From: Alteromonas pelagimontana
GTDB taxonomy: Bacteria; Pseudomonadota; Gammaproteobacteria; Enterobacterales; Alteromonadaceae
Length of the DNA: 64,000 nucleotides
Reading direction: 5' to 3'
Assembly (NCBI RefSeq): GCF_002499975.2
Contig: NZ_CP052766.1
Coordinates: 806,001-870,000 of the forward strand
The notes below the pieces were generated by a model. The model had not been told where the DNA came from, made no database searches, and saw nothing but the letters and a program-made list of their open reading frames with translations. Shown here one piece after another: positions 1-64,000 of this stretch (position 1 is its first letter; every line of letters starts with the position of its first letter). Both the position numbers and the translations under genes were made by a program.

Positions 1-2
1 TC

Positions 3-590
3 GATACTTTATACAACCACCCTTCCATTATTGTCTGGACCACGTTTAACGAACGCTGGGGACAACATCGCACCATGAAAATCGGCCGCTTCGTTGAGCA
101 GTACGATACCTCTAGGCTGCTGAACATTGCCAGTGGCGGTAACTTTTTCCCTGTAGGTGATATTGCTGATGCCCATCATTATCCCGAACCGGTTTTTCTC
201 ACCAACGAAGGCACCTTCGACAATTATGTAAAAGTGGTAGGAGAGTACGGTGGGCACGGCTGGGCAGTGAAAGATCACCTTTGGGCTCCCGGCGGCAAGC
301 AAATGATTTACGGCAATATGCCCGCCTCACTAGATGAATATAAACAGCGCTATATCCGCTCGGCCAACGATCTTGCCGAGTTAAAAAGCAAAGGCATTGC
401 TGCTGGGGTATATACGCAAACCTCCGATGTGGAAACCGAGCTTAACGGTCTGCTTACCTACGACCGTGCTGTGGAAAAATTCACCGCAGATGAGTTGCTT
501 TCCATTCATAAAAAAGCCGGATTAATTGAAAACATCGCGTGTGACACACTTTGCGAACAAGCATTTGAAGAGGTTAGCCATGAAAATTAG
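3..590 (+). CDS. Glycoside hydrolase family 2 enzyme, C-terminal part (cut by window start)
   Basis: The reading frame is open from base 3, so the gene begins upstream of the window. The visible 195 residues hold the C-terminal half of a GH2 TIM-barrel: the segment VWTTFNERWGQ carries the acid/base Glu and VVGEYGGHGW carries the nucleophile Glu typical of clan GH-A retaining enzymes. A further conserved block, HHYPEP, lies between them. GH2 members are beta-galactosidases, mannosidases, glucuronidases or exo-glycosidases; the substrate cannot be fixed from this fragment. The last 11 bases overlap the start of the following GH43 gene, so the two are probably co-transcribed and translationally coupled. 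The following GH43 and propeller-fold genes suggest a role in debranching a plant or algal polysaccharide (inference). Confidence 0.82.
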   Translation, partial: DTLYNHPSIIVWTTFNERWGQHRTMKIGRFVEQYDTSRLLNIASGGNFFPVGDIADAHHYPEPVFLTNEGTFDNYVKVVGEYGGHGWAVKDHLWAPGGKQMIYGNMPASLDEYKQRYIRSANDLAELKSKGIAAGVYTQTSDVETELNGLLTYDRAVEKFTADELLSIHKKAGLIENIACDTLCEQAFEEVSHEN

Positions 591-2076
591 CACGTTTACG
601 CCTTTACTTACCTCGACTTTTATAGTGGCGTTACTGTCAAACCCGACACATGCGGCTCCGGTTGACGTCCCTAAAATTTTTGTAGATGGTAAACCGCTGG
701 CTGAAAGCAGTGTGAAGGTTGCTGGGAGCGCGGCCGAATCTCTCATTCAACTCGATGTAGACTGGGCTAACTTTGAGATAAGCACCAGGGTTAAAATGCT
801 TTCTCCTGATGCCGAAGCCGGTATTGCTTTTAGAATGCCACAAAAGCACGAAGGTGACGCCAACAGTGGCTACCGTACGGGATTGTCACTGAGTGATGAG
901 AATGTTTTCTTACGCACTGGCGATAAGATTGTCAGCCGCCGGGGCATGGCGCTTGAAACGGAAATGTGGTACTCGCTCACGCTCAAAGTTCGTAATAACC
1001 ACTTCGTACTTTTCGCGGGCGACAAGCCTCTTGCAGAAGGCGACTATCCTGCCTTTGATGTCATAGATAATGCCTTCAACGCTGGCAATCTCGGCCTTTA
1101 CATAAAAGGCAACGCTGAATTCGGCAGCGTAAAAATTGGTGATTATGAGCAAGCCACCGCAACGGTGACTTACACTAATCCGGTTCAATTAAATTGCGCC
1201 GATCCTGGCATGCTGCATTACGAAGACAAATACTACGCCTATTGCACCTACACGCCGGATTTCCCAGAAATGAAACGGGGTGTCCGCCTTTATACCTCGA
1301 CCAACCTGGTGAACTGGAAGGATGAAGGCTTTGCCCTGACCAACGAGAATTCATGGGGCGAGTCACGCCATTGGGCGCCAGATATCGTCGAGCATGATGG
1401 CACTTTTTATATGTACTATGCCGTGGATGAACGCATTGCTGTAGCGACTGCATCCTCTCCGATGGGCCCGTTTAAACAGCAAAAGCAGGCGCCTATGACA
1501 CCGGACAGCATTAAAATTGATGCCCATGTTTTTATTGATGACGATGGTGAGAAGTATTTCTATTACGTAGGTTTTGATAACGGCAATCACATCTGGGGTG
1601 CCAAACTTAACGACGATATGAAAACTGTTGATACCTCTACCATAACCCATCTCATTGCCCCTGAAGCGCCATGGGAGACCCATATGGCGAATGTAGCCGA
1701 AGGTCCGGTGGTACTTAAACACAAAGATTGGTATTACATGACTTACTCGGGCAGTCATTTTGAAAGCCCCTATTACTCTGTGGGCTACGCTGTGGCAAAG
1801 CATCCGCTTGGGCCTTGGAAGAAGTATGAATTTAACCCGGTGATGCAATCCACACCTTTTGCTCATGGTACCGCCCACCACAGCCTAACAGTTTCCCCCG
1901 ACGGCGAGGAAATGTTTATTGTTTACCACCAGCATTACAGCTTGAATCAAACAGAGCCGCGCAAGATAGCAATTGATCGTATTCGGTTTGTGCCGCAGAA
2001 AAATGGCCCCGACAGGTTAGAAGTCTGGGGGCCAACAGTAACCCCGCAACCTATGCCAAGTAGCACTGAAAGCTAA
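580..2076 (+). CDS. Secreted glycoside hydrolase family 43 protein
   Basis: 498 residues from the ATG at 580, chosen because it is preceded by AAGAGG and opens a clear signal peptide (MKISTFTPLLTSTFIVALLSN, cleavage near THAA-P). Residues of about 25-185 form an N-terminal beta-sandwich-like region (LamG/3-keto-disaccharide hydrolase-like). The rest is a five-bladed GH43 propeller: NCADPGMLHYEDKYYAYC with the general-base Asp, a central IDAHVFIDDDGEKYFYY with the pKa-modulating Asp, and VAEGPVVLKHKDWYYMTYSGS with the general-acid Glu. GH43 enzymes act on arabinan, xylan or galactan side chains and are exported. The gene overlaps the upstream GH2 gene by 11 bases. A strong hairpin follows the stop codon. 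Exact specificity is not determinable here. Confidence 0.88.
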   Translation: MKISTFTPLLTSTFIVALLSNPTHAAPVDVPKIFVDGKPLAESSVKVAGSAAESLIQLDVDWANFEISTRVKMLSPDAEAGIAFRMPQKHEGDANSGYRTGLSLSDENVFLRTGDKIVSRRGMALETEMWYSLTLKVRNNHFVLFAGDKPLAEGDYPAFDVIDNAFNAGNLGLYIKGNAEFGSVKIGDYEQATATVTYTNPVQLNCADPGMLHYEDKYYAYCTYTPDFPEMKRGVRLYTSTNLVNWKDEGFALTNENSWGESRHWAPDIVEHDGTFYMYYAVDERIAVATASSPMGPFKQQKQAPMTPDSIKIDAHVFIDDDGEKYFYYVGFDNGNHIWGAKLNDDMKTVDTSTITHLIAPEAPWETHMANVAEGPVVLKHKDWYYMTYSGSHFESPYYSVGYAVAKHPLGPWKKYEFNPVMQSTPFAHGTAHHSLTVSPDGEEMFIVYHQHYSLNQTEPRKIAIDRIRFVPQKNGPDRLEVWGPTVTPQPMPSSTES

Positions 2077-2087
2077 TAAGCTAACCC

Positions 2088-2118
2088 GCGCTGCCAGCTC
2101 GTTTCCGGCAGCGCCTTT
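2088..2118 (+). terminator. Hairpin after the GH43 gene
   Basis: A perfect 8-bp stem GCGCTGCC/GGCAGCGC with an 11-base loop lies 12 bases after the GH43 stop. The following T content is modest, so it may be a terminator or a 3' mRNA-stabilising hairpin separating the GH2-GH43 unit from the next gene. Confidence 0.6.
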
Positions 2119-2209
2119 CACATGCGTTTTTCTTCCCGAGCCCAGTTTGTACCGAAGTGCCGCAGTAGTGTTCCTCGATGCATCGGAGAGCTCTGCATGG
2201 CTTAAATTC

Positions 2210-2282
2210 GGAAAGCGTTAGGGCGCATTGGGAAGCTTTAGATCACGTTCAGGAAGCATTAGGTCACCGTCTGTAAGCTCTT
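2210..2282. repeat. Three to four degenerate ~21-bp direct repeats upstream of the propeller enzyme gene
   Basis: The 372-base gap between 2115 and 2486 has no convincing gene. Inside it the motif GGAAGC(G/T/A)TTAG recurs at about 2210, 2230 and 2251, with a weaker copy near 2271, at a spacing of 20-21 bases (two helical turns). This layout would suit cooperative regulator binding on one DNA face, but no regulator is known; it may also be chance or a decayed repeat. Confidence 0.35.
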
Positions 2283-2486
2283 GGACCTTGCTAAAAAATT
2301 TCAAGCCGCTATCAGAGAAACTCCCAAGCGTATTAAATGCCCCGAACAGAATTTTGGTTTGCCTTAAAAAGCTGGCTCACATTTATCCGGCTACAGCAAA
2401 TCAGCCTGATTTCGGCGCGGTGCCGAAAACAACACTCCTCCCCGCCGTATCGGGAGCACTTTTGAACGCGATTAAGGAGCAATACA

Positions 2487-4445
2487 ATGAAAAAATTACT
2501 GTGGTTAATTCTACTGACATTGTGGTGGCAAGCCAGCTACGCGGAAGTCTTAATGGAAGATGTCACTTCATTTTATCCCCGAATGATAAGGCTGGCCTAT
2601 AACGGCCCCGCTAACGACAGCATTGTCGCCAGTTTTGATGTCATCGGTGCCGGGCATATTTACCAGAGCACCGACGATGGACAAAGTTGGACACAAATCT
2701 CAACGATCAACGAAACCGGCTTTGACAATACCTGTTGCAGCGAGCTTTACGAAGTTCCGCAAACCATGGGCAATACCACCGCTGGGACATTGTTCTGGGC
2801 GGTCTCCGCACACAATGGCACACCACCGGCAGCGCGGGAAATAAAAATCTATAAAAGCACCGATCAGGGGCAAAGTTGGCGCTATTTCTCTTCACCTGTA
2901 TCTGGCAATACCGGCTTGTGGGAAGCAGAATTTATTATTGACGATTATGGTCGCCTAGTCATGTATTACGCCAGCGAAGAGCATAAGGGCAACGGTTATA
3001 ACCAACTGATTGCACACAAAATTTCTACCGACGGTGGGCAAACCTGGGGTAATGAGGTTGTCGACATTGCGATTGCCGACACCTTGCAACGGCCTGGTAT
3101 GCCTACCATTACACAGTTGCCTAATGGCGATTACGTTATGGCTTACGAAATTTGCGGGCCTACTTATAACTGCGATGCGTTTTACCGTAAATCTTCCGAT
3201 GGGGTGAGCTGGGGCTCGATAGCCGCCATTGGCACGCATATCGAGTCGGTATCGGGAAATCATTATTCTCACGCCCCCACGATAACGTGGTTTGATAACG
3301 GCACGGCCAACGGAGAATTAGTGGTGGGTGCGCAGGTGTTAAGAGACGCTGCAAACAACGATATCGTGCGGCCATATTCAGTTTATATGGTTAACAATAA
3401 TAATGGTGACGGGCGGTGGACCGAGCGCGCCGCGCCCCTATTTGTGCCAAGCGACGGCACAAATCCCTGTAACAGCTATAGCCCACAGTTTTTGCAACGC
3501 CTCAACAGTAACCAAATCATTCATATGACCAACAAAGAGTGTCGTATGTATACTGCTGTCGGCGAATTTAATCAGCCAGTTCCCAATGGCACATACAGGT
3601 TAACCGCCAGACATTCAGGTAAAGCGTTAGAAGTGGCAGACTGCGCTACGGCTGATGAAGCCAATGTTCAGCAATGGCCGTGGAATGGTGCCGATTGTCA
3701 GCGTTGGAACTTGACCTGGCAAGGGGATGGCAGTTACAGCTTAGTGTCTGCAAACAGCGATAAAGCTTTAGATGTTGCAGCTTGTTCGACCGAAAACGGT
3801 GCCAACATTCAGCAATGGCCATATAGCGGCGCACCTTGTCAAAAGTGGCGGATAGAACCCGTTGGTGACGGTTTCTATCGGGTAGTTTCACAAAACAGCG
3901 GCAAAGTGCTGGATGTTGATGCGTGTAACGCGGCTGACGGGCAAAACGTACAGCAATGGGAATGGCAGGGAGGCGAATGCCAACAGTGGAAAATTGAACC
4001 AGTGAGCGCTAACAGTATTGCTCAAGGCACCTATTCGATTGTATCGCAAAACAGCGGTAAAGCGCTGGATGTTAACGCATGCTCTGCAAATGCCGGGGCA
4101 AATGTGCAACAATGGCCTTATTCCGGTGCAAATTGCCAGCGCTGGCAGGTCACCCCCACCGCCGACGGTTATTTTGAAATACTGTCGGTGAACAGCAATC
4201 TGGCGTTGGATGTGGATGGTTGTCTGGATGTGCGCGGGCAGAATATTCAGCAGTGGAACAGCACCGGCGCGAACTGTCAGCGTTGGTCATTTGATGAGGT
4301 TGAGCCCGGCTTCTTCAAAATCGCTTCAAAAAATGGCGGCAAGGTGCTCGACGTTAACGCTTGTTCATTGGCTGACGGCGCGAATGTACAGCTATGGGAG
4401 TGGCTAGGTGGTGCTTGCCAGCGCTGGGAGCTTAATTCGCTTTAG
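2487..4445 (+). CDS. Secreted Asp-box beta-propeller glycosidase (GH93/sialidase-like) with six ricin-type repeats
   Basis: 652 residues starting with a Sec signal peptide (KKLLWLILLTLWWQASYA). Residues ~20-360 hold at least four Asp-boxes (STDDGQSW, STDQGQSW, STDGGQTW, SSDGVSW), the mark of sialidase-type six-bladed propellers; exo-arabinanases of GH93 have this fold. Residues ~370-652 contain six repeats of GKxLDVxxC followed by QQW and CQRW, i.e. two beta-trefoil ricin/CBM13 modules that bind sugars. The start has a good ribosome site (AAGGAG, 2473-2478). Next to GH43 and GH2 genes, an exo-acting arabinan enzyme is the best guess. Other possibilities are a sialidase or another BNR enzyme; the Arg triad of true sialidases was not identified. 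It is probably monocistronic, between the gap at 2115-2486 and a terminator. Confidence 0.82.
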   Translation: MKKLLWLILLTLWWQASYAEVLMEDVTSFYPRMIRLAYNGPANDSIVASFDVIGAGHIYQSTDDGQSWTQISTINETGFDNTCCSELYEVPQTMGNTTAGTLFWAVSAHNGTPPAAREIKIYKSTDQGQSWRYFSSPVSGNTGLWEAEFIIDDYGRLVMYYASEEHKGNGYNQLIAHKISTDGGQTWGNEVVDIAIADTLQRPGMPTITQLPNGDYVMAYEICGPTYNCDAFYRKSSDGVSWGSIAAIGTHIESVSGNHYSHAPTITWFDNGTANGELVVGAQVLRDAANNDIVRPYSVYMVNNNNGDGRWTERAAPLFVPSDGTNPCNSYSPQFLQRLNSNQIIHMTNKECRMYTAVGEFNQPVPNGTYRLTARHSGKALEVADCATADEANVQQWPWNGADCQRWNLTWQGDGSYSLVSANSDKALDVAACSTENGANIQQWPYSGAPCQKWRIEPVGDGFYRVVSQNSGKVLDVDACNAADGQNVQQWEWQGGECQQWKIEPVSANSIAQGTYSIVSQNSGKALDVNACSANAGANVQQWPYSGANCQRWQVTPTADGYFEILSVNSNLALDVDGCLDVRGQNIQQWNSTGANCQRWSFDEVEPGFFKIASKNGGKVLDVNACSLADGANVQLWEWLGGACQRWELNSL

Positions 4446-4460
4446 CGATGTGAAAAAGTA

Positions 4461-4496
4461 AAAACGGAAGCGAAGTGGCTTGGCAGCTTCCGTTTT
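4461..4496 (+). terminator. Terminator after the propeller enzyme gene
   Basis: An 11-bp perfect stem AAAACGGAAGC/GCTTCCGTTTT, 14-base loop, begins 15 bases after the stop. The symmetric A and T arms make it usable in both directions. Confidence 0.8.
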
Positions 4497-4522
4497 CCCA
4501 CCTCCAGATTTCAACCTTCCGC

Positions 4523-4894
4523 TTACTCCTCGATCAACTCTTGCCTTTTTAACTCAGATGTAATGGCGCCCTTTTTGCGTTTCTGAATACCGGCAAGGAT
4601 ATCCAATGACTCGCCCTCGTTGAATTTCTTCGCCAGTGTCGTTTTTTCTTCTTGTGTTCAAGCTACCCCGGCATTCTTGAGTAAACCTTTTTCGAGATTT
4701 TCGGTCTGTCTCTGTTCAAGCGACTTTTTATTGCTGGCCTTCTGGCTGGCGGATTTTTTAAACATTCTATTAAAGCAAATAAGGCTCTAGTGATATCTGG
4801 ATCATTAAAAGGAGACGCATTCGGCATAATTTCTCCTGTGGCAGAGTTAATACCGTTAGCCAGCGCCTCGATAATTTTTTAAGTGTGTATCCAT
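4523..4894 (-). pseudogene. Degraded small conserved gene (about 120 codons)
   Basis: Read on the minus strand, three frames together give one plausible protein: an N-terminal piece MDTHLK+IIEALANGINSATGE, a middle piece NDPDITRALFALIE, then a lysine-rich piece ending KGAITSELKRQELIEE before TAA. The pieces are joined only by ignoring one extra A in an A6 run near 4876 and a frame change near 4765, and by reading through an in-frame TGA (in AGV-A-stop-TQEE). Such small proteins with a C-terminal helix of the type 'GAI(T/S)xELK(R/K)xG' are common hypothetical proteins in gammaproteobacteria (from memory, family name not known to me). No working product is expected. Confidence 0.5.
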
Positions 4895-5013
4895 ACTTAT
4901 GATGCTTCCGTTTTCATAAAAAGTGCATTCTCAAAAGATCATTAAAGTGCCAACTCGAAACGTTTTTTGAGAATCGTAGCTGCAAAGCGAATCTGACCAT
5001 CTATTTGTAGCTA

Positions 5014-5181
5014 ATGCAAAGAGGTAATTTAGTGGCTACGCTGTATATCCCTGCTCGCGGTGACATAGTGATCACTGACTTTGACACGCCTGCCGCTCAT
5101 GAACAAGCCTGTAAGCGCCCTGCACTGATATTGCCACCTGCTCCATTCACCAACCAGATTCAGCTACGCTATTCATCGTAA
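5014..5181 (+). pseudogene. MazF/ChpB-like toxin remnant (N-terminal half)
   Basis: An ATG frame of 55 codons includes YIPARGDIVITDFDTPAAHEQACKRPALIL (read in two parts: YIPARGDIVITDFD and HEQACKRPALIL), which is the N-terminal signature of MazF/PemK endoribonucleases (RGDIV..DFDP..GHEQ..RRPALVL). The usual family length is about 110 residues; here the frame stops right after that signature. A further trace (FNNNGLV) in the next 50 bases may be the continuation in another frame. No intact antitoxin gene is visible upstream. The downstream end is close to the IS1111-type element (5261), so transposition may have contributed to the loss. Confidence 0.6.
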
Positions 5182-5273
5182 TCTGGCCCACCTTCACGCT
5201 GCCTTCAACAATAATGGGTTGGTTGATAATTACGGCGTTTGAAGAAGCCCGAATTCATATATGGACTCCTCCC

Positions 5274-5500
5274 GTATTGCAAGGTTTATCATCTAGATAA
5301 CAGGGACAGGATTGCTGTCATATATTCGGTCTTTAATTAGCCGTAAAGGCTATGACCTTGATGTATTTCGCGCATATCGTCCTTATCAGATTATCGGTAT
5401 TTTATTACCCCTGAATTCGACAGGTTTTAAATATGCCGGTTTGACCTGTTATGTCATCTATCTGTTACGCCTTCGCAATTCGTTGAAGTGTTTGTTCTTA
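5274..5500 (-). ncRNA. Candidate IS1111-type bridge RNA region
   Basis: This 227-base stretch lies between the transposase stop and the inner edge of the left subterminal repeat, where IS1111-group elements are reported to encode their target-guiding RNA. It contains possible stems, e.g. ACAGGT (5420-5425) with ACCTGT (around 5444-5449) flanking an 18-base loop, and GACAG/CTGTC near 5305-5320. A 66-codon ORF across it (5312-5512, plus strand) matches nothing and is not called. Placement is by analogy; no covariance test was possible. Confidence 0.35.
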
Positions 5501-6514
5501 TTATACGGGTGAATATTCCTCACCTGATACCGTGATTGCCCATGCCATTCTGGCCATCTTATTGGCATACGCTACACATGCCCGATTATGCCCTCTTGTA
5601 CAAACCAGATGGTTTATCCATATACTGAGTTTGTCATCCTTGGATTTAGCTCTAGAAACAACGGCTTTGGCTCCTTGGACGAGTAGACATCGTAAGTAAC
5701 TGTTACCTTTTTTACTGATACCCAATAATACGTCTTTTCCGCCACTACTGTGTTGCTTGGGGACCAAACCTAATGACGCTGACACATCACGCCCCTTGCG
5801 ATAAGCCCTGCCATTACCAACTTCATTAAAGTAGGCACTTGATATCATCGGACCAATGCCGGGAACAGATAGCAAACGCTGACAAATTGCATTGTTTTTT
5901 GCATATTGCATTATTGCCTTGTCATATACCTCGATACTGCTATCTAGCGTATGGAGTTGTTCATTAAGCTGTAACAGAAGTGCCTTAAACTGTATAGATA
6001 ATTGCTGGTTGCCGTCCTCCAGCCATATTGAGATATGCTTGCGTAGTGTATGGATACCTTGAGGTATGCATATCCCATACTCTGCCACCAGTCCTCTTAC
6101 TTGATTGCACAATGCTGTGCGCTGCCCAACGGCTAATGCTCTGGCCTTATGCTGAGCTTGATTATCTTGTTGTTCGACTGACTTTATACCAGCAGATCTG
6201 ATATGGGGCTGACGGGCGGCAATAGCTATAGCTAAGGCATCGTTATAATCGTTTTTGTTACCGACTAAAAATGCTTTAACATGCTGTGGCGGAACCAGTT
6301 TTACTTCATGACCACATCCTTGAATTTCCCTCGCCCAATAGGAAGAAGTTGCACAAGACTCTATAGCAACAAGGCATTGAGGATGAGAATGAAAGAAAGC
6401 TAGCACCTCTGCTCGCTTTAACATTTTCTTTTTCAGCAGCCTACCTTCCTTGTTGCAGCACACCACATGAAAGACTCTTTTTGCTATATCTAACCCGATT
6501 GTTGTAATCTTCAT
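5501..6514 (-). CDS. IS110-family transposase (IS1111 group)
   Basis: 337 residues from the ATG at 6514, preceded by GGGAG; the frame is open further upstream (to 6613) but that part overlaps the element end and is not protein-like. The N-terminal RuvC-like domain shows the DEDD residues: TIGLDIAKRVFHVV (D), VAIESCATSSYWAREI (E), GNKNDYNDALAIA (two D). The C-terminal transposase_20 domain has SVPGIGPMISSAYFNEVG and the block SSGGKDVLLGISKKGNSYLR, the latter typical of the IS1111 branch and bearing the conserved Ser region. Length is normal (~340) and no stop or frameshift is seen, so it is probably functional. Confidence 0.92.
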   Translation of the reverse strand: MKITTIGLDIAKRVFHVVCCNKEGRLLKKKMLKRAEVLAFFHSHPQCLVAIESCATSSYWAREIQGCGHEVKLVPPQHVKAFLVGNKNDYNDALAIAIAARQPHIRSAGIKSVEQQDNQAQHKARALAVGQRTALCNQVRGLVAEYGICIPQGIHTLRKHISIWLEDGNQQLSIQFKALLLQLNEQLHTLDSSIEVYDKAIMQYAKNNAICQRLLSVPGIGPMISSAYFNEVGNGRAYRKGRDVSASLGLVPKQHSSGGKDVLLGISKKGNSYLRCLLVQGAKAVVSRAKSKDDKLSIWINHLVCTRGHNRACVAYANKMARMAWAITVSGEEYSPV

Positions 6515-6602
6515 CTTGGTCTTCTCCCGTTTGATTGTAAGTTCAAATTCAATCATGGCACTCAGATGCCGAATTTGGGAGGAGACCATCACATCAGATA
6601 AT

Positions 6603-7660
6603 AAGTGCACCACTCATGGTTAAACGGTGAGAAGAGATCAACTGCCTGTTGGTGGTACTCTGTAATCGCCAAAAAACAAGAGTAGTTACCATGAGTTACA
6701 AGCAGTTGATCGAGGGACAACGATAGCAGATAGAGGCCTACTTACGCGAGGGTTTCAGTTATCGGGAGATTGGGAAGCGGCTTAAAGTCAGTCATAGTAC
6801 GATTAGTCGTGAAGTACGTCGCAACAGGATTCGGGACAATCACTACCTGCCTGAAGTAGCCCATGCTAAGACGATTAAACGACGATGTCAGGCAACCAAG
6901 TACGGCATCCCCGCGCTCACAATGACCTTTGTTGAGTTCGGGCTGATCCAGAAGTGGAGTCCGAAGCAAATTGCTGGCGTGGGTAAAATCATCGGTTGTA
7001 ACGTCAGTCACGAGTGGATTTATGGTTATGTCCAGCGAGACAAGTTACGCGGCGGCAAGCTGTATAAACAGCTGCGACAAGGTCACCGAAGATACCGTAG
7101 AGGTAACCGCGCGAAGCGAGTCATAATCCCGAATTGCATTGGTATAGAGCATCGTCCTGCCATCGTGAACAGAAAGAAGCGGTTCGGCGATTGGGAGGCC
7201 GATACGGTTTTAGGGAAGCAAGGAACAGGCGCAATTGTCAGCCTGGTAGAGCGAAAGAGTAAGCTGTATCTGATACGAAAAGTACCAGCTAAAAGTGCGG
7301 CTGATGTAGCCCGGGCAATGGTTGGCATGCTGTGGAAGTATCGACGCCACGTTCGTACTATCACGGCGGGTAACGGCAGCGAATTTTGTGACCATGAGTT
7401 GGTCGCAGAGAAGTTGAAGGCGGACGTCTACTTCGCGAATCCGTATTCATCTTGGGAACGCGGACTGAATGAAAACTTCAACGGCTTGCTGCGCCAATAC
7501 ATACGGAAAGGCACCGATTTACGGACGGTAACAGACAAGCAAATTGCTGAGGTTGAGCGTGCCCTGAATGCGAGGCCAAGGAAATGTCTTGGATTTAAAC
7601 AGCCCGCCGTCGTGTTCGAGCAGTTACGAGGAGCGGCCTAATTTAGCGAGTGGTGCACTT
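6603..7660 (+). mobile_element. IS30-family insertion sequence (inactive)
   Basis: Perfect 13-bp terminal inverted repeats AAGTGCACCACTC (6603-6615) and GAGTGGTGCACTT (7648-7660) bound 1058 bases that hold a single IS30-type transposase frame. The size fits IS30. No clear target duplication is seen at the flanks (GATAAT on the left, CGGAGT on the right). Its gene is inactivated (see the transposase entry), so it could only move if helped by a related element. Confidence 0.82.
6691..7641 (+). pseudogene. IS30-family transposase, amber stop and lost catalytic Asp
   Basis: From ATG 6691 the frame reads MSYKQLIEGQR, then TAG at 6724-6726, then QIEAYLREGFSYREIGKRLKV (HTH) and onward to 7641 in the same frame: about 316 codons, the normal IS30 length. 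The DDE domain keeps the first Asp (FGDWEADTVLG) and the Glu (ERGLNENFNGLLRQY), but the second motif, normally T-x-DNG-x-EF, reads ITAGNGSEF, so the second catalytic Asp has become Gly. Internal start codons (e.g. 6922) would miss the HTH. Two independent lesions make it a pseudogene. Confidence 0.85.
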
Positions 7661-7734
7661 CGGAGTTGAATTCGCGAATGGTTAAGTTATCAAATTAATT
7701 GTGATTTCAATGCGTTGAAAAGATTCTGGTGTAC

Positions 7735-7861
7735 TTGAACACCGATTCCGGAAATGAGCACAAAACTTTACCAAATAAATCCGGAATCAGTGTTCAAATG
7801 ATCCAAGAATAGGTGTTCAAGTGTTTCCGGAATCGCTGTTCAGATCAGGCCGGAATATGCA
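7735..7861. repeat. Solo cluster of IS21-like multiple terminal repeats
   Basis: Related ~20-base units built on TCCGGAAT-C-G/C-TGTTCA occur three or four times: inverted at 7735-7755, direct at 7778-7797, and direct at 7813-7834 followed by GCTGTTCAGATCAGGCCGGAATATGCA. Closely spaced repeats ending in CGGAATxxGCA resemble the multiple terminal repeats at the ends of IS21-family elements (recognition from memory). No istA or istB gene is nearby, so this would be an orphan end. The right edge abuts the DNA leading into the truncated ccdB. Bases 7661-7734 hold nothing recognisable. Confidence 0.45.
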
Positions 7862-7966
7862 CCAATGCAACGAAAAAGCTTTTGCCTTTTGTCCGCATCG
7901 CGAATATAGCCGCTCTCCCATTGTTTTATTCAATATGGTTATTCGCTTTGTTACGGATGAACTGCT

Positions 7967-8284
7967 TTGCTTCTTCTGATAAGCACTGATCAGACAAGTA
8001 AGAAAACAAATAAGGCTTACCCTTTTCTTGTTGATCTCCAAAATTCTGTAATTGAACAATTAGCAACAAGACTGACAGTACCGTTAACTAAAAGCAATGC
8101 CAGAAACAGCCTTTATATGAAAAAATTGCCCCTGGAGATACAGTTCGAAGGCGAAACTTATTTATTCCTTGCTCAACAACTTAGCTCCATACCTGAAGAG
8201 GTGTTACATGATCCCATTGGTTCGTTGAGGCAATCCAGAGATTTGCTGATAGAAGCAATAGACTTTGCGATTACTGGAATATAA
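7967..8284 (+). CDS. ccdB: CcdB-like toxin, N-terminus abnormal
   Basis: Residues from KTNKAYPFLVDLQNSVIEQL onwards match CcdB gyrase poisons throughout, including TRLTVPLT, FLAQQLSSIPEEVL and the hallmark C-terminus AIDFAITGI, where the last residues contact gyrase. The total of 105 residues equals the family length, but the first ~9 residues do not resemble the usual MSQFxxYxN start, no ATG is in frame, and only a TTG at 7967 with no ribosome site is available. No ccdA is found upstream. This suggests 5' replacement, possibly by the IS21-like event at 7861. The gene points opposite to the cassette genes and its stop overlaps attC1. CcdB normally poisons GyrA-DNA complexes; this copy may be silent. 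Confidence 0.68.
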   Translation: MLLLISTDQTSKKTNKAYPFLVDLQNSVIEQLATRLTVPLTKSNARNSLYMKKLPLEIQFEGETYLFLAQQLSSIPEEVLHDPIGSLRQSRDLLIEAIDFAITGI

Positions 8285-8376
8285 CGCTCCAGACAGGGGC
8301 ATTAACACGTAGGCTTAAATACGAACGAAATGACGGAGCCTACGTGTTAGTGTCCCGCTGCCTTGGTTTGTTATGT
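8279..8376 (-). other. attC site 1
   Basis: Plus-strand ends ATATAAC (8279) and GTTATGT (8370). Inner arms AACACGTAGGCT and AGCCTACGTGTT form a perfect 12-bp stem; flanking boxes GACAGGGGCA and TGTCCCGCTGCC pair imperfectly. Last site of the array; the cassette it closes begins with GTTATGTGC at 8694, matching its right end. Confidence 0.85.
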
Positions 8377-8669
8377 GCGTGCACAAAATGACTTTTATTG
8401 TGCACCATTTTGTACAAAAAATAGATGGTAATAATAGGGCAAATAAGCAACGCCTTATATGAAAAAGTAACTGGATAGGTATTTGGTAACCAAAGGCCGA
8501 TAGTAAAGGCAAAAAGAACTGATGAAATTGCTAAGCAGCAAAAGATTAATAGGGAATAGAGCGCAATTTTCAACAGAGCGTAGGGCATAGGCAAAATTGC
8601 ACTTTTAGTGACCTTGTACCCTGTAATGAAAAATCCGACTGTTATCAGGTTGGCAAGAAACAAATCCAT
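8340..8669 (-). CDS. Small integral membrane protein (cassette gene)
   Basis: 109 residues; start ATG preceded by AAAGGG. Hydrophobic profile suggests three membrane helices (residues ~3-20 LFLANLITVGFFITG, ~30-55 LLKIALYSLLIFCCLAISSVLF, ~75-90 ALLICPIITIYFLY) and a basic C-terminal tail. I do not recognise a family. Its stop codon lies inside attC site 1 and its start follows attC site 2 closely, a typical cassette layout. No sign of an own promoter; expression would depend on read-through. Confidence 0.65.
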   Translation of the reverse strand: MDLFLANLITVGFFITGYKVTKSAILPMPYALLKIALYSLLIFCCLAISSVLFAFTIGLWLPNTYPVTFSYKALLICPIITIYFLYKMVHNKSHFVHAHNKPRQRDTNT

Positions 8670-8687
8670 CTAAACATTCCCTTTAGC

Positions 8688-8715
8688 ACATAACGCCTTA
8701 AAGCGGTTGTTAGCA
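8688..8715 (-). other. attC site 2, minimal form
   Basis: Only 28 bases: ACATAACGCC on the left, GGTTGTTAGCA on the right, with no long central arm. Right-end extension GTTAGCAATCAA matches the beginning of its own cassette at 9060 (minus strand), and the left end GTTATGTGC matches the neighbouring cassette, so it marks a genuine boundary that is either a very short attC or an internal deletion. Confidence 0.6.
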
Positions 8716-8723
8716 ATCAATTT

Positions 8724-9038
8724 TCACAACCTTTGCATGAGGGAAAACTGTTCTTGCCCTACTAAAAATGTTATCCGCCCAAGTTTTCCTGGAACATAAA
8801 TATCTAGCGCATTATCACTTTGATTGAAAAGACTTATACAGTTGCCAGCTAATTGAATTTTCACTACGGAACTCTTTGGTAAAGTTTTACTACCAATAGC
8901 CGAATAGTTTACGCAAATGCTATCGCCTAAATTTTGAAATACCTTATCAGGATCATAATTTCCAATTTTTATGTATCGCAATACGGCTAGCAATATAGCG
9001 ATTGAAAAAGCAAGAATCCAAAAATAAGAAATGTCCAT
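8724..9038 (-). CDS. Hypothetical protein with one N-terminal membrane helix (cassette gene)
   Basis: 104 residues from the ATG at 9038, chosen over upstream starts because it is preceded by AGAGGA and the upstream frame runs through attC site 3. Residues ~3-20 (ISYFWILAFSIAILLAVL) form a membrane anchor; the rest is a soluble domain with alternating hydrophobics (VVKIQLAGNCISLFNQSDNA, beta-rich). No family recognised. The stop is just inside the 8715 boundary of attC site 2. Likely an anchored periplasmic or cytoplasmic small domain. Confidence 0.6.
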   Translation of the reverse strand: MDISYFWILAFSIAILLAVLRYIKIGNYDPDKVFQNLGDSICVNYSAIGSKTLPKSSVVKIQLAGNCISLFNQSDNALDIYVPGKLGRITFLVGQEQFSLMQRL

Positions 9039-9053
9039 GAAGTCCTCTTTGAT

Positions 9054-9139
9054 TGCTAACGGCCTAATTTGGCGGCGCAAACGCGTGGGAGATACTGCAT
9101 AGTAGCCCGCGCGTTTGTGTCCACATTTGATTGTTAGGC
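9054..9139 (-). other. attC site 3
   Basis: Ends TGCTAAC (9054) and GTTAGGC (9133). Central arms GCGCAAACGCG and CGCGCGTTTGTG pair. It closes the higBA cassette, with the higA stop inside its right end. Confidence 0.8.
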
Positions 9140-9427
9140 TGCATGCAGATCTATAGGCTGCACGTTGTCTAGGTTGATGTTTTGCTTTGCTAGCCAAAGT
9201 TCGTAATTGCCCTGCATGCTAAGCCAACTCTCAGGGGTTCGGCCTAGTACCTTAGATAGCCTCAATGCCATTTCTGGTGTTACAGCACTTTTACCCTTTA
9301 CCACACGATTAAGCGTTGATGCTGCAACACCAAGATGCGTGGCAAGTGTTCTGCAACTAATGCCATGTGGTTCCATGTATATGGACTCAATAAACTCCCC
9401 AGGGTGCGGTGGGTTATGCATATTCAT
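9134..9427 (-). CDS. higA: HigA-type antitoxin, HTH XRE family
   Basis: 97 residues. N-terminal HPGEFIESIYMEPHGIS is the HigA/VapI signature; the helix-turn-helix spans ~22-60 (CRTLATHLGVAASTLNRVVKGKSAVTPEMALRLSKVLG) and is followed by the typical PESWLSMQGNYELW. The antitoxin binds HigB and represses the operon through its own operator. The start overlaps the higB stop (TAATG), giving coupled translation in toxin-first order, the standard higBA arrangement. The pair is a complete cassette closed by attC site 3. Known higBA cassettes in Vibrio superintegrons are the closest precedent. Confidence 0.9.
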   Translation of the reverse strand: MNMHNPPHPGEFIESIYMEPHGISCRTLATHLGVAASTLNRVVKGKSAVTPEMALRLSKVLGRTPESWLSMQGNYELWLAKQNINLDNVQPIDLHAA

Positions 9428-9705
9428 TAGTGATAATCCTCGTAATTTAAGATGTAAGCATTACCATCCTTGAATTCGAAAGTTACTCTCCAGTTACCAT
9501 TAACTGATATAGACCAAATGTTGGCCCTTTCTCCTTTCAATTGATGAAGAGAAAAGGCAGGTAGATTAACGTCATCTATTTCTTGTGCGGTGTGGATAGC
9601 AGCTAACTGCATACGAAGTTTCTTCGCGTGCTTTACTTGGATGCCTGATGTTTTTCCTTTCTCGAAAAACAGCTTCAGACCTTTGTGTTTAAATGACTTA
9701 ATCAT
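9427..9705 (-). CDS. higB: HigB-type mRNA interferase toxin
   Basis: 92 residues from the ATG at 9705 (MIKSFKHKGLKLFFEKG); a longer frame from a GTG at 9753 would start inside attC site 4 and is rejected. RelE/HigB fold: KSFKHKGLKLFFEKG, LPAFSLHQLKGERANIWSISVNGNWRVTFEF with the conserved L-H-x-L-x-G and W-R-(V/I)-x-F residues, ending NYEDYH. HigB cleaves mRNA on the ribosome. Upstream of higA, overlapping by one base. Stabilising arrays is the role proposed for such cassettes in general (inference here). Confidence 0.9.
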   Translation of the reverse strand: MIKSFKHKGLKLFFEKGKTSGIQVKHAKKLRMQLAAIHTAQEIDDVNLPAFSLHQLKGERANIWSISVNGNWRVTFEFKDGNAYILNYEDYH

Positions 9706-9744
9706 GCGATGAGTGTAGCGCATTGCGCAACGCGGTACAACTTT

Positions 9745-9800
9745 GACCAACACCTCAATCAGCCGCCGCTTTAGCGGCCGGCTGAATTGATTTGTTATAT
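9745..9800 (-). other. attC site 4
   Basis: Ends GACCAAC (9745) and GTTATAT (9794); 56 bases with a GC-rich stem TCAGCCGCCG/CGGCCGGCTGA around a short loop. Right end GTTATATTTT matches its own cassette's start at 10334. The left end (GTTGGTC on the minus strand) matches the higBA cassette's attC only loosely (GTTAGGC). Confidence 0.75.
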
Positions 9801-9801
9801 T

Positions 9802-10296
9802 TTATTGATAAACCACTTCTCTTCTGGAAACCAAACAAATGCTTTCACCTTGGGGAGATAGATAAATGTTTACTGCCCCTCCATCACTTTCCAACAATAG
9901 GGTTTTTCCATTCATGGTTCCTATATACTTCCAGTCTTTATATGTTTCTTCACGGGTTACCATACAGGACTGTGGAAGCGCAAAGGTCTCGACATATGTA
10001 GAGTCGCATTTACCTGAAGATGTTGGTGCGGTGATCACCGAAACATGAGAGTCACCATCAGAATAGCCTTTACTTGTTAACGTCGCGTACAGTCGATTGT
10101 CGCTATCTTTCGAATTCCAAGAAGCGTGTGTACTGTGAGCTTTATCTTTAATTATAAAATCAGAAACACTTTTAATCTGGGATCTGCAGGTTCTAATCTC
10201 ATTTTTATCAGCCATATCTACAATCGAAGTTTCTTCAGCATGTGTATTAGCTACGACTCCAAACCACATCGTGCTAATAATTAATGTTTTTTTCAT
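9802..10296 (-). CDS. Secreted hypothetical protein (cassette gene)
   Basis: 164 residues from the ATG at 10296, which follows GGAGTAAGG and opens a Sec signal peptide (MKKTLIISTMWFGVVANTHA, cleavage near HAEE). The mature part has four cysteines (CRSQ, KCDS, QSCM, ICLV) that could form disulfides and no recognisable motif. An upstream in-frame extension to 10479 runs through attC site 5 and is not used. The stop is next to attC site 4. Probably periplasmic. Function unknown. Confidence 0.68.
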   Translation of the reverse strand: MKKTLIISTMWFGVVANTHAEETSIVDMADKNEIRTCRSQIKSVSDFIIKDKAHSTHASWNSKDSDNRLYATLTSKGYSDGDSHVSVITAPTSSGKCDSTYVETFALPQSCMVTREETYKDWKYIGTMNGKTLLLESDGGAVNIYLSPQGESICLVSRREVVYQ

Positions 10297-10327
10297 CCTT
10301 ACTCCTTTTTTAATATGATGAAGAAAA

Positions 10328-10411
10328 ATATAACGCTTGCAGCATGCGCGCCCACGAAAAGGAGCCGAAGGCGCAATGTAGTGGGCGTCGCCATGCCTGC
10401 ACTTGTTAGCT
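10328..10411 (-). other. attC site 5
   Basis: Ends ATATAAC (10328) and GTTAGCT (10405). Outer arms CTTGCAGCATG/CATGCCTGCA and inner CGCCCAC/GTGGGCG pair. Right end GTTAGCTGA equals the start of its cassette at 11300 (minus strand). Confidence 0.88.
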
Positions 10412-10429
10412 GACGCGGCGTGGCATAAA

Positions 10430-11254
10430 TCATTCGGTCGGCCTAGCTTTCTTAAGAAAGGGAGTGGATACGACCTCAATTGGCACCGAAATACTAAAAT
10501 TGAATGGTTCTCCTTGTTTGGGAAACCTTATAGATTGAGGCGACGTTGGGTCGAATACCTGTTTTAGCATATTCGGGCCGCCACGATTTCCAAACTGGGG
10601 TAGTTCGCAGATATTATTTTTTCTTTTAAACGTTTTGTCTGCTTCTTCAGGCGTTAAATCAAAGCTCCTGCACTTCTCCCAAATCTCGGGCTCACCATCT
10701 ATTACGCCCAAGTCATACAGTATTTTCGAAAGTATACCAATGCCTAAATTAACCATTTTCTCAAGATTATATTGCTTACCGTCATCATCCGTAACCATAA
10801 CCCCGCAGTGTATTGAATAATATTCGTCGTTCTTAGAGCGGCTAAGCAACACTAGCAGACATTCTTCTACTTGTGAGTAGCTAGATAGTCGGCGATACGT
10901 TCTGTTTATTTTACCATGCTTAGATACATCGCCAACGTCATAGAGAATTTTTAGAACGTCTCCGGGAACAGTCATCCCCAAGTAATTGAATGAAAAACTG
11001 AATAGTTTCTTAAGAATCTGATTTTTAGTCGAGGGATAGTTTTTACGTTGCTTTATTTCCAAATCAAGGAATCTACATAGGTCATGCTCTTTCTCAGAGA
11101 CCAAATACTCCAGTGTATGATTGAAGTTGAGAGCGACCAGAGAGCATTTCGCTTTATATTTTTCCATTCCTATAGGGTGATTGCTTTTCAGAAACTCTTG
11201 AAGTTCATAAAAATTTGTTAAAGTGTGAGATACAAAATAATCAAGCGTTTGCAT
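10430..11254 (-). CDS. Hypothetical 274-residue protein (cassette gene)
   Basis: A soluble, mostly helical protein of mixed charge without signal peptide. I see no family motif; a block DVGDVSKHGKINRTYRRLSSYSQVEE (read DVGDVSKHGKIN and YRRLSSYSQVEE) has the look of a HEPN-like or AbiV-like helical domain (short R/H-rich helix), but the RxxxxH spacing is not clear. The region after ~200 (FDLTPEEADKTFKRKNN) is polar. The start ATG has only a weak ribosome site. It occupies one cassette between attC sites 5 and 6. AT-rich relative to neighbours in the core genome, consistent with transfer. Confidence 0.6.
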   Translation of the reverse strand: MQTLDYFVSHTLTNFYELQEFLKSNHPIGMEKYKAKCSLVALNFNHTLEYLVSEKEHDLCRFLDLEIKQRKNYPSTKNQILKKLFSFSFNYLGMTVPGDVLKILYDVGDVSKHGKINRTYRRLSSYSQVEECLLVLLSRSKNDEYYSIHCGVMVTDDDGKQYNLEKMVNLGIGILSKILYDLGVIDGEPEIWEKCRSFDLTPEEADKTFKRKNNICELPQFGNRGGPNMLKQVFDPTSPQSIRFPKQGEPFNFSISVPIEVVSTPFLKKARPTE

Positions 11255-11293
11255 AAACAGAGCCCATAGAAACGAGGTTCAGCGTGCCTCTTC

Positions 11294-11413
11294 AGCTAAC
11301 GCTGAAATCAGCCGCCCGAACTGCGGAGGCGATTTTTGTGTAAAATGGTCGCGTTAGCGACCGCACAAAAATGGCCGGAGCAGTTTGGGTCGGCTGCATT
11401 TTCTTTGTTGGGC
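11294..11413 (-). other. attC site 6
   Basis: Ends AGCTAAC (11294) and GTTGGGC (11407); about 120 bases with a long imperfect arm (GATTTTTGTG...GCACAAAAATGG and GGTCGCGTTAGCGACC hairpin at the tip). Right end GTTGGGCT matches its cassette's start at 11780. Confidence 0.82.
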
Positions 11414-11417
11414 TTGC

Positions 11418-11720
11418 TTACCCAGGTAGCTTGGCCGCGAGAACGTCAACTTTCTCGATGGACGGCGGTGTGGAGAACAACTCACCCGCCTTTGCCATAA
11501 GAGCCTCGGCGACTTTGCCAGAGAGGTGCGCTTGTCGGCCCCCCTCGTCCGGAAAAGCATCGAATATTCCAAAAGTGCTTGGACCGAGACGGATGCCGAA
11601 CCAAGCAGTAGTGGCTGGCTCCTCCATCACGAGAGGCAGCCCATCAAGTAGAAAACTCTCGACGTCCTTCTCCTTGCCAGGTTTTACCTCTAGACGAACA
11701 AACAACGCTACTTTGACCAT
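11418..11720 (-). CDS. ABM-domain (antibiotic biosynthesis monooxygenase-like) protein
   Basis: 100 residues with the ferredoxin-like ABM pattern: VALFVRLEVKPGKEKDVESFL, then EEPATTAWFGIRLGPSTFGIFDAFPDEGGRQAHLSGK and a C-terminal VDVLAAKL. ABM proteins are small dimeric oxygenases or quinol/heme-related enzymes; the substrate is unknown. Good ribosome site (GGAG, 7 bases before ATG). ABM cassettes are known from environmental integrons. Higher GC than the neighbouring cassettes, suggesting a different donor. A second unrelated ABM gene occurs at 26447-26731. Confidence 0.82.
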   Translation of the reverse strand: MVKVALFVRLEVKPGKEKDVESFLLDGLPLVMEEPATTAWFGIRLGPSTFGIFDAFPDEGGRQAHLSGKVAEALMAKAGELFSTPPSIEKVDVLAAKLPG

Positions 11721-11773
11721 GATATGTCTCCTTTTGTTACAACGACAGTATTATACAGCTCGATTTCTAGCGA

Positions 11774-11873
11774 GCCCAACGCCCCAAGCAGGGGCAAGTA
11801 CATGCAGGCTAACATACGGAACGAAGTGACGGGAGCCTGCATGTAATTGTCCCGCTGACTTGGTTTGTTATGT
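11774..11873 (-). other. attC site 7
   Basis: Ends GCCCAAC (11774) and GTTATGT (11867). Arms TACATGCAGGCT/AGCCTGCATGTA give a perfect 12-bp inner stem; outer CAGGGGCA/TGTCCCGCTG. Same architecture as site 1. Right end GTTATGTGGC matches its cassette's start at 12310. Confidence 0.9.
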
Positions 11874-12284
11874 GGCTAACTTTGACCACACCGCGATGCC
11901 TATTGAAATGATGGATATTGAAAGTGAAATTACAGAGATTGTAGTAGCTAGCACAAACTTTCTTTTTTCTTGTTGTAAGCCCGCCAGCACCGAAGATAAT
12001 AGCGGGAAGTTTACGCAGTGATGAGTCGCCCCAATTTTGAAAGCGAAAAAATGAACATTTGACCCGTCACTTTGGCGATAACCGTATTTTTTCTCAAGAT
12101 GATAATATAACCTTCCGAAAACAATGTCCCCATCAACTTTTAGTTCTTCTGCAATGTCATCACAAGAAATAGGTACATATATTTTGCTTGCTCTTATTGA
12201 CTCATCGTTTTCGTAAGCGCAAAACTGACCATAATACTTATCATGGATTTTTTCTAATATATCTAGATCTGTTGGTGTACGCAC
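11868..12284 (-). CDS. Hypothetical protein with C-terminal membrane helix (cassette gene)
   Basis: 138 residues from a GTG start (12284) with AAGGAAAG eight bases upstream. The N-terminal ~85 residues look like a winged-helix-type small domain (LDILEKIHDKYYGQF, DDIAEELKVDGDIVFGRLYYHLEKKYGY), and residues ~112-132 (FVLATTISVISLSISIISIG) form a tail membrane anchor. A DNA- or RNA-sensing domain tethered to the membrane is possible but unproven. The stop lies inside attC site 7. Confidence 0.6.
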   Translation of the reverse strand: MRTPTDLDILEKIHDKYYGQFCAYENDESIRASKIYVPISCDDIAEELKVDGDIVFGRLYYHLEKKYGYRQSDGSNVHFFAFKIGATHHCVNFPLLSSVLAGLQQEKRKFVLATTISVISLSISIISIGIAVWSKLAT

Positions 12285-12303
12285 TAGTTAGCTTTCCTTT
12301 GCC

Positions 12304-12381
12304 ACATAACGCTTTGCACACGCGCCGGAACGTAGCAGCGCAGCTGCGTAGTGACGGTCGCCGTGCTGCAACTTGTTAGCG
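12304..12381 (-). other. attC site 8
   Basis: Ends ACATAAC (12304) and GTTAGCG (12375); arms TTTGCACACG/CGTGCTGCAA and a tip GCAGCGCAGCTGC. Right end GTTAGCG matches its cassette's start at 12901. Confidence 0.85.
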
Positions 12382-12879
12382 CTTTTTGGCACTAGATAGC
12401 ACCTTCTGAATGAATGGCCACTTTTGCTGGGTATATGCTTCGCGGTCAGAGCCGACGTCGGCAGCCAGCGACAACTTGAGATCTGCGTATGCCTCAGCTA
12501 TAGCTGGAGACTCCCGAAGAGCATCACGGAATTTGATCCGCTCGCGCCAAAGCGGGCTTTGAAACGGAATCAGGTGCAAATGGTGTGTGCGAAATTCCGG
12601 CGTTGGCTTGCAGAACCAGTGCATAACGTCAGCTTTGTACGGATAATAACAGTAGCCATTCTGCTGGAGAATTGTGATCGCGCCTCGCGATGATTCCAAG
12701 TCTTTGACGCCGAACATGATGTCAATTACCGGTTTCGCGACCATTCCCTGCACGGCAGTGCTACCGACGTGTTCCACCGAACCCGCGAGACAGCTACCGA
12801 TCAGATTCAGCAAGAACGCACGCTCGCTCTCGAACAGGCTGGGCCACTCATCATTGTATTGCTTCAGCTCAATTTCCAA
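12376..12879 (-). CDS. GrpB-family (UPF0157) nucleotidyltransferase-fold protein
   Basis: 167 residues, with a TTG start (12879) placed eight bases after GGGAG. Family marks: YNDEWPSLFESER near the start, VEHVGSTAVQGMVAKPVIDIMFGV (the GSTSVPGLxAKPxIDI block with the metal-binding Asp), and HHLHLIPFQSPLWRERIKFRDALR. GrpB proteins resemble the nucleotidyltransferase fold and are frequent integron passengers; their substrate is not known. The stop is inside attC site 8. Confidence 0.88.
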   Translation of the reverse strand: MEIELKQYNDEWPSLFESERAFLLNLIGSCLAGSVEHVGSTAVQGMVAKPVIDIMFGVKDLESSRGAITILQQNGYCYYPYKADVMHWFCKPTPEFRTHHLHLIPFQSPLWRERIKFRDALRESPAIAEAYADLKLSLAADVGSDREAYTQQKWPFIQKVLSSAKKR

Positions 12880-12894
12880 TTTGAACTCCCATGC

Positions 12895-12987
12895 CGCTAA
12901 CTTTTATATAAGGGGCGCGAATGCGTGGGCGAAAATGGCGAAGCCGCCCTCGTGTTTGCGTCCCAGTGCGCCGAGGCGCACGACTTG
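12895..12987 (-). other. attC site 9, left part; split by an IS110-family element
   Basis: Left end CGCTAAC (12895), arms GGGGCGCGAATGCGTGGG and GTGTTTGCGTCCCAGTGCGCC, ending GCGCACGACTTG at 12987. The missing right core is at 14573-14579 (GTTATAC) on the other side of the element. Joining the two gives ACGACTTG-TTATAC, as in intact sites (e.g. CAACTTGTTAGC). The right half GTTATACATAAACC equals the start of the same cassette at 14824 (minus strand) over 14 bases, which confirms the reconstruction. Confidence 0.85.
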
Positions 12988-13073
12988 ATTTGCTTGATAC
13001 TCATTGAGCCTCCTCCCTATCAGCATAAACAGAGTTTATCCTAATAGGCGACCAAACCGAGGGAGAAAACTCA

Positions 13074-14123
13074 ATGAACTTTTATACTAATACACATCCT
13101 TACTATTGTGGAATCGATCTTCATACACGGTTACTGTATGTCTGCATTATCGATAATGAAAACAATATCTTAGTCCACGAGAAAATCGGTGACTCACCTG
13201 AAAAGTTACTGGCGCTGTTAACTCCCTATTTGGGCAATATCGTAGTTGGTGTGGAATGCATGCACTGCTGGTACTGGGTGTCAGATTTCTGTGAACAGCA
13301 CAATATCGATTTTATTCTCGGCCACGCGCTTTACATGAAAGCCATTCATGCCGGGAAAACCAAGAATGATAAAATTGATGCACTAAAGATTGCCAAGCTT
13401 ATTCGCGGCGGCAACTTCCCCTTAGCTCACGCGTATTCAAAAGAGCACCGTTCCATTCGTGATGCGCTGCGTCGTCGAACGCATATTATGAGAATGAGTG
13501 CACAACTTAAAGCACATGTAGCCAGTACGATTAGCCAATATAACCTACCCGCACTCGAAACCCGGTTAAATCTGCAAAACTCACCCGATCGCCAGAAAAT
13601 GCATCACTTTTTCCCGGATGAAGCTGTGCAGAAAAGTATGGATTTAAATCTCAATATCATCAGTACCATGGTGCATGAACTGTATAAAATTGAACACTAT
13701 GTAAAAACTCAGGCGCAAACGCATAATGCTCGTGACCTGCATATTCTTAAGTCGTTTCCAGGTGTTGGTAAAATCCTTGCACTCACGATTTTATATGAGG
13801 TTGGCGATATTCAACGCTTTCCCTCTGTTCAGAAATTCGCATCCTATTCACGGTTAGTAAAATGCAAAGCGGAATCTGCGGGTAAGTCGTATGGCACACA
13901 GGGGAACAAAATCGGCAATGCTCATTTGAAATGGGCCTTCAGTGAAGCGGCAGTGTTGTACCTGAAAGGCAATGACAACGCTAAACGCTACCTGGCTAAC
14001 CTGCAAAAACGCATGAGCAAAGCTAAAGCCTTATCAGCTTTAGCTCATAAAATTGGGCGATGTATCTACTTTATGCTGAAAAACCAACAGGTGTTTGATG
14101 AAGAGCGCTTTTTAAACGGGTAA
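13074..14123 (+). CDS. IS110-family transposase of the attC-inserted element
   Basis: 349 residues, intact. RuvC-like DEDD set: YYCGIDLHTRLLYVCIID (D), VVGVECMHCWYWVSDF (E), KTKNDKIDALKIAKLIRGG (two D). The C-terminal domain has LKSFPGVGKILALTILYEVGDIQRFPS and SRLVKCKAESAGKSYGTQGNKIGNAHLKWAF, with the conserved SAGK region. Start ATG preceded by GGGAGAAAA. Distinct in sequence from the transposase at 5501-6514. Expected to catalyse RNA-guided, seamless insertion of a circular intermediate, as known for IS110 recombinases. Confidence 0.93.
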   Translation: MNFYTNTHPYYCGIDLHTRLLYVCIIDNENNILVHEKIGDSPEKLLALLTPYLGNIVVGVECMHCWYWVSDFCEQHNIDFILGHALYMKAIHAGKTKNDKIDALKIAKLIRGGNFPLAHAYSKEHRSIRDALRRRTHIMRMSAQLKAHVASTISQYNLPALETRLNLQNSPDRQKMHHFFPDEAVQKSMDLNLNIISTMVHELYKIEHYVKTQAQTHNARDLHILKSFPGVGKILALTILYEVGDIQRFPSVQKFASYSRLVKCKAESAGKSYGTQGNKIGNAHLKWAFSEAAVLYLKGNDNAKRYLANLQKRMSKAKALSALAHKIGRCIYFMLKNQQVFDEERFLNG

Positions 14124-14270
14124 GTCGCACAGTGGCATGAGCTTTAGCGTCTAACTGGTTAAACGACGAGTATCGTCTTATCGCACAACACTCTGCAATC
14201 AGCAGCTTCGATAAGTATACCAACAGCTCATAACCCGTTGCGTTTGATTAGACATGCCACTGTTGCGCAT
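14124..14270 (+). ncRNA. Large structured RNA candidate directly after the transposase (bridge RNA candidate)
   Basis: Starting three bases after the stop, CGCACAGTGGCATG (14126-14139) pairs with CATGCCACTGTTGCG (14253-14267), one bulge only. The stem continues after an internal loop with GTCTAA (14149-14154)/TTAGAC (14248-14253), and the enclosed region holds a hairpin GACGA-GTA-TCGTC (14165-14177). Such a long nested structure in the 3' non-coding part of an IS1111-group element fits the reported position of its guide (bridge) RNA. The rest of the element's tail, 14271-14552, has no gene. RNA boundaries are a guess. Confidence 0.5.
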
Positions 14271-14573
14271 CATTTCCTTTTTCAGAATTTGCTTACACCT
14301 TCACTGAGCCCGGTACTAACTGGCGTAAAGCAGCCACTTAGTTTTGAATAGGACAGAGAAAGGTTAACCGATGAATGTCTAGTGCCGTTGCCAGTCAGAT
14401 GGAATTGAAAAGTGCAACATTAAGAGCCTCTATATGTGTTTGACGTAGGCAATACGCCTAACATCGACCATGACAGACGAAGTAAACGGGTTCTATAAAG
14501 GGCTAAGTATTGATCTTGAAATAGTGGTCAAAGGGCTATCTTTTTTCATTGACAGCCCGGAGGCTCATATGTG

Positions 14574-14817
14574 TTATACATAAACCGGCTTTGAACTGCC
14601 AGCATGTTTAACGGCTTTTAGAATATGGCACCAGCCAAGCAGAGCGAAGATGCGAAGCTGTTACCATTGCTTTTTACGCCAGCTTGATGTCGAAAAAGGA
14701 ATTGATGCGCGGTAAGTGGATTGACTGAATGAGCCCCAGAACAAGCTGAAAGCGCTGCCTTGCTGTTAAACAATCCTTGCCGCTGAACCCAATTTTTTTT
14801 TTTGAAAAAGGGTTTAT
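14574..14817. other. Cassette without a recognisable gene
   Basis: Between the repaired right end of attC site 9 and attC site 10 lie about 240 bases that form the body of one cassette. Neither strand has an ORF above ~35 codons with a start and ribosome site; the longest minus-strand ATG frame has 19 codons. An A/T homopolymer (T11) occurs near 14792-14802. It may be a decayed gene, a regulatory cassette or a small RNA. Confidence 0.5.
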
Positions 14818-14899
14818 GTATAACGCCCCAAGCAGGGGTAAATTTTGCGATTTAAGCGCAGCAAAGCAAAATTTGTCCCACTGCCTTGGCTGGTTATGC
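14818..14899 (-). other. attC site 10
   Basis: Ends GTATAAC (14818) and GTTATGC (14893). Outer boxes CCCCAAGCAGGGG/CCCACTGCCTTGG, inner arms AAATTTTGC/GCAAAATTT. Right end GTTATGCGTT agrees with its cassette's start at 15590 at nine of ten bases. Confidence 0.9.
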
Positions 14900-15571
14900 G
14901 TTGTTTTCGCTATTTATCTTCCTTAACCTAGAAACAAAGGAATTGCCATCGCTGCCAAACGGTAGCGTCACCTCCGTATCCGTGTAGACACGGGGATCTT
15001 TAATTAAGTCGATCAGGTCCTGCATATCCCTAACCATTCGATTTATGTTATCTGCATCAAGTTTGAGCTTGAATTCGAATTTCCCCATAACGGTTTTAAG
15101 GTCAGTATGAGCGAGAACTTTATTTCGCCATATCTTGATCCCTGTGCTTTCATAATCCTTATAAAGCTTATCGTAAACTGCAGACAACTCCGGGCTGCCA
15201 GCTTTCTCAACAAATCTCAATAGCGAAAGGTTGTCATTTGATCCTGCTTTTGCTGGATCCATTAAGCATGAAATCTTAAGACAAATTTTCTCAAGGAAGC
15301 TACGCTGTATTCTTTTAAAGACGAATCCATTAAACTCATTCAGTACCGAAATGGACTCATCCGTTCCAAATAGCTGATTGTAAATTGTCAAATCCGTGCA
15401 TAAAGACACGAAGTAACTTTCAAAACACTTTATCTCAGAATCCGAAAATAATGAACGATCAATCTTTGGCGTACTGGGAAGTGGTATTCCCGTGCGTTTG
15501 GAGAACTCCTCCCAGGATGATGTTGTTGAGAAGCCTTTATGGTCATCTTTCACTTTAGGAACCTCTTTCAC
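14894..15571 (-). CDS. AbiU2/HEPN-like protein (cassette gene)
   Basis: 225 residues from a GTG at 15571; a second in-frame GTG at 15553 has a better ribosome site (AAGAGG) and may be the real start. All-helical. The block IKIWRNKVLAHTDLKTV matches the HEPN catalytic pattern R-x-K/N...H (R-N-K-V-L-A-H) as placed in AbiU2-type proteins, preceded by the typical helix LEKICLKISCLMDPAKAGSNDNLSLLRF. HEPN proteins are often RNases in phage abortive infection or toxin systems. No antitoxin or partner is in the cassette, so it would act alone or with a factor elsewhere. Stop inside attC site 10. Confidence 0.68.
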   Translation of the reverse strand: MKEVPKVKDDHKGFSTTSSWEEFSKRTGIPLPSTPKIDRSLFSDSEIKCFESYFVSLCTDLTIYNQLFGTDESISVLNEFNGFVFKRIQRSFLEKICLKISCLMDPAKAGSNDNLSLLRFVEKAGSPELSAVYDKLYKDYESTGIKIWRNKVLAHTDLKTVMGKFEFKLKLDADNINRMVRDMQDLIDLIKDPRVYTDTEVTLPFGSDGNSFVSRLRKINSENNA

Positions 15572-15583
15572 ACGTGGGTAAAC

Positions 15584-15700
15584 ACATAACGGCCCGCATA
15601 ACAGGCAAAAATACGTAGGCTACAATACCAAGCGAAGCGCAGGGAGCCTACGTGTTTGTGTCCCAGCGAGCCCGCGAGCGAGTTTATGCGCTTGTTATGT
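15584..15700 (-). other. attC site 11
   Basis: Ends ACATAAC (15584) and GTTATGT (15694); inner arms TACGTAGGCT/AGCCTACGTG, outer GCCCGCATAA/TTATGCGC. The TACGTAGGCT arm is shared with site 1. Right end GTTATGTTTTT matches its cassette's start at 16306. Confidence 0.9.
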
Positions 15701-15720
15701 TTTTATACTACTATGGTTAG

Positions 15721-16254
15721 TTACCAACCGGCCGCATAGTCTTTGTTCGCTTTAAACGCTTCGACCTCTAAAGGTGCTTTATCGTACCCATATTCTGCTA
15801 AATCCGAGAAGTGCTGAGTTATTAAATGGTCGAGACTGGTTCGTTCAATTTGAAGTACGTGTACCAATTCATGAGCTAGCTTTGGTCTATTTAGTTCATA
15901 ACCATTACGAACATAAATTGAGTATCCGAACACTTGAGCGTTGTTGATGATACCTTCACCAATGAATCCGAGTGCTTCACCTAATGTTTTCAGGGCAAAG
16001 TTTTCGTACGGGAACGGAACTTCATCCACATACACAATCCTAACTTTCTCTGAATTTTGAATTCCTATATCGGTTGCTAAAGACAATTCTTGTGCATTTA
16101 AAGGTGTTCCAGACTCCAAACCTTGTCTATCAGTTTCATACGCCCAGTCAATATACTGTGGTAGCAATATTTTTGAGATAACTTTCTGGTAAGACAGTAT
16201 TGCTACGATAATGGCAACGACCAAGATAAGCGTTGTAAACTTGATGAACTTCAT
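15721..16254 (-). CDS. Membrane-anchored HExxH protein, possible zinc peptidase (cassette gene)
   Basis: 177 residues from the ATG at 16254 (AAGGG upstream; an in-frame TTG three codons earlier is less likely). Residues ~2-22 (FIKFTTLILVVAIIVAILSY) form a single membrane anchor. The domain has RPKLAHELVHVLQIER, an HExxH-like H-E-L-V-H metal site, preceded by GYSIYVRNGYELN and followed ~40 residues on by PLEVEAFKA with a Glu that could be the third ligand. This matches small zinc-peptidase domains that check folded cell-surface substrates, but no specific family is assigned. Probably periplasmic. Confidence 0.65.
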   Translation of the reverse strand: MKFIKFTTLILVVAIIVAILSYQKVISKILLPQYIDWAYETDRQGLESGTPLNAQELSLATDIGIQNSEKVRIVYVDEVPFPYENFALKTLGEALGFIGEGIINNAQVFGYSIYVRNGYELNRPKLAHELVHVLQIERTSLDHLITQHFSDLAEYGYDKAPLEVEAFKANKDYAAGW

Positions 16255-16299
16255 GTATTTCAAATCCCTTTTTAAAAAATCCTAGTGGTTTGCGAAAAA

Positions 16300-16365
16300 A
16301 CATAACACTTTGCATAAGCGGTTTTGGCCGCTCTTGTTAAAATCCGCTTGATGCATTTGTTAGTT
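16300..16365 (-). other. attC site 12
   Basis: Ends ACATAAC (16300) and GTTAGTT (16359); arms TGCATAAGCGG/CCGCTTGATGCA. Right end GTTAGTTTT matches its cassette's start at 16737. Confidence 0.88.
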
Positions 16366-16713
16366 TTGTTGCTTAACACGTGTATTTGTCCTAATCAGCC
16401 AAATAATACTATAAAAACCACCAAAACCTGGAATAGCATGGCAAAACATTGATGGCATGTAGGTTAATTCGGAAAATCTTGGAATGAAAAAAAACGACCT
16501 TTGAAATTTTATTTTATCTTTGAGGTGGTTAAGCAATGATTTCACGTATATCTGAGCAAAGGAGAATATTTGTCGAAACTGTAACCCCAGTAATAAAACA
16601 AAGAGTTCTAGCCCGATCGCATCTATAAACATTGCCAGCATGATTGTGTCAGGCCTAACTAGAAGTAAACATACAACCGCAATACTAGCGTACTTCATAA
16701 ATATTCCTTTCAT
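16360..16713 (-). CDS. Hypothetical membrane protein (cassette gene)
   Basis: 117 residues; ATG preceded by AAGGAAGAA. Residues ~7-30 (YASIAVVCLLLVRPDTIMLAMF) and ~32-47 (AIGLELFVLLLGLQF) form two helices, and ~92-105 (IPGFGGFYSIIWLI) a third. No family recognised. The stop overlaps the core of attC site 12. A 30-residue basic linker (HLKDKIKFQRSFFF) separates the helices. Confidence 0.58.
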   Translation of the reverse strand: MKGIFMKYASIAVVCLLLVRPDTIMLAMFIDAIGLELFVLLLGLQFRQIFSFAQIYVKSLLNHLKDKIKFQRSFFFIPRFSELTYMPSMFCHAIPGFGGFYSIIWLIRTNTRVKQQN

Positions 16714-16730
16714 TAATTCTTCCTTTTAAA

Positions 16731-16817
16731 AACTAACGCCGCCATCACAGGTGGAAAAAGGTGAAGAGAGCGAAGCGAACGTAGCTTTTTTGCATCCTGT
16801 GCATGGCTTTGTTAGGC
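16731..16817 (-). other. attC site 13
   Basis: Ends AACTAAC (16731) and GTTAGGC (16811); arms CACAGGTGGAAAAAGG / CCTGTG and a central AAAAGGTGAAGAGAGCGAAGCG. Right end GTTAGGCA corresponds to GTGTAGGCA at its cassette's start (17993), i.e. with two bases changed or inserted. Confidence 0.8.
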
Positions 16818-16821
16818 ATTG

Positions 16822-17376
16822 CTAGAACAAGCTATCTTGCTGATATTTAAGCTGGTTAATATTCGCTCTAAGCTTTAGTTTTTTATCCGCTTTTTCAAAA
16901 GCTGAATCGCTCATATATGATACTAATTTTTCTAGATCAGCAATTTCCTTAACTTTTAGAAATTCTTTCGCTTTATTAATATAAACAAGTGATATCTTTT
17001 TTCTCTTTAAAAGTTCTATTGCATTACTTAAAGTTCCGGTACTTTTTGTATCCCAAACCATTAGTCCGTAATCGCAGTCTTCAGCCATTTTCACATCTTT
17101 TGCGGTAAAAAAAGCTCTGGTCCCGGGTTGAGCATTAGTTTCAATTACTTCTGTATGCCAATTCCCTATATTATTTCTTGGTCTTCCCCCCGAACAATAT
17201 ACAAGGACCGACTTTGTTTCTTGTGAAATAAGGTACTTCTGTATTGAACTATCAACACCATCAGCATCACCAACAATAACCTGACAGTTCGAACTTATAA
17301 TATTATTGATTCTATCGAGAACATTGCCGTCTAAGTTCTTGATTTTCATAGAGCCTGATATAAATACCTTATGCAT
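16822..17376 (-). CDS. SLOG/YspA-like Rossmann-fold protein, second gene of a two-gene cassette
   Basis: 184 residues. N-terminal HKVFISGSMKIKNLDGNVLDRI is a beta-strand with a glycine turn followed by a helix; then CQVIVGDADGVDSSIQKYL, the GxADGxD loop that marks SLOG/DUF2493-like nucleotide-sensing folds, CSGGRPRNNIGNW and the block EDCDYGLMVWDTKSTGTLSNAIELL, where SLOG proteins bind ligand. A basic helical tail (FEKADKKLKLRANI) follows. SLOG proteins bind or cleave nucleotide-like ligands. The start ATG overlaps the stop of the phosphoribosyltransferase gene (TAATG), implying coupled synthesis and joint function. Exact chemistry unknown. Confidence 0.72.
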   Translation of the reverse strand: MHKVFISGSMKIKNLDGNVLDRINNIISSNCQVIVGDADGVDSSIQKYLISQETKSVLVYCSGGRPRNNIGNWHTEVIETNAQPGTRAFFTAKDVKMAEDCDYGLMVWDTKSTGTLSNAIELLKRKKISLVYINKAKEFLKVKEIADLEKLVSYMSDSAFEKADKKLKLRANINQLKYQQDSLF

Positions 17377-17957
17377 TATCTTTTCCTGGTTACAGTCGCT
17401 ACGTACACATTTCCTATTTTAGGATAGTTTTTCAATGCAGTAGTAGCTGCTTCTAGTGATGACCCCGTATCAAAGAGGTCATCTATAATTAGTACATCAT
17501 ATTTCCCGTCGGGTAATACATCGTAAACGGTAAACGCCCCAATAAGGGCAGATATCTTTTCATCTCTTGATTCGATATCTTTCATTGGTGCTGTAGTTCC
17601 AGTTTTTACAAGTAAATCTTCGCGACAAGGAATACCTCTTAATCGAGCATACTCTGTTGCTATTTCTGTGACTGGTTGCCTACTTCTAACCTTCGATGCA
17701 GGCATAGGTATAACCAGACTTGCGGAGGAAAAGGCTTGTCCAAATGAAGCGCTTAGTTGACTTGCGATAGCTCCGACTTGGGAATAATCTGATCGGTACT
17801 TCAATTGATAAAGCGCTTCCCCAGCCTCTGGCCTAATTGTATCAAACTGCATGTGACCATATTCATTGTAACCAGTAGGAGTGCTACTCAGCGTATGTTT
17901 ATCAAGTGAGTACCCTAGAGTCCATATTCCATCGATCTGCTTAATGTTTACATCCAT
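17376..17957 (-). CDS. ComF-like phosphoribosyltransferase, first gene of the cassette
   Basis: 193 residues. The PRPP-binding motif is VLIIDDLFDTGSSLEAA (V-x-x-x-DD-x-x-x-TGS), and SLVIPMPASKVRSRQPV with RQP resembles the substrate loop of ComF/GntX PRTases. N-terminal residues ~1-40 (IWTLGYSLDKHTLSST, GYNEYGHMQFDTIRPEAGE) are not part of the standard fold and may bring the partner. No zinc ribbon, unlike GntX. The usual role is transfer or hydrolysis of a ribose-phosphate; pairing with a SLOG protein suggests making or sensing a nucleotide signal (inference). Starts 29 bases after attC site 14 (ATG preceded by GAGGAAATTTAA). Confidence 0.75.
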   Translation of the reverse strand: MDVNIKQIDGIWTLGYSLDKHTLSSTPTGYNEYGHMQFDTIRPEAGEALYQLKYRSDYSQVGAIASQLSASFGQAFSSASLVIPMPASKVRSRQPVTEIATEYARLRGIPCREDLLVKTGTTAPMKDIESRDEKISALIGAFTVYDVLPDGKYDVLIIDDLFDTGSSLEAATTALKNYPKIGNVYVATVTRKR

Positions 17958-17985
17958 TTAAATTTCCTCACTTTGATACTCGATT

Positions 17986-18044
17986 GCCTACACACCCTGC
18001 TTAGGGGCAGCGAGCCTGCGAGCGACTACAGCAGTTTGTTAGCA
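17986..18044 (-). other. attC site 14 (left core degraded)
   Basis: Right end GTTAGCA (18038) is normal and matches its cassette's start at 18685 over 11 bases (GTTAGCAGTAC). The left end reads GCCTACAC instead of GCCTAAC, a two-base change in the core. Arms CCTGCTTAGGGGC and GCGAGCGACTACAGCAG are short. May be recombination-weak. Confidence 0.65.
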
Positions 18045-18656
18045 GTACTTTGCACGCAATCGCTCAAATTCCTGTTTACACTGTTCCCATATTAATTCGA
18101 TTGCTTTATCGTTTTCTTCTAGTAAATCCAAGGAGACAACAAAATTTTCATTGGCATAAATCTTACGCAAGCCTTGAAATATTGGAACGACATCTCTAGA
18201 GATAGTATAAGGACTAATTACTGACTTACGGTCTAGTGGGCAATATCGGCTCAACTTCTCAAATGAATGAGCATAAATATGTCTGTACTTAAGATATTTA
18301 TCTTGTTGGTGCTGAGATTTTTCACTTAGGTGTTGATAGTTATCATTTCTCGCTGGATTTAACTCATCTTTTATCATCATTATTTCAGCATGTCTGTGCT
18401 CATGTATAGCACGATACAATTCGCTAAAACTATCTTCCAATTCAGAAATTAAAGTATCAACCTTCGAATATTTAAACTGCGTGCGCCAAGAGTTAAGGGC
18501 TAAAAATGCAACAAGGACACCTAAAGTTGTTGCTGCATGAGAGATCATCTCTAGAGCTTTACTCAATCCTTCGGGTTGCTCAAACGTTTGTCCAATAATG
18601 ACTCCAACCAATATCAGTAAAAGACAGACAAATGTGTAAAAAATATTAAAATTCAA
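18039..18656 (-). CDS. Hypothetical membrane protein with two N-terminal helices (cassette gene)
   Basis: 205 residues from a TTG start (18656) preceded by GGGAG ten bases upstream. Residues ~5-22 (IFYTFVCLLLILVGVIIG) and ~38-55 (SHAATTLGVLVAFLALNSW) are membrane helices; residues ~60-205 are helical and charged with many His and Arg (HEHRHAEIMMI, HQQDKYLKYRHIYAH). No family recognised; such 2TM-helical proteins sometimes belong to phage-defence effectors, but nothing specific is seen. It is the array's first cassette, nearest the expected integrase side. Confidence 0.62.
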   Translation of the reverse strand: MNFNIFYTFVCLLLILVGVIIGQTFEQPEGLSKALEMISHAATTLGVLVAFLALNSWRTQFKYSKVDTLISELEDSFSELYRAIHEHRHAEIMMIKDELNPARNDNYQHLSEKSQHQQDKYLKYRHIYAHSFEKLSRYCPLDRKSVISPYTISRDVVPIFQGLRKIYANENFVVSLDLLEENDKAIELIWEQCKQEFERLRAKYC

Positions 18657-18678
18657 TACCTAAAAACTCCCTCTGTAC

Positions 18679-18685
18679 TGCTAAC
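18679..18685 (-). other. Proximal boundary of the cassette array (half core site)
   Basis: TGCTAAC on the plus strand (GTTAGCA on the minus strand) with context AAACTGTTAGCAGTAC. Its extension matches attC site 14, so the first cassette was joined here. The bases to the right (18686-18780) do not fold like an attC, so this could be a relic attI. The gap 18686-18995 has no intI and only a 61-codon shadow ORF without support. Confidence 0.6.
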
Positions 18686-18994
18686 AGTTTACTATCTTTC
18701 AAAATGGGGCGTTCTGCCCGCCCACTTTGGTGCATTTTTTCAATAGTTGTTTTACAGTATGCCATAACTTCCTGCTTTTACACCAGAAACTGATTTGGGG
18801 CTTTTTGCTCATGTGAAAAAAGGTCAATGTGGAGTTAGATTAGACGCGCTACGGGAAAATTTGGATTACCTGGCAAATTGCTTCCATGGAAGTGATAAGA
18901 CGCGTTTAAAAATGGCACAGAATAGAGGAAATGGCAGCCTAAAATCTTGCTCGCGTTGTTTACTGCAACAACAACTTTAGCGTTCGGATTAACA

Positions 18995-19024
18995 AAAAGG
19001 CGAACTATCAGTTCGCCTTTGCTT
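18995..19024 (-). terminator. Terminator of the gcvTHP operon
   Basis: Perfect 10-bp stem AAAGGCGAAC/GTTCGCCTTT with a 5-base loop and, on the minus strand, a following T-run (CTTTTTG). It lies 58-80 bases beyond the gcvP stop. Confidence 0.85.
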
Positions 19025-19077
19025 TAAGTGACAAAAGTACGATTACATCGGAGCAACTTCGCCTCAAAAAGAGGAAA

Positions 19078-21975
<2,898 letters not shown>

Positions 21976-22075
21976 AATAGAGTAAGCACTTAGCAATGGT
22001 TAATTCAAAAACAAAAGGGGCGGTAATCCAGCCCCTTTTATTGCAATAAAGTGTAAAAAGCAGTTGAAGGGTGAA

Positions 22076-22465
22076 TTATTCTTCGTCGATGCTGTTCTCG
22101 TAACCTTCAGCATCCAATAGCCCTTCAAATTCCTCTACGTCGTCGGCTTTAATTTTAAATAGCCAGCCGTCGCCGTAGGAATCTGAGTTAACGAGTTCTG
22201 GGGAGTCTTCCAGATCGGTGTTAACCGCAATAATTTCACCACTGATTGGGGCATAAACGTCAGATGCTGCTTTCACCGATTCGGCTACAGCAACATCATC
22301 GCCAGTGCTGACTTGATCGCCAACATCGGGCAGATCTACAAACACCATGTCACCCAAAAGATCCTGAGCGTGCTCAGAAATACCTACTGTAAAAACGCCG
22401 TCACCTTCAGGGCGAACCCATTCATGGGTAGAGGCGTAGCGTAAATCGGTTGGGATGTTGCTCAT
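22076..22465 (-). CDS. gcvH: Glycine cleavage system H-protein
   Basis: 129 residues. The lipoyl domain shows [23 protein letters not shown], with the lipoylated Lys in ESVKAAS, plus the usual THEWV and [12 protein letters not shown] near the N-terminus. It carries the aminomethyl group between P- and T-proteins. Between gcvT and gcvP in the same operon. Confidence 0.97.
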
Positions 22466-22494
22466 AATAGTTCCTGATTCTGAATAATTGTTAA

Positions 22495-23574
22495 TTACAA
22501 AACACTTTTGCCATTGCGTACAAAGCCGGGCTTAACCACTTTTACTGTAACCCACTTTTTGCGCATTTCCACCTCAACGGTTTCACCCACATTCGCGGGA
22601 ACCCGTGCCATTGCAATTGCATGTCCAAGTGTGGGAGAAAACGTGCCTGATGTGATCACGCCTTCGCCGTTATCTGTTTTAATGTTCTGACCGGCACGTA
22701 ACACGCCTTTTTCGGTCATAACTAAACCCACCAGTTTATCGGTACCGGCTTCGCGTTGTGCTTCCAACGCTTTGCGGCCAACAAAATCCCGGTCTTCTGG
22801 TTCCCAGGTAATCGTCCAGCCCATATTGGCGGCTAACGGCGATATGGTTTCATCCATATCCTGGCCGTACAAATTCATGCCCGCTTCCAAACGCAACGTA
22901 TCACGCGCTCCCAGACCACAAGGTTTTACGCCAGCATCCAACAAACGCTGCCAGAATTGGCCCGCTTCGGCTTTCGGTACCATAATTTCATAACCGGTTT
23001 CACCAGTGTAGCCGGTAGTGGCGATAAATAAATCTTCAGCCTGCACGCCAAAAAAAGGTTTCATTCCTGCCACCGCTTCTTTTTGCGCGGCGCTGAATAA
23101 CGTGGCAGCTTTATCTTTGGCATTCGGGCCTTGTACGGCAATCATGGCGAATTCGGAGCGTTCGGTAATTGTTACATCAAAGCCTTCGGCCTTGCTACGC
23201 AGCCAATTCATATCTTTTTCGCGGGTAGCCGAATTTACCACCAGTCGGTAATTGGTATCGTCGAAATGATACACAATGAGATCATCAACCACGCCGCCTT
23301 TTTCGTTTAGCATTCCGCTGTACAACGCTTTGCCTTTATCTTTTAGCTTGGCGACATCGTTAGCGAGCAGGTTACGCAAATACGCTTTTGCCTGCGCGCC
23401 AGTGACATCGACAATAGTCATATGAGAAACATCAAACATACCTGCGTCTTGACGCACAGCATGATGCTCTTCAATCTGCGACCCGTAGCTTATTGGCATT
23501 TCCCAGCCAAAAAAGTCGACCATTTTCGCACCCGCTTCGAGGTGTTTTGCATGTAGGGCGGTGGTGTTAGTCAT
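22495..23574 (-). CDS. gcvT: Aminomethyltransferase (T-protein) of the glycine cleavage system
   Basis: 359 residues from the ATG at 23574 ([27 protein letters not shown]), with AGAGTAAG upstream; the frame's first ATG-like codon nine residues earlier is less likely. Folate-binding fold with [36 protein letters not shown] and [23 protein letters not shown], the last carrying the tetrahydrofolate-binding Asp. Transfers a C1 unit to tetrahydrofolate. First gene of gcvTHP. The 137-base gap to the divergent LysR gene is the regulatory region; no glycine riboswitch was recognised in it. Confidence 0.97.
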
Positions 23575-23711
23575 TCGACTTACTCTTTGTGAATTGGACA
23601 AATCGGTAATGAGTATAGGTTTTCAACCTGGCAGCAACAAATTGGAATTTCTTATCGTTACATTTATAAATATAATGTAGTGATGTTTCTTCATCAGTAT
23701 TTCAAATCATT

Positions 23712-24560
23712 ATGAAACAGCTATCGTTGGATAACTTGCGCACATTTGTCAGTGTGATTGAGCAAGGGGGTTACTCTAAAGCTGGAGAATGGCTGGGGCG
23801 ATCACAACCTGCCGTAAGTTTGCAGATTAAAAAGCTTGAAGAACAACTTGGTCGCAAGCTATTTACTAAAGTCGGGCAACGACATCTTCCCAGCACCGAT
23901 GGCAACTGGTTATATCCTAAAGCCAAAGACTTGCTGCAGATGAACGACGCAATTTTCCGCAGCTTAACCCCTGCTCCGCTTAGCGGTCGCCTTCGCTTAG
24001 GCATTCCCAACGAATTTGCTTCAACGCTGTTACCAGGGCTTATCGGCGAGTTTTCCAAACGCTATCCGGATGTTTCGCTTGAGGTGACGTCGGCGCTTAG
24101 TCGTGATTTGCTACATCAGTCGCGACGCGATAATTTCGATTTAATTCTGGCGTTGGTAAACCCTGACGAACAAACGCAGGGCGAACTGGTTTTAGAAGAT
24201 GATATGGTGTGGGTGGGCGACCCGGGGCGGCCATTAGCGGGAGACAGCATTTCGCTGGTGCTGGCGCCTGATGGCTGTATGTATCGCAGCCGCGTGATTG
24301 AACAGTTAAAACAGCAAACCCGCGCTTGGAAAATCTCATACACTAATGCCGATCTCACAGGCTTGGTGGCCGCAATTCAACAAGGGCTTGGCGTAACAGC
24401 GCTGGCAAAATCCAGCATGCCAGATAATCTGGCGGTGCTCTCTCACCAGCATCTACCGCGCCTGGGTACGGTAAATATCTGTTTATTCAATCAAGACACC
24501 CAACACCCGGTGGTAAGTAAAACATTAGCAGAATTCATTAAATCTCGTCTCAACAGCTAA
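23712..24560 (+). CDS. LysR-type transcriptional regulator, divergent from gcvT
   Basis: 282 residues. The N-terminal winged HTH spans ~3-62 (LDNLRTFVSVIEQGGYSKAGEWLGRSQPAVSLQIKKLEEQLGRKLFTK), then the periplasmic-binding-like effector domain. Effector unknown. A divergent position at the gcv operon suggests control of glycine cleavage genes, but GcvA is normally encoded elsewhere and this protein is not obviously GcvA. Regulation by self-repression through the shared gap is likely. Confidence 0.9.
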   Translation: MKQLSLDNLRTFVSVIEQGGYSKAGEWLGRSQPAVSLQIKKLEEQLGRKLFTKVGQRHLPSTDGNWLYPKAKDLLQMNDAIFRSLTPAPLSGRLRLGIPNEFASTLLPGLIGEFSKRYPDVSLEVTSALSRDLLHQSRRDNFDLILALVNPDEQTQGELVLEDDMVWVGDPGRPLAGDSISLVLAPDGCMYRSRVIEQLKQQTRAWKISYTNADLTGLVAAIQQGLGVTALAKSSMPDNLAVLSHQHLPRLGTVNICLFNQDTQHPVVSKTLAEFIKSRLNS

Positions 24561-24673
24561 AGGAAGTTACGCCTGCGCTGGCGCCTGTCTTTACTTTTAG
24601 TACCTAAGGCCAGTTTTTTACGCTGCTGATATTAGCTCATAATGGCTGTCAATTTACCAGCGAAGGAACGCGT

Positions 24674-24811
24674 ATGACACCGCAACAGACCTCTTTATCA
24701 CATTCCTCTACACCCTCGTTTCCCAAAGACCTGCTGATTGGGTTTATCTCGGTGTTTGTTGTTGGGCTGGGAATGGGTATTAGCGTAGGCATGGTGTTTA
24801 TGGCGGTATAA
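24674..24811 (+). CDS. Small membrane protein of 45 residues
   Basis: Sequence MTPQQTSLSHSSTPSFPKDLL followed by IGFISVFVVGLGMGISVGMVFMAV. A good ribosome site (GAAGG) precedes the ATG by eight bases. The C-terminal half is one glycine-rich membrane helix with GxxxG-like spacing (GLGMGISVGM). No family recognised. Located between the LysR gene and a palindrome, possibly expressed alone. Confidence 0.6.
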   Translation: MTPQQTSLSHSSTPSFPKDLLIGFISVFVVGLGMGISVGMVFMAV

Positions 24812-24840
24812 TACGAATCCGCATTGATGTGGATTCGTAT
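24811..24840. repeat. Palindrome of the ATAC(T/G)AATCC intergenic repeat family; possible terminator
   Basis: ATACGAATCC/GGATTCGTAT, 10-bp perfect arms, loop GCATTGATGT. Its left half shares AATCCGC...TGATGTG with the repeats at 28618 and 35681 (see that entry). Placed just after the small membrane protein gene, so it may also end its transcript. Confidence 0.6.
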
Positions 24841-24966
24841 AAGCTTCTATTGCTGGCACTTGACTTATAGCGCGACAATTTGAGCCGCAAGTAAAATGCC
24901 TATTTCTAAGAATTTCAGCAGCGCCTGCGTTAAGCAGCCCGCTTTAAATGGCGGGCGTACTGAAAG

Positions 24967-26250
24967 TTAAACGCTTAGTGGCGCCAATTTACCGATGGGG
25001 TTTTCCAGCGAAACCGGCGGCTCTGTAAACCAGTTAGCGCCGTTTTCGCCCATATAAATGCAGTCTTCCAGGCGAACGCCAAATTCACCCGGAATATAAA
25101 TGCCAGGCTCATTAGATAAACACATGCCGGGCTGCAGCGGTGTGGTTTCGCCGTGAACAAAATTAACGCTTTCGTGCCCTTCCATGCCAATACCATGGCC
25201 GGTGCGGTGAGAAAGTCCGGGTAAACTGTATTCGGGGCCGTAACCCAGTTTTGCATAATAGCTGCGCACAGCATCGTCGACCTTTCCGGCTGCAGTGCCA
25301 AGTTGCGCCGTCTCAAACGCAATTTGCTGCCCCTTTTTTACTTGTTCCCACACCATTTTTTGCTTTTTGCTGGCTTCACCAAAAACAAATGTACGGCTGA
25401 TGTCTGATTGATATCCGTGAACAGCGCAGCCGCAGTCCATTAACACCACAGAGCCTTCACGAATGTTCTGCTGCTGCTTGGTGCCATGAGGATAAGCACT
25501 GGCTTCATTGAAAAGCGTTAATCCCCAGATATCATGGCCGCCGAGTGCCTGCTGAGCATTGGACATCAGCAGTTTTACATCTTGTTGAGACATGCCTTCC
25601 TGAAGTTGCGAATATACATGCTCATACGCCTTTAATGTGATTTCGTTGGCTTTATGCATTAATTGCAATTCATGAGCACTTTTAAACATGCGACAGCCCA
25701 GCGTAACCGGATCAGCGCTGACATGTTGCATATCGGGTAAAACTGACATCAATCCGTTCAGTACGAAATAACGCACCGTGCTTTCAAATGCCAGCTTACC
25801 TTTGGTAATTCCCCGGTCTTTTAATATTCCTTTAAGTTGAACAAAAGGGTTTTCGTGTTCCTGCCATACCCGAACGTCGCGACCCACCGCGAGCGTCTCC
25901 CTTACGCTGGGTTCTTCAAAAAACGGGGTAACAACGCCAACCTCCCCTTCCTGCGGGATCACCAAAGCAGTTAATCGCTCACTGCGCCACCACTGAATGC
26001 CAGAAAAGTAATCCATTGCGGCTCCCGGCTCTAACACCACTGCCGCAATACCGTGATTTCTCATTAGTTGTTGCGCACGTTTGATACGCTGTTGGCGCTC
26101 AGTAGCAGAAATGGGAGTAGTGCTTCCGGTAATGTCGGTTAACTGCGAACCAGCCGAAGATGTGGATCCCGCTTTCCGTTGCGCCATTGACGGAAGTGCA
26201 ATTGTAGCCAGCCCTAAGCCAGAAAATTTGATGAAAGTGCGTTTATTCAT
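24967..26250 (-). CDS. M24-family metallopeptidase (Xaa-Pro aminopeptidase-like) with signal sequence
   Basis: 427 residues. Signal segment NKRTFIKFSGLGLATIALPSMA resembles a Tat signal with KR instead of RR. The pita-bread fold keeps all five metal ligands: VVLMDCGCAVHGYQSDISRTF (two Asp), RTGHGIGMEGHE (His), SNEPGIY (Glu) and VRLEDCIY (Glu). The N-terminal half (creatinase_N type) is also present. Probably periplasmic, cleaving X-Pro bonds or a related dipeptide. It is separate from cytoplasmic PepP at 31387-32700. Confidence 0.9.
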   Translation of the reverse strand: MNKRTFIKFSGLGLATIALPSMAQRKAGSTSSAGSQLTDITGSTTPISATERQQRIKRAQQLMRNHGIAAVVLEPGAAMDYFSGIQWWRSERLTALVIPQEGEVGVVTPFFEEPSVRETLAVGRDVRVWQEHENPFVQLKGILKDRGITKGKLAFESTVRYFVLNGLMSVLPDMQHVSADPVTLGCRMFKSAHELQLMHKANEITLKAYEHVYSQLQEGMSQQDVKLLMSNAQQALGGHDIWGLTLFNEASAYPHGTKQQQNIREGSVVLMDCGCAVHGYQSDISRTFVFGEASKKQKMVWEQVKKGQQIAFETAQLGTAAGKVDDAVRSYYAKLGYGPEYSLPGLSHRTGHGIGMEGHESVNFVHGETTPLQPGMCLSNEPGIYIPGEFGVRLEDCIYMGENGANWFTEPPVSLENPIGKLAPLSV

Positions 26251-26446
26251 AATGTGCGTGTTCGTCGTCTTATTTTGTCTATCATTATGAACCTGATGGA
26301 AATTCGCAACCTTTTTTAAGGGGCTAGCGGCAAAGCCGCCAGCCGTCGGTCAGGTTCTTTAGCGTAAGACTATGCTGATTAGCACGGCAACTTTGGCCAG
26401 ACCTGTAGAAAGGCGTAACAAAGAAACACGCCCGTATGAGCGAAGA

Positions 26447-26731
26447 CTACTTTACCGGCTCATACTGGGTAATGGTGACGTCTTTTACCAGGCGGTCGAC
26501 ATGGGACTGAAACGCCGAGAAATGACCAGCCTCCATATGCATCTGCAAACTGTTCCGTGAATCCCACTCTTCATAAATTGCCAGGGAGTTAGCATCGTCG
26601 CTTCTTATCATCAAGTCATAGCGATGACAGCCAGATTCTTTGCGAGAATACTCTTGCAGCACTTTACAGGCTTTTAATACTTCATCCCGTTTGCCGGGCT
26701 GCGTGGTTACCGTGGCGATAACATTAATCAT
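26447..26731 (-). CDS. ABM-domain protein, YgiN-like quinol monooxygenase family
   Basis: 94 residues with the ABM pattern NVIATVTTQPGKRDEVLKACKVL, then ESGCHRYDLMIRSDDANSLAIYEEWDSRNSLQMHMEAGHFSAF. The His-x-x-x-His-x-x-x... block near HMEAGHFSAF is typical of YgiN. Start ATG overlaps the preceding oxidoreductase gene by eight bases (ATGATTAA), so the two are translated together. Small redox enzyme; substrate uncertain. Confidence 0.85.
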   Translation of the reverse strand: MINVIATVTTQPGKRDEVLKACKVLQEYSRKESGCHRYDLMIRSDDANSLAIYEEWDSRNSLQMHMEAGHFSAFQSHVDRLVKDVTITQYEPVK

Positions 26732-27671
26732 AACGCCTCCATTCTATTACTGTTTTCTGCCTGCTCGTCTCACTGTGTGCCAGCGCTTGCGGAAGTTCGC
26801 TGGCTGGAAATACGCCGGGCTTTTCCATTGCCAGTTTGTCAGTAACAATATCATTAAAACGTTGAGCATTCATTGCCATTAATACTTGCCAGTCATGCTT
26901 ATCGCCATATTGATGAAGGGGCCCTAACGCCACTTCATGATAGGAAATTGCTCGCGTAAACTGAGGATCTACCGGCGTATTTATCCGCCCCTGAATGCAC
27001 ACTATATGGCCATTTGCACGCAGATGAGGCACAAGCTGCCTGGCGTTATCCTCTCCTTTAGTATCGAAAATCGCAAAATATTTTGCCGCAATTGCAGATT
27101 GGTTATGGATAAGTTTATCTACGCCAAACACGGCTTTGTCTTCTTCAGAAAAACTTGATGACAGCACGCTAACATGCGCTCCCTGCTCATGTAGAAACTG
27201 CGTTATCCACTTAGAAACCGCTCCCATACCGACAACCAGAACATCTTTATGGGCAACATTCGGCACTTTAGAAAAAGCCAGTAGCGCGGTAGATAAAGGA
27301 CACGGCAGTGATGCAGCCACAGTCATCGGCATGGCAGCTGGCACAGTAACCGCCCGGTTTGCTTTTACGATTGTATGCGTCGCAAAACTGCCGGGTAGCT
27401 TTAAGGATTGATGGTACGCTACCCGCTGATTCATCATCTGCGTGGCGGCTTCGCCGGTTGCGACCACCTTACCGGCACCGTCCACTCCCGGCACCTGTCC
27501 CTCAGGCCAGTTTAAAGGATTATCTTTAATAAATTTCCAGTCCACAGGGTTGATCCCTGCGGCAACGTTTTCTACAAGAATTTCATCATCTTGCAGCGCT
27601 GGTAGTGAAAATAGCCCATATTCCATCGGCTTACCCGCGCCGGTAAATTTCCAGCCTTGATAATCATTCAT
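26724..27671 (-). CDS. Zinc-independent MDR alcohol dehydrogenase/quinone oxidoreductase family protein
   Basis: 315 residues from MNDYQGWKFTG (ATG 27671); an alternative ATG is three codons upstream. GroES-like N-domain (ENVAAGINPVDWKFIKDNPL, VPGVDGAGKVVATG), then a Rossmann fold with ALLAFSKVPNVAHKDVLVVGMGAVSKWITQFL, in which the usual NAD(P) loop GxGxxG reads GMGAVS, so cofactor binding may be altered. Middle gene of a three-gene operon with the broken aldo-keto reductase and the ABM gene. No zinc-binding Cys set. Confidence 0.82.
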   Translation of the reverse strand: MNDYQGWKFTGAGKPMEYGLFSLPALQDDEILVENVAAGINPVDWKFIKDNPLNWPEGQVPGVDGAGKVVATGEAATQMMNQRVAYHQSLKLPGSFATHTIVKANRAVTVPAAMPMTVAASLPCPLSTALLAFSKVPNVAHKDVLVVGMGAVSKWITQFLHEQGAHVSVLSSSFSEEDKAVFGVDKLIHNQSAIAAKYFAIFDTKGEDNARQLVPHLRANGHIVCIQGRINTPVDPQFTRAISYHEVALGPLHQYGDKHDWQVLMAMNAQRFNDIVTDKLAMEKPGVFPASELPQALAHSETSRQKTVIEWRRYD

Positions 27672-27672
27672 A

Positions 27673-28486
27673 TTATACATCCCATTCTGGCGCAAAATCC
27701 GGTGTTGCCTGGCGATCATTTCTATCAAGTTTGTCAATTGCAGCAATGTCTTCGCGGCTAAGGGTAAGATTTCGCGCGTTAAAATTTGTTTCCAGATGTT
27801 CACGTTTAGTAGACATCGGAATGGTGATCAACTGGTGCGCCAACTGCCAGGCAAGTACGACTTCTGCTGGCGAAACATCGTACTTTTCAGCGATGCCTTT
27901 AATAGTGTCATCCTTTAACACTTTACCCACTGCAAAAGGCATATAGCCGGTAACAGCAATTCCTTTTTCTTCGCAATGCGCACGCAGCTTCTTGTTCTGC
28001 AAGTACGGGTGAACTTCCACCTGGTTTGTCAGAATCTTGTCTCCGGGAAGAGTTGCCAAGGCTTCATCAATGTGCGCGATAGTGAAATTCGATACGCCGA
28101 TATCGTGAGTCAGCCCTTGCCCTTTCGCATCAGATAATTGATTAAGATATTCGGCCATTGGTTCGCCGTTTGTGGGGGAAGGCCAATGAATAAGCAGCAA
28201 ATCTACATAATCCATCTGCAGTTTACTTAGGCTTTCTTGTACGCTGGGCAAGAATGCTATTTAAGTTGTCGTTCCAGACTTTTGTGGTAACAAAAATTTC
28301 TTGTCGCGGTATGCCGCTGTCTTTTATAGCGCGCCCTACCGCTTCTTCATTACCATATATCTGGGCGGTATCGATGTGTCGAAAGCCCACTGCCAGCGCT
28401 GACTTCACCGAATCATAAGCCACTTCATCCTTTAGCCTGAATGTGCCCATTCCCAAAGAAGGAATAATATTCTTTTTTGCTGTCAT
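27673..28486 (-). pseudogene. Aldo-keto reductase (DkgB-like), frameshifted
   Basis: The N-terminal frame (from ATG 28486, AGGAG upstream) reads [39 protein letters not shown] with the catalytic Asp and Tyr, then [11 protein letters not shown] before going off-frame near 28255. The second frame (27673-28251) resumes at [26 protein letters not shown] and continues to AWQLAHQLITIPMSTKR and the C-terminus. A net change of one base at the VWNDNLN/LPSV junction, with about two residues short, splits what should be one ~270-residue NADPH-dependent reductase. If it is not a sequencing error, the reductase is lost. Its stop is coupled to the downstream MDR gene. Confidence 0.78.
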
Positions 28487-28617
28487 GCTGTCTCCTGAAG
28501 ATATAGTGCTAAGCGTTTGGCTACTTGTTACATACTCTTTATTTGCACAGCAAGATTAGCTTTGTATTAAAAGGATCCAGGAAAATCGTAGTATCAGAGG
28601 AAAAAACGCTGGTAAAA

Positions 28618-28657
28618 CTAATACTAATCCGCGCCGATGTGCGCTCACTCGGCGCGA
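28618..28657. repeat. Intergenic palindromic repeat, copy 2
   Basis: AATACTAATCC-GCGCCGATGTGCGCTCACTCGGCGC, with an 8-bp stem CGCGCCGA/TCGGCGCG. The reverse complement of 35681-35722 matches it at about 33 of 38 positions. The gap 28487-28988 holds this repeat, a 7-bp hairpin CTGGAGC/GCTCCAG (28863-28882) and no gene. Confidence 0.65.
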
Positions 28658-28988
28658 GAGCTTTTTACTTTTACCAAGTTAACTTCGTGGAGGTTAAGTG
28701 AGAATCGAACGCAATTTGTGCATCTCAAAAGCTGAGAAGGCTGCGCCGAAGGGAAAGGAATAGATGCAATTATTTATGAATAAGGTTGTTATGCTTCGCT
28801 ATTGCCACAGCGAGAGATTGCGGGTACTTTTAAACATATGTGACGATTTCTTGCCCACACTTCTGGAGCCAGGACGCTCCAGCAGAAACATCAGGAGCGG
28901 TTCTACGGCGTTTCAAATGAAAAATTTTCAACTTTATTTCTAAAAGCGACTGAAATCTTGTTCACTCATTCATGCTTTGCCCTGACTG

Positions 28989-30158
28989 TCACCACCCCAT
29001 AGCCTCATTCAGCCACTTTTGCTTAAGTAAAGGGAGATGGTCAGTGGCAGTTAAACCGGCGCCGCGTATGAGCTTCTTCAGCGGGTTATCTCCCGCAAAC
29101 AGTGTTTTAAACCCATCCATTGCCGCAATCATTTTTATAGCTTGCGCTTTGCGCTCGCGCTCGAATGGCCGTAAGTGACGTAACCGGGAAAAATCTTTGT
29201 TTGCTTTAAGACAGTTTTCAATAGCGGTAGCCAGTGCGAAAGCATCCTGCATACCTAAATTGGCGCCCTGACCGGCCAGTGGATGAATGGTATGAGCGGC
29301 ATCGCCGATGATGACCACACCGTCACTTGCCCATTGTCTGCTATAACGCATCACAAGCGGAAAATGCTGGCGCGCGCTGGCTAATGACATTAAGCCTAGC
29401 ACACTGTTACTTGTCGCTGTAAGTGCGTGACTAAAGGCAGTATCGTCCAGAGCCAGCAGATGCTTTGCTTGTTCGTGTGTTTGCGACCACACAATAGAAC
29501 AAGTGTGAGGATCCGCCATTGGTAACAACGCTAACGGGCCATGTGGCGTGAATACTTGCCTGGCACATTGGTCATGAGGTTGCTCGCAATGTATATTGGC
29601 TACAATGGCTGTTTGGCCATAATCGCGAAATGTAAGGGGGAAATTAGCCTGGCGTCGAATGTAAGAATTTGCTCCATCGGCCCCAACCACTAAACGACAG
29701 GCGACGACTTCATCCGTATCCAGCATCAGCATGGTTTCCTGTTGTCCCCAAAGCACTTTAGCAATTTGCCCTTGCAGAGCCGTAACGTTCTGGCCCCGCA
29801 CCGATTCCGCCAATGCATTAATCAGCACCTGATTTTCCAGAATATGACCTAATTGCGCAGCCCCAATATCTGCGCTATTAAAATGGATTTCGCCGAAACT
29901 GTCTTTATCCCATACCGTCATACTGGTGTACGGCGCCAGGCGAGACTGTTCCATCCGCTGCCACACGTGTAGCCGTTGTAAGGCCGTTGCATTGGCACCG
30001 TTTATGGCGCTCACTCGCAACAGTGGGTCGTTTGGCAGGGATTTGCTGAGCGGTTTATCGCTAATAACAGCTACCTGAATATCCAGAGCCTGTAGCGCGT
30101 TCGCCAGGGTTAAACCCACCATCCCGCCACCTACAATGGCAATATCAACTTTATGCAT
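28989..30158 (-). CDS. ubiI: FAD-dependent ubiquinone-biosynthesis hydroxylase (UbiI/VisC-type)
   Basis: 389 residues. Rossmann FAD motif VDIAIVGGGMVGLTLANAL at the start, VVGADGANSYIRRQ in the middle and the GD motif VVIIGDAAHTIHPLAGQGANLGMQDAFAL. These are marks of the UbiH/UbiI/UbiF family. Position next to ubiH and pepP copies the E. coli order ygfB-pepP-ubiH-ubiI, so UbiI (C5 hydroxylation of the ring) is preferred over UbiF, which is similar in sequence. Inner-membrane peripheral. Confidence 0.85.
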   Translation of the reverse strand: MHKVDIAIVGGGMVGLTLANALQALDIQVAVISDKPLSKSLPNDPLLRVSAINGANATALQRLHVWQRMEQSRLAPYTSMTVWDKDSFGEIHFNSADIGAAQLGHILENQVLINALAESVRGQNVTALQGQIAKVLWGQQETMLMLDTDEVVACRLVVGADGANSYIRRQANFPLTFRDYGQTAIVANIHCEQPHDQCARQVFTPHGPLALLPMADPHTCSIVWSQTHEQAKHLLALDDTAFSHALTATSNSVLGLMSLASARQHFPLVMRYSRQWASDGVVIIGDAAHTIHPLAGQGANLGMQDAFALATAIENCLKANKDFSRLRHLRPFERERKAQAIKMIAAMDGFKTLFAGDNPLKKLIRGAGLTATDHLPLLKQKWLNEAMGW

Positions 30159-30176
30159 GCCTGTGTCCCATTAGTC

Positions 30177-31382
30177 TCATGCGTGAGGACCGTAACCGGT
30201 AGTTTGCAACACAAAGCGCTGCTTTAGCCACTGCGTATTATTCATAGCTAATAAGGCGAGGTTTCTGCCTGCTTTTAGCGGGCCTGTGTTATTAGAAAAC
30301 AGCCGAACCATAGAATCGGTGAGCGAAATGGTAGCACGCCTGTCCGCCTCACGTTTTTTACTGTACTGTCTTAACGTGGCGTACGCCCCCGGATCTTTAC
30401 CTTGCGATAGTACATCTACCAGATCTATGGCGTCACGCAAACCGAGATTAAACCCCTGCCCGGCAATAGGGTGCAATGTTTGCGCCGCATTTCCTGCGAT
30501 TGCTACGCGCTGGGCAATGCTGCTGTCAGCGTATTGCAATGACAACGGGTAAGCAGTTCTGTCACCAACGCGGGTAATTTTCCCCTGACGGTAGCCGAAT
30601 GCAGCCTGCAACGCGTGAATAAATTTCTTGCCCTCTAACTGGCATAAAGCACCAGCTTTTTCTGGCGGCACCGTCCACACCACAGAGAAACCATTCTTTG
30701 TACTTGTTCTGCCATCAAAAGCGGGGCTAAAGGGTAAAAAGGCCAAAGGTCCATCAGCAGTGAAGCGCTCATAAGCACGATGATGATGGGGTTGGGATGT
30801 CAGCACATTACAGGTAATTGCTGTTTGTCCATAGGATTGGACGTGGCGGGTTAGTCCGCTTTGCTGGGTAAGGTTCGACCGGCCTCCATCAGCAATAACC
30901 ATCAAGCGGGAATGCAGCGTTTGTCCGTTGGATAACGTCAGCGTCACCTCATCTTGATGCTGTTCAATATTGTTAACCGTTGCCGGAGTAATCACCTCAA
31001 GGCGGGGATGAGCCAAGCCATCATGCAGAAGTTTGCCCAGCGTAGAAAGCGCGACAACTTCGCCAAATGACTGGTTGCCAAAATCTTCCGCGCGCAGATG
31101 ACATAACCCAAGTGAGCCCTGATCTGATACCTGAATCTGGTGAATCGGCACACTGGTTGCGCGGCGGCAATCGACCCCCAGCTTATGCAGTTCATCCACC
31201 GTTCGCTTAGCCAGCGCCATGACTCTGGCGTCAAAACCTGGATGAGCAGAATCAGGCTGAAAAGGTTTTGCTTCTACCAGTGCGATGGAAAAATCGGTAT
31301 TAGCCAGCAGACCGCGGGCAATTATGTTACCCACCGTTCCACCGCCAACAATCACAACATCTGTTCTGTTCGGCTTGGTCAC
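30177..31382 (-). CDS. ubiH: 2-octaprenyl-6-methoxyphenol hydroxylase
   Basis: 401 residues from a GTG at 31382, with GAGGAAG upstream inside the pepP end. FAD motif TDVVIVGGGTVGNIIARGLL, second motif LMVIADGGRSNLTQQSGL and the GD motif VAIAGNAAQTLHPIAGQGFNLGLRDAIDL (with N for the usual D). UbiH adds the C1 hydroxyl in ubiquinone synthesis. The usual GD-A-A-H of the family is GNAAQ here, worth noting; the rest is conserved. Four bases from pepP, 18 bases before ubiI: one operon. Confidence 0.88.
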   Translation of the reverse strand: MTKPNRTDVVIVGGGTVGNIIARGLLANTDFSIALVEAKPFQPDSAHPGFDARVMALAKRTVDELHKLGVDCRRATSVPIHQIQVSDQGSLGLCHLRAEDFGNQSFGEVVALSTLGKLLHDGLAHPRLEVITPATVNNIEQHQDEVTLTLSNGQTLHSRLMVIADGGRSNLTQQSGLTRHVQSYGQTAITCNVLTSQPHHHRAYERFTADGPLAFLPFSPAFDGRTSTKNGFSVVWTVPPEKAGALCQLEGKKFIHALQAAFGYRQGKITRVGDRTAYPLSLQYADSSIAQRVAIAGNAAQTLHPIAGQGFNLGLRDAIDLVDVLSQGKDPGAYATLRQYSKKREADRRATISLTDSMVRLFSNNTGPLKAGRNLALLAMNNTQWLKQRFVLQTTGYGPHA

Positions 31383-31386
31383 GTCG

Positions 31387-32700
31387 CTACTGCTTCCTCA
31401 TTAGCGCTTCAATGTCATCTACGGTTTTAGGCACATCACTGGTGAGAATATCAACACCCGTTGCTGTAATCACGACATCATCTTCAATTCGAATGCCGAT
31501 ACCCCGGTAAATGTCGGGAACATCAGCGTCAGCACCAATGTACAAACCTGGCTCTACCGTGATCACCATGCCCGGCTGCAGCTTTCTGTGAACACCTTGC
31601 TTTCTGTAATCACCCACATCATGTACATCTAAACCAAGATAGTGCCCCAATCCATGCATGAAATATTGTCGCCAGGTCTGCTTTTCCAGATTTTCAGATA
31701 CACTGCCTGACAACACGCCTAACGCCACTAATCCCTCAGTGAGAACTTCGACGGTTCTGTTCGTTGCTTCATTTAACGTAACGTCGGGGCCGAGTAGATC
31801 AAGGGCGGCTAACTGCGCTTTTAGCACCAGATTATAAAGCGCTTTTTGCGGGCCAGAAAACTTTCCCGACACCGGGAACGTCCGCGTAATATCTGCCGCA
31901 TACCCTAAATATTCGGCACCCGCATCAATTAAAATCAGGTCGCCTTCCTGCACCTGCGCGCTGTTTTCGGTGTAGTGTAAAATACAGGCATTTTCGCCGC
32001 TGCCTACAATGGTGTTGTAGGCCGCATGGCGCGCGCCGGACATCGCGAATTCATGATGAAGCTCAGCTTCGATTTGATATTCGTAACAGCCAGGATGCGC
32101 GAAACACATAGCCCGGCGATGCGCAGCAGCAGTGATTTGCGCAGCAGCTTTCATGGCCGCGATTTCACTGGCAGATTTGAATAGCCGCATTTCATGTAGC
32201 ATTGGGCGAATATCCTGAAGCACTGGCGGCGCCAGGTTTTCCTTCGGCGCATTGCGTAATGCAGCAATGGCACCGAGCACCAGTTCATCCGCTTTGGGAT
32301 TCTGGCCTAACGCAAAATAAACGTTGTCATGGTCTGCCAGCCACTCCATCAGAACATCATCAAGCTCATTAAGCTCAAACGCTTCATCCAGACCAAATTT
32401 TGCCAGCGCCATTTCCGCCCCCAACCGGCGGCCCTGCCAGATTTCCGCAGCAGGATCTTTAGTTTGGCAAACCATTGCACGATAGCCATCAGGGTACTGT
32501 TGATGGTTGGAAAGCAGTAACCATGTTTCAGGTTCGCTAAAGCCGGTTAAGTACCAGAAGTCGCTATCCTGGCGGAAAACATATTCGGTATCCCGGCTTC
32601 GAGTAACCGGCAGCGCAGCGGGAATAAGGCATACGCTGTTAGCAGAACATTGCGCCAGCAGTCGATGCTGGCGAGAAATAAATTCCTGAGCGCTAATCAT
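31387..32700 (-). CDS. pepP: Xaa-Pro aminopeptidase
   Basis: 437 residues. M24B fold: LILIDAGAEYLGYAADITRTFPVSG (two Asp), HGLGHYLGLDVHDVG (His), VITVEPGLYIG (Glu) and GIRIEDDVVIT (Glu), all five metal ligands present, with manganese expected. Cleaves the N-terminal residue before proline. ATG preceded by GGGAGTT. In an operon with ygfB, ubiH and ubiI as in E. coli. Confidence 0.95.
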   Translation of the reverse strand: MISAQEFISRQHRLLAQCSANSVCLIPAALPVTRSRDTEYVFRQDSDFWYLTGFSEPETWLLLSNHQQYPDGYRAMVCQTKDPAAEIWQGRRLGAEMALAKFGLDEAFELNELDDVLMEWLADHDNVYFALGQNPKADELVLGAIAALRNAPKENLAPPVLQDIRPMLHEMRLFKSASEIAAMKAAAQITAAAHRRAMCFAHPGCYEYQIEAELHHEFAMSGARHAAYNTIVGSGENACILHYTENSAQVQEGDLILIDAGAEYLGYAADITRTFPVSGKFSGPQKALYNLVLKAQLAALDLLGPDVTLNEATNRTVEVLTEGLVALGVLSGSVSENLEKQTWRQYFMHGLGHYLGLDVHDVGDYRKQGVHRKLQPGMVITVEPGLYIGADADVPDIYRGIGIRIEDDVVITATGVDILTSDVPKTVDDIEALMRKQ

Positions 32701-32712
32701 TGCAACTCCCGA

Positions 32713-33279
32713 TTAATGAACAGAAGGATGGTGTTGCTGATCTTCAAGTAGCGACTGCCCCAGCTCACTGAAGCACAAAAGCGCAGAAATTTTTACGTAT
32801 TCCACTACTTCGTACAGAGCCCGCTCCGATTCTTCGTCTTCATTCATCGGCTCTTCCATGCGTGAAATGTCGGCAAAATCTTCCAGCGCTTCTTTAACAT
32901 CATCGGAACACTGCATAAGATCCTGCTGATACAAACCAAACCCCAGCATAAATCCCTGCACCCAATGGATAAGCGCCATGCCGCGATCGTTAATGGGCGT
33001 TTGATCATCGGGTAACATTAACTGCAACGCAAATTCCGCTTCCAAAAATTGATGACAGGTTTGGTTAAATAATGTCGTCATTACCTGTTTAACCGGCTCA
33101 CTAAAAGGTTCGCCTTGATTGGTGGTATCGGCAAGAATTTCTAACCATTTTTGGTCGGTTAACGACATACCGCCACATAGCATCCCGCACAAGGTGCCAT
33201 GAACTTCCGCGCCATCCACCACTATTCCTTGCTGAGACAACGTATTAGAAACGCTGTCGTAATCGAGGTGTTTTTCCAC
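32713..33279 (-). CDS. ygfB: UPF0149 family protein YgfB
   Basis: 188 residues from a GTG. All-helical UPF0149 pattern, with VDGAEVHGTLCGMLCGG (usual HGxLxG), INDRGMALIHWVQGFMLGFGLYQ and EEPMNEDEESERALYEVVEYVKISALL. Function in the family is not well defined; its location upstream of pepP is conserved in gammaproteobacteria. First gene of the operon. The usual divergent neighbour zapA is not seen in 33280-33607, which holds only a 66-codon ORF without support. Confidence 0.93.
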   Translation of the reverse strand: MEKHLDYDSVSNTLSQQGIVVDGAEVHGTLCGMLCGGMSLTDQKWLEILADTTNQGEPFSEPVKQVMTTLFNQTCHQFLEAEFALQLMLPDDQTPINDRGMALIHWVQGFMLGFGLYQQDLMQCSDDVKEALEDFADISRMEEPMNEDEESERALYEVVEYVKISALLCFSELGQSLLEDQQHHPSVH

Positions 33280-33607
33280 GTTTATTCATCCCAAATTTTT
33301 ATCCTCATGCTATCAAAGTACGCAGATAAAACCCAGCTTCCGTTATCGTTGCAGAATGAGTTAATTTGCCTTTTTCTTACATTTACCCTTTCGTCATAAC
33401 GCTGAATCCTTTAAGATCTTTGCACAGAGTTTCAAAGGTGACGTGACCGATTTGTTCAGAAGACCAGGATAGGGTTCTTCACAACCTAAGGCTTTCAGCA
33501 AAAATTTGTCCTTTTGGTCAGGAAAAGCCGGGGTGAGGAAGAATTACGAAGTGATCTACTTCACGGCAACGCGCGTTTGTTATACTCTGTAGCGTTACGC
33601 ATATAAC

Positions 33608-33793
33608 AATGCCTCCTGGGATGTTTGCCAGTTCATTCATGTCCCTGGCCGATGCTTTAAACCAAGGAAGTTGATTGCGTTGCTATTGTGCAAGCTCGGC
33701 TCGTACCGAGAAGCCTACGGCAATGATGATGCTTCCGCCCTGAACTTTTCGGTTCACGGGCGAACGATGAACAGCGGCATTTTGGGAGGCGCC
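33608..33793 (+). ncRNA. ssrS: 6S RNA
   Basis: Recognised from the conserved core GCTCGGCTCGTACCGAG-AAGCC (33694-33715; E. coli has GCTCGGTCCGTCCGAGAAGCC) and the closing stem GCCTCC (33611-33616) with GGAGGC (33785-33790), giving ~186 bases of long interrupted hairpin. 6S RNA holds sigma70 RNA polymerase in stationary phase. A TTGTTATACT segment near 33575 (extended -10, TGxTATACT) and ATATAAC just before the RNA are candidate promoter elements. It ends 20 bases before the ribokinase ATG, whereas ygfA normally follows it. Confidence 0.88.
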
Positions 33794-33813
33794 CTCTTTC
33801 GACGGAAGTAGAA

Positions 33814-34710
33814 ATGGCAATAATAAATTTTGGTTCGATTAATATCGACCACGTGTATCAGGTTCACCATTTTGTTAAACCCGGTGAAACCCTGGCTTCG
33901 ACGCTCTATCAGCAGTTACTTGGCGGAAAAGGCGCAAATCAGTCTATCGCATTAGCGCAAGCTGGAGCCGACGTAAAACACGTCGGAAGCGTTTGCCAAA
34001 CGGATGCATCATTCAAACAGACATTGATAAAACACGGTGTAGATTGCCGGTACGTCAAATGTGATGAAACGCCATCCGGTCACGCTATCATTCAGGTGAC
34101 TCCCAATGGCGAAAATGCCATTGTCCTGTTTGGCGGAGCCAATCAAACTATTACTCCCGACACAGTTCGCAAAGCTCTGCTAGACACCACATCCTCAGAT
34201 TGGGTACTTACGCAAAACGAAACCAGTGCCATTGATGAAGTTCTCAGGCAAGCTAAAGCCAAGCATTTAAAAGTTGCCTTTAACCCAGCGCCTATGAGCG
34301 ACTCGGTAAAAGATCTGCCGTTGGATTGTGTCGATTTGCTTATCGTTAATGAAACCGAAGCTGCAGCCATTACCGGTGAAGACACGCTTGATGAGATTAT
34401 TGCGTATTTCAAAGCCCATTGGACTCACGCTGAAGTCATCATTACCCTTGGCAAAGCGGGAGTGATAATGATCAGAAAGAATGATGTCATTAAAGTGGAT
34501 GCCTACGTTGTCGATGCCATCGATACGACAGCAGCCGGAGATACCTTTATCGGCTATTTTCTTTCTGCCTACGCCACTCATACAGATGCCAAACAGTCGC
34601 TAAAACGAGGCTGCGCTGCATCCGCAATCGCCGTTACCCGTCAGGGCGCCGCACAGTCGATTCCTTCCGAAAAAGAAGTAGACCGGTTCCTAGCAAAGCA
34701 CCACAAATAA
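33814..34710 (+). CDS. Ribokinase-like PfkB-family sugar kinase
   Basis: 298 residues; GGAAG before the ATG. PfkB motifs: QLLGGKGANQSIALAQAGADV near the N-terminus and DAIDTTAAGDTFIGYFLS with the catalytic Asp; usual DTTGAGD is DTTAAGD here. It phosphorylates a pentose, most likely ribose released by the downstream nucleoside hydrolase, feeding ribose 5-phosphate to the pathway that RpiA (37887) also serves. Begins 20 bases after 6S RNA; 14 bases separate it from the hydrolase gene, so both form one operon. Confidence 0.9.
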   Translation: MAIINFGSINIDHVYQVHHFVKPGETLASTLYQQLLGGKGANQSIALAQAGADVKHVGSVCQTDASFKQTLIKHGVDCRYVKCDETPSGHAIIQVTPNGENAIVLFGGANQTITPDTVRKALLDTTSSDWVLTQNETSAIDEVLRQAKAKHLKVAFNPAPMSDSVKDLPLDCVDLLIVNETEAAAITGEDTLDEIIAYFKAHWTHAEVIITLGKAGVIMIRKNDVIKVDAYVVDAIDTTAAGDTFIGYFLSAYATHTDAKQSLKRGCAASAIAVTRQGAAQSIPSEKEVDRFLAKHHK

Positions 34711-34724
34711 TTAAAGAGTAAATT

Positions 34725-35669
34725 ATGAGTTACAAAATTATTCTGGACACCGATCCAGGTATTGATGATGCAATGGCAATCTTTTTTGCCTTTCAAGCGC
34801 CTGACATTGAAGTATTGGGCCTGACGACAGTGTTTGGCAACGTGCCGGTTACTATGGCTGCGCAAAACGCCCTTACGTTATGTGAATTGGCGGGTAAAGA
34901 CATTCCTGTCACCAAAGGCGTCGGTATGCCATGGGTGGGCCCCGAATCTTCCTATGCGCATTTCGTGCATGGCGATGACGGTTTTGGCAATATTGACTTT
35001 CCGGCTGCGACGCAGCGTGAGTTAGATCCGCGCAGTTCCGCACAATTTATTGTGGATATGGCCAAAAAGTATCCCGGAGAAATTACCCTTGTCGCCATTG
35101 GGCCGCTGGGAAATTTAGCCTTAGCTCTGCGGCTGGAACCGGACCTTCCTAAGTTGGTGAAAGGTGTGAGCATTATGGGAGGCGCTGCCTTCGTACCGGG
35201 CAATGTAACGCCAATTGCTGAAGCTAATATCTGGAACGATGCCCATGCAGCCGAAATTGTGTTTGCTGCTGACTGGGATATCACCATGTTTGGCCTTGAT
35301 GTTACCAATGTCGTTCGGTTTAAAGCGTCATTCGTTGATTCACTAGCAGAAAAAAATTCTACCCTCGGCGGCTTCGTGCAGAAGTCTGCGCAGTTCTACA
35401 TTGATTTTTACACCAAAGACAGTGAAGAACGCGTGTGCTGTTTTCATGACGCCTTTCCACTAGCGCACCTGATTCAGCCACAGTTATTTGAGTTTACTGA
35501 AGGTTATGCTCGCGTTGGTACAGGTGAACTTGATCGCGGACAAACCGTTGTCGCACCTGAAGGCACCACCGCCAGCCCACTGTGGCTAAATGCGCGTAAG
35601 GTCAAAGTAGCAACCGAAGTTGATCGCAAAGGCCTGGAAGACTTATTTGTTTCCACTTACGCGTTATAA
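34725..35669 (+). CDS. Inosine-uridine-preferring nucleoside hydrolase (IunH family)
   Basis: 314 residues. The N-terminal IILDTDPGIDDAMAIFFA is the DTDPGxDDxxA calcium-binding signature; NIWNDAHAAEIVF and GLDVTN also fit. Ribosome site AGAG before ATG. It splits nucleosides to base and ribose, which the preceding kinase could phosphorylate: a nucleoside salvage pair. No signal peptide, so cytoplasmic. No transporter gene is adjacent. Confidence 0.93.
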   Translation: MSYKIILDTDPGIDDAMAIFFAFQAPDIEVLGLTTVFGNVPVTMAAQNALTLCELAGKDIPVTKGVGMPWVGPESSYAHFVHGDDGFGNIDFPAATQRELDPRSSAQFIVDMAKKYPGEITLVAIGPLGNLALALRLEPDLPKLVKGVSIMGGAAFVPGNVTPIAEANIWNDAHAAEIVFAADWDITMFGLDVTNVVRFKASFVDSLAEKNSTLGGFVQKSAQFYIDFYTKDSEERVCCFHDAFPLAHLIQPQLFEFTEGYARVGTGELDRGQTVVAPEGTTASPLWLNARKVKVATEVDRKGLEDLFVSTYAL

Positions 35670-35680
35670 GCAATTCATAC

Positions 35681-35722
35681 TGATGCGCTGAGTGAGCACA
35701 CATCAAGGTGGATTAGTATTAT
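35681..35722. repeat. Intergenic palindromic repeat, copy 3
   Basis: Reverse complement reads AATACTAATCC-ACCTTGATGTGTGCTCACTCAGCGC, closely like the copy at 28618-28657. Located after the nucleoside hydrolase gene. Confidence 0.65.
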
Positions 35723-35738
35723 TCCTGTTTCAGGTTAG

Positions 35739-35775
35739 GTAGATACTGGAACCCGCGGAGGGTTCCAGTGTCTAC
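35739..35775. terminator. Long hairpin after the nucleoside hydrolase gene
   Basis: GTAGATACTGGAACC (35739-35753) and GGTTCCAGTGTCTAC (35761-35775) pair over 15 bp with one A/G mismatch and a 7-base loop. No T-run follows, so termination is uncertain, and it may be another repeat-type element. Confidence 0.5.
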
Positions 35776-35819
35776 ATTGTCATCCTTTGCTGATTTTTAT
35801 TTTGAGGATTGACTGATTC

Positions 35820-37208
35820 ATGCATATTGCTCCAAAGCCATTTGACGAAGAACAACGTCTTTCCGACCTGCTGAGCTATGACGTTCTTGATACCGAAGCT
35901 GAAGCGCTGTTTGACGAACTCACACAACTTGCCTCACAAATCTGCGGTACTCCCATCGCCCTGGTAAGCTTAATAGATTCTGACCGCCAATGGTTTAAAT
36001 CAAAAGTGGGTATTAATGAAACCGAAACGTCGCGCAATGTCGCTTTTTGTGCTCACGCCATTTTGCAGGACGAAGTATTTGAAGTTGCCGACGCATCAAA
36101 AGACCCTCGCTTTAAAGATAACCCTTTAGTAGAGAAAAGCCCCAATATACGTTTTTACGCTGGCGCGCCTCTGATCACGCCCAACGGACACGCCATCGGC
36201 ACGCTTTGCGCGCTTAGCAGCAAACCGAAAACGCTGACTTGTACGCAGAAGCAAGCATTAAAAACATTAAGTCGGGCGGTCATCTCGCAGTTAGAGCTTA
36301 GAAAGAAAAACCAGGAACTGCGACGAATAAATCATTTCAGGTCTGAATTTCTATCCTATATAAGCCACGAAATTCGTACGCCAATGAACGCCATTAATAC
36401 GTTCAGCAGGTTACTGAAAAAGGAAGCCAAAGCGACAAATTTACCGGAGTTCTTTTCGGAATCGCTTACCCACATCGTAAAGAGCGGAGACAGATTATTA
36501 GAAATTGTAAACTCGGTTCTGGATATCCAGCAGCTTGAAACCGGTAAATTAACACTGCTGCCCCGAGTGATTACCAGCAAAGATTTTTTTGTTCATTTAT
36601 TTACGTTAATGAATGTTCGCGCTGAAGACGAGAATGTAACCTTTCAGTGGCACATCGATGACAGTCTGCCGCCAGTGATGAAACTGGACGACACTAAATT
36701 TGGTCAGATTGTGCTAAACATACTTAGCAACGCCATTAAATATACACCTGCCACTAAAAACGTGATCTGCCAGATTTTTTATGCTCAGGAGCAACTTGTT
36801 CTGGTAGTAAAGGATGAAGGTATCGGCATCAGTGAAGAAGAACAGCAACGCCTGTTTTCACCGTATCATCGTACTGACGATGCGAAAAAATTTGAAGGCA
36901 CCGGGCTAGGTTTGGCCATTACCAAAGGCTTAGTTGACTTGATGGAAGGTCAGATTACGGTTAAAAGCCACGCGGGCAGCGGCTCAACGTTTAAAATAAG
37001 TATTCCTGTTGCACCACCTACCGCGCAAGATATTGCCGACGCGCAAGCGCCCGCTAGTGACGTAAAACTTGCTATTAAAGCCAACCCTGCCATTACTGAT
37101 AAAACCAAACTGCTTGCCGATGGCTTAGACGCCGTTCTTACTAAACCTGTTGAAGTTGGCGCGTTGATCCATATTCTAAATCAATATTTAAGCGAAGATA
37201 AAAAATAA
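35820..37208 (+). CDS. GAF-domain histidine kinase with truncated receiver
   Basis: 462 residues, cytoplasmic (no membrane helix). Residues ~20-165 are a GAF domain (VLDTEAEALFDELTQLA, IALVSLIDSDRQWFKS, RNVAFCAHAIL, FYAGAPLITPNGHAIGTLCAL). HisKA at ~180-245 has SYISHEIRTPMNAIN with the phospho-His. The ATPase domain (~285-400) shows LNILSNAIKYTP, VKDEGIGISEEEQQRLF and GTGLGLAITKGL. The last ~55 residues read ADGLDAVLTKPVEVGALIHIL, the C-terminal part of a receiver domain with its Lys, but the phospho-acceptor part is missing. Starts with no clear ribosome site; four bases before ygfA. No partner regulator is nearby. Confidence 0.88.
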   Translation: MHIAPKPFDEEQRLSDLLSYDVLDTEAEALFDELTQLASQICGTPIALVSLIDSDRQWFKSKVGINETETSRNVAFCAHAILQDEVFEVADASKDPRFKDNPLVEKSPNIRFYAGAPLITPNGHAIGTLCALSSKPKTLTCTQKQALKTLSRAVISQLELRKKNQELRRINHFRSEFLSYISHEIRTPMNAINTFSRLLKKEAKATNLPEFFSESLTHIVKSGDRLLEIVNSVLDIQQLETGKLTLLPRVITSKDFFVHLFTLMNVRAEDENVTFQWHIDDSLPPVMKLDDTKFGQIVLNILSNAIKYTPATKNVICQIFYAQEQLVLVVKDEGIGISEEEQQRLFSPYHRTDDAKKFEGTGLGLAITKGLVDLMEGQITVKSHAGSGSTFKISIPVAPPTAQDIADAQAPASDVKLAIKANPAITDKTKLLADGLDAVLTKPVEVGALIHILNQYLSEDKK

Positions 37209-37212
37209 AAAG

Positions 37213-37815
37213 ATGTCTCTTATTAATGATCGTATGGCGTTACGCCGACAGTTTCGTCAAGCCCGCCGCGCGCTATCTCAAAACCAGCAGGCACAAGCTG
37301 CACAGCAAATATGCCAGCAGGTGCAGAGTATGCCGGAACTCGCTCAGGCAAAGCGGATTGCGGCCTACTTAGCCAATGACGGAGAAGTGAGCCTGGCGCC
37401 TACTCTTGCTGCGTGCTGGCAGCGAGACATTGCCACTTCCCTGCCTGTACTTCATCCTGTTACCAAAACGCATTTATTGATGTTGGATTACCACCTGCAT
37501 ACCTCGATGACCAGAAACAGGTTTAATATCGCTGAACCACAGCTCGCCTGCCAGGCAATACGGCTGCTAAGTGAACATACGCTTATATTTATGCCGTTAG
37601 TCGGATTTGATGAGCAAGGAAATCGTCTTGGCATGGGGGGGGGATTTTATGATCGCACTTTAGCGAATTTGAAAAACTACGCCCAACAGCCGTTACTTTT
37701 TGGCGTTGCACACGACTGCCAACAGGCAGAATCGCTACCCATTCAACCCTGGGATGTGCCACTTGATGGCGTCATCACTCCCACTCAAATCATCCGAACA
37801 AAAAGGAATCACTAA
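37213..37815 (+). CDS. ygfA: 5-formyltetrahydrofolate cyclo-ligase
   Basis: 200 residues. RRQFRQARRALS with the substrate-binding Arg/Lys set, EVSLAPTLAACW, and LGMGGGFYDRTLA, the ATP-binding loop with the family's GMGGGYYDR. Converts 5-formyl-THF to 5,10-methenyl-THF. In E. coli it follows 6S RNA; here a kinase/hydrolase pair and a histidine kinase intervene, and it lies just before rpiA. The codons for GMGGG contain a run of nine G (37635-37643), a slippage-prone site. Confidence 0.93.
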   Translation: MSLINDRMALRRQFRQARRALSQNQQAQAAQQICQQVQSMPELAQAKRIAAYLANDGEVSLAPTLAACWQRDIATSLPVLHPVTKTHLLMLDYHLHTSMTRNRFNIAEPQLACQAIRLLSEHTLIFMPLVGFDEQGNRLGMGGGFYDRTLANLKNYAQQPLLFGVAHDCQQAESLPIQPWDVPLDGVITPTQIIRTKRNH

Positions 37816-37886
37816 AAAGTTAACTGTTGATTGCCAATCGCGGTAAATTTTCAGGTAAACTTCGACAAAACCGAACAGGAGTGGTT

Positions 37887-38543
37887 ATGGATCAGAACGC
37901 AAAAAAGCAGGCTGTTGCACTGGCAGCTCTGGAATACATTAAACCTGATACTGTCATTGGAGTCGGTACCGGCTCCACCGTGAATTTTTTTATTGATGCA
38001 CTCGCATCCATCAAACACACCTTTGCTGGTGCGGTGTCCAGTTCTAAAGCGTCTACTGATCGTCTGTCAGCGCTAGGCATTGAAGTTTTTGAACTAAATG
38101 ACGTTGATAGTCTTTCTATTTATGTTGACGGCGCTGATGAAGTCACTGAACACAAGCATATGATAAAAGGCGGTGGTGCAGCATTAACGCAAGAAAAAAT
38201 AGTTTGCGCTGTAGCCAAGACGTTTGTATGCATTGTCGATGATTCAAAGCAAGTGCCCGTACTGGGAAAGTTCCCCTTACCTGTAGAAGTGATTCCCATG
38301 GCTCGCTCGTATGTAGCGCGGGAGCTGGTGAAATTAGGTGGAGATCCGGTTTATCGGCAAGGTGTTATTACCGACAACGGCAATGTCATTCTTGATGTTC
38401 ACAATCTTACTATTATTAATCCCAGAGAGTTAGAAGCCACCATCAATAATATTGCGGGTGTTGTCACTAATGGGATTTTTGCCTTACGCGGCGCAGATGT
38501 GGTCCTTGCCGCTACCGATAACGGTGTAGCCACCTTCAAGTAA
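37887..38543 (+). CDS. rpiA: Ribose-5-phosphate isomerase A
   Basis: 218 residues from the ATG at 37887, with AGGAG ten bases upstream; an open upstream extension of 20 codons lacks family residues. Motifs [53 protein letters not shown] with the catalytic Glu and Lys. Interconverts ribose 5-phosphate and ribulose 5-phosphate. In the usual ygfA-rpiA-serA neighbourhood. Confidence 0.96.
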
Positions 38544-38550
38544 CATTCAT

Positions 38551-38584
38551 GCAAGAAGCCGATGCCATGGCGTCAGCTTCTTGC
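38551..38584 (+). terminator. Terminator-like hairpin after rpiA
   Basis: GCAAGAAGC-CGATGCCATGGCGTC-GCTTCTTGC type symmetry: CAAGAAGC (38552-38559) pairs with GCTTCTTG (38576-38583), with the GCCATGGC inner pairing. Followed by GCTGGTTTATT. Confidence 0.6.
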
Positions 38585-38782
38585 GCTGGTTTATTCCCTT
38601 AGCTTCAGTACGCAAACCTAATACTGCGATAGAAGCAATGTAACGTTGTTTCTGAGAGATAATCTTTAAACCAACAGCACTTGCGTAAAAAAGCGCTTTT
38701 AACCACCTACGACTTCTGCTATTTTATCCATATAGACGTCCAGATGTCTTTTTATTTTCCCTTCAGTTTGAGAGCAAAGGCA

Positions 38783-40012
38783 ATGAGTAAAGTTTCACTT
38801 CCCAAGGATAAAATCAAAATTCTGCTCTTAGAAGGTGTTCACCATAGTGCTGTGGAAACCTTTAAGAACAACGGCTACACCAATATAGAATATCTGAAAA
38901 CATCGTTACCTGAGGATGAATTAATTGAAAAAGTAAAAGATGTGCATTTTATTGGCCTTCGTTCACGCACTCACATTACTGAAGCCGTTGTCGAAGCCGC
39001 TCAGAAACTTGTTGCTATAGGCTGCTTTTGTATTGGCACCAATCAAGTAGATTTGACCGCTACCCAGGTGCGCGGAATTCCTGTGTTTAACGCCCCCTTC
39101 TCAAACACACGGTCAGTCGCAGAACTGGTGCTTGGGCAGCTAATTTTGTTGCTGCGTGGCGTGCCCTCGAAGAATGCTAAGGCGCACCGCGGCGAATGGG
39201 AAAAAAGTGCGGTTGGTTCGTACGAAGCTCGCGGCAAAACCCTTGGCATTGTTGGGTATGGCCATATCGGTACCCAGTTAAGCATTTTAGCCGAACATTT
39301 GGGCATGCGAGTCCAGTTTTTTGATATCGAAGATAAACTGGTGTTAGGGAACTCTACGCAGGTTAAAACGCTGGAAGCCTTATTGGCAACCTCAGATGTC
39401 GTCTCCCTGCACGTACCGGAAACGGCACAAACCAAAAATATGATTGGTGAGAAAGAGCTGTCTCACATGAAAAAAGGCAGCATTTTGATTAATGCTTCTC
39501 GTGGTACCATTGTTGATATTGATGCACTGGTCAATGCGCTAGAAAGTGAGCACCTAAATGGCGCAGCCATTGATGTTTTCCCTGTTGAGCCTAAATCCAA
39601 TAATGAGGAATTTCTGTCACCTCTGCGAGATTTCGATAATGTAATTCTTACTCCCCATGTTGGCGGCAGCACTCAGGAAGCACAGGAAAATATCGGCATT
39701 GAAGTGGCTGGCAAACTCGCCAAATACAGTGATAACGGTTCTACTCTGTCTGCGGTTAACTTTCCTGAAGTCTCGTTACCCGATCATCCAGGGCGTTCAA
39801 GGTTATTGCATGTTCACCAAAACCGTCCTGGCGTACTTACCCGAATTAACCAGACCTTTGCTGAAAAAGGAATTAACATTGCTGCACAATACTTACAAAC
39901 CAGTGCCGATATTGGTTATGTAGTAGTGGATGTTGAAGCGGATAAGGCTTATGAAGCGCTTGCTCAGTTGCAGCAAATTGACGGTACGATTAAAACCCGC
40001 ATCCTGCATTAA
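38783..40012 (+). CDS. serA: D-3-phosphoglycerate dehydrogenase
   Basis: 409 residues from the ATG at 38783 (MSKVSLPKDKIKILLLEGVH); the longer frame from 38681 has no family similarity. NAD fold: GKTLGIVGYGHIGTQLSILAEHLGM with the Rossmann motif, INASRGTIVDIDAL, and the C-terminal ACT domain (LLHVHQNRPGVLTRINQTFAEKGINI) for serine inhibition. First step of serine synthesis. Standing alone after rpiA with a terminator behind it. Confidence 0.97.
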   Translation: MSKVSLPKDKIKILLLEGVHHSAVETFKNNGYTNIEYLKTSLPEDELIEKVKDVHFIGLRSRTHITEAVVEAAQKLVAIGCFCIGTNQVDLTATQVRGIPVFNAPFSNTRSVAELVLGQLILLLRGVPSKNAKAHRGEWEKSAVGSYEARGKTLGIVGYGHIGTQLSILAEHLGMRVQFFDIEDKLVLGNSTQVKTLEALLATSDVVSLHVPETAQTKNMIGEKELSHMKKGSILINASRGTIVDIDALVNALESEHLNGAAIDVFPVEPKSNNEEFLSPLRDFDNVILTPHVGGSTQEAQENIGIEVAGKLAKYSDNGSTLSAVNFPEVSLPDHPGRSRLLHVHQNRPGVLTRINQTFAEKGINIAAQYLQTSADIGYVVVDVEADKAYEALAQLQQIDGTIKTRILH

Positions 40013-40038
40013 TCGTTTTAGCTAATCGAAATTATAAG

Positions 40039-40068
40039 AAACGCCGCTCACAGCGGCGTTCTTCATTC
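40039..40068 (+). terminator. Terminator after serA
   Basis: AACGCCGCT/AGCGGCGTT, 9-bp perfect stem with a three-base loop, then TCTTCATTCTTT. It ends just before the stop of the convergent DUF481 gene. Confidence 0.85.
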
Positions 40069-40069
40069 T

Positions 40070-40816
40070 TTAAAAGAAACTATACACTAACGTTACGGCG
40101 GTTTCGGTATCCAGTTTCTCAATTCCTGAGTCTACATTGGAGTTATGATCCAATTTAATGGCGACTTTCATTGACAAATTTCCGCTAATAGTCGCGGTTA
40201 GTGCAGATTCCGAACGAGACTTCGTGTTGTCAGAACCAACTTCCGTACTCAATGTCTGCGTAAACTTGGATGTATCAGAAATCAACCACTGATAAGCTGC
40301 AGAAGCACGAACAATGAAACCATTTTGCTTTTCGCCTTCTATCGTTTCCTGCCACGTATAACCCGGACCAAGTGAGTATTCCAGAGACTGACGATCGCTT
40401 TCCCAAATCTGTTGGTTCCAACCGGCAGCAACAGTCGACTGATAATTAAAGCTGCTGAATCTGTCATCTTTGTAAGAACCGAAGCCGAATAGACGGTAAT
40501 CTGGGTTATCCAACTTGTAGTTTGCCTGCGCAGAGCCATAGAACTTCTGAGCTGAAGTACGATCTTCATCTTCGCCTGCATCATTTTCTACCGATTCTTT
40601 TTTATAAAGCCCTTCGATGTTGTAGTCATTACTCCAGCGCTCGAGTTCCTGATGTGACTCTAATGAACCGCTGATTGACGTGCTGTCAGTGTTACCCGTG
40701 GTAAAAATAAAGCCCAAGCCACCTTCCAGAGAAAACGCTTTTTGATCGTCCTGCGCCATGGCATTAGACGCGCCCATTACACCGACAAGTGCGGTAACAA
40801 GTACTGTTTTTTTCAT
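40070..40816 (-). CDS. DUF481 outer-membrane protein, paralogue 1
   Basis: 248 residues. Signal peptide MKKTVLVTALVGVMGASNAMA, then the DUF481 pattern SLEGGLGFIFTTGNTDSTSISGSLESHQELERWSNDYNIEGLY and repeated aromatic amphipathic strands, ending ETAVTLVYSFF with the C-terminal Phe used in outer-membrane assembly. Predicted beta-barrel; role unknown. Shares length, layout and end with the next gene (40981-41802). Confidence 0.87.
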   Translation of the reverse strand: MKKTVLVTALVGVMGASNAMAQDDQKAFSLEGGLGFIFTTGNTDSTSISGSLESHQELERWSNDYNIEGLYKKESVENDAGEDEDRTSAQKFYGSAQANYKLDNPDYRLFGFGSYKDDRFSSFNYQSTVAAGWNQQIWESDRQSLEYSLGPGYTWQETIEGEKQNGFIVRASAAYQWLISDTSKFTQTLSTEVGSDNTKSRSESALTATISGNLSMKVAIKLDHNSNVDSGIEKLDTETAVTLVYSFF

Positions 40817-40980
40817 GTAAAGTTCCTATTTAATGTTGATACGTGTGCCACACCGACCACTGCATAAAAAGAAGATAAGTCAGTGCGCGTAAGTTTTCGC
40901 TGTAAGCGTATCTACACCTTAATCAATGATGGCTGGGTAGGCTGCCTTTACATTAACTGGTGCAAAAACGTTTGAATTAT

Positions 40981-41802
40981 TTAAAAGAATCGGTAAACGA
41001 TGGACACGCTAGTTTCTGTATTCAACCCTTCGACATCCTGTAGCGGAGCGGTTTCATGACTTAGTACAAATGACAGTTTCATGGCCAGAGAATCAAATAT
41101 ATTAGCAGACATGGTGGTTTCCGACCGCGACTTCATGTTATCTGCCCCGGCTTCCGTGCTGATAAATTGCCGAAATTTAGCGCCTGTATACCACTGGTAT
41201 TGATATTCAGCAGAAGCTCGCAACACAATACCGTTATTGACGTTTGACACTGTGCCATCCTCAGCCGATACAAATGTGTAACCTGGACCTATGCTATATT
41301 TAAATAGACTTTCGTCATCATTCCAAACCCGTTGCGACCAACCGGTAGCCAGAGACGCCCGGTAGTTATAGCCGTTAAACTGGTCATTTTCATAGTCGCC
41401 GTACATGAACAGGCGGCTGCCGGGTGTGGCAAGTTTATAATCAAATTGCGCGTAACCGAAAAAACGCTGCGCAGTGACTTCGCGAACATCTTTGCCATCA
41501 CGCTCCACCTCACTCTGCTTATACAGCAACTGGGCAAAATAGTAATTGTTCCAGTAGCGAGTTTCATGTTCTGATGTCACTCCCGCTTTCACCGACGACG
41601 CATTGGTATTTCCCGTTGCGGCAAGAATACCTAATTCACCATCCAGGGAAAAGCTGGGTTCACCATCGTCGGCATAGGCCTGAAATTCTGAATGATAAAG
41701 CGTCTGGATAAGGTTACGATCGTCAGCCCAAGCAGAAGCGCTGCCCCCCAGTAACGATAACAGGGACAGAACCAATAAACATGTGACAGATTGGTAATGC
41801 AT
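40981..41802 (-). CDS. DUF481 outer-membrane protein, paralogue 2
   Basis: 273 residues. Signal peptide (LVLSLLSLLGGSASAWA), then SLDGELGILAATGNTNASSVKAGVTSEHETRYWNNYYFAQLLYKQ, RFFGYAQFDYKLATPGSRLFMYGDYEND and the C-terminal ETSVSIVYRFF, closely like paralogue 1. A 164-base gap separates them, so each may have a promoter. A tandem duplication with divergence. Confidence 0.87.
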   Translation of the reverse strand: MHYQSVTCLLVLSLLSLLGGSASAWADDRNLIQTLYHSEFQAYADDGEPSFSLDGELGILAATGNTNASSVKAGVTSEHETRYWNNYYFAQLLYKQSEVERDGKDVREVTAQRFFGYAQFDYKLATPGSRLFMYGDYENDQFNGYNYRASLATGWSQRVWNDDESLFKYSIGPGYTFVSAEDGTVSNVNNGIVLRASAEYQYQWYTGAKFRQFISTEAGADNMKSRSETTMSANIFDSLAMKLSFVLSHETAPLQDVEGLNTETSVSIVYRFF

Positions 41803-41878
41803 ATCTTTTATTCTGTTGTGATTATTTAGCGCATGTCATACACACCCGTCCCTGGCTCTTATTTCTAGGTTCCGTTTT

Positions 41879-42703
41879 TTAATTAAGCAGAGATGAAACT
41901 TTTTCTGTTTCTTTATTTGCGAAACTTACTGCGGTATCCAGTGTTTCGTCTCCAACTGTGAGCACGTTGGTCATTTGCGCGGGAAGCAATTCAATATTAG
42001 CGAAGGTTTCCCGGCGATTTTCCCGAATTGTAACGCGTTGTGCGCAAGCTAACAAAGCAATATCCGCGTCAGTTGCCTGTTTTTGCAAATTATGGAGATT
42101 TTTTACTGCGAAATACAAGGGCATAGGGAGCCGCCATTGTTCCATTATCGTGCCACTACAGGCAGCAAAGGAGAAGCCAAAATGTTGCTCCTGTCTTTCC
42201 CACGGTAATAAGGAATCATCGCTGTTGGTGTAAGCTTTATAGCGTTCTGGCGTTCGTTTGGCGACAACTAATTCGCTTAAATTCTGCAGTATTCCCATGA
42301 CAAAAAACCGCTCACTGCCGCGAATCCCGCTTTGCTTGGCAAGATGCTTTCCCACCATGCCGCAATATACCGATTCCTGCCAATGCCTATCGAGCCGAAT
42401 CAAATCCGAACCAAAATGCTGAAAGGCAGTATTTGCCGTTTCAGCCACCACCAGATTATATAAAGCTTCGCCGCCAATCACATTTATTGCTTTTGCAATG
42501 GATTCTATTTGAGAAGGAAAGCGAAATAACGCGCTGTTGGCGAGACGCAGAATTTTGGCGGTAAGGGAAGGATCAACGGCAATAAGACGTGCGATATCTT
42601 CGGCGCCAGAGCGCCTATCGTCTAAAACATCTCTTATTTTTATACACACGCCAGGTAGCGTAAAAGATTGTGTAGCAAAAGCCACATATTTTTCCAAAGT
42701 CAT
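41879..42703 (-). CDS. HDOD-domain signalling protein
   Basis: 274 residues. HDOD features: FTLPGVCIKIRDVLDDRRSGAEDIARLIAVDPSLTAKILRLANSALFRFPSQI, then VIGGEALYNLVVAETANTAF. These domains lack the HD metal residues and act in regulation and signal transduction. The C-terminus has no other domain. Monocistronic, between DUF481 and DUF1289. Confidence 0.88.
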   Translation of the reverse strand: MTLEKYVAFATQSFTLPGVCIKIRDVLDDRRSGAEDIARLIAVDPSLTAKILRLANSALFRFPSQIESIAKAINVIGGEALYNLVVAETANTAFQHFGSDLIRLDRHWQESVYCGMVGKHLAKQSGIRGSERFFVMGILQNLSELVVAKRTPERYKAYTNSDDSLLPWERQEQHFGFSFAACSGTIMEQWRLPMPLYFAVKNLHNLQKQATDADIALLACAQRVTIRENRRETFANIELLPAQMTNVLTVGDETLDTAVSFANKETEKVSSLLN

Positions 42704-42772
42704 TACTACTGAAAAACCTTCCCGATTAAATCAACGGCAATTATACCTGTCAGAGGATTAATCACAGCTTCT

Positions 42773-43072
42773 TTAATCCTGCTTTTGTGGATTATCATCG
42801 TATCCGAATAAGTCTTGTTGTTGAGGCACAGGCGCGTCGCTGGATTTTACAGAGGTTTTGCGCCGCAGCGCTTGCTGTTTACGGCGTTGGCAGGCAGCAA
42901 TAATCTTTCTACGTGTCGCATCGTCTACTTGAAGCCAATACAAACGCTCGTCTCTACTGCGATAGCAACCAATACAATAGCCCCGCCCCCCCGACTGGCA
43001 CACGCCAATACAAGGGCTGGGCACGGCAAAAAACTCTAGCTGCCTGGCGGCAGGATCGCTATTTGATGCCAT
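42773..43072 (-). CDS. DUF1289-family small Cys-rich protein
   Basis: 99 residues. The Cys pattern PSPCIGVCQSGGRGYCIGCYRSRDERLYW with four Cys spaced C-x3-C-x7-C-x2-C and the trailing E..W-L are the DUF1289 signature; possibly a metal or Fe-S site. Basic C-terminal tail. Role unknown. Confidence 0.88.
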   Translation of the reverse strand: MASNSDPAARQLEFFAVPSPCIGVCQSGGRGYCIGCYRSRDERLYWLQVDDATRRKIIAACQRRKQQALRRKTSVKSSDAPVPQQQDLFGYDDNPQKQD

Positions 43073-43188
43073 TATCGTTCTTGCTCACGCGCGATTCGCA
43101 ACTTCTGATTACAAGTCATTCAAGTATACCAGCAGGACCAGGCAAATCGCATTAGATCTACTGAGAATGCTAATTGTTCGCTCACCCG

Positions 43189-43899
43189 TTAATCGACCAA
43201 GGTGTATTGGATTGTTGATACCACTCGCACTTTCTTAATATGCGGATGGTGATTATCGCGGGCAGAAATGGAAAACTGCCCCTGATTAGCCTGTTTAATT
43301 TTTCCAAGCCGACTCTCAGAATCCTTTGCAAACTTCTGAGCTACTTCACGTGCATTAAGCGTCGCCTCTTCTATCATCTGCGGTTTCACCTCATTTAAGC
43401 GACTAAAGACATATTCGGTCTGGGCATTGTACTGTTGCACCGACAACACCACGCCTTCTTTTAACAGCGCAGAAATGCTGTTCATCACTGTCCGGACCTT
43501 CTCTACGTTCTCAGAAAACACTGTCACCGTCTGAATTGCGCTATACCGGAACTCGGCGTTGTTGTTGCCGCCATACTGCTGTGCAAGCTTGTCGGTAATT
43601 TCCGGCTTGCCGATAGAAACTTCACCTTCAGCAATACCCGCATCCAGCAAAAATTGCTTTACCGTATTTGAGTGGCTTTCGATAGTGGTGTATAGCGCTC
43701 CGAGATCATTGCTTGCTTCAGTAAACTGAATAGGCCAAATAACGTGATCAGCAGGATACTCTCGTTCAGACAAACCTTTTACGGTCACCACCCTGTCCCA
43801 GGTTTTAAATTCTACCAACGCATTTGCCAGTTGGGCGCCGAGTATTGCCATAGCTACCACTAAACATACGCCAACAATGACAGAAGATACGCGCGACAT
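43189..43899 (-). CDS. SIMPL-domain (DUF541) secreted protein
   Basis: 236 residues. N-terminal signal anchor (VSSVIVGVCLVVAMAILGAQLANA), then the SIMPL pattern VVTVKGLSEREYPADHVIWPIQF and repeated NVEKVRTVMNSISALLKEGV. E. coli YggE/YuaB-like stress proteins are relatives. Predicted periplasmic. Not in an operon with the following RND genes. Confidence 0.87.
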   Translation of the reverse strand: MSRVSSVIVGVCLVVAMAILGAQLANALVEFKTWDRVVTVKGLSEREYPADHVIWPIQFTEASNDLGALYTTIESHSNTVKQFLLDAGIAEGEVSIGKPEITDKLAQQYGGNNNAEFRYSAIQTVTVFSENVEKVRTVMNSISALLKEGVVLSVQQYNAQTEYVFSRLNEVKPQMIEEATLNAREVAQKFAKDSESRLGKIKQANQGQFSISARDNHHPHIKKVRVVSTIQYTLVD

Positions 43900-44046
43900 A
43901 GTTACTTCCTAAATAGGGTTTAGCCTTAGCATAGCGATAAATTAAAACTGTGCCAGGCCAAAATTATGCTCAATTGTGGCAATTTTGGGCTGTTGTACCT
44001 CAGCAAGTTATATTCGTTTAATGCTCGCTTTAAACTGAAATAAAAA

Positions 44047-44068
44047 AAGCCGCTCTGGTGAGCGGCTG
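44047..44068 (-). terminator. Terminator of the RND efflux operon
   Basis: AGCCGCTC/GAGCGGCT, 8-bp stem with a 4-base loop, followed on the minus strand by seven T. Seventeen bases past the permease stop. Confidence 0.85.
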
Positions 44069-44083
44069 TAAATGCCCCATTTT

Positions 44084-47000
44084 TTAGCTGGAGTGAGGCA
44101 ACACCTGGGTAGATTGTATAACCCGCACTTGCTTGCGGTTTTGCAGTAAATAGTAAAATACCGGTGTTAGTATCAGCCCAAAGAATGTAACGCCTATCAT
44201 GCCGGAAAACACTGCAACACCCATTGCCTGGCGCATTTCTGCGCCTGCGCCGGTAGAGAGCACCATTGGTAGCACGCCCATAATGAATGCGATAGATGTC
44301 ATTAATATTGGCCGTAAACGCAACCGCGAGGCTTCTTTAATAGCATCAAGTGTCGACATTCCCTGCTCTTCCAGCTCTTTGGCAAATTCCACAATCAAAA
44401 TGGCGTTTTTAGTCGCTAAGCCGAACAACACAATTAATCCAATTTGGGTAAAGATATTGTTGTCACCGCCATACAGCGCTACGCCAATCAGCGCGCTTAA
44501 CAACGTCATCGGCACTATCAGAATAATAGCCAACGGCAAACTCAAGCTTTCGTATTGTGCTGCCAGCACCAGAAACACCAGCAACACCACCAGTGGAAAT
44601 ACGAACAATGAAGCATCGCCGGCAAGGATCTGCTGATAGGTAAGTTCGGTCCATTCATACGTCATTCCAATTGGCAGCGTTTGCTCAAGAATTTTTTCCA
44701 TTGCCGCTTTACCCTGATCGGAACTGAATCCAGGCATTGGCGCACCATTTATTTCCGCTGTTACATAGCCGTTATAATGCATCACGCGATCGGGTCCGGC
44801 AGTATGCGAGATATCGAGAAACGATCCTAAAGGAACCATATCGCTCTGGTTATTGCGCACTTTAAACTGACGAATTTGCTCAATGTCCTGCCGGTAAGGC
44901 GCATCTGCCTGTACGTTTACCTGATAAGTACGACCAAACAGATTGAAGTCATTCACATAGACCGAACCTAAGTACGCCTGCAAGGTGTTGAACAAGGTAT
45001 CAATATTTACTCCCTGGCTCAGCGCTTTAGTACGATCCACCTCAACATCCAGTTGCGGTACATTGACTGTGAAACTACTGAAAGTATCGGTAAGCACTGG
45101 ATCAGCCCAGGCCTTTTGGATAATTTCCTGAGTCACTTCATTGAGCTTGTTAAAACCGAGGTTTGCTTTGTTTTGCAACTGCAAACGAAAGCCACCAATG
45201 GTTCCTAATCCCATCACCGGCGGTGGCGGAAAGATTGCCACATACGCGCCTTTAACCGCGCCAAACTGCTGGTTCAACTGCCCGGCGATGGCTCCTGCCG
45301 ACAACTCTGGCGTGGTACGTTCGGCGAAGGGTTTCAAAGAGGTAAAAACCACTGCCGAACTTGGACTATTGGTAAAGCCGTTAATGTTTAAACCAGGAAA
45401 AGCAATGGCATCTGATACCCCTGGATGCGCCATGGCAATTTCGGACATTTGCCGAACCACGTCTTCGGTACGATCAAGGGACGCCGCATCAGGCAGTTGT
45501 GCGAATGCCACCAGATACATTTTGTCCTGACCAGGCACGTAGCCCGTGGGCGTTGAGGTGAATTGTTGATACGTCAATGCTAGCAGCCCGGCGTACAGCA
45601 GCATTACAATACCGCCTTTACGCACCAATTTGCCCACACCTTTTGTGTAACCGTGGGCCCCGCGATCAAATAAACGGTTAAACGGCTGGAAAATAAAGCG
45701 GCCAAAAACCTTGTCCATTCCTTTAGTTAACCAGTCTTTAGGCGAGTTATGCGGTTTAAGAAGCAGCGCCGAAAGCGCCGGGCTTAATGTCAGTGAGTTA
45801 ATGGCGGAAATTACTGTGGAGATAGTAATCGTCAGCGCGAACTGCTTATAAAATTGACCGGTTAGCCCGGACATAAACGCAGTGGGAATGAACACTGCAG
45901 CCAGCACCATGGTGGTGGCAATAATTGGCCCGGTGACTTCTTTCATCGCCTGGGTCGTTGCTTCAATAGGACTTCGACCTTCGGCAATATTCCGCTCGAC
46001 GTTTTCCACCACGACAATGGCATCATCGACGACTATGCCGATGGCGAGCACTAAACCAAATAACGATAGTGCGTTTAATGAAAATCCTAAAAGATGCATA
46101 AACGCAAAAGTGCCGACCAGTGAAATAGGCACTGCCACCAAGGGAATAATGGAAGCGCGCCAGGTTTGCAGAAACAGTACTACCACCAGCACAACAAGTA
46201 ACACCGCTTCAAGTAATGTGTTGACTACCGCTTTAATAGAGCCGCGGACAAACACGGTAGGATCGTAGACAATCTGGTACTCCAGCCCTTGAGGAAAGCC
46301 TTGCGCTAAACGAGCCATGGTGGCGCGAACATCGTCAGATATTTGTATAGCGTTAGAACCCGGTGCCTGAAAGATAGGCAGCGCAGCCGCTGGTTGATTG
46401 TTCAGCAACGAGCGCAACGTATAATAATCGGCGCCTAACTCCACTCGGGCAATGTTTTTTAGCCGCGTAACTTCGCCGTTGCTGCCGGTTTTAACAATGA
46501 TCTCGCCAAATTCATTCTCATCAATAAGTCGGCCATGGACATTGATGAGCAACTGAAATTCGCTTTTTCCCGTAGGTTGCGCGCCCAGGCTGCCCGCTGC
46601 TGCTTGCTGATTCTGACTTTGAATTGCAGCAATAACATCATCTGGATTAAGCTCCAGCGCGCTGATTTTAGCCGGGTCCAGCCACACTCGCATACTGTAT
46701 TCTCCGGCACCGAACAAACGAACCTGCCCGACTCCCTGAATCCTGGCCAGCTCATCTTTTACGTTTTGTTCAGCATAATTGGAAAGGTACAACATGTTAT
46801 AGCGGCTGTCAGGTGAGGTAAGATGCACCACCATGGTCAGGTTTGGGGAAGACTTTTCCGTCACAACCCCCAGACGCTGAACTTCCTGCGGTAGCCTGGG
46901 GAGCGCACGATTCACCCGATTCTGCACCAAGGTTGTGGCATCATCAGGATTGGTACCAATGGCAAAGGTAATGGTAAGTGTCATACGGCCATCAGAGGTC

Positions 47001-47251
47001 GCCTGCGAAGACATGTACAACATGTTTTGGACACCGTTTATTTCCTGTTCAAGCGGACTGGCCACCGTTTCAGCAATAATTTTAGGATTCGCGCCAGGGT
47101 AATTCGCCGTTACTACTACCGTAGGTGGCACCACTTCAGGATATTCTGTAATGGGCAATTGCCATACAGCAATCGCGCCGCCGATAAATATCAGCAGTGA
47201 AAGCACGCCCGCAAAAATCGGGCGGTGAATAAAAAATTGAGAGAGTCGCAT
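44084..47251 (-). CDS. RND-family (HAE1) multidrug efflux permease
   Basis: 1055 residues, twelve membrane helices in the 1+11 pattern with two large periplasmic loops. Proton-relay Asp pair in VLAIGIVVDDAIVVVENVERN (Asp407/408-like) and Lys in LATKNAILIVEFAKE (Lys940-like). First helix MRLSQFFIHRPIFAGVLSLLIFI and the porter segment ITEYPEVVPPTVVVTANYPGANP fit AcrB/MexF. Transcribed with the upstream membrane-fusion gene, overlapping by one base. No TolC-like gene in the window, so it probably uses TolC from elsewhere. Substrates unknown. Confidence 0.95.
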   Translation of the reverse strand: MRLSQFFIHRPIFAGVLSLLIFIGGAIAVWQLPITEYPEVVPPTVVVTANYPGANPKIIAETVASPLEQEINGVQNMLYMSSQATSDGRMTLTITFAIGTNPDDATTLVQNRVNRALPRLPQEVQRLGVVTEKSSPNLTMVVHLTSPDSRYNMLYLSNYAEQNVKDELARIQGVGQVRLFGAGEYSMRVWLDPAKISALELNPDDVIAAIQSQNQQAAAGSLGAQPTGKSEFQLLINVHGRLIDENEFGEIIVKTGSNGEVTRLKNIARVELGADYYTLRSLLNNQPAAALPIFQAPGSNAIQISDDVRATMARLAQGFPQGLEYQIVYDPTVFVRGSIKAVVNTLLEAVLLVVLVVVLFLQTWRASIIPLVAVPISLVGTFAFMHLLGFSLNALSLFGLVLAIGIVVDDAIVVVENVERNIAEGRSPIEATTQAMKEVTGPIIATTMVLAAVFIPTAFMSGLTGQFYKQFALTITISTVISAINSLTLSPALSALLLKPHNSPKDWLTKGMDKVFGRFIFQPFNRLFDRGAHGYTKGVGKLVRKGGIVMLLYAGLLALTYQQFTSTPTGYVPGQDKMYLVAFAQLPDAASLDRTEDVVRQMSEIAMAHPGVSDAIAFPGLNINGFTNSPSSAVVFTSLKPFAERTTPELSAGAIAGQLNQQFGAVKGAYVAIFPPPPVMGLGTIGGFRLQLQNKANLGFNKLNEVTQEIIQKAWADPVLTDTFSSFTVNVPQLDVEVDRTKALSQGVNIDTLFNTLQAYLGSVYVNDFNLFGRTYQVNVQADAPYRQDIEQIRQFKVRNNQSDMVPLGSFLDISHTAGPDRVMHYNGYVTAEINGAPMPGFSSDQGKAAMEKILEQTLPIGMTYEWTELTYQQILAGDASLFVFPLVVLLVFLVLAAQYESLSLPLAIILIVPMTLLSALIGVALYGGDNNIFTQIGLIVLFGLATKNAILIVEFAKELEEQGMSTLDAIKEASRLRLRPILMTSIAFIMGVLPMVLSTGAGAEMRQAMGVAVFSGMIGVTFFGLILTPVFYYLLQNRKQVRVIQSTQVLPHSS

Positions 47252-48480
47252 TATTTCGATCCTGTGGAAGGCACAATTGTGCTGGCTGTCAATTCAGCAA
47301 TGTCATCAAGATGACGTTGCCATGCCTGTAGTTCGGCCAGCGATTGCTCGTCTGCCATTTCTATCGCGTTGGGCGCGACGACAGCTCCCGGCCGAACCCG
47401 CTGCAGCCCGTTCACCACTATAGTTTCACCTGGCTCCAGCCCACTTTTGATGAAGCGCATGCTGCCTGCTTTATCACCGAGCTCCACTGCACGATACGCG
47501 ACACTGTTATCCTGATTCACAATCAGAACAAATTTGTTGTTCAAGTCTGTGCCAATCGCTTTTTCGTCGATTAAGATGCGTTCGCGGGTATCACCACCGG
47601 CAAGCTTAAGATGAGCAAACAAACCAGGAACCAAGGCTCCGCTTTTGTTCGGAAAGACAGCTCGAACACGCATAGTACCTGTGCTGCCATTAATCTGGTT
47701 GTCCACGAAATCAAGCTGCCCCCAATGTGTATAATCCTGTTCGTTGACCAGGCGCATTGCGACTGGAAGCTGGCTCATATGAGCAACCTTACCCTTCGCT
47801 TCGCTGATGTAGTTTAAGTAGGTTTGTTCATCGATATCAAAATACGCGTACAATTTTTCCGTTGAGACTATACTGGTGAGGACGGTTTGACCGGCGGTAA
47901 CATAATTGCCTGCAGTAATGTTTGCGCGGGAGACGCGACCCGCTATGGGGGCTTCTACTCTGGCGAAGCCACGATTCAAACGCGCCGTATCTAATGCGGC
48001 CTGTATTTCAGCCACATTTGCATGTGCCTGATCCACAGCGGATTCGCGGTTATCTACTAACTCTTTAGAAACAGAATCGGTTTTTTTTAGTGTTATGGCG
48101 CGGCTAAAATCCTGTTGTGCCAGCTTTAAGCGGCTTTTTGCCTCTTGAATTTGAGCAGACAGGCGGTTTACCTCGGCCTTGAAGGCGCGATTATCAATTA
48201 AAAAGAGGGTTGCGCCTTGCTCAACCCACTCGCCTTCTTCAAAAGCGACAAAGTCGATGTAGCCGGAAACGCGTGGGCGAAGCGCCACGGTTTGGGGCGC
48301 TTCGAGACGGCCGGTGAAGTTATCCCATTCGGCGACATTGTGGCTTACAACAGGTGCCACATCGACGGGAATAGCTGGTGTGGCGTTAGCTTGATTTTCG
48401 GGACTGCTTTGTACGTCGCTGCAGGCGATCAACAGCATAGTGACCCAAATAATGATAGAAATTTTGTATACGAAAGTCAT
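47251..48480 (-). CDS. RND efflux periplasmic adaptor (membrane-fusion lipoprotein)
   Basis: 409 residues. Lipobox LLIACSDVQSS at the end of a 20-residue leader. MFP domains: barrel-sandwich EAPQTVALRPRVSGYIDFVAFEEGEWVEQGATLFLID, helical hairpin (LSAQIQEAKSRLKLAQQDFSRAITLK), and RVEAPIAGRVSRANITAGNYV. Operon with the permease at 44084-47251. Its promoter lies in the 134-base gap shared with the divergent LysR gene. Confidence 0.94.
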   Translation of the reverse strand: MTFVYKISIIIWVTMLLIACSDVQSSPENQANATPAIPVDVAPVVSHNVAEWDNFTGRLEAPQTVALRPRVSGYIDFVAFEEGEWVEQGATLFLIDNRAFKAEVNRLSAQIQEAKSRLKLAQQDFSRAITLKKTDSVSKELVDNRESAVDQAHANVAEIQAALDTARLNRGFARVEAPIAGRVSRANITAGNYVTAGQTVLTSIVSTEKLYAYFDIDEQTYLNYISEAKGKVAHMSQLPVAMRLVNEQDYTHWGQLDFVDNQINGSTGTMRVRAVFPNKSGALVPGLFAHLKLAGGDTRERILIDEKAIGTDLNNKFVLIVNQDNSVAYRAVELGDKAGSMRFIKSGLEPGETIVVNGLQRVRPGAVVAPNAIEMADEQSLAELQAWQRHLDDIAELTASTIVPSTGSK

Positions 48481-48614
48481 GATGTTCTGTGTGTCGGTGT
48501 GGAATGATGAGTAGTATGAGACACGACGATCAATAAAAATAATTATATATTTATATACAATACATCACCTAATGTAATATATTGAGCAAGTAAAAATGAC
48601 GCGGAGAAGGCACT

Positions 48615-49664
48615 ATGCGAACGCAAGATCTTAATTTACTGATGATATTTGACGCCATTATGACAGAGGGCGCGATAACGCGTGCGGCCGATCGTCTGGC
48701 GATGACTCAGCCTGCGGTTTCCAACGCCTTGTCACGGATGCGTTCGGCGTGGGGAGATGAACTCTTTGTTAAAGATGGGCGAGGTATTCAACCCACTTCT
48801 TTTGCGAAAAACATGTGGAGCCAGATTCAGGCGCCACTAAGCCAGCTGGAAGATGCTGTCAATCCGACACAGTTCACTCCAGCGACTGCGAAACGTACCT
48901 TCCGCATTGCCGCGACCGACACCTTTGTGGATATGGTGTGGGGGCCGCTGCGCCAGATAATCGAAAGCGAAGCGCCGGGTATTAATATTTATGCTGTACC
49001 CAATCCGTCGTTAGAAAGCGATAAAATTCTTAAAGATGCCGAAGCCGAACTGGCAATTTCGAAATATTTTCACCCAGAGCATGTTATTCGTTCCGAACAC
49101 ATTTTAGATCCGCGGTATGTAGTGGTTATGCGCCCCGATCATCCATTGGCAAAACGCCGTTTAGCGCTTCAGGAGTTTGTTGAAGCCGAACATTTGCTGG
49201 TTTCCGTTACCGGCGATGTCACCGGACCTACAGATCAAGCATTAATGAACATCGGCATGACAAGACGGGTTGCCATGTCAGTTAATAACTTTTACAACGT
49301 GCCGTCGTTGCTCAAAAATAGCAATCTTATATGTGTAGCGCCTTCAATAGTTCTTGAAAAGGAGATATTTTCAGGTGATCTCGCGGTGTTTGAAACCCCT
49401 GTTGAAATTGCACCGACTCCTATCTCTCTGCTGTGGCACAAACGTCAGGAACACGATTTAGGTTTGCAGTGGCTGCGCAGGCACGTTGTCAGAATTGTCC
49501 ATCAGCGGGTGGCCGAGCATGAAGCCATGGTAGCTCAGTGCTGCCGCAAAGGTTACTGTGCAGAAACGGTTAAACATTTCAAAGAGCAACACCAACTTGA
49601 TTGTATGGAAACCAGAAAAAGCAATATGAAGGTGGTACCGGTTTCTATGTCAGTCGCTAAATAG
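48615..49664 (+). CDS. LysR-type regulator divergent from the RND efflux operon
   Basis: 349 residues. HTH at ~5-65 (LNLLMIFDAIMTEGAITRAADRLAMTQPAVSNALSRMRSAWGDELF), then an effector-binding domain; slightly longer than usual (extra C-terminal ~40 residues). Position as a divergent partner suggests control of the efflux genes, like MexT with mexEF. Start ATG preceded by GGAGAAGG. The gap contains an AT-rich stretch (TATATATTTATATAC) where the promoters probably overlap. Confidence 0.92.
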   Translation: MRTQDLNLLMIFDAIMTEGAITRAADRLAMTQPAVSNALSRMRSAWGDELFVKDGRGIQPTSFAKNMWSQIQAPLSQLEDAVNPTQFTPATAKRTFRIAATDTFVDMVWGPLRQIIESEAPGINIYAVPNPSLESDKILKDAEAELAISKYFHPEHVIRSEHILDPRYVVVMRPDHPLAKRRLALQEFVEAEHLLVSVTGDVTGPTDQALMNIGMTRRVAMSVNNFYNVPSLLKNSNLICVAPSIVLEKEIFSGDLAVFETPVEIAPTPISLLWHKRQEHDLGLQWLRRHVVRIVHQRVAEHEAMVAQCCRKGYCAETVKHFKEQHQLDCMETRKSNMKVVPVSMSVAK

Positions 49665-49748
49665 CATAATGTGCAATGATGTATATAAGAAGCTCTGAAA
49701 AATTCAGGTATTTGGCAAGAGTAAGTTTACGATAAATCCTCACTGAAA

Positions 49749-49778
49749 CAAAAAACGCTGCAATTGCAGCGTTTTTTA
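49749..49778. terminator. Bidirectional terminator between LysR and lpdA
   Basis: Self-complementary ACGCTGCAATTGCAGCGT (49755-49772) flanked by A5 and T6. It can serve both convergent genes. Confidence 0.88.
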
Positions 49779-49793
49779 TTTACAGAAGATAGG

Positions 49794-51212
49794 TTACTTT
49801 TTCTTCGCTTTCGGATTCGGAAGGTCGGTTATACTGCCTTCGAAAATTTCAGCCGCCAAGCCGATTGACTCGTTCAATGTTGGGTGAGCGTGAATAGTCA
49901 GTGCGACATCTTCAGCGTCAGCTCCCATTTCGATAGCCAGACCAATTTCACCCAGCATTTCGCCAGCGTTGGTGCCTACCATTGCACCACCTAAAACACG
50001 GCCGGTGTCTTTCTCGAAGATCATTTTGGTCATGCCGTCAGTGGCATCAGACGCAATTGCGCGCCCAGAAGCCGCCCAAGGGAAAGTCGCAGTTTCATAA
50101 TTAACGCCTTTCTCTTTCGCTTCTTTTTCAGTTAGCCCCACCCAGGCGACTTCTGGCTCGGTATAACACACTGAAGGAATACAACGTGGATCAAAGTAAT
50201 GTTTTTGCCCGGCAATCACTTCTGCAGCCACATGACCTTCATGTACCGCTTTGTGTGCAAGCATGGGCTGGCCGACCAAATCGCCAATCGCAAAAATATG
50301 ATCAACATTGGTCTTCATTTGTTTATCAACATTGATGAAGCCACGCTCATCAACGTTGACGCCCGCTTTGTCAGCATCCAATACTTTACCATTCGGACGA
50401 CGACCCACCGCGACTAGCACTTTGTCATAGCGTACGGGCTCTGAAGGCGCTTGTTTGCCTTCAAATGTAACGTATAAACCATCATCTTTTGCATCAACCG
50501 CAGTCACTTTGGTTTCCAGCATGATGTTGAATTTATCTTTATACGTTTTGGTAAAGACTTTCATGATGTCTTTATCAGCAGCTGGAATAAGCTGATCCAG
50601 GAATTCCACCACATCGATTTTCGCGCCCAGGGCTTCGTATACGGTGCCCATTTCAAGGCCAATGATTCCGCCACCCAGTACCAGCATTTTTTCTGGGATA
50701 TCTTTCATTTCCAGCGCGCCGGTAGAATCGATAACACGATCATCTTCAGGAATGAAAGGCAGAGATACAGGCTCTGAACCCGCGGCAATGATCGCTTTTT
50801 CAAAAGTGATGGTGGTTTTCCCCTCTTTACCATCGACTTCCAGAGTATTAGCGCCGGTAAACTTACCATAGCCCTGAACATGGTTGACTTTGCGCATTTT
50901 GGACATACCAGCCAAACCTTTAGTTAACTGGCCCACTACGCTATCTTTGTACTCACGAATCTTATCTATATCAAATGAGGGTTCACCAAAAGTGACACCG
51001 TGTTTGGACAGATGACTGGCTTCTTTGATCACTTTGGCTACGTGAAGAAGGGCTTTTGAAGGAATACATCCCACATTCAAACAAACCCCACCCAGTGTAT
51101 CCCTGGCATCCACAATTACGGTTTCGACCCCTAAATCGGCTGCGCGGAAAGCCGCAGAGTAGCCGCCGGGACCAGCGCCCAATACTACTAACTGAGTTTT
51201 TATTTCGCTCAT
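49794..51212 (-). CDS. lpdA: Dihydrolipoamide dehydrogenase (E3)
   Basis: 472 residues from the ATG at 51212 (MSEIKTQLVVLGAGPGGYSAAF; GAGG upstream). FAD motif VVLGAGPGGYSAAFRAADLG, redox disulfide GGVCLNVGCIPSKALLH, NAD motif VLGGGIIGLEMGTVYEALG and C-terminal catalytic His in IHAHPTLNESIGLAAE. Shared by pyruvate and 2-oxoglutarate dehydrogenases. Last of the aceE-aceF-lpdA series on the minus strand. Confidence 0.97.
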   Translation of the reverse strand: MSEIKTQLVVLGAGPGGYSAAFRAADLGVETVIVDARDTLGGVCLNVGCIPSKALLHVAKVIKEASHLSKHGVTFGEPSFDIDKIREYKDSVVGQLTKGLAGMSKMRKVNHVQGYGKFTGANTLEVDGKEGKTTITFEKAIIAAGSEPVSLPFIPEDDRVIDSTGALEMKDIPEKMLVLGGGIIGLEMGTVYEALGAKIDVVEFLDQLIPAADKDIMKVFTKTYKDKFNIMLETKVTAVDAKDDGLYVTFEGKQAPSEPVRYDKVLVAVGRRPNGKVLDADKAGVNVDERGFINVDKQMKTNVDHIFAIGDLVGQPMLAHKAVHEGHVAAEVIAGQKHYFDPRCIPSVCYTEPEVAWVGLTEKEAKEKGVNYETATFPWAASGRAIASDATDGMTKMIFEKDTGRVLGGAMVGTNAGEMLGEIGLAIEMGADAEDVALTIHAHPTLNESIGLAAEIFEGSITDLPNPKAKKK

Positions 51213-51324
51213 CGTGACCTCAAATCTGTCCAAATTTTTGAAAATTATGCGTTATACGCTTGAATTTTAACCAGGGGCCGTTTGCCCTGTAAAGCCATGT
51301 TGGCTAAATACTTTTTCTAACTGT

Positions 51325-51351
51325 AAAGGGGAGGCTTCCGCTCTCCCCTTC
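51325..51351 (-). terminator. Hairpin between aceF and lpdA
   Basis: AAGGGGAG/CTCTCCCCTT stem with a 7-base loop, directly after the aceF stop. No strong T-run, so it may be an attenuating or stabilising hairpin within the operon. Confidence 0.6.
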
Positions 51352-51362
51352 AAAATTACCGA

Positions 51363-53393
51363 CTACAGTAAGATATTTCTCAGGTCTTCAAGTACATCTT
51401 TAAGATGTACAGCAAACCTTGCTGCGACCGCGCCGTCAATAACCCGATGGTCGTAAGACAATGACAACGGCAACATCAATCGTGGTTCGAATTCTTTGCC
51501 GTTCCACTTCGGTTTAATATCGCTCTTCGATACACCTAAGATGGCGACATCTGGCGCATTTACAATAGGCGTAAATGCAGTACCGCCAATTCCGCCGAGA
51601 CTGGAAATAGTAAAACAGCTGCCTTGCATATCTGCTGCTTTCAATTTGCCATCACGGGCTTTGACGCTGATGTCCATAAGCTCTTTAGAAAGCTCATGAA
51701 TACCTTTCTGATCCACATCACGTACCACCGGCACTACCAAGCCTCCCGGCGTGTCTACCGCGATACCAATATGATAGTACTTTTTCTGAATTAATGATTC
51801 GCCAGAAGCAGAAAGCGAGGTATTGAATATTGGATACGCTTTCAATGCATCGGCAACAGCTTTCATCATAAACACCAGCGGCGTGATTTTCACACCCAGC
51901 TTGCGCTTCTCGGCAACCTGGTTCTGTTGTTTACGGAATGCTTCCATATCAGTAATGTCAGCTTCTTCGAATTGCGTAACGTGGGGAATTGTTACCCAGT
52001 TACGGTGCAGGTTCGGGCCAGAGATCTTCTGAATACGCGTCAGCGGTTTTTCTTCCACTTCACCGAACTTAGAAAAGTCTACTTTTGGCGGCGCTATTAC
52101 CTGCAAACCACCTTCACCACCCGTTGCGCCAGCTGTGGCTTTCGGACGCGAAAGTTCGTGCTTAACGTAAGACTGCACGTCTTCTTTTACAATACGACCT
52201 TTACGCCCAGAACCTGACACTTCAGTAAGATCAACACCGAACTCCCGTGCCAAACGGCGAACCGAAGGCGACGCGTGAGACTTACCGGTTTTTTGTTTCT
52301 CTCCCGCTGAAGGATGATGCGGAACCGGCGGCGACTTAGGTCTGCCTTGCGACTGTGCAGCGCTTAAATCATCATGCTTTTTCGCTTCTTCCTTGGACTC
52401 TTCAGGTTTAGTTGCGGAAGGTTTTGGCGCACTGCCTTTCACCTTAAGCATCAGCACCGAAGAGCCTTTTGACACTTTATCGCCTTGCTTAAGCAGCAAC
52501 TTAGTGATCACGCCCGCTTTTGGCGCAGGCACATCCATGGTGGCTTTATCAGTTTCCAGGGTAATTAAACCGTCTTCCACTTCTACCGTGTCGCCTTCAG
52601 ATACCAGAATGTCGATAACATCCACATCAGAGGCATCACCGATATCCGGAACCTTAACTTCAATTTCCTCTTCTTCACCGCTACTTTCTTCAGCCGCTTG
52701 AGATACTTGCGCAGCATCTTCTTTAATGGCTGGCTTTTCAGCAGGTGTCGAACTGGATCCTGCAGCGCTACCGCTACCTGTGACTTCTAAGGTAAGAACT
52801 AACGACCCTTCGCTGACTTTATCGCCTTCTTTAACTTTCAGGCTGACAACTTTGCCCGCTTTCGGTGAAGGAACATCCATGGTGGCTTTATCAGTTTCCA
52901 GCGTAATTAAGCCATCTTCAGCTTCGACACTGTCGCCTTCTGCAACCAGAATCTCAATAACATCTACATCTGCCGCATCGCCGATATCAGGTACGGTAAC
53001 TTCGATAGTTTCCGTTGTACCTGAATTACCGGAATCTTCAGATGCATTTTTATCTGCTTCTGCCGCTGAACCGGCTTCCTGTTTAGGAGCCGCTTTCTCT
53101 TCGGGTTGAGCCGCAGCCTGCTCTGCTGGTGCGTCTTCAGCTTCATCACTACCGCCAGCGGATGCCAGCTTCGCCAGTAAATCGCCCTGGCTGATTTTGT
53201 CGCCCACTTTAACGCAAAGCTCTTTTACTTTGCCGGCAAATGGAGCGGGTACATCCATACTGGCTTTGTCGCTTTCTACCGTCACCAGTGCATCTTCTGC
53301 TTCGATGTCATCGCCTTCTGCTACGCAAATTTCAATGACCTCAACTTCGTCTTCACCAAGATCTGGTACAAGTACGTCTTTAATATCTGACAT
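51363..53393 (-). CDS. aceF: Dihydrolipoyllysine acetyltransferase (E2) with three lipoyl domains
   Basis: 676 residues. Three lipoyl domains with modified Lys in ESDKASMD, ETDKATMD and ETDKATMD (around residues 41, 158 and 271), separated by Ala/Pro/Glu-rich linkers; then the E1/E3-binding domain (ASPSVRRLAREFGVDLTEV, ~375-410) and the catalytic domain with DHRVIDGAVAARF. Three lipoyl domains are usual in E. coli-like enzymes. Inner core of pyruvate dehydrogenase. Confidence 0.97.
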   Translation of the reverse strand: MSDIKDVLVPDLGEDEVEVIEICVAEGDDIEAEDALVTVESDKASMDVPAPFAGKVKELCVKVGDKISQGDLLAKLASAGGSDEAEDAPAEQAAAQPEEKAAPKQEAGSAAEADKNASEDSGNSGTTETIEVTVPDIGDAADVDVIEILVAEGDSVEAEDGLITLETDKATMDVPSPKAGKVVSLKVKEGDKVSEGSLVLTLEVTGSGSAAGSSSTPAEKPAIKEDAAQVSQAAEESSGEEEEIEVKVPDIGDASDVDVIDILVSEGDTVEVEDGLITLETDKATMDVPAPKAGVITKLLLKQGDKVSKGSSVLMLKVKGSAPKPSATKPEESKEEAKKHDDLSAAQSQGRPKSPPVPHHPSAGEKQKTGKSHASPSVRRLAREFGVDLTEVSGSGRKGRIVKEDVQSYVKHELSRPKATAGATGGEGGLQVIAPPKVDFSKFGEVEEKPLTRIQKISGPNLHRNWVTIPHVTQFEEADITDMEAFRKQQNQVAEKRKLGVKITPLVFMMKAVADALKAYPIFNTSLSASGESLIQKKYYHIGIAVDTPGGLVVPVVRDVDQKGIHELSKELMDISVKARDGKLKAADMQGSCFTISSLGGIGGTAFTPIVNAPDVAILGVSKSDIKPKWNGKEFEPRLMLPLSLSYDHRVIDGAVAARFAVHLKDVLEDLRNILL

Positions 53394-53413
53394 GATACTG
53401 AGTCTCCCTGAAC

Positions 53414-56086
53414 TTACGCGTAAAGTGGATTAACTTTCTCAGGATCGATATTCAGATCCTTCATCGCCTGAGACAGTGTTTTCGCATCTACGCTGCCAGC
53501 TTCGAACAATTCATACAATGCGGCATAAGTCACATGATTGGCATCAACTTCAAAGTGTCTGCGCAAATTCGCACGACTATCGGAACGACCAAAGCCGTCG
53601 GTGCCTAAGACACGATAGCAGCCTGGAATAAAGTGGCGTACCTGATCAGCATAATTTTTTATGTAATCGGTTGCTGCAATTGTCGGACCATCGTTCCCCT
53701 GCGCCAGCACTTCAGTAATAAACGGTACTTTTGCGTCTGCTTCAGGGTGCAACATATTGTAGCGGTCACAATCCATCCCTTCGCGCGCCAACTCATTGAA
53801 CGAAGGCACACTGTAAACTTCAACCAGCACACCATATTCTTCGGCCAGTTTTGCAGCAGCTTCACGCACCTGAATAAGAATAGTACCTGATCCTAACAGT
53901 TTGACCTTTTTGTCACTCTTCTCATCACCTACCGTGTCGAGCAAGTAAATACCTTTAATGATGCCTTCTTTCGCACCTTCTGGCATTTCAGGCTGAATGT
54001 AGTTTTCATTCATTACGGTTAAGTAGTAGAACACGTTTTCCTGTTCTTCAAACATGCGACGCAGGCCATCCTGAACAATAACAGCCACTTCATAGCCGTA
54101 GGTCGGATCGTAGCTTATACAGTTGGGAATAAGCGCAGCCTGAGTATGACTGTGACCATCCTGGTGCTGCAAGCCTTCGCCGTTAAGCGTGGTTCTGCCT
54201 GCTGTGCCGCCCACAAGGAAACCTCGTGCCTGGCTATCACCCGCTGCCCAGGCCAAATCACCGACGCGCTGGAAGCCAAACATGGAGTAGTAAATATAAA
54301 CCGGAATCATCGGCAGATCGTTAGTGCTGTACGATGTACCTGCCGCCAGCCATGACGCCATTGCGCCCAACTCATTAATACCTTCCTGCAGTACCTGTCC
54401 TTTTTTATCTTCGCGATAATAAGCGACTTGATCGGAATCCTGCGGATCGTACTTCTGACCTTGACTGGAATAAATACCGACCTGACGGAACAAGCCTTCC
54501 ATACCGAAAGTGCGGGCCTCGTCCGGAATAATCGGAACCACACGCTTACCAATTTGTTTGTCTTTTAACAGAGATGTTAAAACACGGACAAACGCCATGG
54601 TGGTAGAAATTTCACGTTCACCAGAACCTTTCGTTACCGCTTCAAATGCTTTTAACGCCGGTGCAGGTAAGCTTTCTGTACTATTAGCAAGGCGACGAGG
54701 CATGAAACCGTGCAGTGCATCGCGGCGCTCACGCATATACTTCAGTTCCGGACTATCATCTTCGAACCTAAAATATGGCAAATCTTTCAGCGCTTCATCA
54801 GCAACAGGAATGCTGAAACGGTCGCGATAGGCTTTTACTGCTTCCATATCCATTTTCTTGACTTGGTGAGCAATGTTCTTACCTTCACCAGCAGCGCCCA
54901 TGCCATAACCTTTTACGGTTTTCGCCAGAATAACCTGTGGGCGACCTTTGGTGTTAACGGCACGATCGTAAGCAGCGTAAACCTTAACCGGATCATGACC
55001 ACCGCGGTTCAGACGCCAAATATCATCATCAGACATATTTGACACCATATCTTTCAGCTCAGGATACTTACCGAAGAAGTTTTCGCGGGTGTATGCACCG
55101 CCTTTCGCTTTATAATTCTGGTACTCGCCATCCACAGTCTCATTCATGACTTGCATCAGCTTGCCGGAGCTATCGCGCGCCAGCAACGGATCCCAATAGC
55201 GACCCCAAACAACTTTAATGGCTTCCCAGCCAGCGCCACGGAATGTGCCTTCCAGTTCCTGAATGATTTTGCCATTACCACGCACAGGCCCATCAAGACG
55301 TTGCAGGTTACAGTTAATCACAAAAGTCAGGTTGTCTAAGCCTTCTCTGGAGGCTAAGCCTATTGCGCCCAAGCTTTCTGGTTCGTCACACTCTCCATCG
55401 CCGAGAAAACACCAAACGCGCTGCTGAGAGCAGTCCTTTAACCCGCGATTGGTAAGATACTTCAGGTAGCGGGCAAGATAAATCGCCTGAATGGGGCCCA
55501 GTCCCATGGAAACGGTAGGAAACTGCCAAAAGTCCGGCATAAGTTTCGGATGCGGATAAGAAGAAAGCCCTTCGCCATCAACTTCCTGGCGGAACATATC
55601 AAGTTGCGCTTCAGACAGGCGACCTTCTAAAAAGGCTCGAGAATAAATTCCGGGCGAAACGTGGCCTTGAATAAACAAATAGTCGCCGCCGTCTTTATCA
55701 TTCGGCGCACGGAAGAAATGGTTAAAGCCTACATCGTACAACATTGCAGAAGACGCAAAGCTGGAAATATGCCCACCCAGTTCCAGGTCTTTCTTCGAGC
55801 CACGCAATACCATCATCAGCGCATTCCAGCGAAGCGCGTTACGAATCTTGGCTTCCATAGTTTGATCGCCCGGCATGGTGGGCTCCTGCCCCGGCGGTAT
55901 GGTATTTATGTAAGCAGTAGTTGCATCATAGGGTAAGTGGGCACCATTTCTGCGTGCTTTTTCTATTAATGATTCTAATAAGAAGTGAGCCCTTTCAATA
56001 CCTTCTTCTTCTAAAACTGACTCTAACGACTCCAGCCATTCTTGTGTTTCTTGCGGATCCACATCTTGGTGCATCATTTCAGTCAT
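53414..56086 (-). CDS. aceE: Pyruvate dehydrogenase E1 component
   Basis: 890 residues, the normal length of the homodimeric type. Thiamine-diphosphate motif FLGDGECDEPESLGAIGLASREGLDNLTFVINCN (G-D-G...N-N variant), then FVRVLTSLLKDKQIGKRVVPIIPDEARTFGMEGLF. Decarboxylates pyruvate and passes the acetyl group to AceF. Follows pdhR in the same direction, with a 167-base gap that may hold a promoter. Confidence 0.97.
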   Translation of the reverse strand: MTEMMHQDVDPQETQEWLESLESVLEEEGIERAHFLLESLIEKARRNGAHLPYDATTAYINTIPPGQEPTMPGDQTMEAKIRNALRWNALMMVLRGSKKDLELGGHISSFASSAMLYDVGFNHFFRAPNDKDGGDYLFIQGHVSPGIYSRAFLEGRLSEAQLDMFRQEVDGEGLSSYPHPKLMPDFWQFPTVSMGLGPIQAIYLARYLKYLTNRGLKDCSQQRVWCFLGDGECDEPESLGAIGLASREGLDNLTFVINCNLQRLDGPVRGNGKIIQELEGTFRGAGWEAIKVVWGRYWDPLLARDSSGKLMQVMNETVDGEYQNYKAKGGAYTRENFFGKYPELKDMVSNMSDDDIWRLNRGGHDPVKVYAAYDRAVNTKGRPQVILAKTVKGYGMGAAGEGKNIAHQVKKMDMEAVKAYRDRFSIPVADEALKDLPYFRFEDDSPELKYMRERRDALHGFMPRRLANSTESLPAPALKAFEAVTKGSGEREISTTMAFVRVLTSLLKDKQIGKRVVPIIPDEARTFGMEGLFRQVGIYSSQGQKYDPQDSDQVAYYREDKKGQVLQEGINELGAMASWLAAGTSYSTNDLPMIPVYIYYSMFGFQRVGDLAWAAGDSQARGFLVGGTAGRTTLNGEGLQHQDGHSHTQAALIPNCISYDPTYGYEVAVIVQDGLRRMFEEQENVFYYLTVMNENYIQPEMPEGAKEGIIKGIYLLDTVGDEKSDKKVKLLGSGTILIQVREAAAKLAEEYGVLVEVYSVPSFNELAREGMDCDRYNMLHPEADAKVPFITEVLAQGNDGPTIAATDYIKNYADQVRHFIPGCYRVLGTDGFGRSDSRANLRRHFEVDANHVTYAALYELFEAGSVDAKTLSQAMKDLNIDPEKVNPLYA

Positions 56087-56253
56087 GGTGCCATCCTATT
56101 TTTGCTGATATAGAAAACCATCCACAGCACCTGTTTTTAAGGTTGAGGATGGTATACCTAAATTATGTTGTACTTTCAGTGCGCTTTAATAGCTCACCTC
56201 TTTTTGCGCAGTCTGTAACCAGGTTTACGCGTTTTCTTGCGGGCTTTTCGCCT

Positions 56254-57000
56254 CTAAATTTCTAAGCGTCTTAAGGCGCGTTGTACTCGGCTGTCGCGCT
56301 GATTAATCGCCAGTAGGGTTTTCTCAATAAATGCCAGATGCGCATTACAGGCTTGTCTTGCCGCTTCTGGATCCCGGGCAGCTATTGCTGCCACAATCTC
56401 GGCTCGCTGGCGAGATAAATCGCCGCTTACATCATCATGTTGAGCCAACATCTCTAGATTTCGTTCAATATTTTCAACTAGCATCGCCTGCATGGTACTC
56501 ATTACATGCAGCAATACCATATTGTGTGACGCCCGAGCCATAATAATATAAAAATGACCTAACGCCTCAGCCAACCCCCTTTGACTGTCGCAAGTCCCGG
56601 GATTGGGTAACTCTTCCAGCGCTTTATTAAGTGCTGCATAATCTTCAGGCTGCCCACGAAGCGCAGCATAATAGGCAGACATACCTTCCAAGGCGTGCCG
56701 AAATTCCAGTAAATCAAACTGCGTTTCCGGACGGCGGCTGATAAGCGCCATTAGCGGGTCCATCATCGCTGCATTCAAATTACGGCTGACAAATGTGCCA
56801 CCGCCCTGTTTGCGCTCGACCAGACCACGGGCGTGCAAGTTGCCGATTGCTTCTCGTAACGAAGGACGGGAAACATCAAATTGCATCGCTAATTCTCGTT
56901 CAGGCGGTAATTGTTGACCTGCCAGCAAAGCGCCTTCCAGAATCAGCGATTCCAGTTGCTCTGTGATAACGTCTGACAATTTTCTACGCCCTTGCTGCAT
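56254..57000 (-). CDS. pdhR: GntR/FadR-family regulator PdhR
   Basis: 248 residues. Winged HTH with LSDVITEQLESLILEGALLAGQQLPPERELAMQFDVSRPSLREAIGNLHARGLVERKQGGGTFV, then the FCD effector domain (pyruvate in E. coli). Upstream of aceE and in the same direction, as in E. coli. A PdhR-like box lies 63 bases upstream of its start. Confidence 0.93.
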   Translation of the reverse strand: MQQGRRKLSDVITEQLESLILEGALLAGQQLPPERELAMQFDVSRPSLREAIGNLHARGLVERKQGGGTFVSRNLNAAMMDPLMALISRRPETQFDLLEFRHALEGMSAYYAALRGQPEDYAALNKALEELPNPGTCDSQRGLAEALGHFYIIMARASHNMVLLHVMSTMQAMLVENIERNLEMLAQHDDVSGDLSRQRAEIVAAIAARDPEAARQACNAHLAFIEKTLLAINQRDSRVQRALRRLEI

Positions 57001-57062
57001 GCAAAGCCCTTTTACGCTAAAACAATGGCTAAATTGTAAACAACTTGAGAAGCCACCCTTAT

Positions 57063-57077
57063 ATTGGTAATACCATT
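57063..57077 (-). promoter_or_regulatory. PdhR-like operator upstream of pdhR
   Basis: ATTGGT-AAT-ACCATT, close to the E. coli consensus ATTGGTNNNACCAAT with one transposed pair. Situated 63 bases upstream of pdhR, fitting autorepression with pyruvate as inducer. Confidence 0.6.
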
Positions 57078-57260
57078 TTACCTCTACAGTTTAGGACAGT
57101 TTATAGTTCAGGTAAATAGTTGCTAATAAAAGCAAGGTGCAAAAGCGATGAGTTGTTAACGCTGAACGTTGAATTTCTTGAATAAAATGTTAAGAAAACA
57201 GCTGGTCTGATGTGATTATGGCAGCAAATAAAAACCTTCTTTTCATTGCTGTTTGCTGTC

Positions 57261-58130
57261 TCACGCTATTGCGCCCATGAGAGTCAGTACAGCAGTAACA
57301 ACGAGTAAAAACAGTATATTGCGCTTTATCAGACGTACCATAATCTTAGGTTCAACAGCGATATTTTGCTGACAGTTTCTCACACTCTGCTCGCTAAGAG
57401 GCTCAGCTGCCACGGCCACATTTGTTAATAACTTTCTGCTATTTACTTTAAGGTCGGTGAGGTATTGTAGCCAGATAGGAAACGCGGTTGAAAAATGTCC
57501 AACCACCAAGAAACCGAACGCAGCTACGCGTACAGGGATAAAATTAAGCACCCACAGGGTGCGCCGCACCGCTGTATTCATTCTGCCGTGCTCCGGTTGT
57601 CGTTGTTCATAAAACGATTGCGTTAGCGCATATAACAGCGCACCGGGCGCACCAAAGGCAACAAACCACAACATTACCGCCATATAGTGCTGATAATTCA
57701 TCCATATCAACTGGCGGCCAAACGTTGCACCTAGCGCCGCCGGTTGTTCATGGACAGCCGTATCCAGGGGTGCGCCTTCCAGTTGCGCTGAATATAACGC
57801 ACAGGCTTCAATGTCATTACGATTGGCCGCCTGCAAAAACGCTTTGTAAGTTGCTTTTAATCGTGGCTCGCCTATACAAACAACTAATATTAATGTTTGC
57901 AAAACGAAGGTTAGGAACGACCCTGGCAACAATTCGAAAATTACGGCAGCTATACATGCGGGTGCAACAACAGCAACAAACCAGCTAAGATAGCTGCTCT
58001 GCGGCGATATCCAGTGGTTACTCATCAGCTTGTGGCGATACCACAACGAATAAGTTGTTATCTGCCAGTCGGCAGATTTCTTAATATTACGCGTAATTAA
58101 AAGCGCCAGTAGCAGGCTTATTAATATCAT
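57261..58130 (-). CDS. ampE: Regulatory signalling membrane protein AmpE
   Basis: 289 residues from the ATG at 58130, which overlaps the ampD stop (ATGA); an in-frame extension of eight residues is rejected. Four predicted membrane helices (MILISLLLALLITRN, LSWFVAVVAPACIAAVIF, VMLWFVAFGAPGALLYAL, and a final FLLVVTAVLTLMGA) and the conserved YSLWYRHKL region. AmpE works with AmpD in beta-lactamase induction and cell-wall recycling. Downstream of ampD in one operon. Confidence 0.88.
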   Translation of the reverse strand: MILISLLLALLITRNIKKSADWQITTYSLWYRHKLMSNHWISPQSSYLSWFVAVVAPACIAAVIFELLPGSFLTFVLQTLILVVCIGEPRLKATYKAFLQAANRNDIEACALYSAQLEGAPLDTAVHEQPAALGATFGRQLIWMNYQHYMAVMLWFVAFGAPGALLYALTQSFYEQRQPEHGRMNTAVRRTLWVLNFIPVRVAAFGFLVVGHFSTAFPIWLQYLTDLKVNSRKLLTNVAVAAEPLSEQSVRNCQQNIAVEPKIMVRLIKRNILFLLVVTAVLTLMGAIA

Positions 58131-58702
58131 ACTCGGTTCTCGCGGTGCTCCCACAGAAGTGGGAACAGTTGTTGCCGATATCGGGGCCAGTCAAAAAATG
58201 GACCCGGGTCTGTTTTTCTGCCTGGGGCAATGTCGCTGTGCCCGACAATGCGGCCTATCGTAATGAGGGGAAAATGCGAAAGAATTTCATGACTTACCGT
58301 TGCCAGAGCCTGGTATTGAGCGTCTGTAAATGGCATGTCATCCGTACCTTCCATTTCTATGCCGATGGAGAAATCGTTACATCGCTGTCGCCCTTGAAAT
58401 GAAGAAATTCCCGCATGCCATGCGCGCTGTGTAAAAGGAACAAATTGTTCTACCGTTCCATCACGGTAAATTACACAATGCGCTGACACCCGTAAATGAG
58501 CGATTTGCTGGAAAAATGGATGCTTGTTTGCATCCAGGGTACCAGTAAATAATGCAGCAATATCCGGGCCGCCGAATTGCCCTGGCGGCAGTGACATGTT
58601 ATGGATAACCAATAGCGAAATAATGGCGTCCGCAGGACGTTCATCGTAAAAAGGAGAAGTTTTGCAGATTGCACCTGAGAAAAAATCGAGTCCTGACGGC
58701 AT
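58127..58702 (-). CDS. ampD: N-acetyl-anhydromuramyl-L-alanine amidase AmpD
   Basis: 191 residues from the ATG at 58702, which aligns with the usual family start; a TTG ten codons earlier is also in frame. Zinc ligands as in the amidase_2 domain: LLVIHNMSLPPGQFGG (His), RAWHAGISSFQGR (His) and GHSDIAPGRKTDPGPFFDW (Asp). Cleaves the stem peptide from anhydromuropeptides in cytosolic peptidoglycan recycling. Coupled to ampE. Confidence 0.92.
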   Translation of the reverse strand: MPSGLDFFSGAICKTSPFYDERPADAIISLLVIHNMSLPPGQFGGPDIAALFTGTLDANKHPFFQQIAHLRVSAHCVIYRDGTVEQFVPFTQRAWHAGISSFQGRQRCNDFSIGIEMEGTDDMPFTDAQYQALATVSHEILSHFPLITIGRIVGHSDIAPGRKTDPGPFFDWPRYRQQLFPLLWEHRENRV

Positions 58703-58853
58703 AATGATGTTGTCAATAACGAGTCTGCGCAAAGTGTGACATTAGCCACTATGATGTACAAGGTTTGCCGATAAAATATCGTATATATGCATCTGAAGGT
58801 AAACGATAAGCCGAAGGAGCAGTAAGTGAGTAGTAACAAAACGGGTGGTAGTA

Positions 58854-59357
58854 ATGGCAGATAGTTCAGCAGGAAAGTGGATGTTTGCATTGGCCTGGTT
58901 GTGTGGCATCGGTCTTATGACAATCATTTTCACTGATTTATTGGATAAACAGGTCAATCCGAATCGAGAGCCTGAGTCTATTCGTATTAATAATCAGACA
59001 GAAGTCAGGCTAAAGCAGAATCGCGCGGGTCACTATGTCACCAGCGGAACCATTAACGGCGAACCAGTTGTGTTTCTGGTCGACACTGGCGCTACTGATG
59101 TTGCCATTCCCGCTAACATGCAGGAACATCTGGGGCTTGTCGCCGGCGTTTCAGGGCTGGCGCAAACAGCAAACGGCACCGTACGAATTGCCCGAACGCA
59201 AATTGATACGCTAACCATTGGCGATATCACTTTGCATAACGTGCGCGCTAATTTAAATCCCGGTATGGGAGATAACCATATTTTGCTGGGAATGAGCGTT
59301 TTACGCCAGTTAGAGTTTACTCAGCGTGGCGAATGGTTAATATTGCGTACTCTTTGA
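58854..59357 (+). CDS. Membrane-anchored retropepsin-like aspartic protease (TIGR02281-type)
   Basis: 167 residues from the ATG at 58854 (GTG at 58845 in frame is possible). One membrane helix (residues ~10-26, MFALAWLCGIGLMTIIF), then the pepsin-like monomer core with the catalytic VFLVDTGATDVAIP (Asp-Thr-Gly), QTANGTVRIARTQIDTLTIGDI and ILLGMSVLRQLEF. Retropepsin-like; role unknown. Divergent from ampDE, 21 bases before nadC, so it may share its transcript. Confidence 0.88.
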   Translation: MADSSAGKWMFALAWLCGIGLMTIIFTDLLDKQVNPNREPESIRINNQTEVRLKQNRAGHYVTSGTINGEPVVFLVDTGATDVAIPANMQEHLGLVAGVSGLAQTANGTVRIARTQIDTLTIGDITLHNVRANLNPGMGDNHILLGMSVLRQLEFTQRGEWLILRTL

Positions 59358-59378
59358 AGCCACCGGATTTGACAACCT

Positions 59379-60239
59379 ATGTCTCGCCCTCATATTGATA
59401 ATATTAAAGAACAGGTTTTACAAGCTCTTGCCGAAGACCTTGGTGGAACCTGCAACCCTGAAAAAGATATCACCGCCAACCTCATTCCGGCTGACAGTCT
59501 TGCCAGCGCCACCATCATTACTCGTGAAGATTGCATTGTCTGCGGCGTGGACTGGGTAACACAAGCGTTCGCTATTGTTGATCCCGCAATCAGTCTTAAC
59601 TGGCAGGTAAAAGATGGTGACGCTGTAAAAGCCAATGCTACGTTAGTCACTATCTCCGGCGCGGCTCGTGGCATCCTTACCGCAGAACGCACTGCACTGA
59701 ATTTTTTACAGACGTTATCAGGCACTGCTACTGTCACGGCCGCTTATGCCGCACTATTAGCCGGTAGCTCAACCAAAATTCTTGATACCCGCAAAACCTT
59801 GCCGGGTTTACGCATGGCGCAGAAATATGCAGTGACCTGTGGCGGCGGTCAGAACCATCGCATTGGTTTATTTGATGCCTTTCTTATTAAGGAAAACCAC
59901 ATTTACGCATGTGGTTCCATAGCCGCCGCGGTAAGTACAGCAAAGCAACAAATGCCCGGAAAGCCTGTAGAGGTGGAAGTAGAAAACCTTGAAGAGTTGC
60001 GTCAAGCCCTGGACGCCGATGCCGATATTATTATGTTAGACAATTTTACTAACGAACAGATCCAACGCGCAGTCGACATGAATAATCAGAAAAGTAAACT
60101 GGAAGTGTCGGGAAACATTACGGATGAAAGGCTGCAATCGCTGGCGAGATTGGGGGTAGATTTTATATCTTCCGGTGCATTAACTAAACATGTACAAGCT
60201 GTTGATTTATCGCTTCGTGTTGCGATGAAAGCAGAATAG
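59379..60239 (+). CDS. nadC: Nicotinate-nucleotide pyrophosphorylase (quinolinate phosphoribosyltransferase)
   Basis: 286 residues. Conserved ILTAERTALNFLQTLSGTAT, DTRKTLPGLRMAQKYAVTCGGGQNHRIGLFDAFLIKENH, and VEVENLEELRQAL; these form the quinolinate and PRPP sites. Makes nicotinate mononucleotide in NAD synthesis. Downstream of the retropepsin gene. Confidence 0.96.
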   Translation: MSRPHIDNIKEQVLQALAEDLGGTCNPEKDITANLIPADSLASATIITREDCIVCGVDWVTQAFAIVDPAISLNWQVKDGDAVKANATLVTISGAARGILTAERTALNFLQTLSGTATVTAAYAALLAGSSTKILDTRKTLPGLRMAQKYAVTCGGGQNHRIGLFDAFLIKENHIYACGSIAAAVSTAKQQMPGKPVEVEVENLEELRQALDADADIIMLDNFTNEQIQRAVDMNNQKSKLEVSGNITDERLQSLARLGVDFISSGALTKHVQAVDLSLRVAMKAE

Positions 60240-60489
60240 AGCGACGTATATCAACTTAAAACCGGGTAGTGAACGCTAACTTTTTAACTGATAAACAGGC
60301 TTCACTCACCTTCTTCAGACTCTGCAAATCCTACACATAAGTATAATTCCCGATACTTGTCAGTTGACGTTCTCTATCTATACTGAGAATCAAGTACCGG
60401 GGCCGTTGTTAAGGACGACTCAGGTATAAACGTCACTTTGAATTTACTTAATTTTAAAATAACGTGTTATACACGTCCCGGAGAAAACC

Positions 60490-60924
60490 ATGAAACAAGT
60501 ACAAGCTTCTAACCAAAAGGGCTTTACACTAATTGAACTGATGATCGTTGTTGCTATCATCGGTATTCTTGCTGCTATCGCACTGCCAGCTTATCAGAAC
60601 TATACTAAGAAAGCGCGATTTTCAGAGGTGATGATGGCGACGCAAAACTTTAAGACTGCTATTGAAGTTTGTTATCAAACTGAAAGCGATATTACAGAAT
60701 GTACTGCAGGCGAAAATGGCGTTCCTAATAATATCACTGCTGGTAACGGTAAAGGTTTAGTTGACTCTGTTATTTGGACAGAAACAGGAACCAACCCTAC
60801 GCTTGTCTCCACTGCAGCAACTAGTAATGGCCTAAGCGGGGAAGCTTATACATTAACAGCAACTGTAGAAGATAATGGCCAGCTGACTTGGGCTGAAACT
60901 TGTTCAGACGCAGCTTTATGTTAA
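60490..60924 (+). CDS. pilA: Type IV pilin, PilA/PilE family
   Basis: 144 residues. Class III signal [37 protein letters not shown]: the prepilin peptidase cuts between Gly and Phe, and the Glu at +5 is present. A C-terminal pair of cysteines (ETCSDAALC) forms the D-loop. The ATG is preceded by GGAGAAAACC. Major or minor pilin subunit. A terminator separates it from pilC. Confidence 0.95.
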
Positions 60925-60947
60925 AAGTTTTAGGTAATTCCTAATCC

Positions 60948-60976
60948 AAAGCCCAGTTTCCGCTGGGCTTTGTTGT
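60948..60976 (+). terminator. Terminator after pilA
   Basis: AAAGCCCAG/CTGGGCTTT, 9-bp perfect stem with a 6-base loop, then TGTTGTCTCT. It should limit read-through into pilC. Confidence 0.85.
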
Positions 60977-61024
60977 CTCTACACTTTATAAGCAACACCA
61001 TCACAAACAATTCCGGAAAAGGCT

Positions 61025-62236
61025 ATGGCGAAAGCAGCAACGACATTTACCTGGCAAGGTAAAGATAAGCAAGGCAGCAACCGTAAAGGTGAAATTTCTG
61101 CGACTTCGTTGTCTGAGGCGAAAAACCTGTTGCGTCGGCAGGGCATTTCCGCACAAAAGGTAAGAAAGCTAGCTACGCCTTTATTCGGGCGCGGCGGTAA
61201 AAAAATTACTGCCGCCGACATCTCCGTAGTCTCCCGTCAAATTGCCACTATGCTAAGCGCGGGGGTCACCCTGATTCAATCGTTGGATATGATAGCTCAG
61301 GGTCACGGCAAACCGTCGATGCGCAAATTATTGGGTGAGATTACCAACGAAGTCAGGGCCGGCACGCCGTTGTCTACAGCGCTGCGCAAACATCCGGACT
61401 ATTTCGACGATCTGTATTGCGACTTGGTGCACACTGGCGAACAATCTGGTGCGCTCGAAACTATCTACGACCGTATCGCTACCTATAAAGAAAAAGCCGA
61501 AGCGCTGAAATCAAAAATCAAAAAGGCGATGTTCTACCCTATTGCGGTGGTGGTGGTGGCATTTATTGTTACCACCATACTCTTAGTATTTGTGGTACCT
61601 CAGTTTGAAGAAATATTCAGTAGCTTTGGTGCTGAACTGCCCGCCTTCACACAGTTTGTATTAGGAATTTCCCGGTTTGTGCAAGACTACGGAATTTTTA
61701 TTGGTATGGGCATCGCTGGCGCTATTTTTCTGTTTTTCCGCACCCACAAGAAATCGCTTAAATTCAGAGACAAGATGGATAAGCTTTCGCTAAAAATTCC
61801 GGTAATTGGCAATATACTAAAAAAAGCCAGTATTGCGCGCTTTACCCGTACCCTTGCTACCACTTTTGCTGCGGGCGTACCCCTTATTGGCGCGCTGGAT
61901 TCAGCCGCTGGCGCATCGGGAAACGCGGTTTATCGTGATGCCATTCTCTATGTAAAAAAGGAAGTCGCCGGCGGGCTACAGATGAATACTGCAATGCGGG
62001 CTACCAATGTGTTCCCTGACATGGTGACGCAGATGGTAGCAATTGGCGAGGAATCAGGCGCGGTAGATGAAATGCTAAGTAAAATAGCCACCATTTACGA
62101 AGCCGAAGTGGATGATATGGTTGACGGCCTCACCAGCTTACTGGAACCCATGATAATGGCGGTGCTGGGGGTAGTCATCGGCGGGTTGATTATAGCTATG
62201 TACTTACCCATCTTCCAGATGGGAAATGTGGTGTAA
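61025..62236 (+). CDS. pilC: Type IV pilus assembly inner-membrane protein PilC
   Basis: 403 residues; two GspF domains (VVSRQIATMLSAGVTLIQSLDMIAQG and RFTRTLATTFAAGVPLIGALDSAAGA) and three membrane helices (~170-195 YPIAVVVVAFIVTTILLVFVV, ~220-240, ~375-395). Anchors the pilus motor. pilB, which normally precedes it, is missing here. Confidence 0.95.
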   Translation: MAKAATTFTWQGKDKQGSNRKGEISATSLSEAKNLLRRQGISAQKVRKLATPLFGRGGKKITAADISVVSRQIATMLSAGVTLIQSLDMIAQGHGKPSMRKLLGEITNEVRAGTPLSTALRKHPDYFDDLYCDLVHTGEQSGALETIYDRIATYKEKAEALKSKIKKAMFYPIAVVVVAFIVTTILLVFVVPQFEEIFSSFGAELPAFTQFVLGISRFVQDYGIFIGMGIAGAIFLFFRTHKKSLKFRDKMDKLSLKIPVIGNILKKASIARFTRTLATTFAAGVPLIGALDSAAGASGNAVYRDAILYVKKEVAGGLQMNTAMRATNVFPDMVTQMVAIGEESGAVDEMLSKIATIYEAEVDDMVDGLTSLLEPMIMAVLGVVIGGLIIAMYLPIFQMGNVV

Positions 62237-62326
62237 CTCGTTTACCCGCAAAACCCTACATGCCAATTGTGATAATAAGAATATTCTGGCAGTCTTGCCG
62301 CTGTCATAGAGGATAGCAAAGAGAAA

Positions 62327-63256
62327 ATGGAAACATTCTTCCAACTTAGTTCACACAGCCCCCTGTTTTTCCTCGGGACCGTATTCATTGTTAGTTTGAT
62401 GGTAGGCAGCTTTTTAAATGTCGTGATATATCGGCTGCCTATTATGATGGAGAAAAGCTGGCAACGAGAATACAACGCATATTTTCAACCGAGAAATTCC
62501 GAGCCAGGCAATCATAATGCCCGTGACTTTGCGGTTCCAGCGGCAGATTCGTCTAATACCGATACCGCTGCGTTTAACCTGGTCAAGCCAGACAGCACCT
62601 GCCCCCACTGTGGACACAAAATTCGGCCGTGGGAAAATATTCCCCTGCTAAGTTACCTGTTTTTGCGCGGCAAGTGCGCAAACTGCGGCACCGGCATTTC
62701 CTTACGTTATCCGCTGGTCGAGCTATTTACCGGGCTAGTATGTACCTTTACCGCCTGGCATTTCGGCCCCTCAAGCCAGGCGCTGTGGGCTGTACTTTTT
62801 GTTTATATTCTAGTGGCTTTGCTGTTTATCGACTTAGATAAAATGCTGTTACCTGACCAGCTCACGCTACCATTGCTGTGGCTGGGGTTATTACTTTCTA
62901 CTCAACACGTATTTGTTGGGCCGGTGGATGCAATTATTGGTGCAGCGGCGGGCTATCTGAGTTTATGGTCGGTGTACTGGCTGTTTAAATTGGCAACCGG
63001 TAAGGAAGGCATGGGTTACGGCGATTTTAAGCTGCTCGCCGCCCTTGGCGCATTTACCGGCTGGCAGGGTTTACCGGTAATTATTCTGTTGTCTTCATTT
63101 GTCGGTGCCATCGCTGGACTTGCGATCATGCTAGTGCAGCAAAAAGGGCGTTCGTTAGCGATACCCTTTGGCCCTTATCTGGCCGTTGCCGGTTTCCTTA
63201 CTTTACTTTATAAACACGATATCATTGCGGCATATTTAAACTGGGCGTTTGGTTAA
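62327..63256 (+). CDS. pilD: Prepilin leader peptidase / N-methyltransferase PilD
   Basis: 309 residues, polytopic. N-terminal zinc site TCPHCGHKI...GKCANCGTG (two CxxC), and the aspartyl peptidase Asps in FIDLDKMLLPDQ and EGMGYGDFKLLAA. Processes the PilA leader and methylates the new N-terminus. Overlaps coaE by one base (TAATG). Confidence 0.94.
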   Translation: METFFQLSSHSPLFFLGTVFIVSLMVGSFLNVVIYRLPIMMEKSWQREYNAYFQPRNSEPGNHNARDFAVPAADSSNTDTAAFNLVKPDSTCPHCGHKIRPWENIPLLSYLFLRGKCANCGTGISLRYPLVELFTGLVCTFTAWHFGPSSQALWAVLFVYILVALLFIDLDKMLLPDQLTLPLLWLGLLLSTQHVFVGPVDAIIGAAAGYLSLWSVYWLFKLATGKEGMGYGDFKLLAALGAFTGWQGLPVIILLSSFVGAIAGLAIMLVQQKGRSLAIPFGPYLAVAGFLTLLYKHDIIAAYLNWAFG

Positions 63257-63891
63257 TGTCGACTATTTCACCTTCTCATAAATTTGTTGTTGGCTTAACC
63301 GGTGGTATTGGCAGCGGCAAGACAGCGGTCAGCGACGGCTTTTTAGCGCTTGGCGTTGATGTTATTGATGCTGATATTGTCGCCCGTCAAGTTGTTGAGC
63401 CTGGCTCTTCTGCTCTTAAAAGTATTGCGGCAAATTTTGGCAGCGAAATTTTACTTTCTGATGGCGCACTTAACCGTGCGGCTTTGCGACAAACAGTATT
63501 TAGCAATGAGAAACATAAAAAATGGCTTAACGCATTGCTTCATCCGGTTATCAGGGAAAAGATGCTTGCTGACATTGCGACTACTACCAGCGCCTACTGC
63601 ATTCTCGCGGTTCCCTTACTGCTGGAAAATAAACTCAACACCATTACCAATCGGGTGCTGGTGGTAGATTGCCCTGCAGATCTTCAGTTACAGCGAGCGT
63701 TAGCAAGAGACGGCAGTGATGAAACCACAATAAAAAATATCATGGCGTCACAAATAAGCAGGAATGCCCGACTTGCAGCGGCTGATGACATAATTGACAA
63801 TAGCGGCGATTTTTCTGCCTTACCGGCCCAAATTGCAGCGCTTCATCAACAATATCTGGAGCTCTGTCACGGTGCTAATCCCACTTCATAG
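63256..63891 (+). CDS. coaE: Dephospho-CoA kinase
   Basis: 211 residues. P-loop VGLTGGIGSGKTAVSDGF, DVIDADIVARQVVEPG and LLENKLNT with the family's LLxEN. Last step of coenzyme A synthesis. In the standard pilD-coaE arrangement; yacG usually follows but 63892-64000 holds no gene start, only an ATACTAATCC motif at about 63947. Confidence 0.95.
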   Translation: MSTISPSHKFVVGLTGGIGSGKTAVSDGFLALGVDVIDADIVARQVVEPGSSALKSIAANFGSEILLSDGALNRAALRQTVFSNEKHKKWLNALLHPVIREKMLADIATTTSAYCILAVPLLLENKLNTITNRVLVVDCPADLQLQRALARDGSDETTIKNIMASQISRNARLAAADDIIDNSGDFSALPAQIAALHQQYLELCHGANPTS

Positions 63892-64000
63892 CGGAAATAA
63901 TTCACCTATTTTTATCCTACGGCTTACGGGGTGTTGCTAAGAAGCCATACTAATCCCTTTCAATTGGCAGCAACGCAGAGCATTAGTCGCTGGGGCCTTC

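Follow-up and report, generated by a model that had tools for sequence, protein, structure and literature searches.

An IS110-superfamily insertion sequence at the R'' end of cassette attC sites in Alteromonas pelagimontana and its relatives, probably guided by RNA from its own 3' non-coding region

The bridge RNA mechanism has been established for IS621 (excerpts of PMC11208160 and PMC11208158), and handshake positions have been described for the same element (excerpt of PMC11208158). RNA guidance was published in 2024 for ISKpn4 and ISPst6, two insertion sequences that seek out attC sites (excerpt of PMC11187229), and the published attC seekers are placed in IS1111 in the excerpts of two reports (PMC11187229, PMC11616780). 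The members of this IS1111-attC group, among them ISPa25 and ISPa21, insert at one attC end in one orientation and carry a non-coding region (NCR) downstream of tnp. Because attack on attC by IS1111 elements and RNA guidance of ISKpn4 and ISPst6 are both published, an element that targets attC is of a kind already known. In the open-access literature we found no description of attC targeting outside IS1111, nor of two target loops in one such RNA.

The element described here lies in a window of 64,000 nucleotides (the whole stretch of DNA analysed), positions 806001-870000 of the single-contig, 4.31 Mb genome of Alteromonas pelagimontana. The element is real and intact and seeks out attC; its kind is ordinary, while its lineage and RNA plan are unusual (Table 1). 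Sequence comparison makes it highly probable that this IS110-superfamily insertion sequence, which sits in the R'' end of a cassette attC, is guided there by a bridge or seek RNA made from its own 3' NCR. It was compared with a second copy in its own genome, with other genomes, with named genomes and with plasmids. Matches occurred in 11 of the 98 genomes searched (its own counted), the named genomes gave 80 loci kept of 276 found, and the search of viral contigs gave no match. The resulting element rows number 110, of which 12 have no recognisable right end; they represent 94 distinct sites, and setting aside the 24 that lack one flank leaves 70 with both.

Table 1. Features of the element and its surroundings, in window coordinates
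Feature	Position	Strand	Basis
Insertion sequence including one TG core copy, 1577 bp	12997..14573	+	empty allele, paralogue, junction comparison
TG core, left copy	12995..12996	+	empty allele and junction comparison
TG core, right copy	14572..14573	+	empty allele and junction comparison
Left subterminal inverted repeat, TGAGCCTCC	13005..13013	+	sequence
Right subterminal inverted repeat, GGAGGCTCA	14559..14567	+	sequence
Interrupted attC, main part, ending at TG core	12890..12996	- (cassette direction)	outer limit approximate
Interrupted cassette body; R'' remainder TTATAC at 14574-14579	14574..14820	-	sequence, ORF list, paralogue
DEDD transposase tnp, 349 aa, intact	13074..14123	+	PF01548 and PF02371
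Helix P1, 5' strand, directly after tnp stop; partner 14253-14267	14126..14139	+	covariation
Helix P1, 3' strand	14253..14267	+	covariation
Proposed right target guide of module 1, CUAAC (complementary to GTTAG)	14151..14155	+	complementarity
Left target guide of module 1: YUUG preceded by variable -8..-5	14239..14246	+	permutation tests
Module 1, handshake-like AU, equal to first two bases of left end	14247..14248	+	sequence
Module 2 with helix P2; loop CUAAC 14316-14320 and YUUG 14343-14346	14290..14370	+	69/69 NCRs
UGUC, candidate right donor guide; pairing with left-end GATA would include one wobble	14376..14379	+	complementarity only
Left donor guide AUAUGUG, equal to right end plus core	14432..14438	+	repeated 7-mer
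Donor handshake-like UU, equal to first two bases of right target	14439..14440	+	sequence
Second IS110-family transposase, IS1111 type by similarity, about 6 kb from element	5501-6613	-	

The joint and the attC target

The original prediction, an insertion sequence interrupting an attC of which both halves are present, holds for the IS110-superfamily element that encodes tnp. It had ended the left half at ACGACTTG (12987), a joint that would lose eight bases net; the left half in fact extends past this point via ATTTGC and ends at TTG (12996), CACGACTTGATTTGCTTG. The second copy in the same genome (G000:C1:520841-522424; 99.9% identical, with one in-frame TAG in tnp), itself at another attC-like end, begins to match the window only at 12992, and in the relatives the match begins mostly at 12993 or 12994, with L012, from 12988, as the sole exception. 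The element ends read TTG/ATACTCATTGAGCC on the left and GGCTCATATGTG/TTATAC on the right (here and below, a slash marks the joint).

Two empty sites fix the joint. Plasmid pTE101a (L027) carries the empty allele of the pMIT1002 copy (L025), reading TAGTGTTTTG/TTATGTGCGC where the occupied pMIT1002 reads TTTTG/ATAATC...CATATGTG/TTATGTG. In the A. pelagimontana genome itself, an empty paralogous cassette lies at 1.418 Mb, about 3.6 kb from the sole integron-integrase match above cut-off; aligned to the joined flanks of the window it is identical at 273 of 342 positions, with 6 gap positions that all lie away from the joint, and it crosses the joint without a gap (...GATTTGCTTG/TTATAC). Both empty sites have the form YTTG/TTAT. 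These junctions give TG as the core, which the target has once and the element has at each end. The left boundary lies nine bases further on than had been predicted; comparison with empty sites moves the exact joint and keeps the attC reading.

As also predicted, GTTATACATAAACC at 14573-14586 is identical to the minus strand of 14811-14824. The interrupted cassette is thus flanked by an inverted match of 14 bases; its L112 paralogue keeps only part of this match, so the seven extra bases may be due to chance. Among the relatives, L069 and L098 have the right end partly duplicated in tandem, as a 22-base copy between element and target, and L008 and L073 have an additional TGTG at the same place, resembling a repeated core.

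The 70 distinct sites of the element and its relatives are all hit at one insertion point and in one orientation. The three bases to the left are T, T and G in 69, 70 and 70 of the 70 sites, and those to the right are T, T and A in 68, 66 and 65; further out, Y at -4 is found in 67, A at -9 in 65 and T at -12 in 60. The complete R''-L'' signature is present at 53 of the 70 sites, so that the expectation of a shared target is borne out for most other copies, and most of the remaining 17 still look attC-like by eye. One of them, L026 on pAlt83_a, clearly does not: the insertion is at GGCTTG/TTAGG, and no attC-like motif was found nearby. This insertion is likely an off-target event that would fit a short linear target. 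Three more plasmid records carry a copy of the same identity as that of pAlt83_a.

The interrupted attC belongs to an array of like-oriented R''-L'' ends. Within the window, nine further attC-like ends are recognisable by eye on the plus strand from 8.3 to 18.1 kb, and there is another near 14.9 kb; the interrupted cassette body has no listed ORF of at least 70 aa. Judged from the strands on which the integrase, the paralogue and the array ORFs lie, the window's cassettes read on the minus strand, and therefore the end that is hit is R'' (AA/CAAG), away from the R' crossover. There is no integrase near the window's array, and the integrase match near the paralogue contains an internal TAG and TAA. 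Across 86 partly overlapping loci (L025 and L027, for example), intact R''-like motifs number 78 on the strand of the occupied motif and 4 on the opposite strand, where base shuffles lead one to expect 5.5 on both strands together; three of the four come from L120, whose strand is not set. At least one intact motif is present in 37 of the 86 loci.

One could suppose that the element arrived within a cassette moved by the integron integrase, which would explain its situation in a cassette array. Such delivery is extremely improbable: the junction is at R'' and not at the R' crossover point, insertions into many different cassettes, in many hosts, use the same bond, and the empty alleles differ by the element. 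In Shewanella, five loci carry the element at attC-like ends (L064, L079, L080, L083 and L089); the excerpt of a Shewanella integron survey reports no insertion sequence interrupting an attC in its set (PMC9229058).

Transposase and family placement

The transposase is a DEDD protein of the IS110/IS1111 superfamily. Both of its domains, DEDD_Tnp_IS110 and Transposase_20 (PF01548 and PF02371), score above cut-off, and the protein reaches 205.5 bits against NF033542 (cut-off 140). The prediction had gone further and taken the element as an apparent member of the IS1111 group, a label that is wrong or at least too strong, since the protein lies outside the IS1111 clade and the element lacks the long subterminal repeat. 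In a 27-row, midpoint-rooted tree that contains two long IS1111 branches, a branch with support 100/100 separates the six IS1111-type rows from all others, namely nine rows of the present clade, eight ISGsu4-like rows and four other IS110 rows. The nine and the eight group together (96/91). Identity to the six IS1111-type proteins is 21-27% (for IS4321 over 122 residues only), whereas the IS1111-type protein encoded elsewhere in the window shares 35-44% with the other five. The closest of the proteins compared is ISGsu4-like (30%, E 4e-47). From the tree split and the low identity, the clade is therefore not IS1111 by transposase. A further window ORF, at 6922-7641 (+), encodes what we take to be an IS30-like transposase.

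Subterminal inverted repeats of IS1111 elements are usually 11-13 bp by the definition used here, and the repeat is 9 bp in the window, with about 6 bp shared across the clade. Among 30 IS1111-type loci sampled, 17 have perfect subterminal repeats of 13-15 bp, and in these the NCR measures 238-296 nt, with one of 376, against 450 nt here. The others comprise six loci with no repeat, six with 9-10 bp (the window's own IS1111-type element included) and one with a run of N. A single core-like flag was raised among the 30, at L182, where an IS1111-type element lies at GT/TGGGC beside a palindromic-looking stretch.

Several features are nevertheless those of IS1111: a longer NCR downstream of tnp, a top-strand match placed 5' of a bottom-strand match (CUAAC before YUUG in both modules, CUAAC being assigned by complementarity), and insertion at one attC end in one orientation as in the IS1111-attC group. 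The element might on these grounds be an ordinary further member of the published ISKpn4, ISPst6 and ISPa25 lineage, with no separate origin. The like target, the single orientation, the 3' NCR and the right-then-left guide order, as reported for IS1111 in the excerpt of PMC11187229, all speak for membership, and the contrast in repeats is incomplete, given the IS1111-type loci with short repeats or none. Against it stand the 100/100 separation of the transposase from the six IS1111-type rows of the tree, the low identity, and the combination of a 9 bp repeat and a 450 nt NCR compared with 13-15 bp and about 240-300 nt (one 376) in 17 of 30 loci. On balance we regard membership as unlikely. 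The element is further distinguished from the IS1111-attC group by its shorter repeat and by a second paralogous target-like loop in the NCR. Since ISKpn4-type elements are set apart here by their descriptions and not by their sequences, independence from their lineage is something that we infer.

The ISGsu4-like IS110 elements (one annotated as such, L129, and the others assigned by similarity) share with the present element the transposase grouping, a homologue of module 1 just downstream of tnp, the TG core and a donor guide, ATGGGTG, with handshake bases. They differ in having varied targets that, in the examples, are unlike the attC end motif, and no module 2 is seen by eye.

The 3' non-coding region and its guides

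Within its 450 nt the NCR has a loop for the target, a second one paralogous to it and a third for the donor. Folding of an initial 69-row alignment was uninformative over most of the region, and the helices come from a 47-row alignment of representative NCRs. Over six helices and 42 tested pairs, 95.7% of cells are paired in these 47 NCRs, and 354 cells are changed on both sides, against 104 in shuffled data, where none of 500 reached the observed count, and no more than 72 once the helices are slid, the tested structure having been derived from the same 47 rows. Helix P1 shows double-sided changes at 11 of 14 pairs, with 97.8% of cells paired.

The two sides of the loop closed by P1 carry GUCUAACUGG and YUUGAUUAG; those of the second loop, which follows it, carry CUAACUGG and YUUGAAUAG. 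All 69 distinct NCRs contain two 5' motifs (TAACT, or CCAACTGG) together with a second TTGNNTAG; TTGATTA is present in 68 of them, L079 being the exception. TAACT and UGUC are both invariant in the 47 rows of alignment A1. When the 5' strands of the two modules were aligned as consensus strings entered by hand, the score was reached by none of 5000 shuffles. The NCRs of L050, L073 and L079, from three genera, each contain an insert of roughly 50-60 bases at a common position following ATGTC, adjoining the candidate right donor guide; the inserts are similar in sequence.

Module 1 covaries with the target. For this test 75 of the 94 sites could be used, or 73 distinct pairs after removal of duplicates. 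Over segment -8..-4, module 1 scores 2.86 with its own target against 2.22 under free permutation (0/3000) and 2.44 when permuted within host groups (0/3000), the groups being assigned by hand and only a partial remedy for the non-independence of related elements. Beyond YTTG the matching is loose, because one guide occurs with several attC variants. Module 2, on the same 73 pairs, scores 2.21 against 1.89 under free permutation (P 0.001) and 2.07 within host groups; with P 0.038 in the latter, against 0/3000 for module 1, it was rejected as the main target reader.

The NCR likewise follows the element's own right end, the last seven bases of which are repeated in it in 60 of 66 elements, 59 of them at alignment position 14432. 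Four of the 60 have the variant ATAGGTG at both places; these four share one target guide and may represent one event. L130 has ATAAGTG at both places. The repeated 7-mer is absent from six of the 66, and in L134 (51% identical) the right end does not match the donor guide. For the right donor guide, left-end positions 5 and 7 show no covariation with the NCR, and UGUC is a candidate. AAGUA near 14479 was considered for this role and rejected, as by eye it does not follow the C/A change of the left end.

The ISGsu4-like relatives provide a test on other targets. Of a set of 16, six (L129, L144, L145, L148, L150 and L151) had prompted the test beforehand, and the script skipped L145 and L165, the former being read by eye. 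In the 14 tested, the homologue of module 1 agrees with its own left flank at 4.79 of 8 bases, against 2.57 when permuted (0/5000), with poor matches in L161 and L164; the TGA motif was kept out of the score because the guides were located by it. Following the donor guide, 12 of 13 relatives have the two bases with which the right target begins, and these vary with the target as TC, TG or AC (L164 has no second ATGGGTG); following the target guide, 12 of 14 have the first two bases of the left end, of which only the second was free to differ.

These relatives also bear on the idea that the site is chosen by the transposase itself or by a folded attC hairpin, the NCR matches being merely structural. 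An attC does fold as a hairpin, its R'' end is conserved in any case, and the occupied flanks are somewhat more hairpin-like than chance, with at least 18 pairs in 17 of 68 against 2.7% of shuffles; this signal is weak, with a score of 0 for the interrupted attC of the window. Arm complementarity of the occupied attCs is likewise weak, with a score of at least 11 in 23 of 68 against 6.5% of shuffles and 10 of 65 displaced flanks. Choice without a guide is nonetheless improbable, as L026 lies at GGCTTG/TTAGG with no attC-like motif around it, and relatives of the same RNA plan lie in other targets that the module 1 homologue tracks. Steering by a guide RNA is likely because parts of the NCR match both the landing sites and the element's own ends.

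Proposed mechanism and significance

The guides covary with target and donor as expected of a bridge RNA or seekRNA, with the right donor guide as a candidate, and from this covariation we infer a mechanism. The transposase message would be processed to yield a bridge or seek RNA, which the transposase would bind. The left donor guide AUAUGUG in the later loop would read the right end and core, and the same loop probably also holds a right donor guide; the two-base handshake guides AU and UU would match the partners after exchange. Once recombined across TG, the element would lie with its tnp directed outward from the attC, and excision of the occupied cassette by the integron integrase would probably be disabled. 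Like the IS621 system, the proposed RNA has a target loop, a donor loop, a common core and handshake guides; the IS621 RNA lies in the left end with its guides left-then-right, an order that is mirrored in the present element. The original prediction of RNA guidance is thus very probably right, and its suggestion of a direct case goes too far if taken as a first one, RNA guidance of ISKpn4 and ISPst6 having been published in 2024 (excerpt of PMC11187229).

A more far-reaching reading can be put forward only tentatively, and we consider it somewhat doubtful: a second RNA-guided lineage, outside IS1111, may have taken to attC independently, with two tandem target-reading loops per bridge RNA. 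One loop would be tuned to the variable spacer next to R'', and the other, a copy either partly decayed or tuned differently, would extend the range of attCs accepted.

The 70 distinct sites and 69 distinct NCRs form a natural data set that allows guides to be compared with donor ends and targets within a clade that has one kind of target, and in relatives with changed targets the same module follows. The results suggest that attC sites have been found by RNA-guided elements more than once, and insertions of this element may freeze cassettes in marine integrons.
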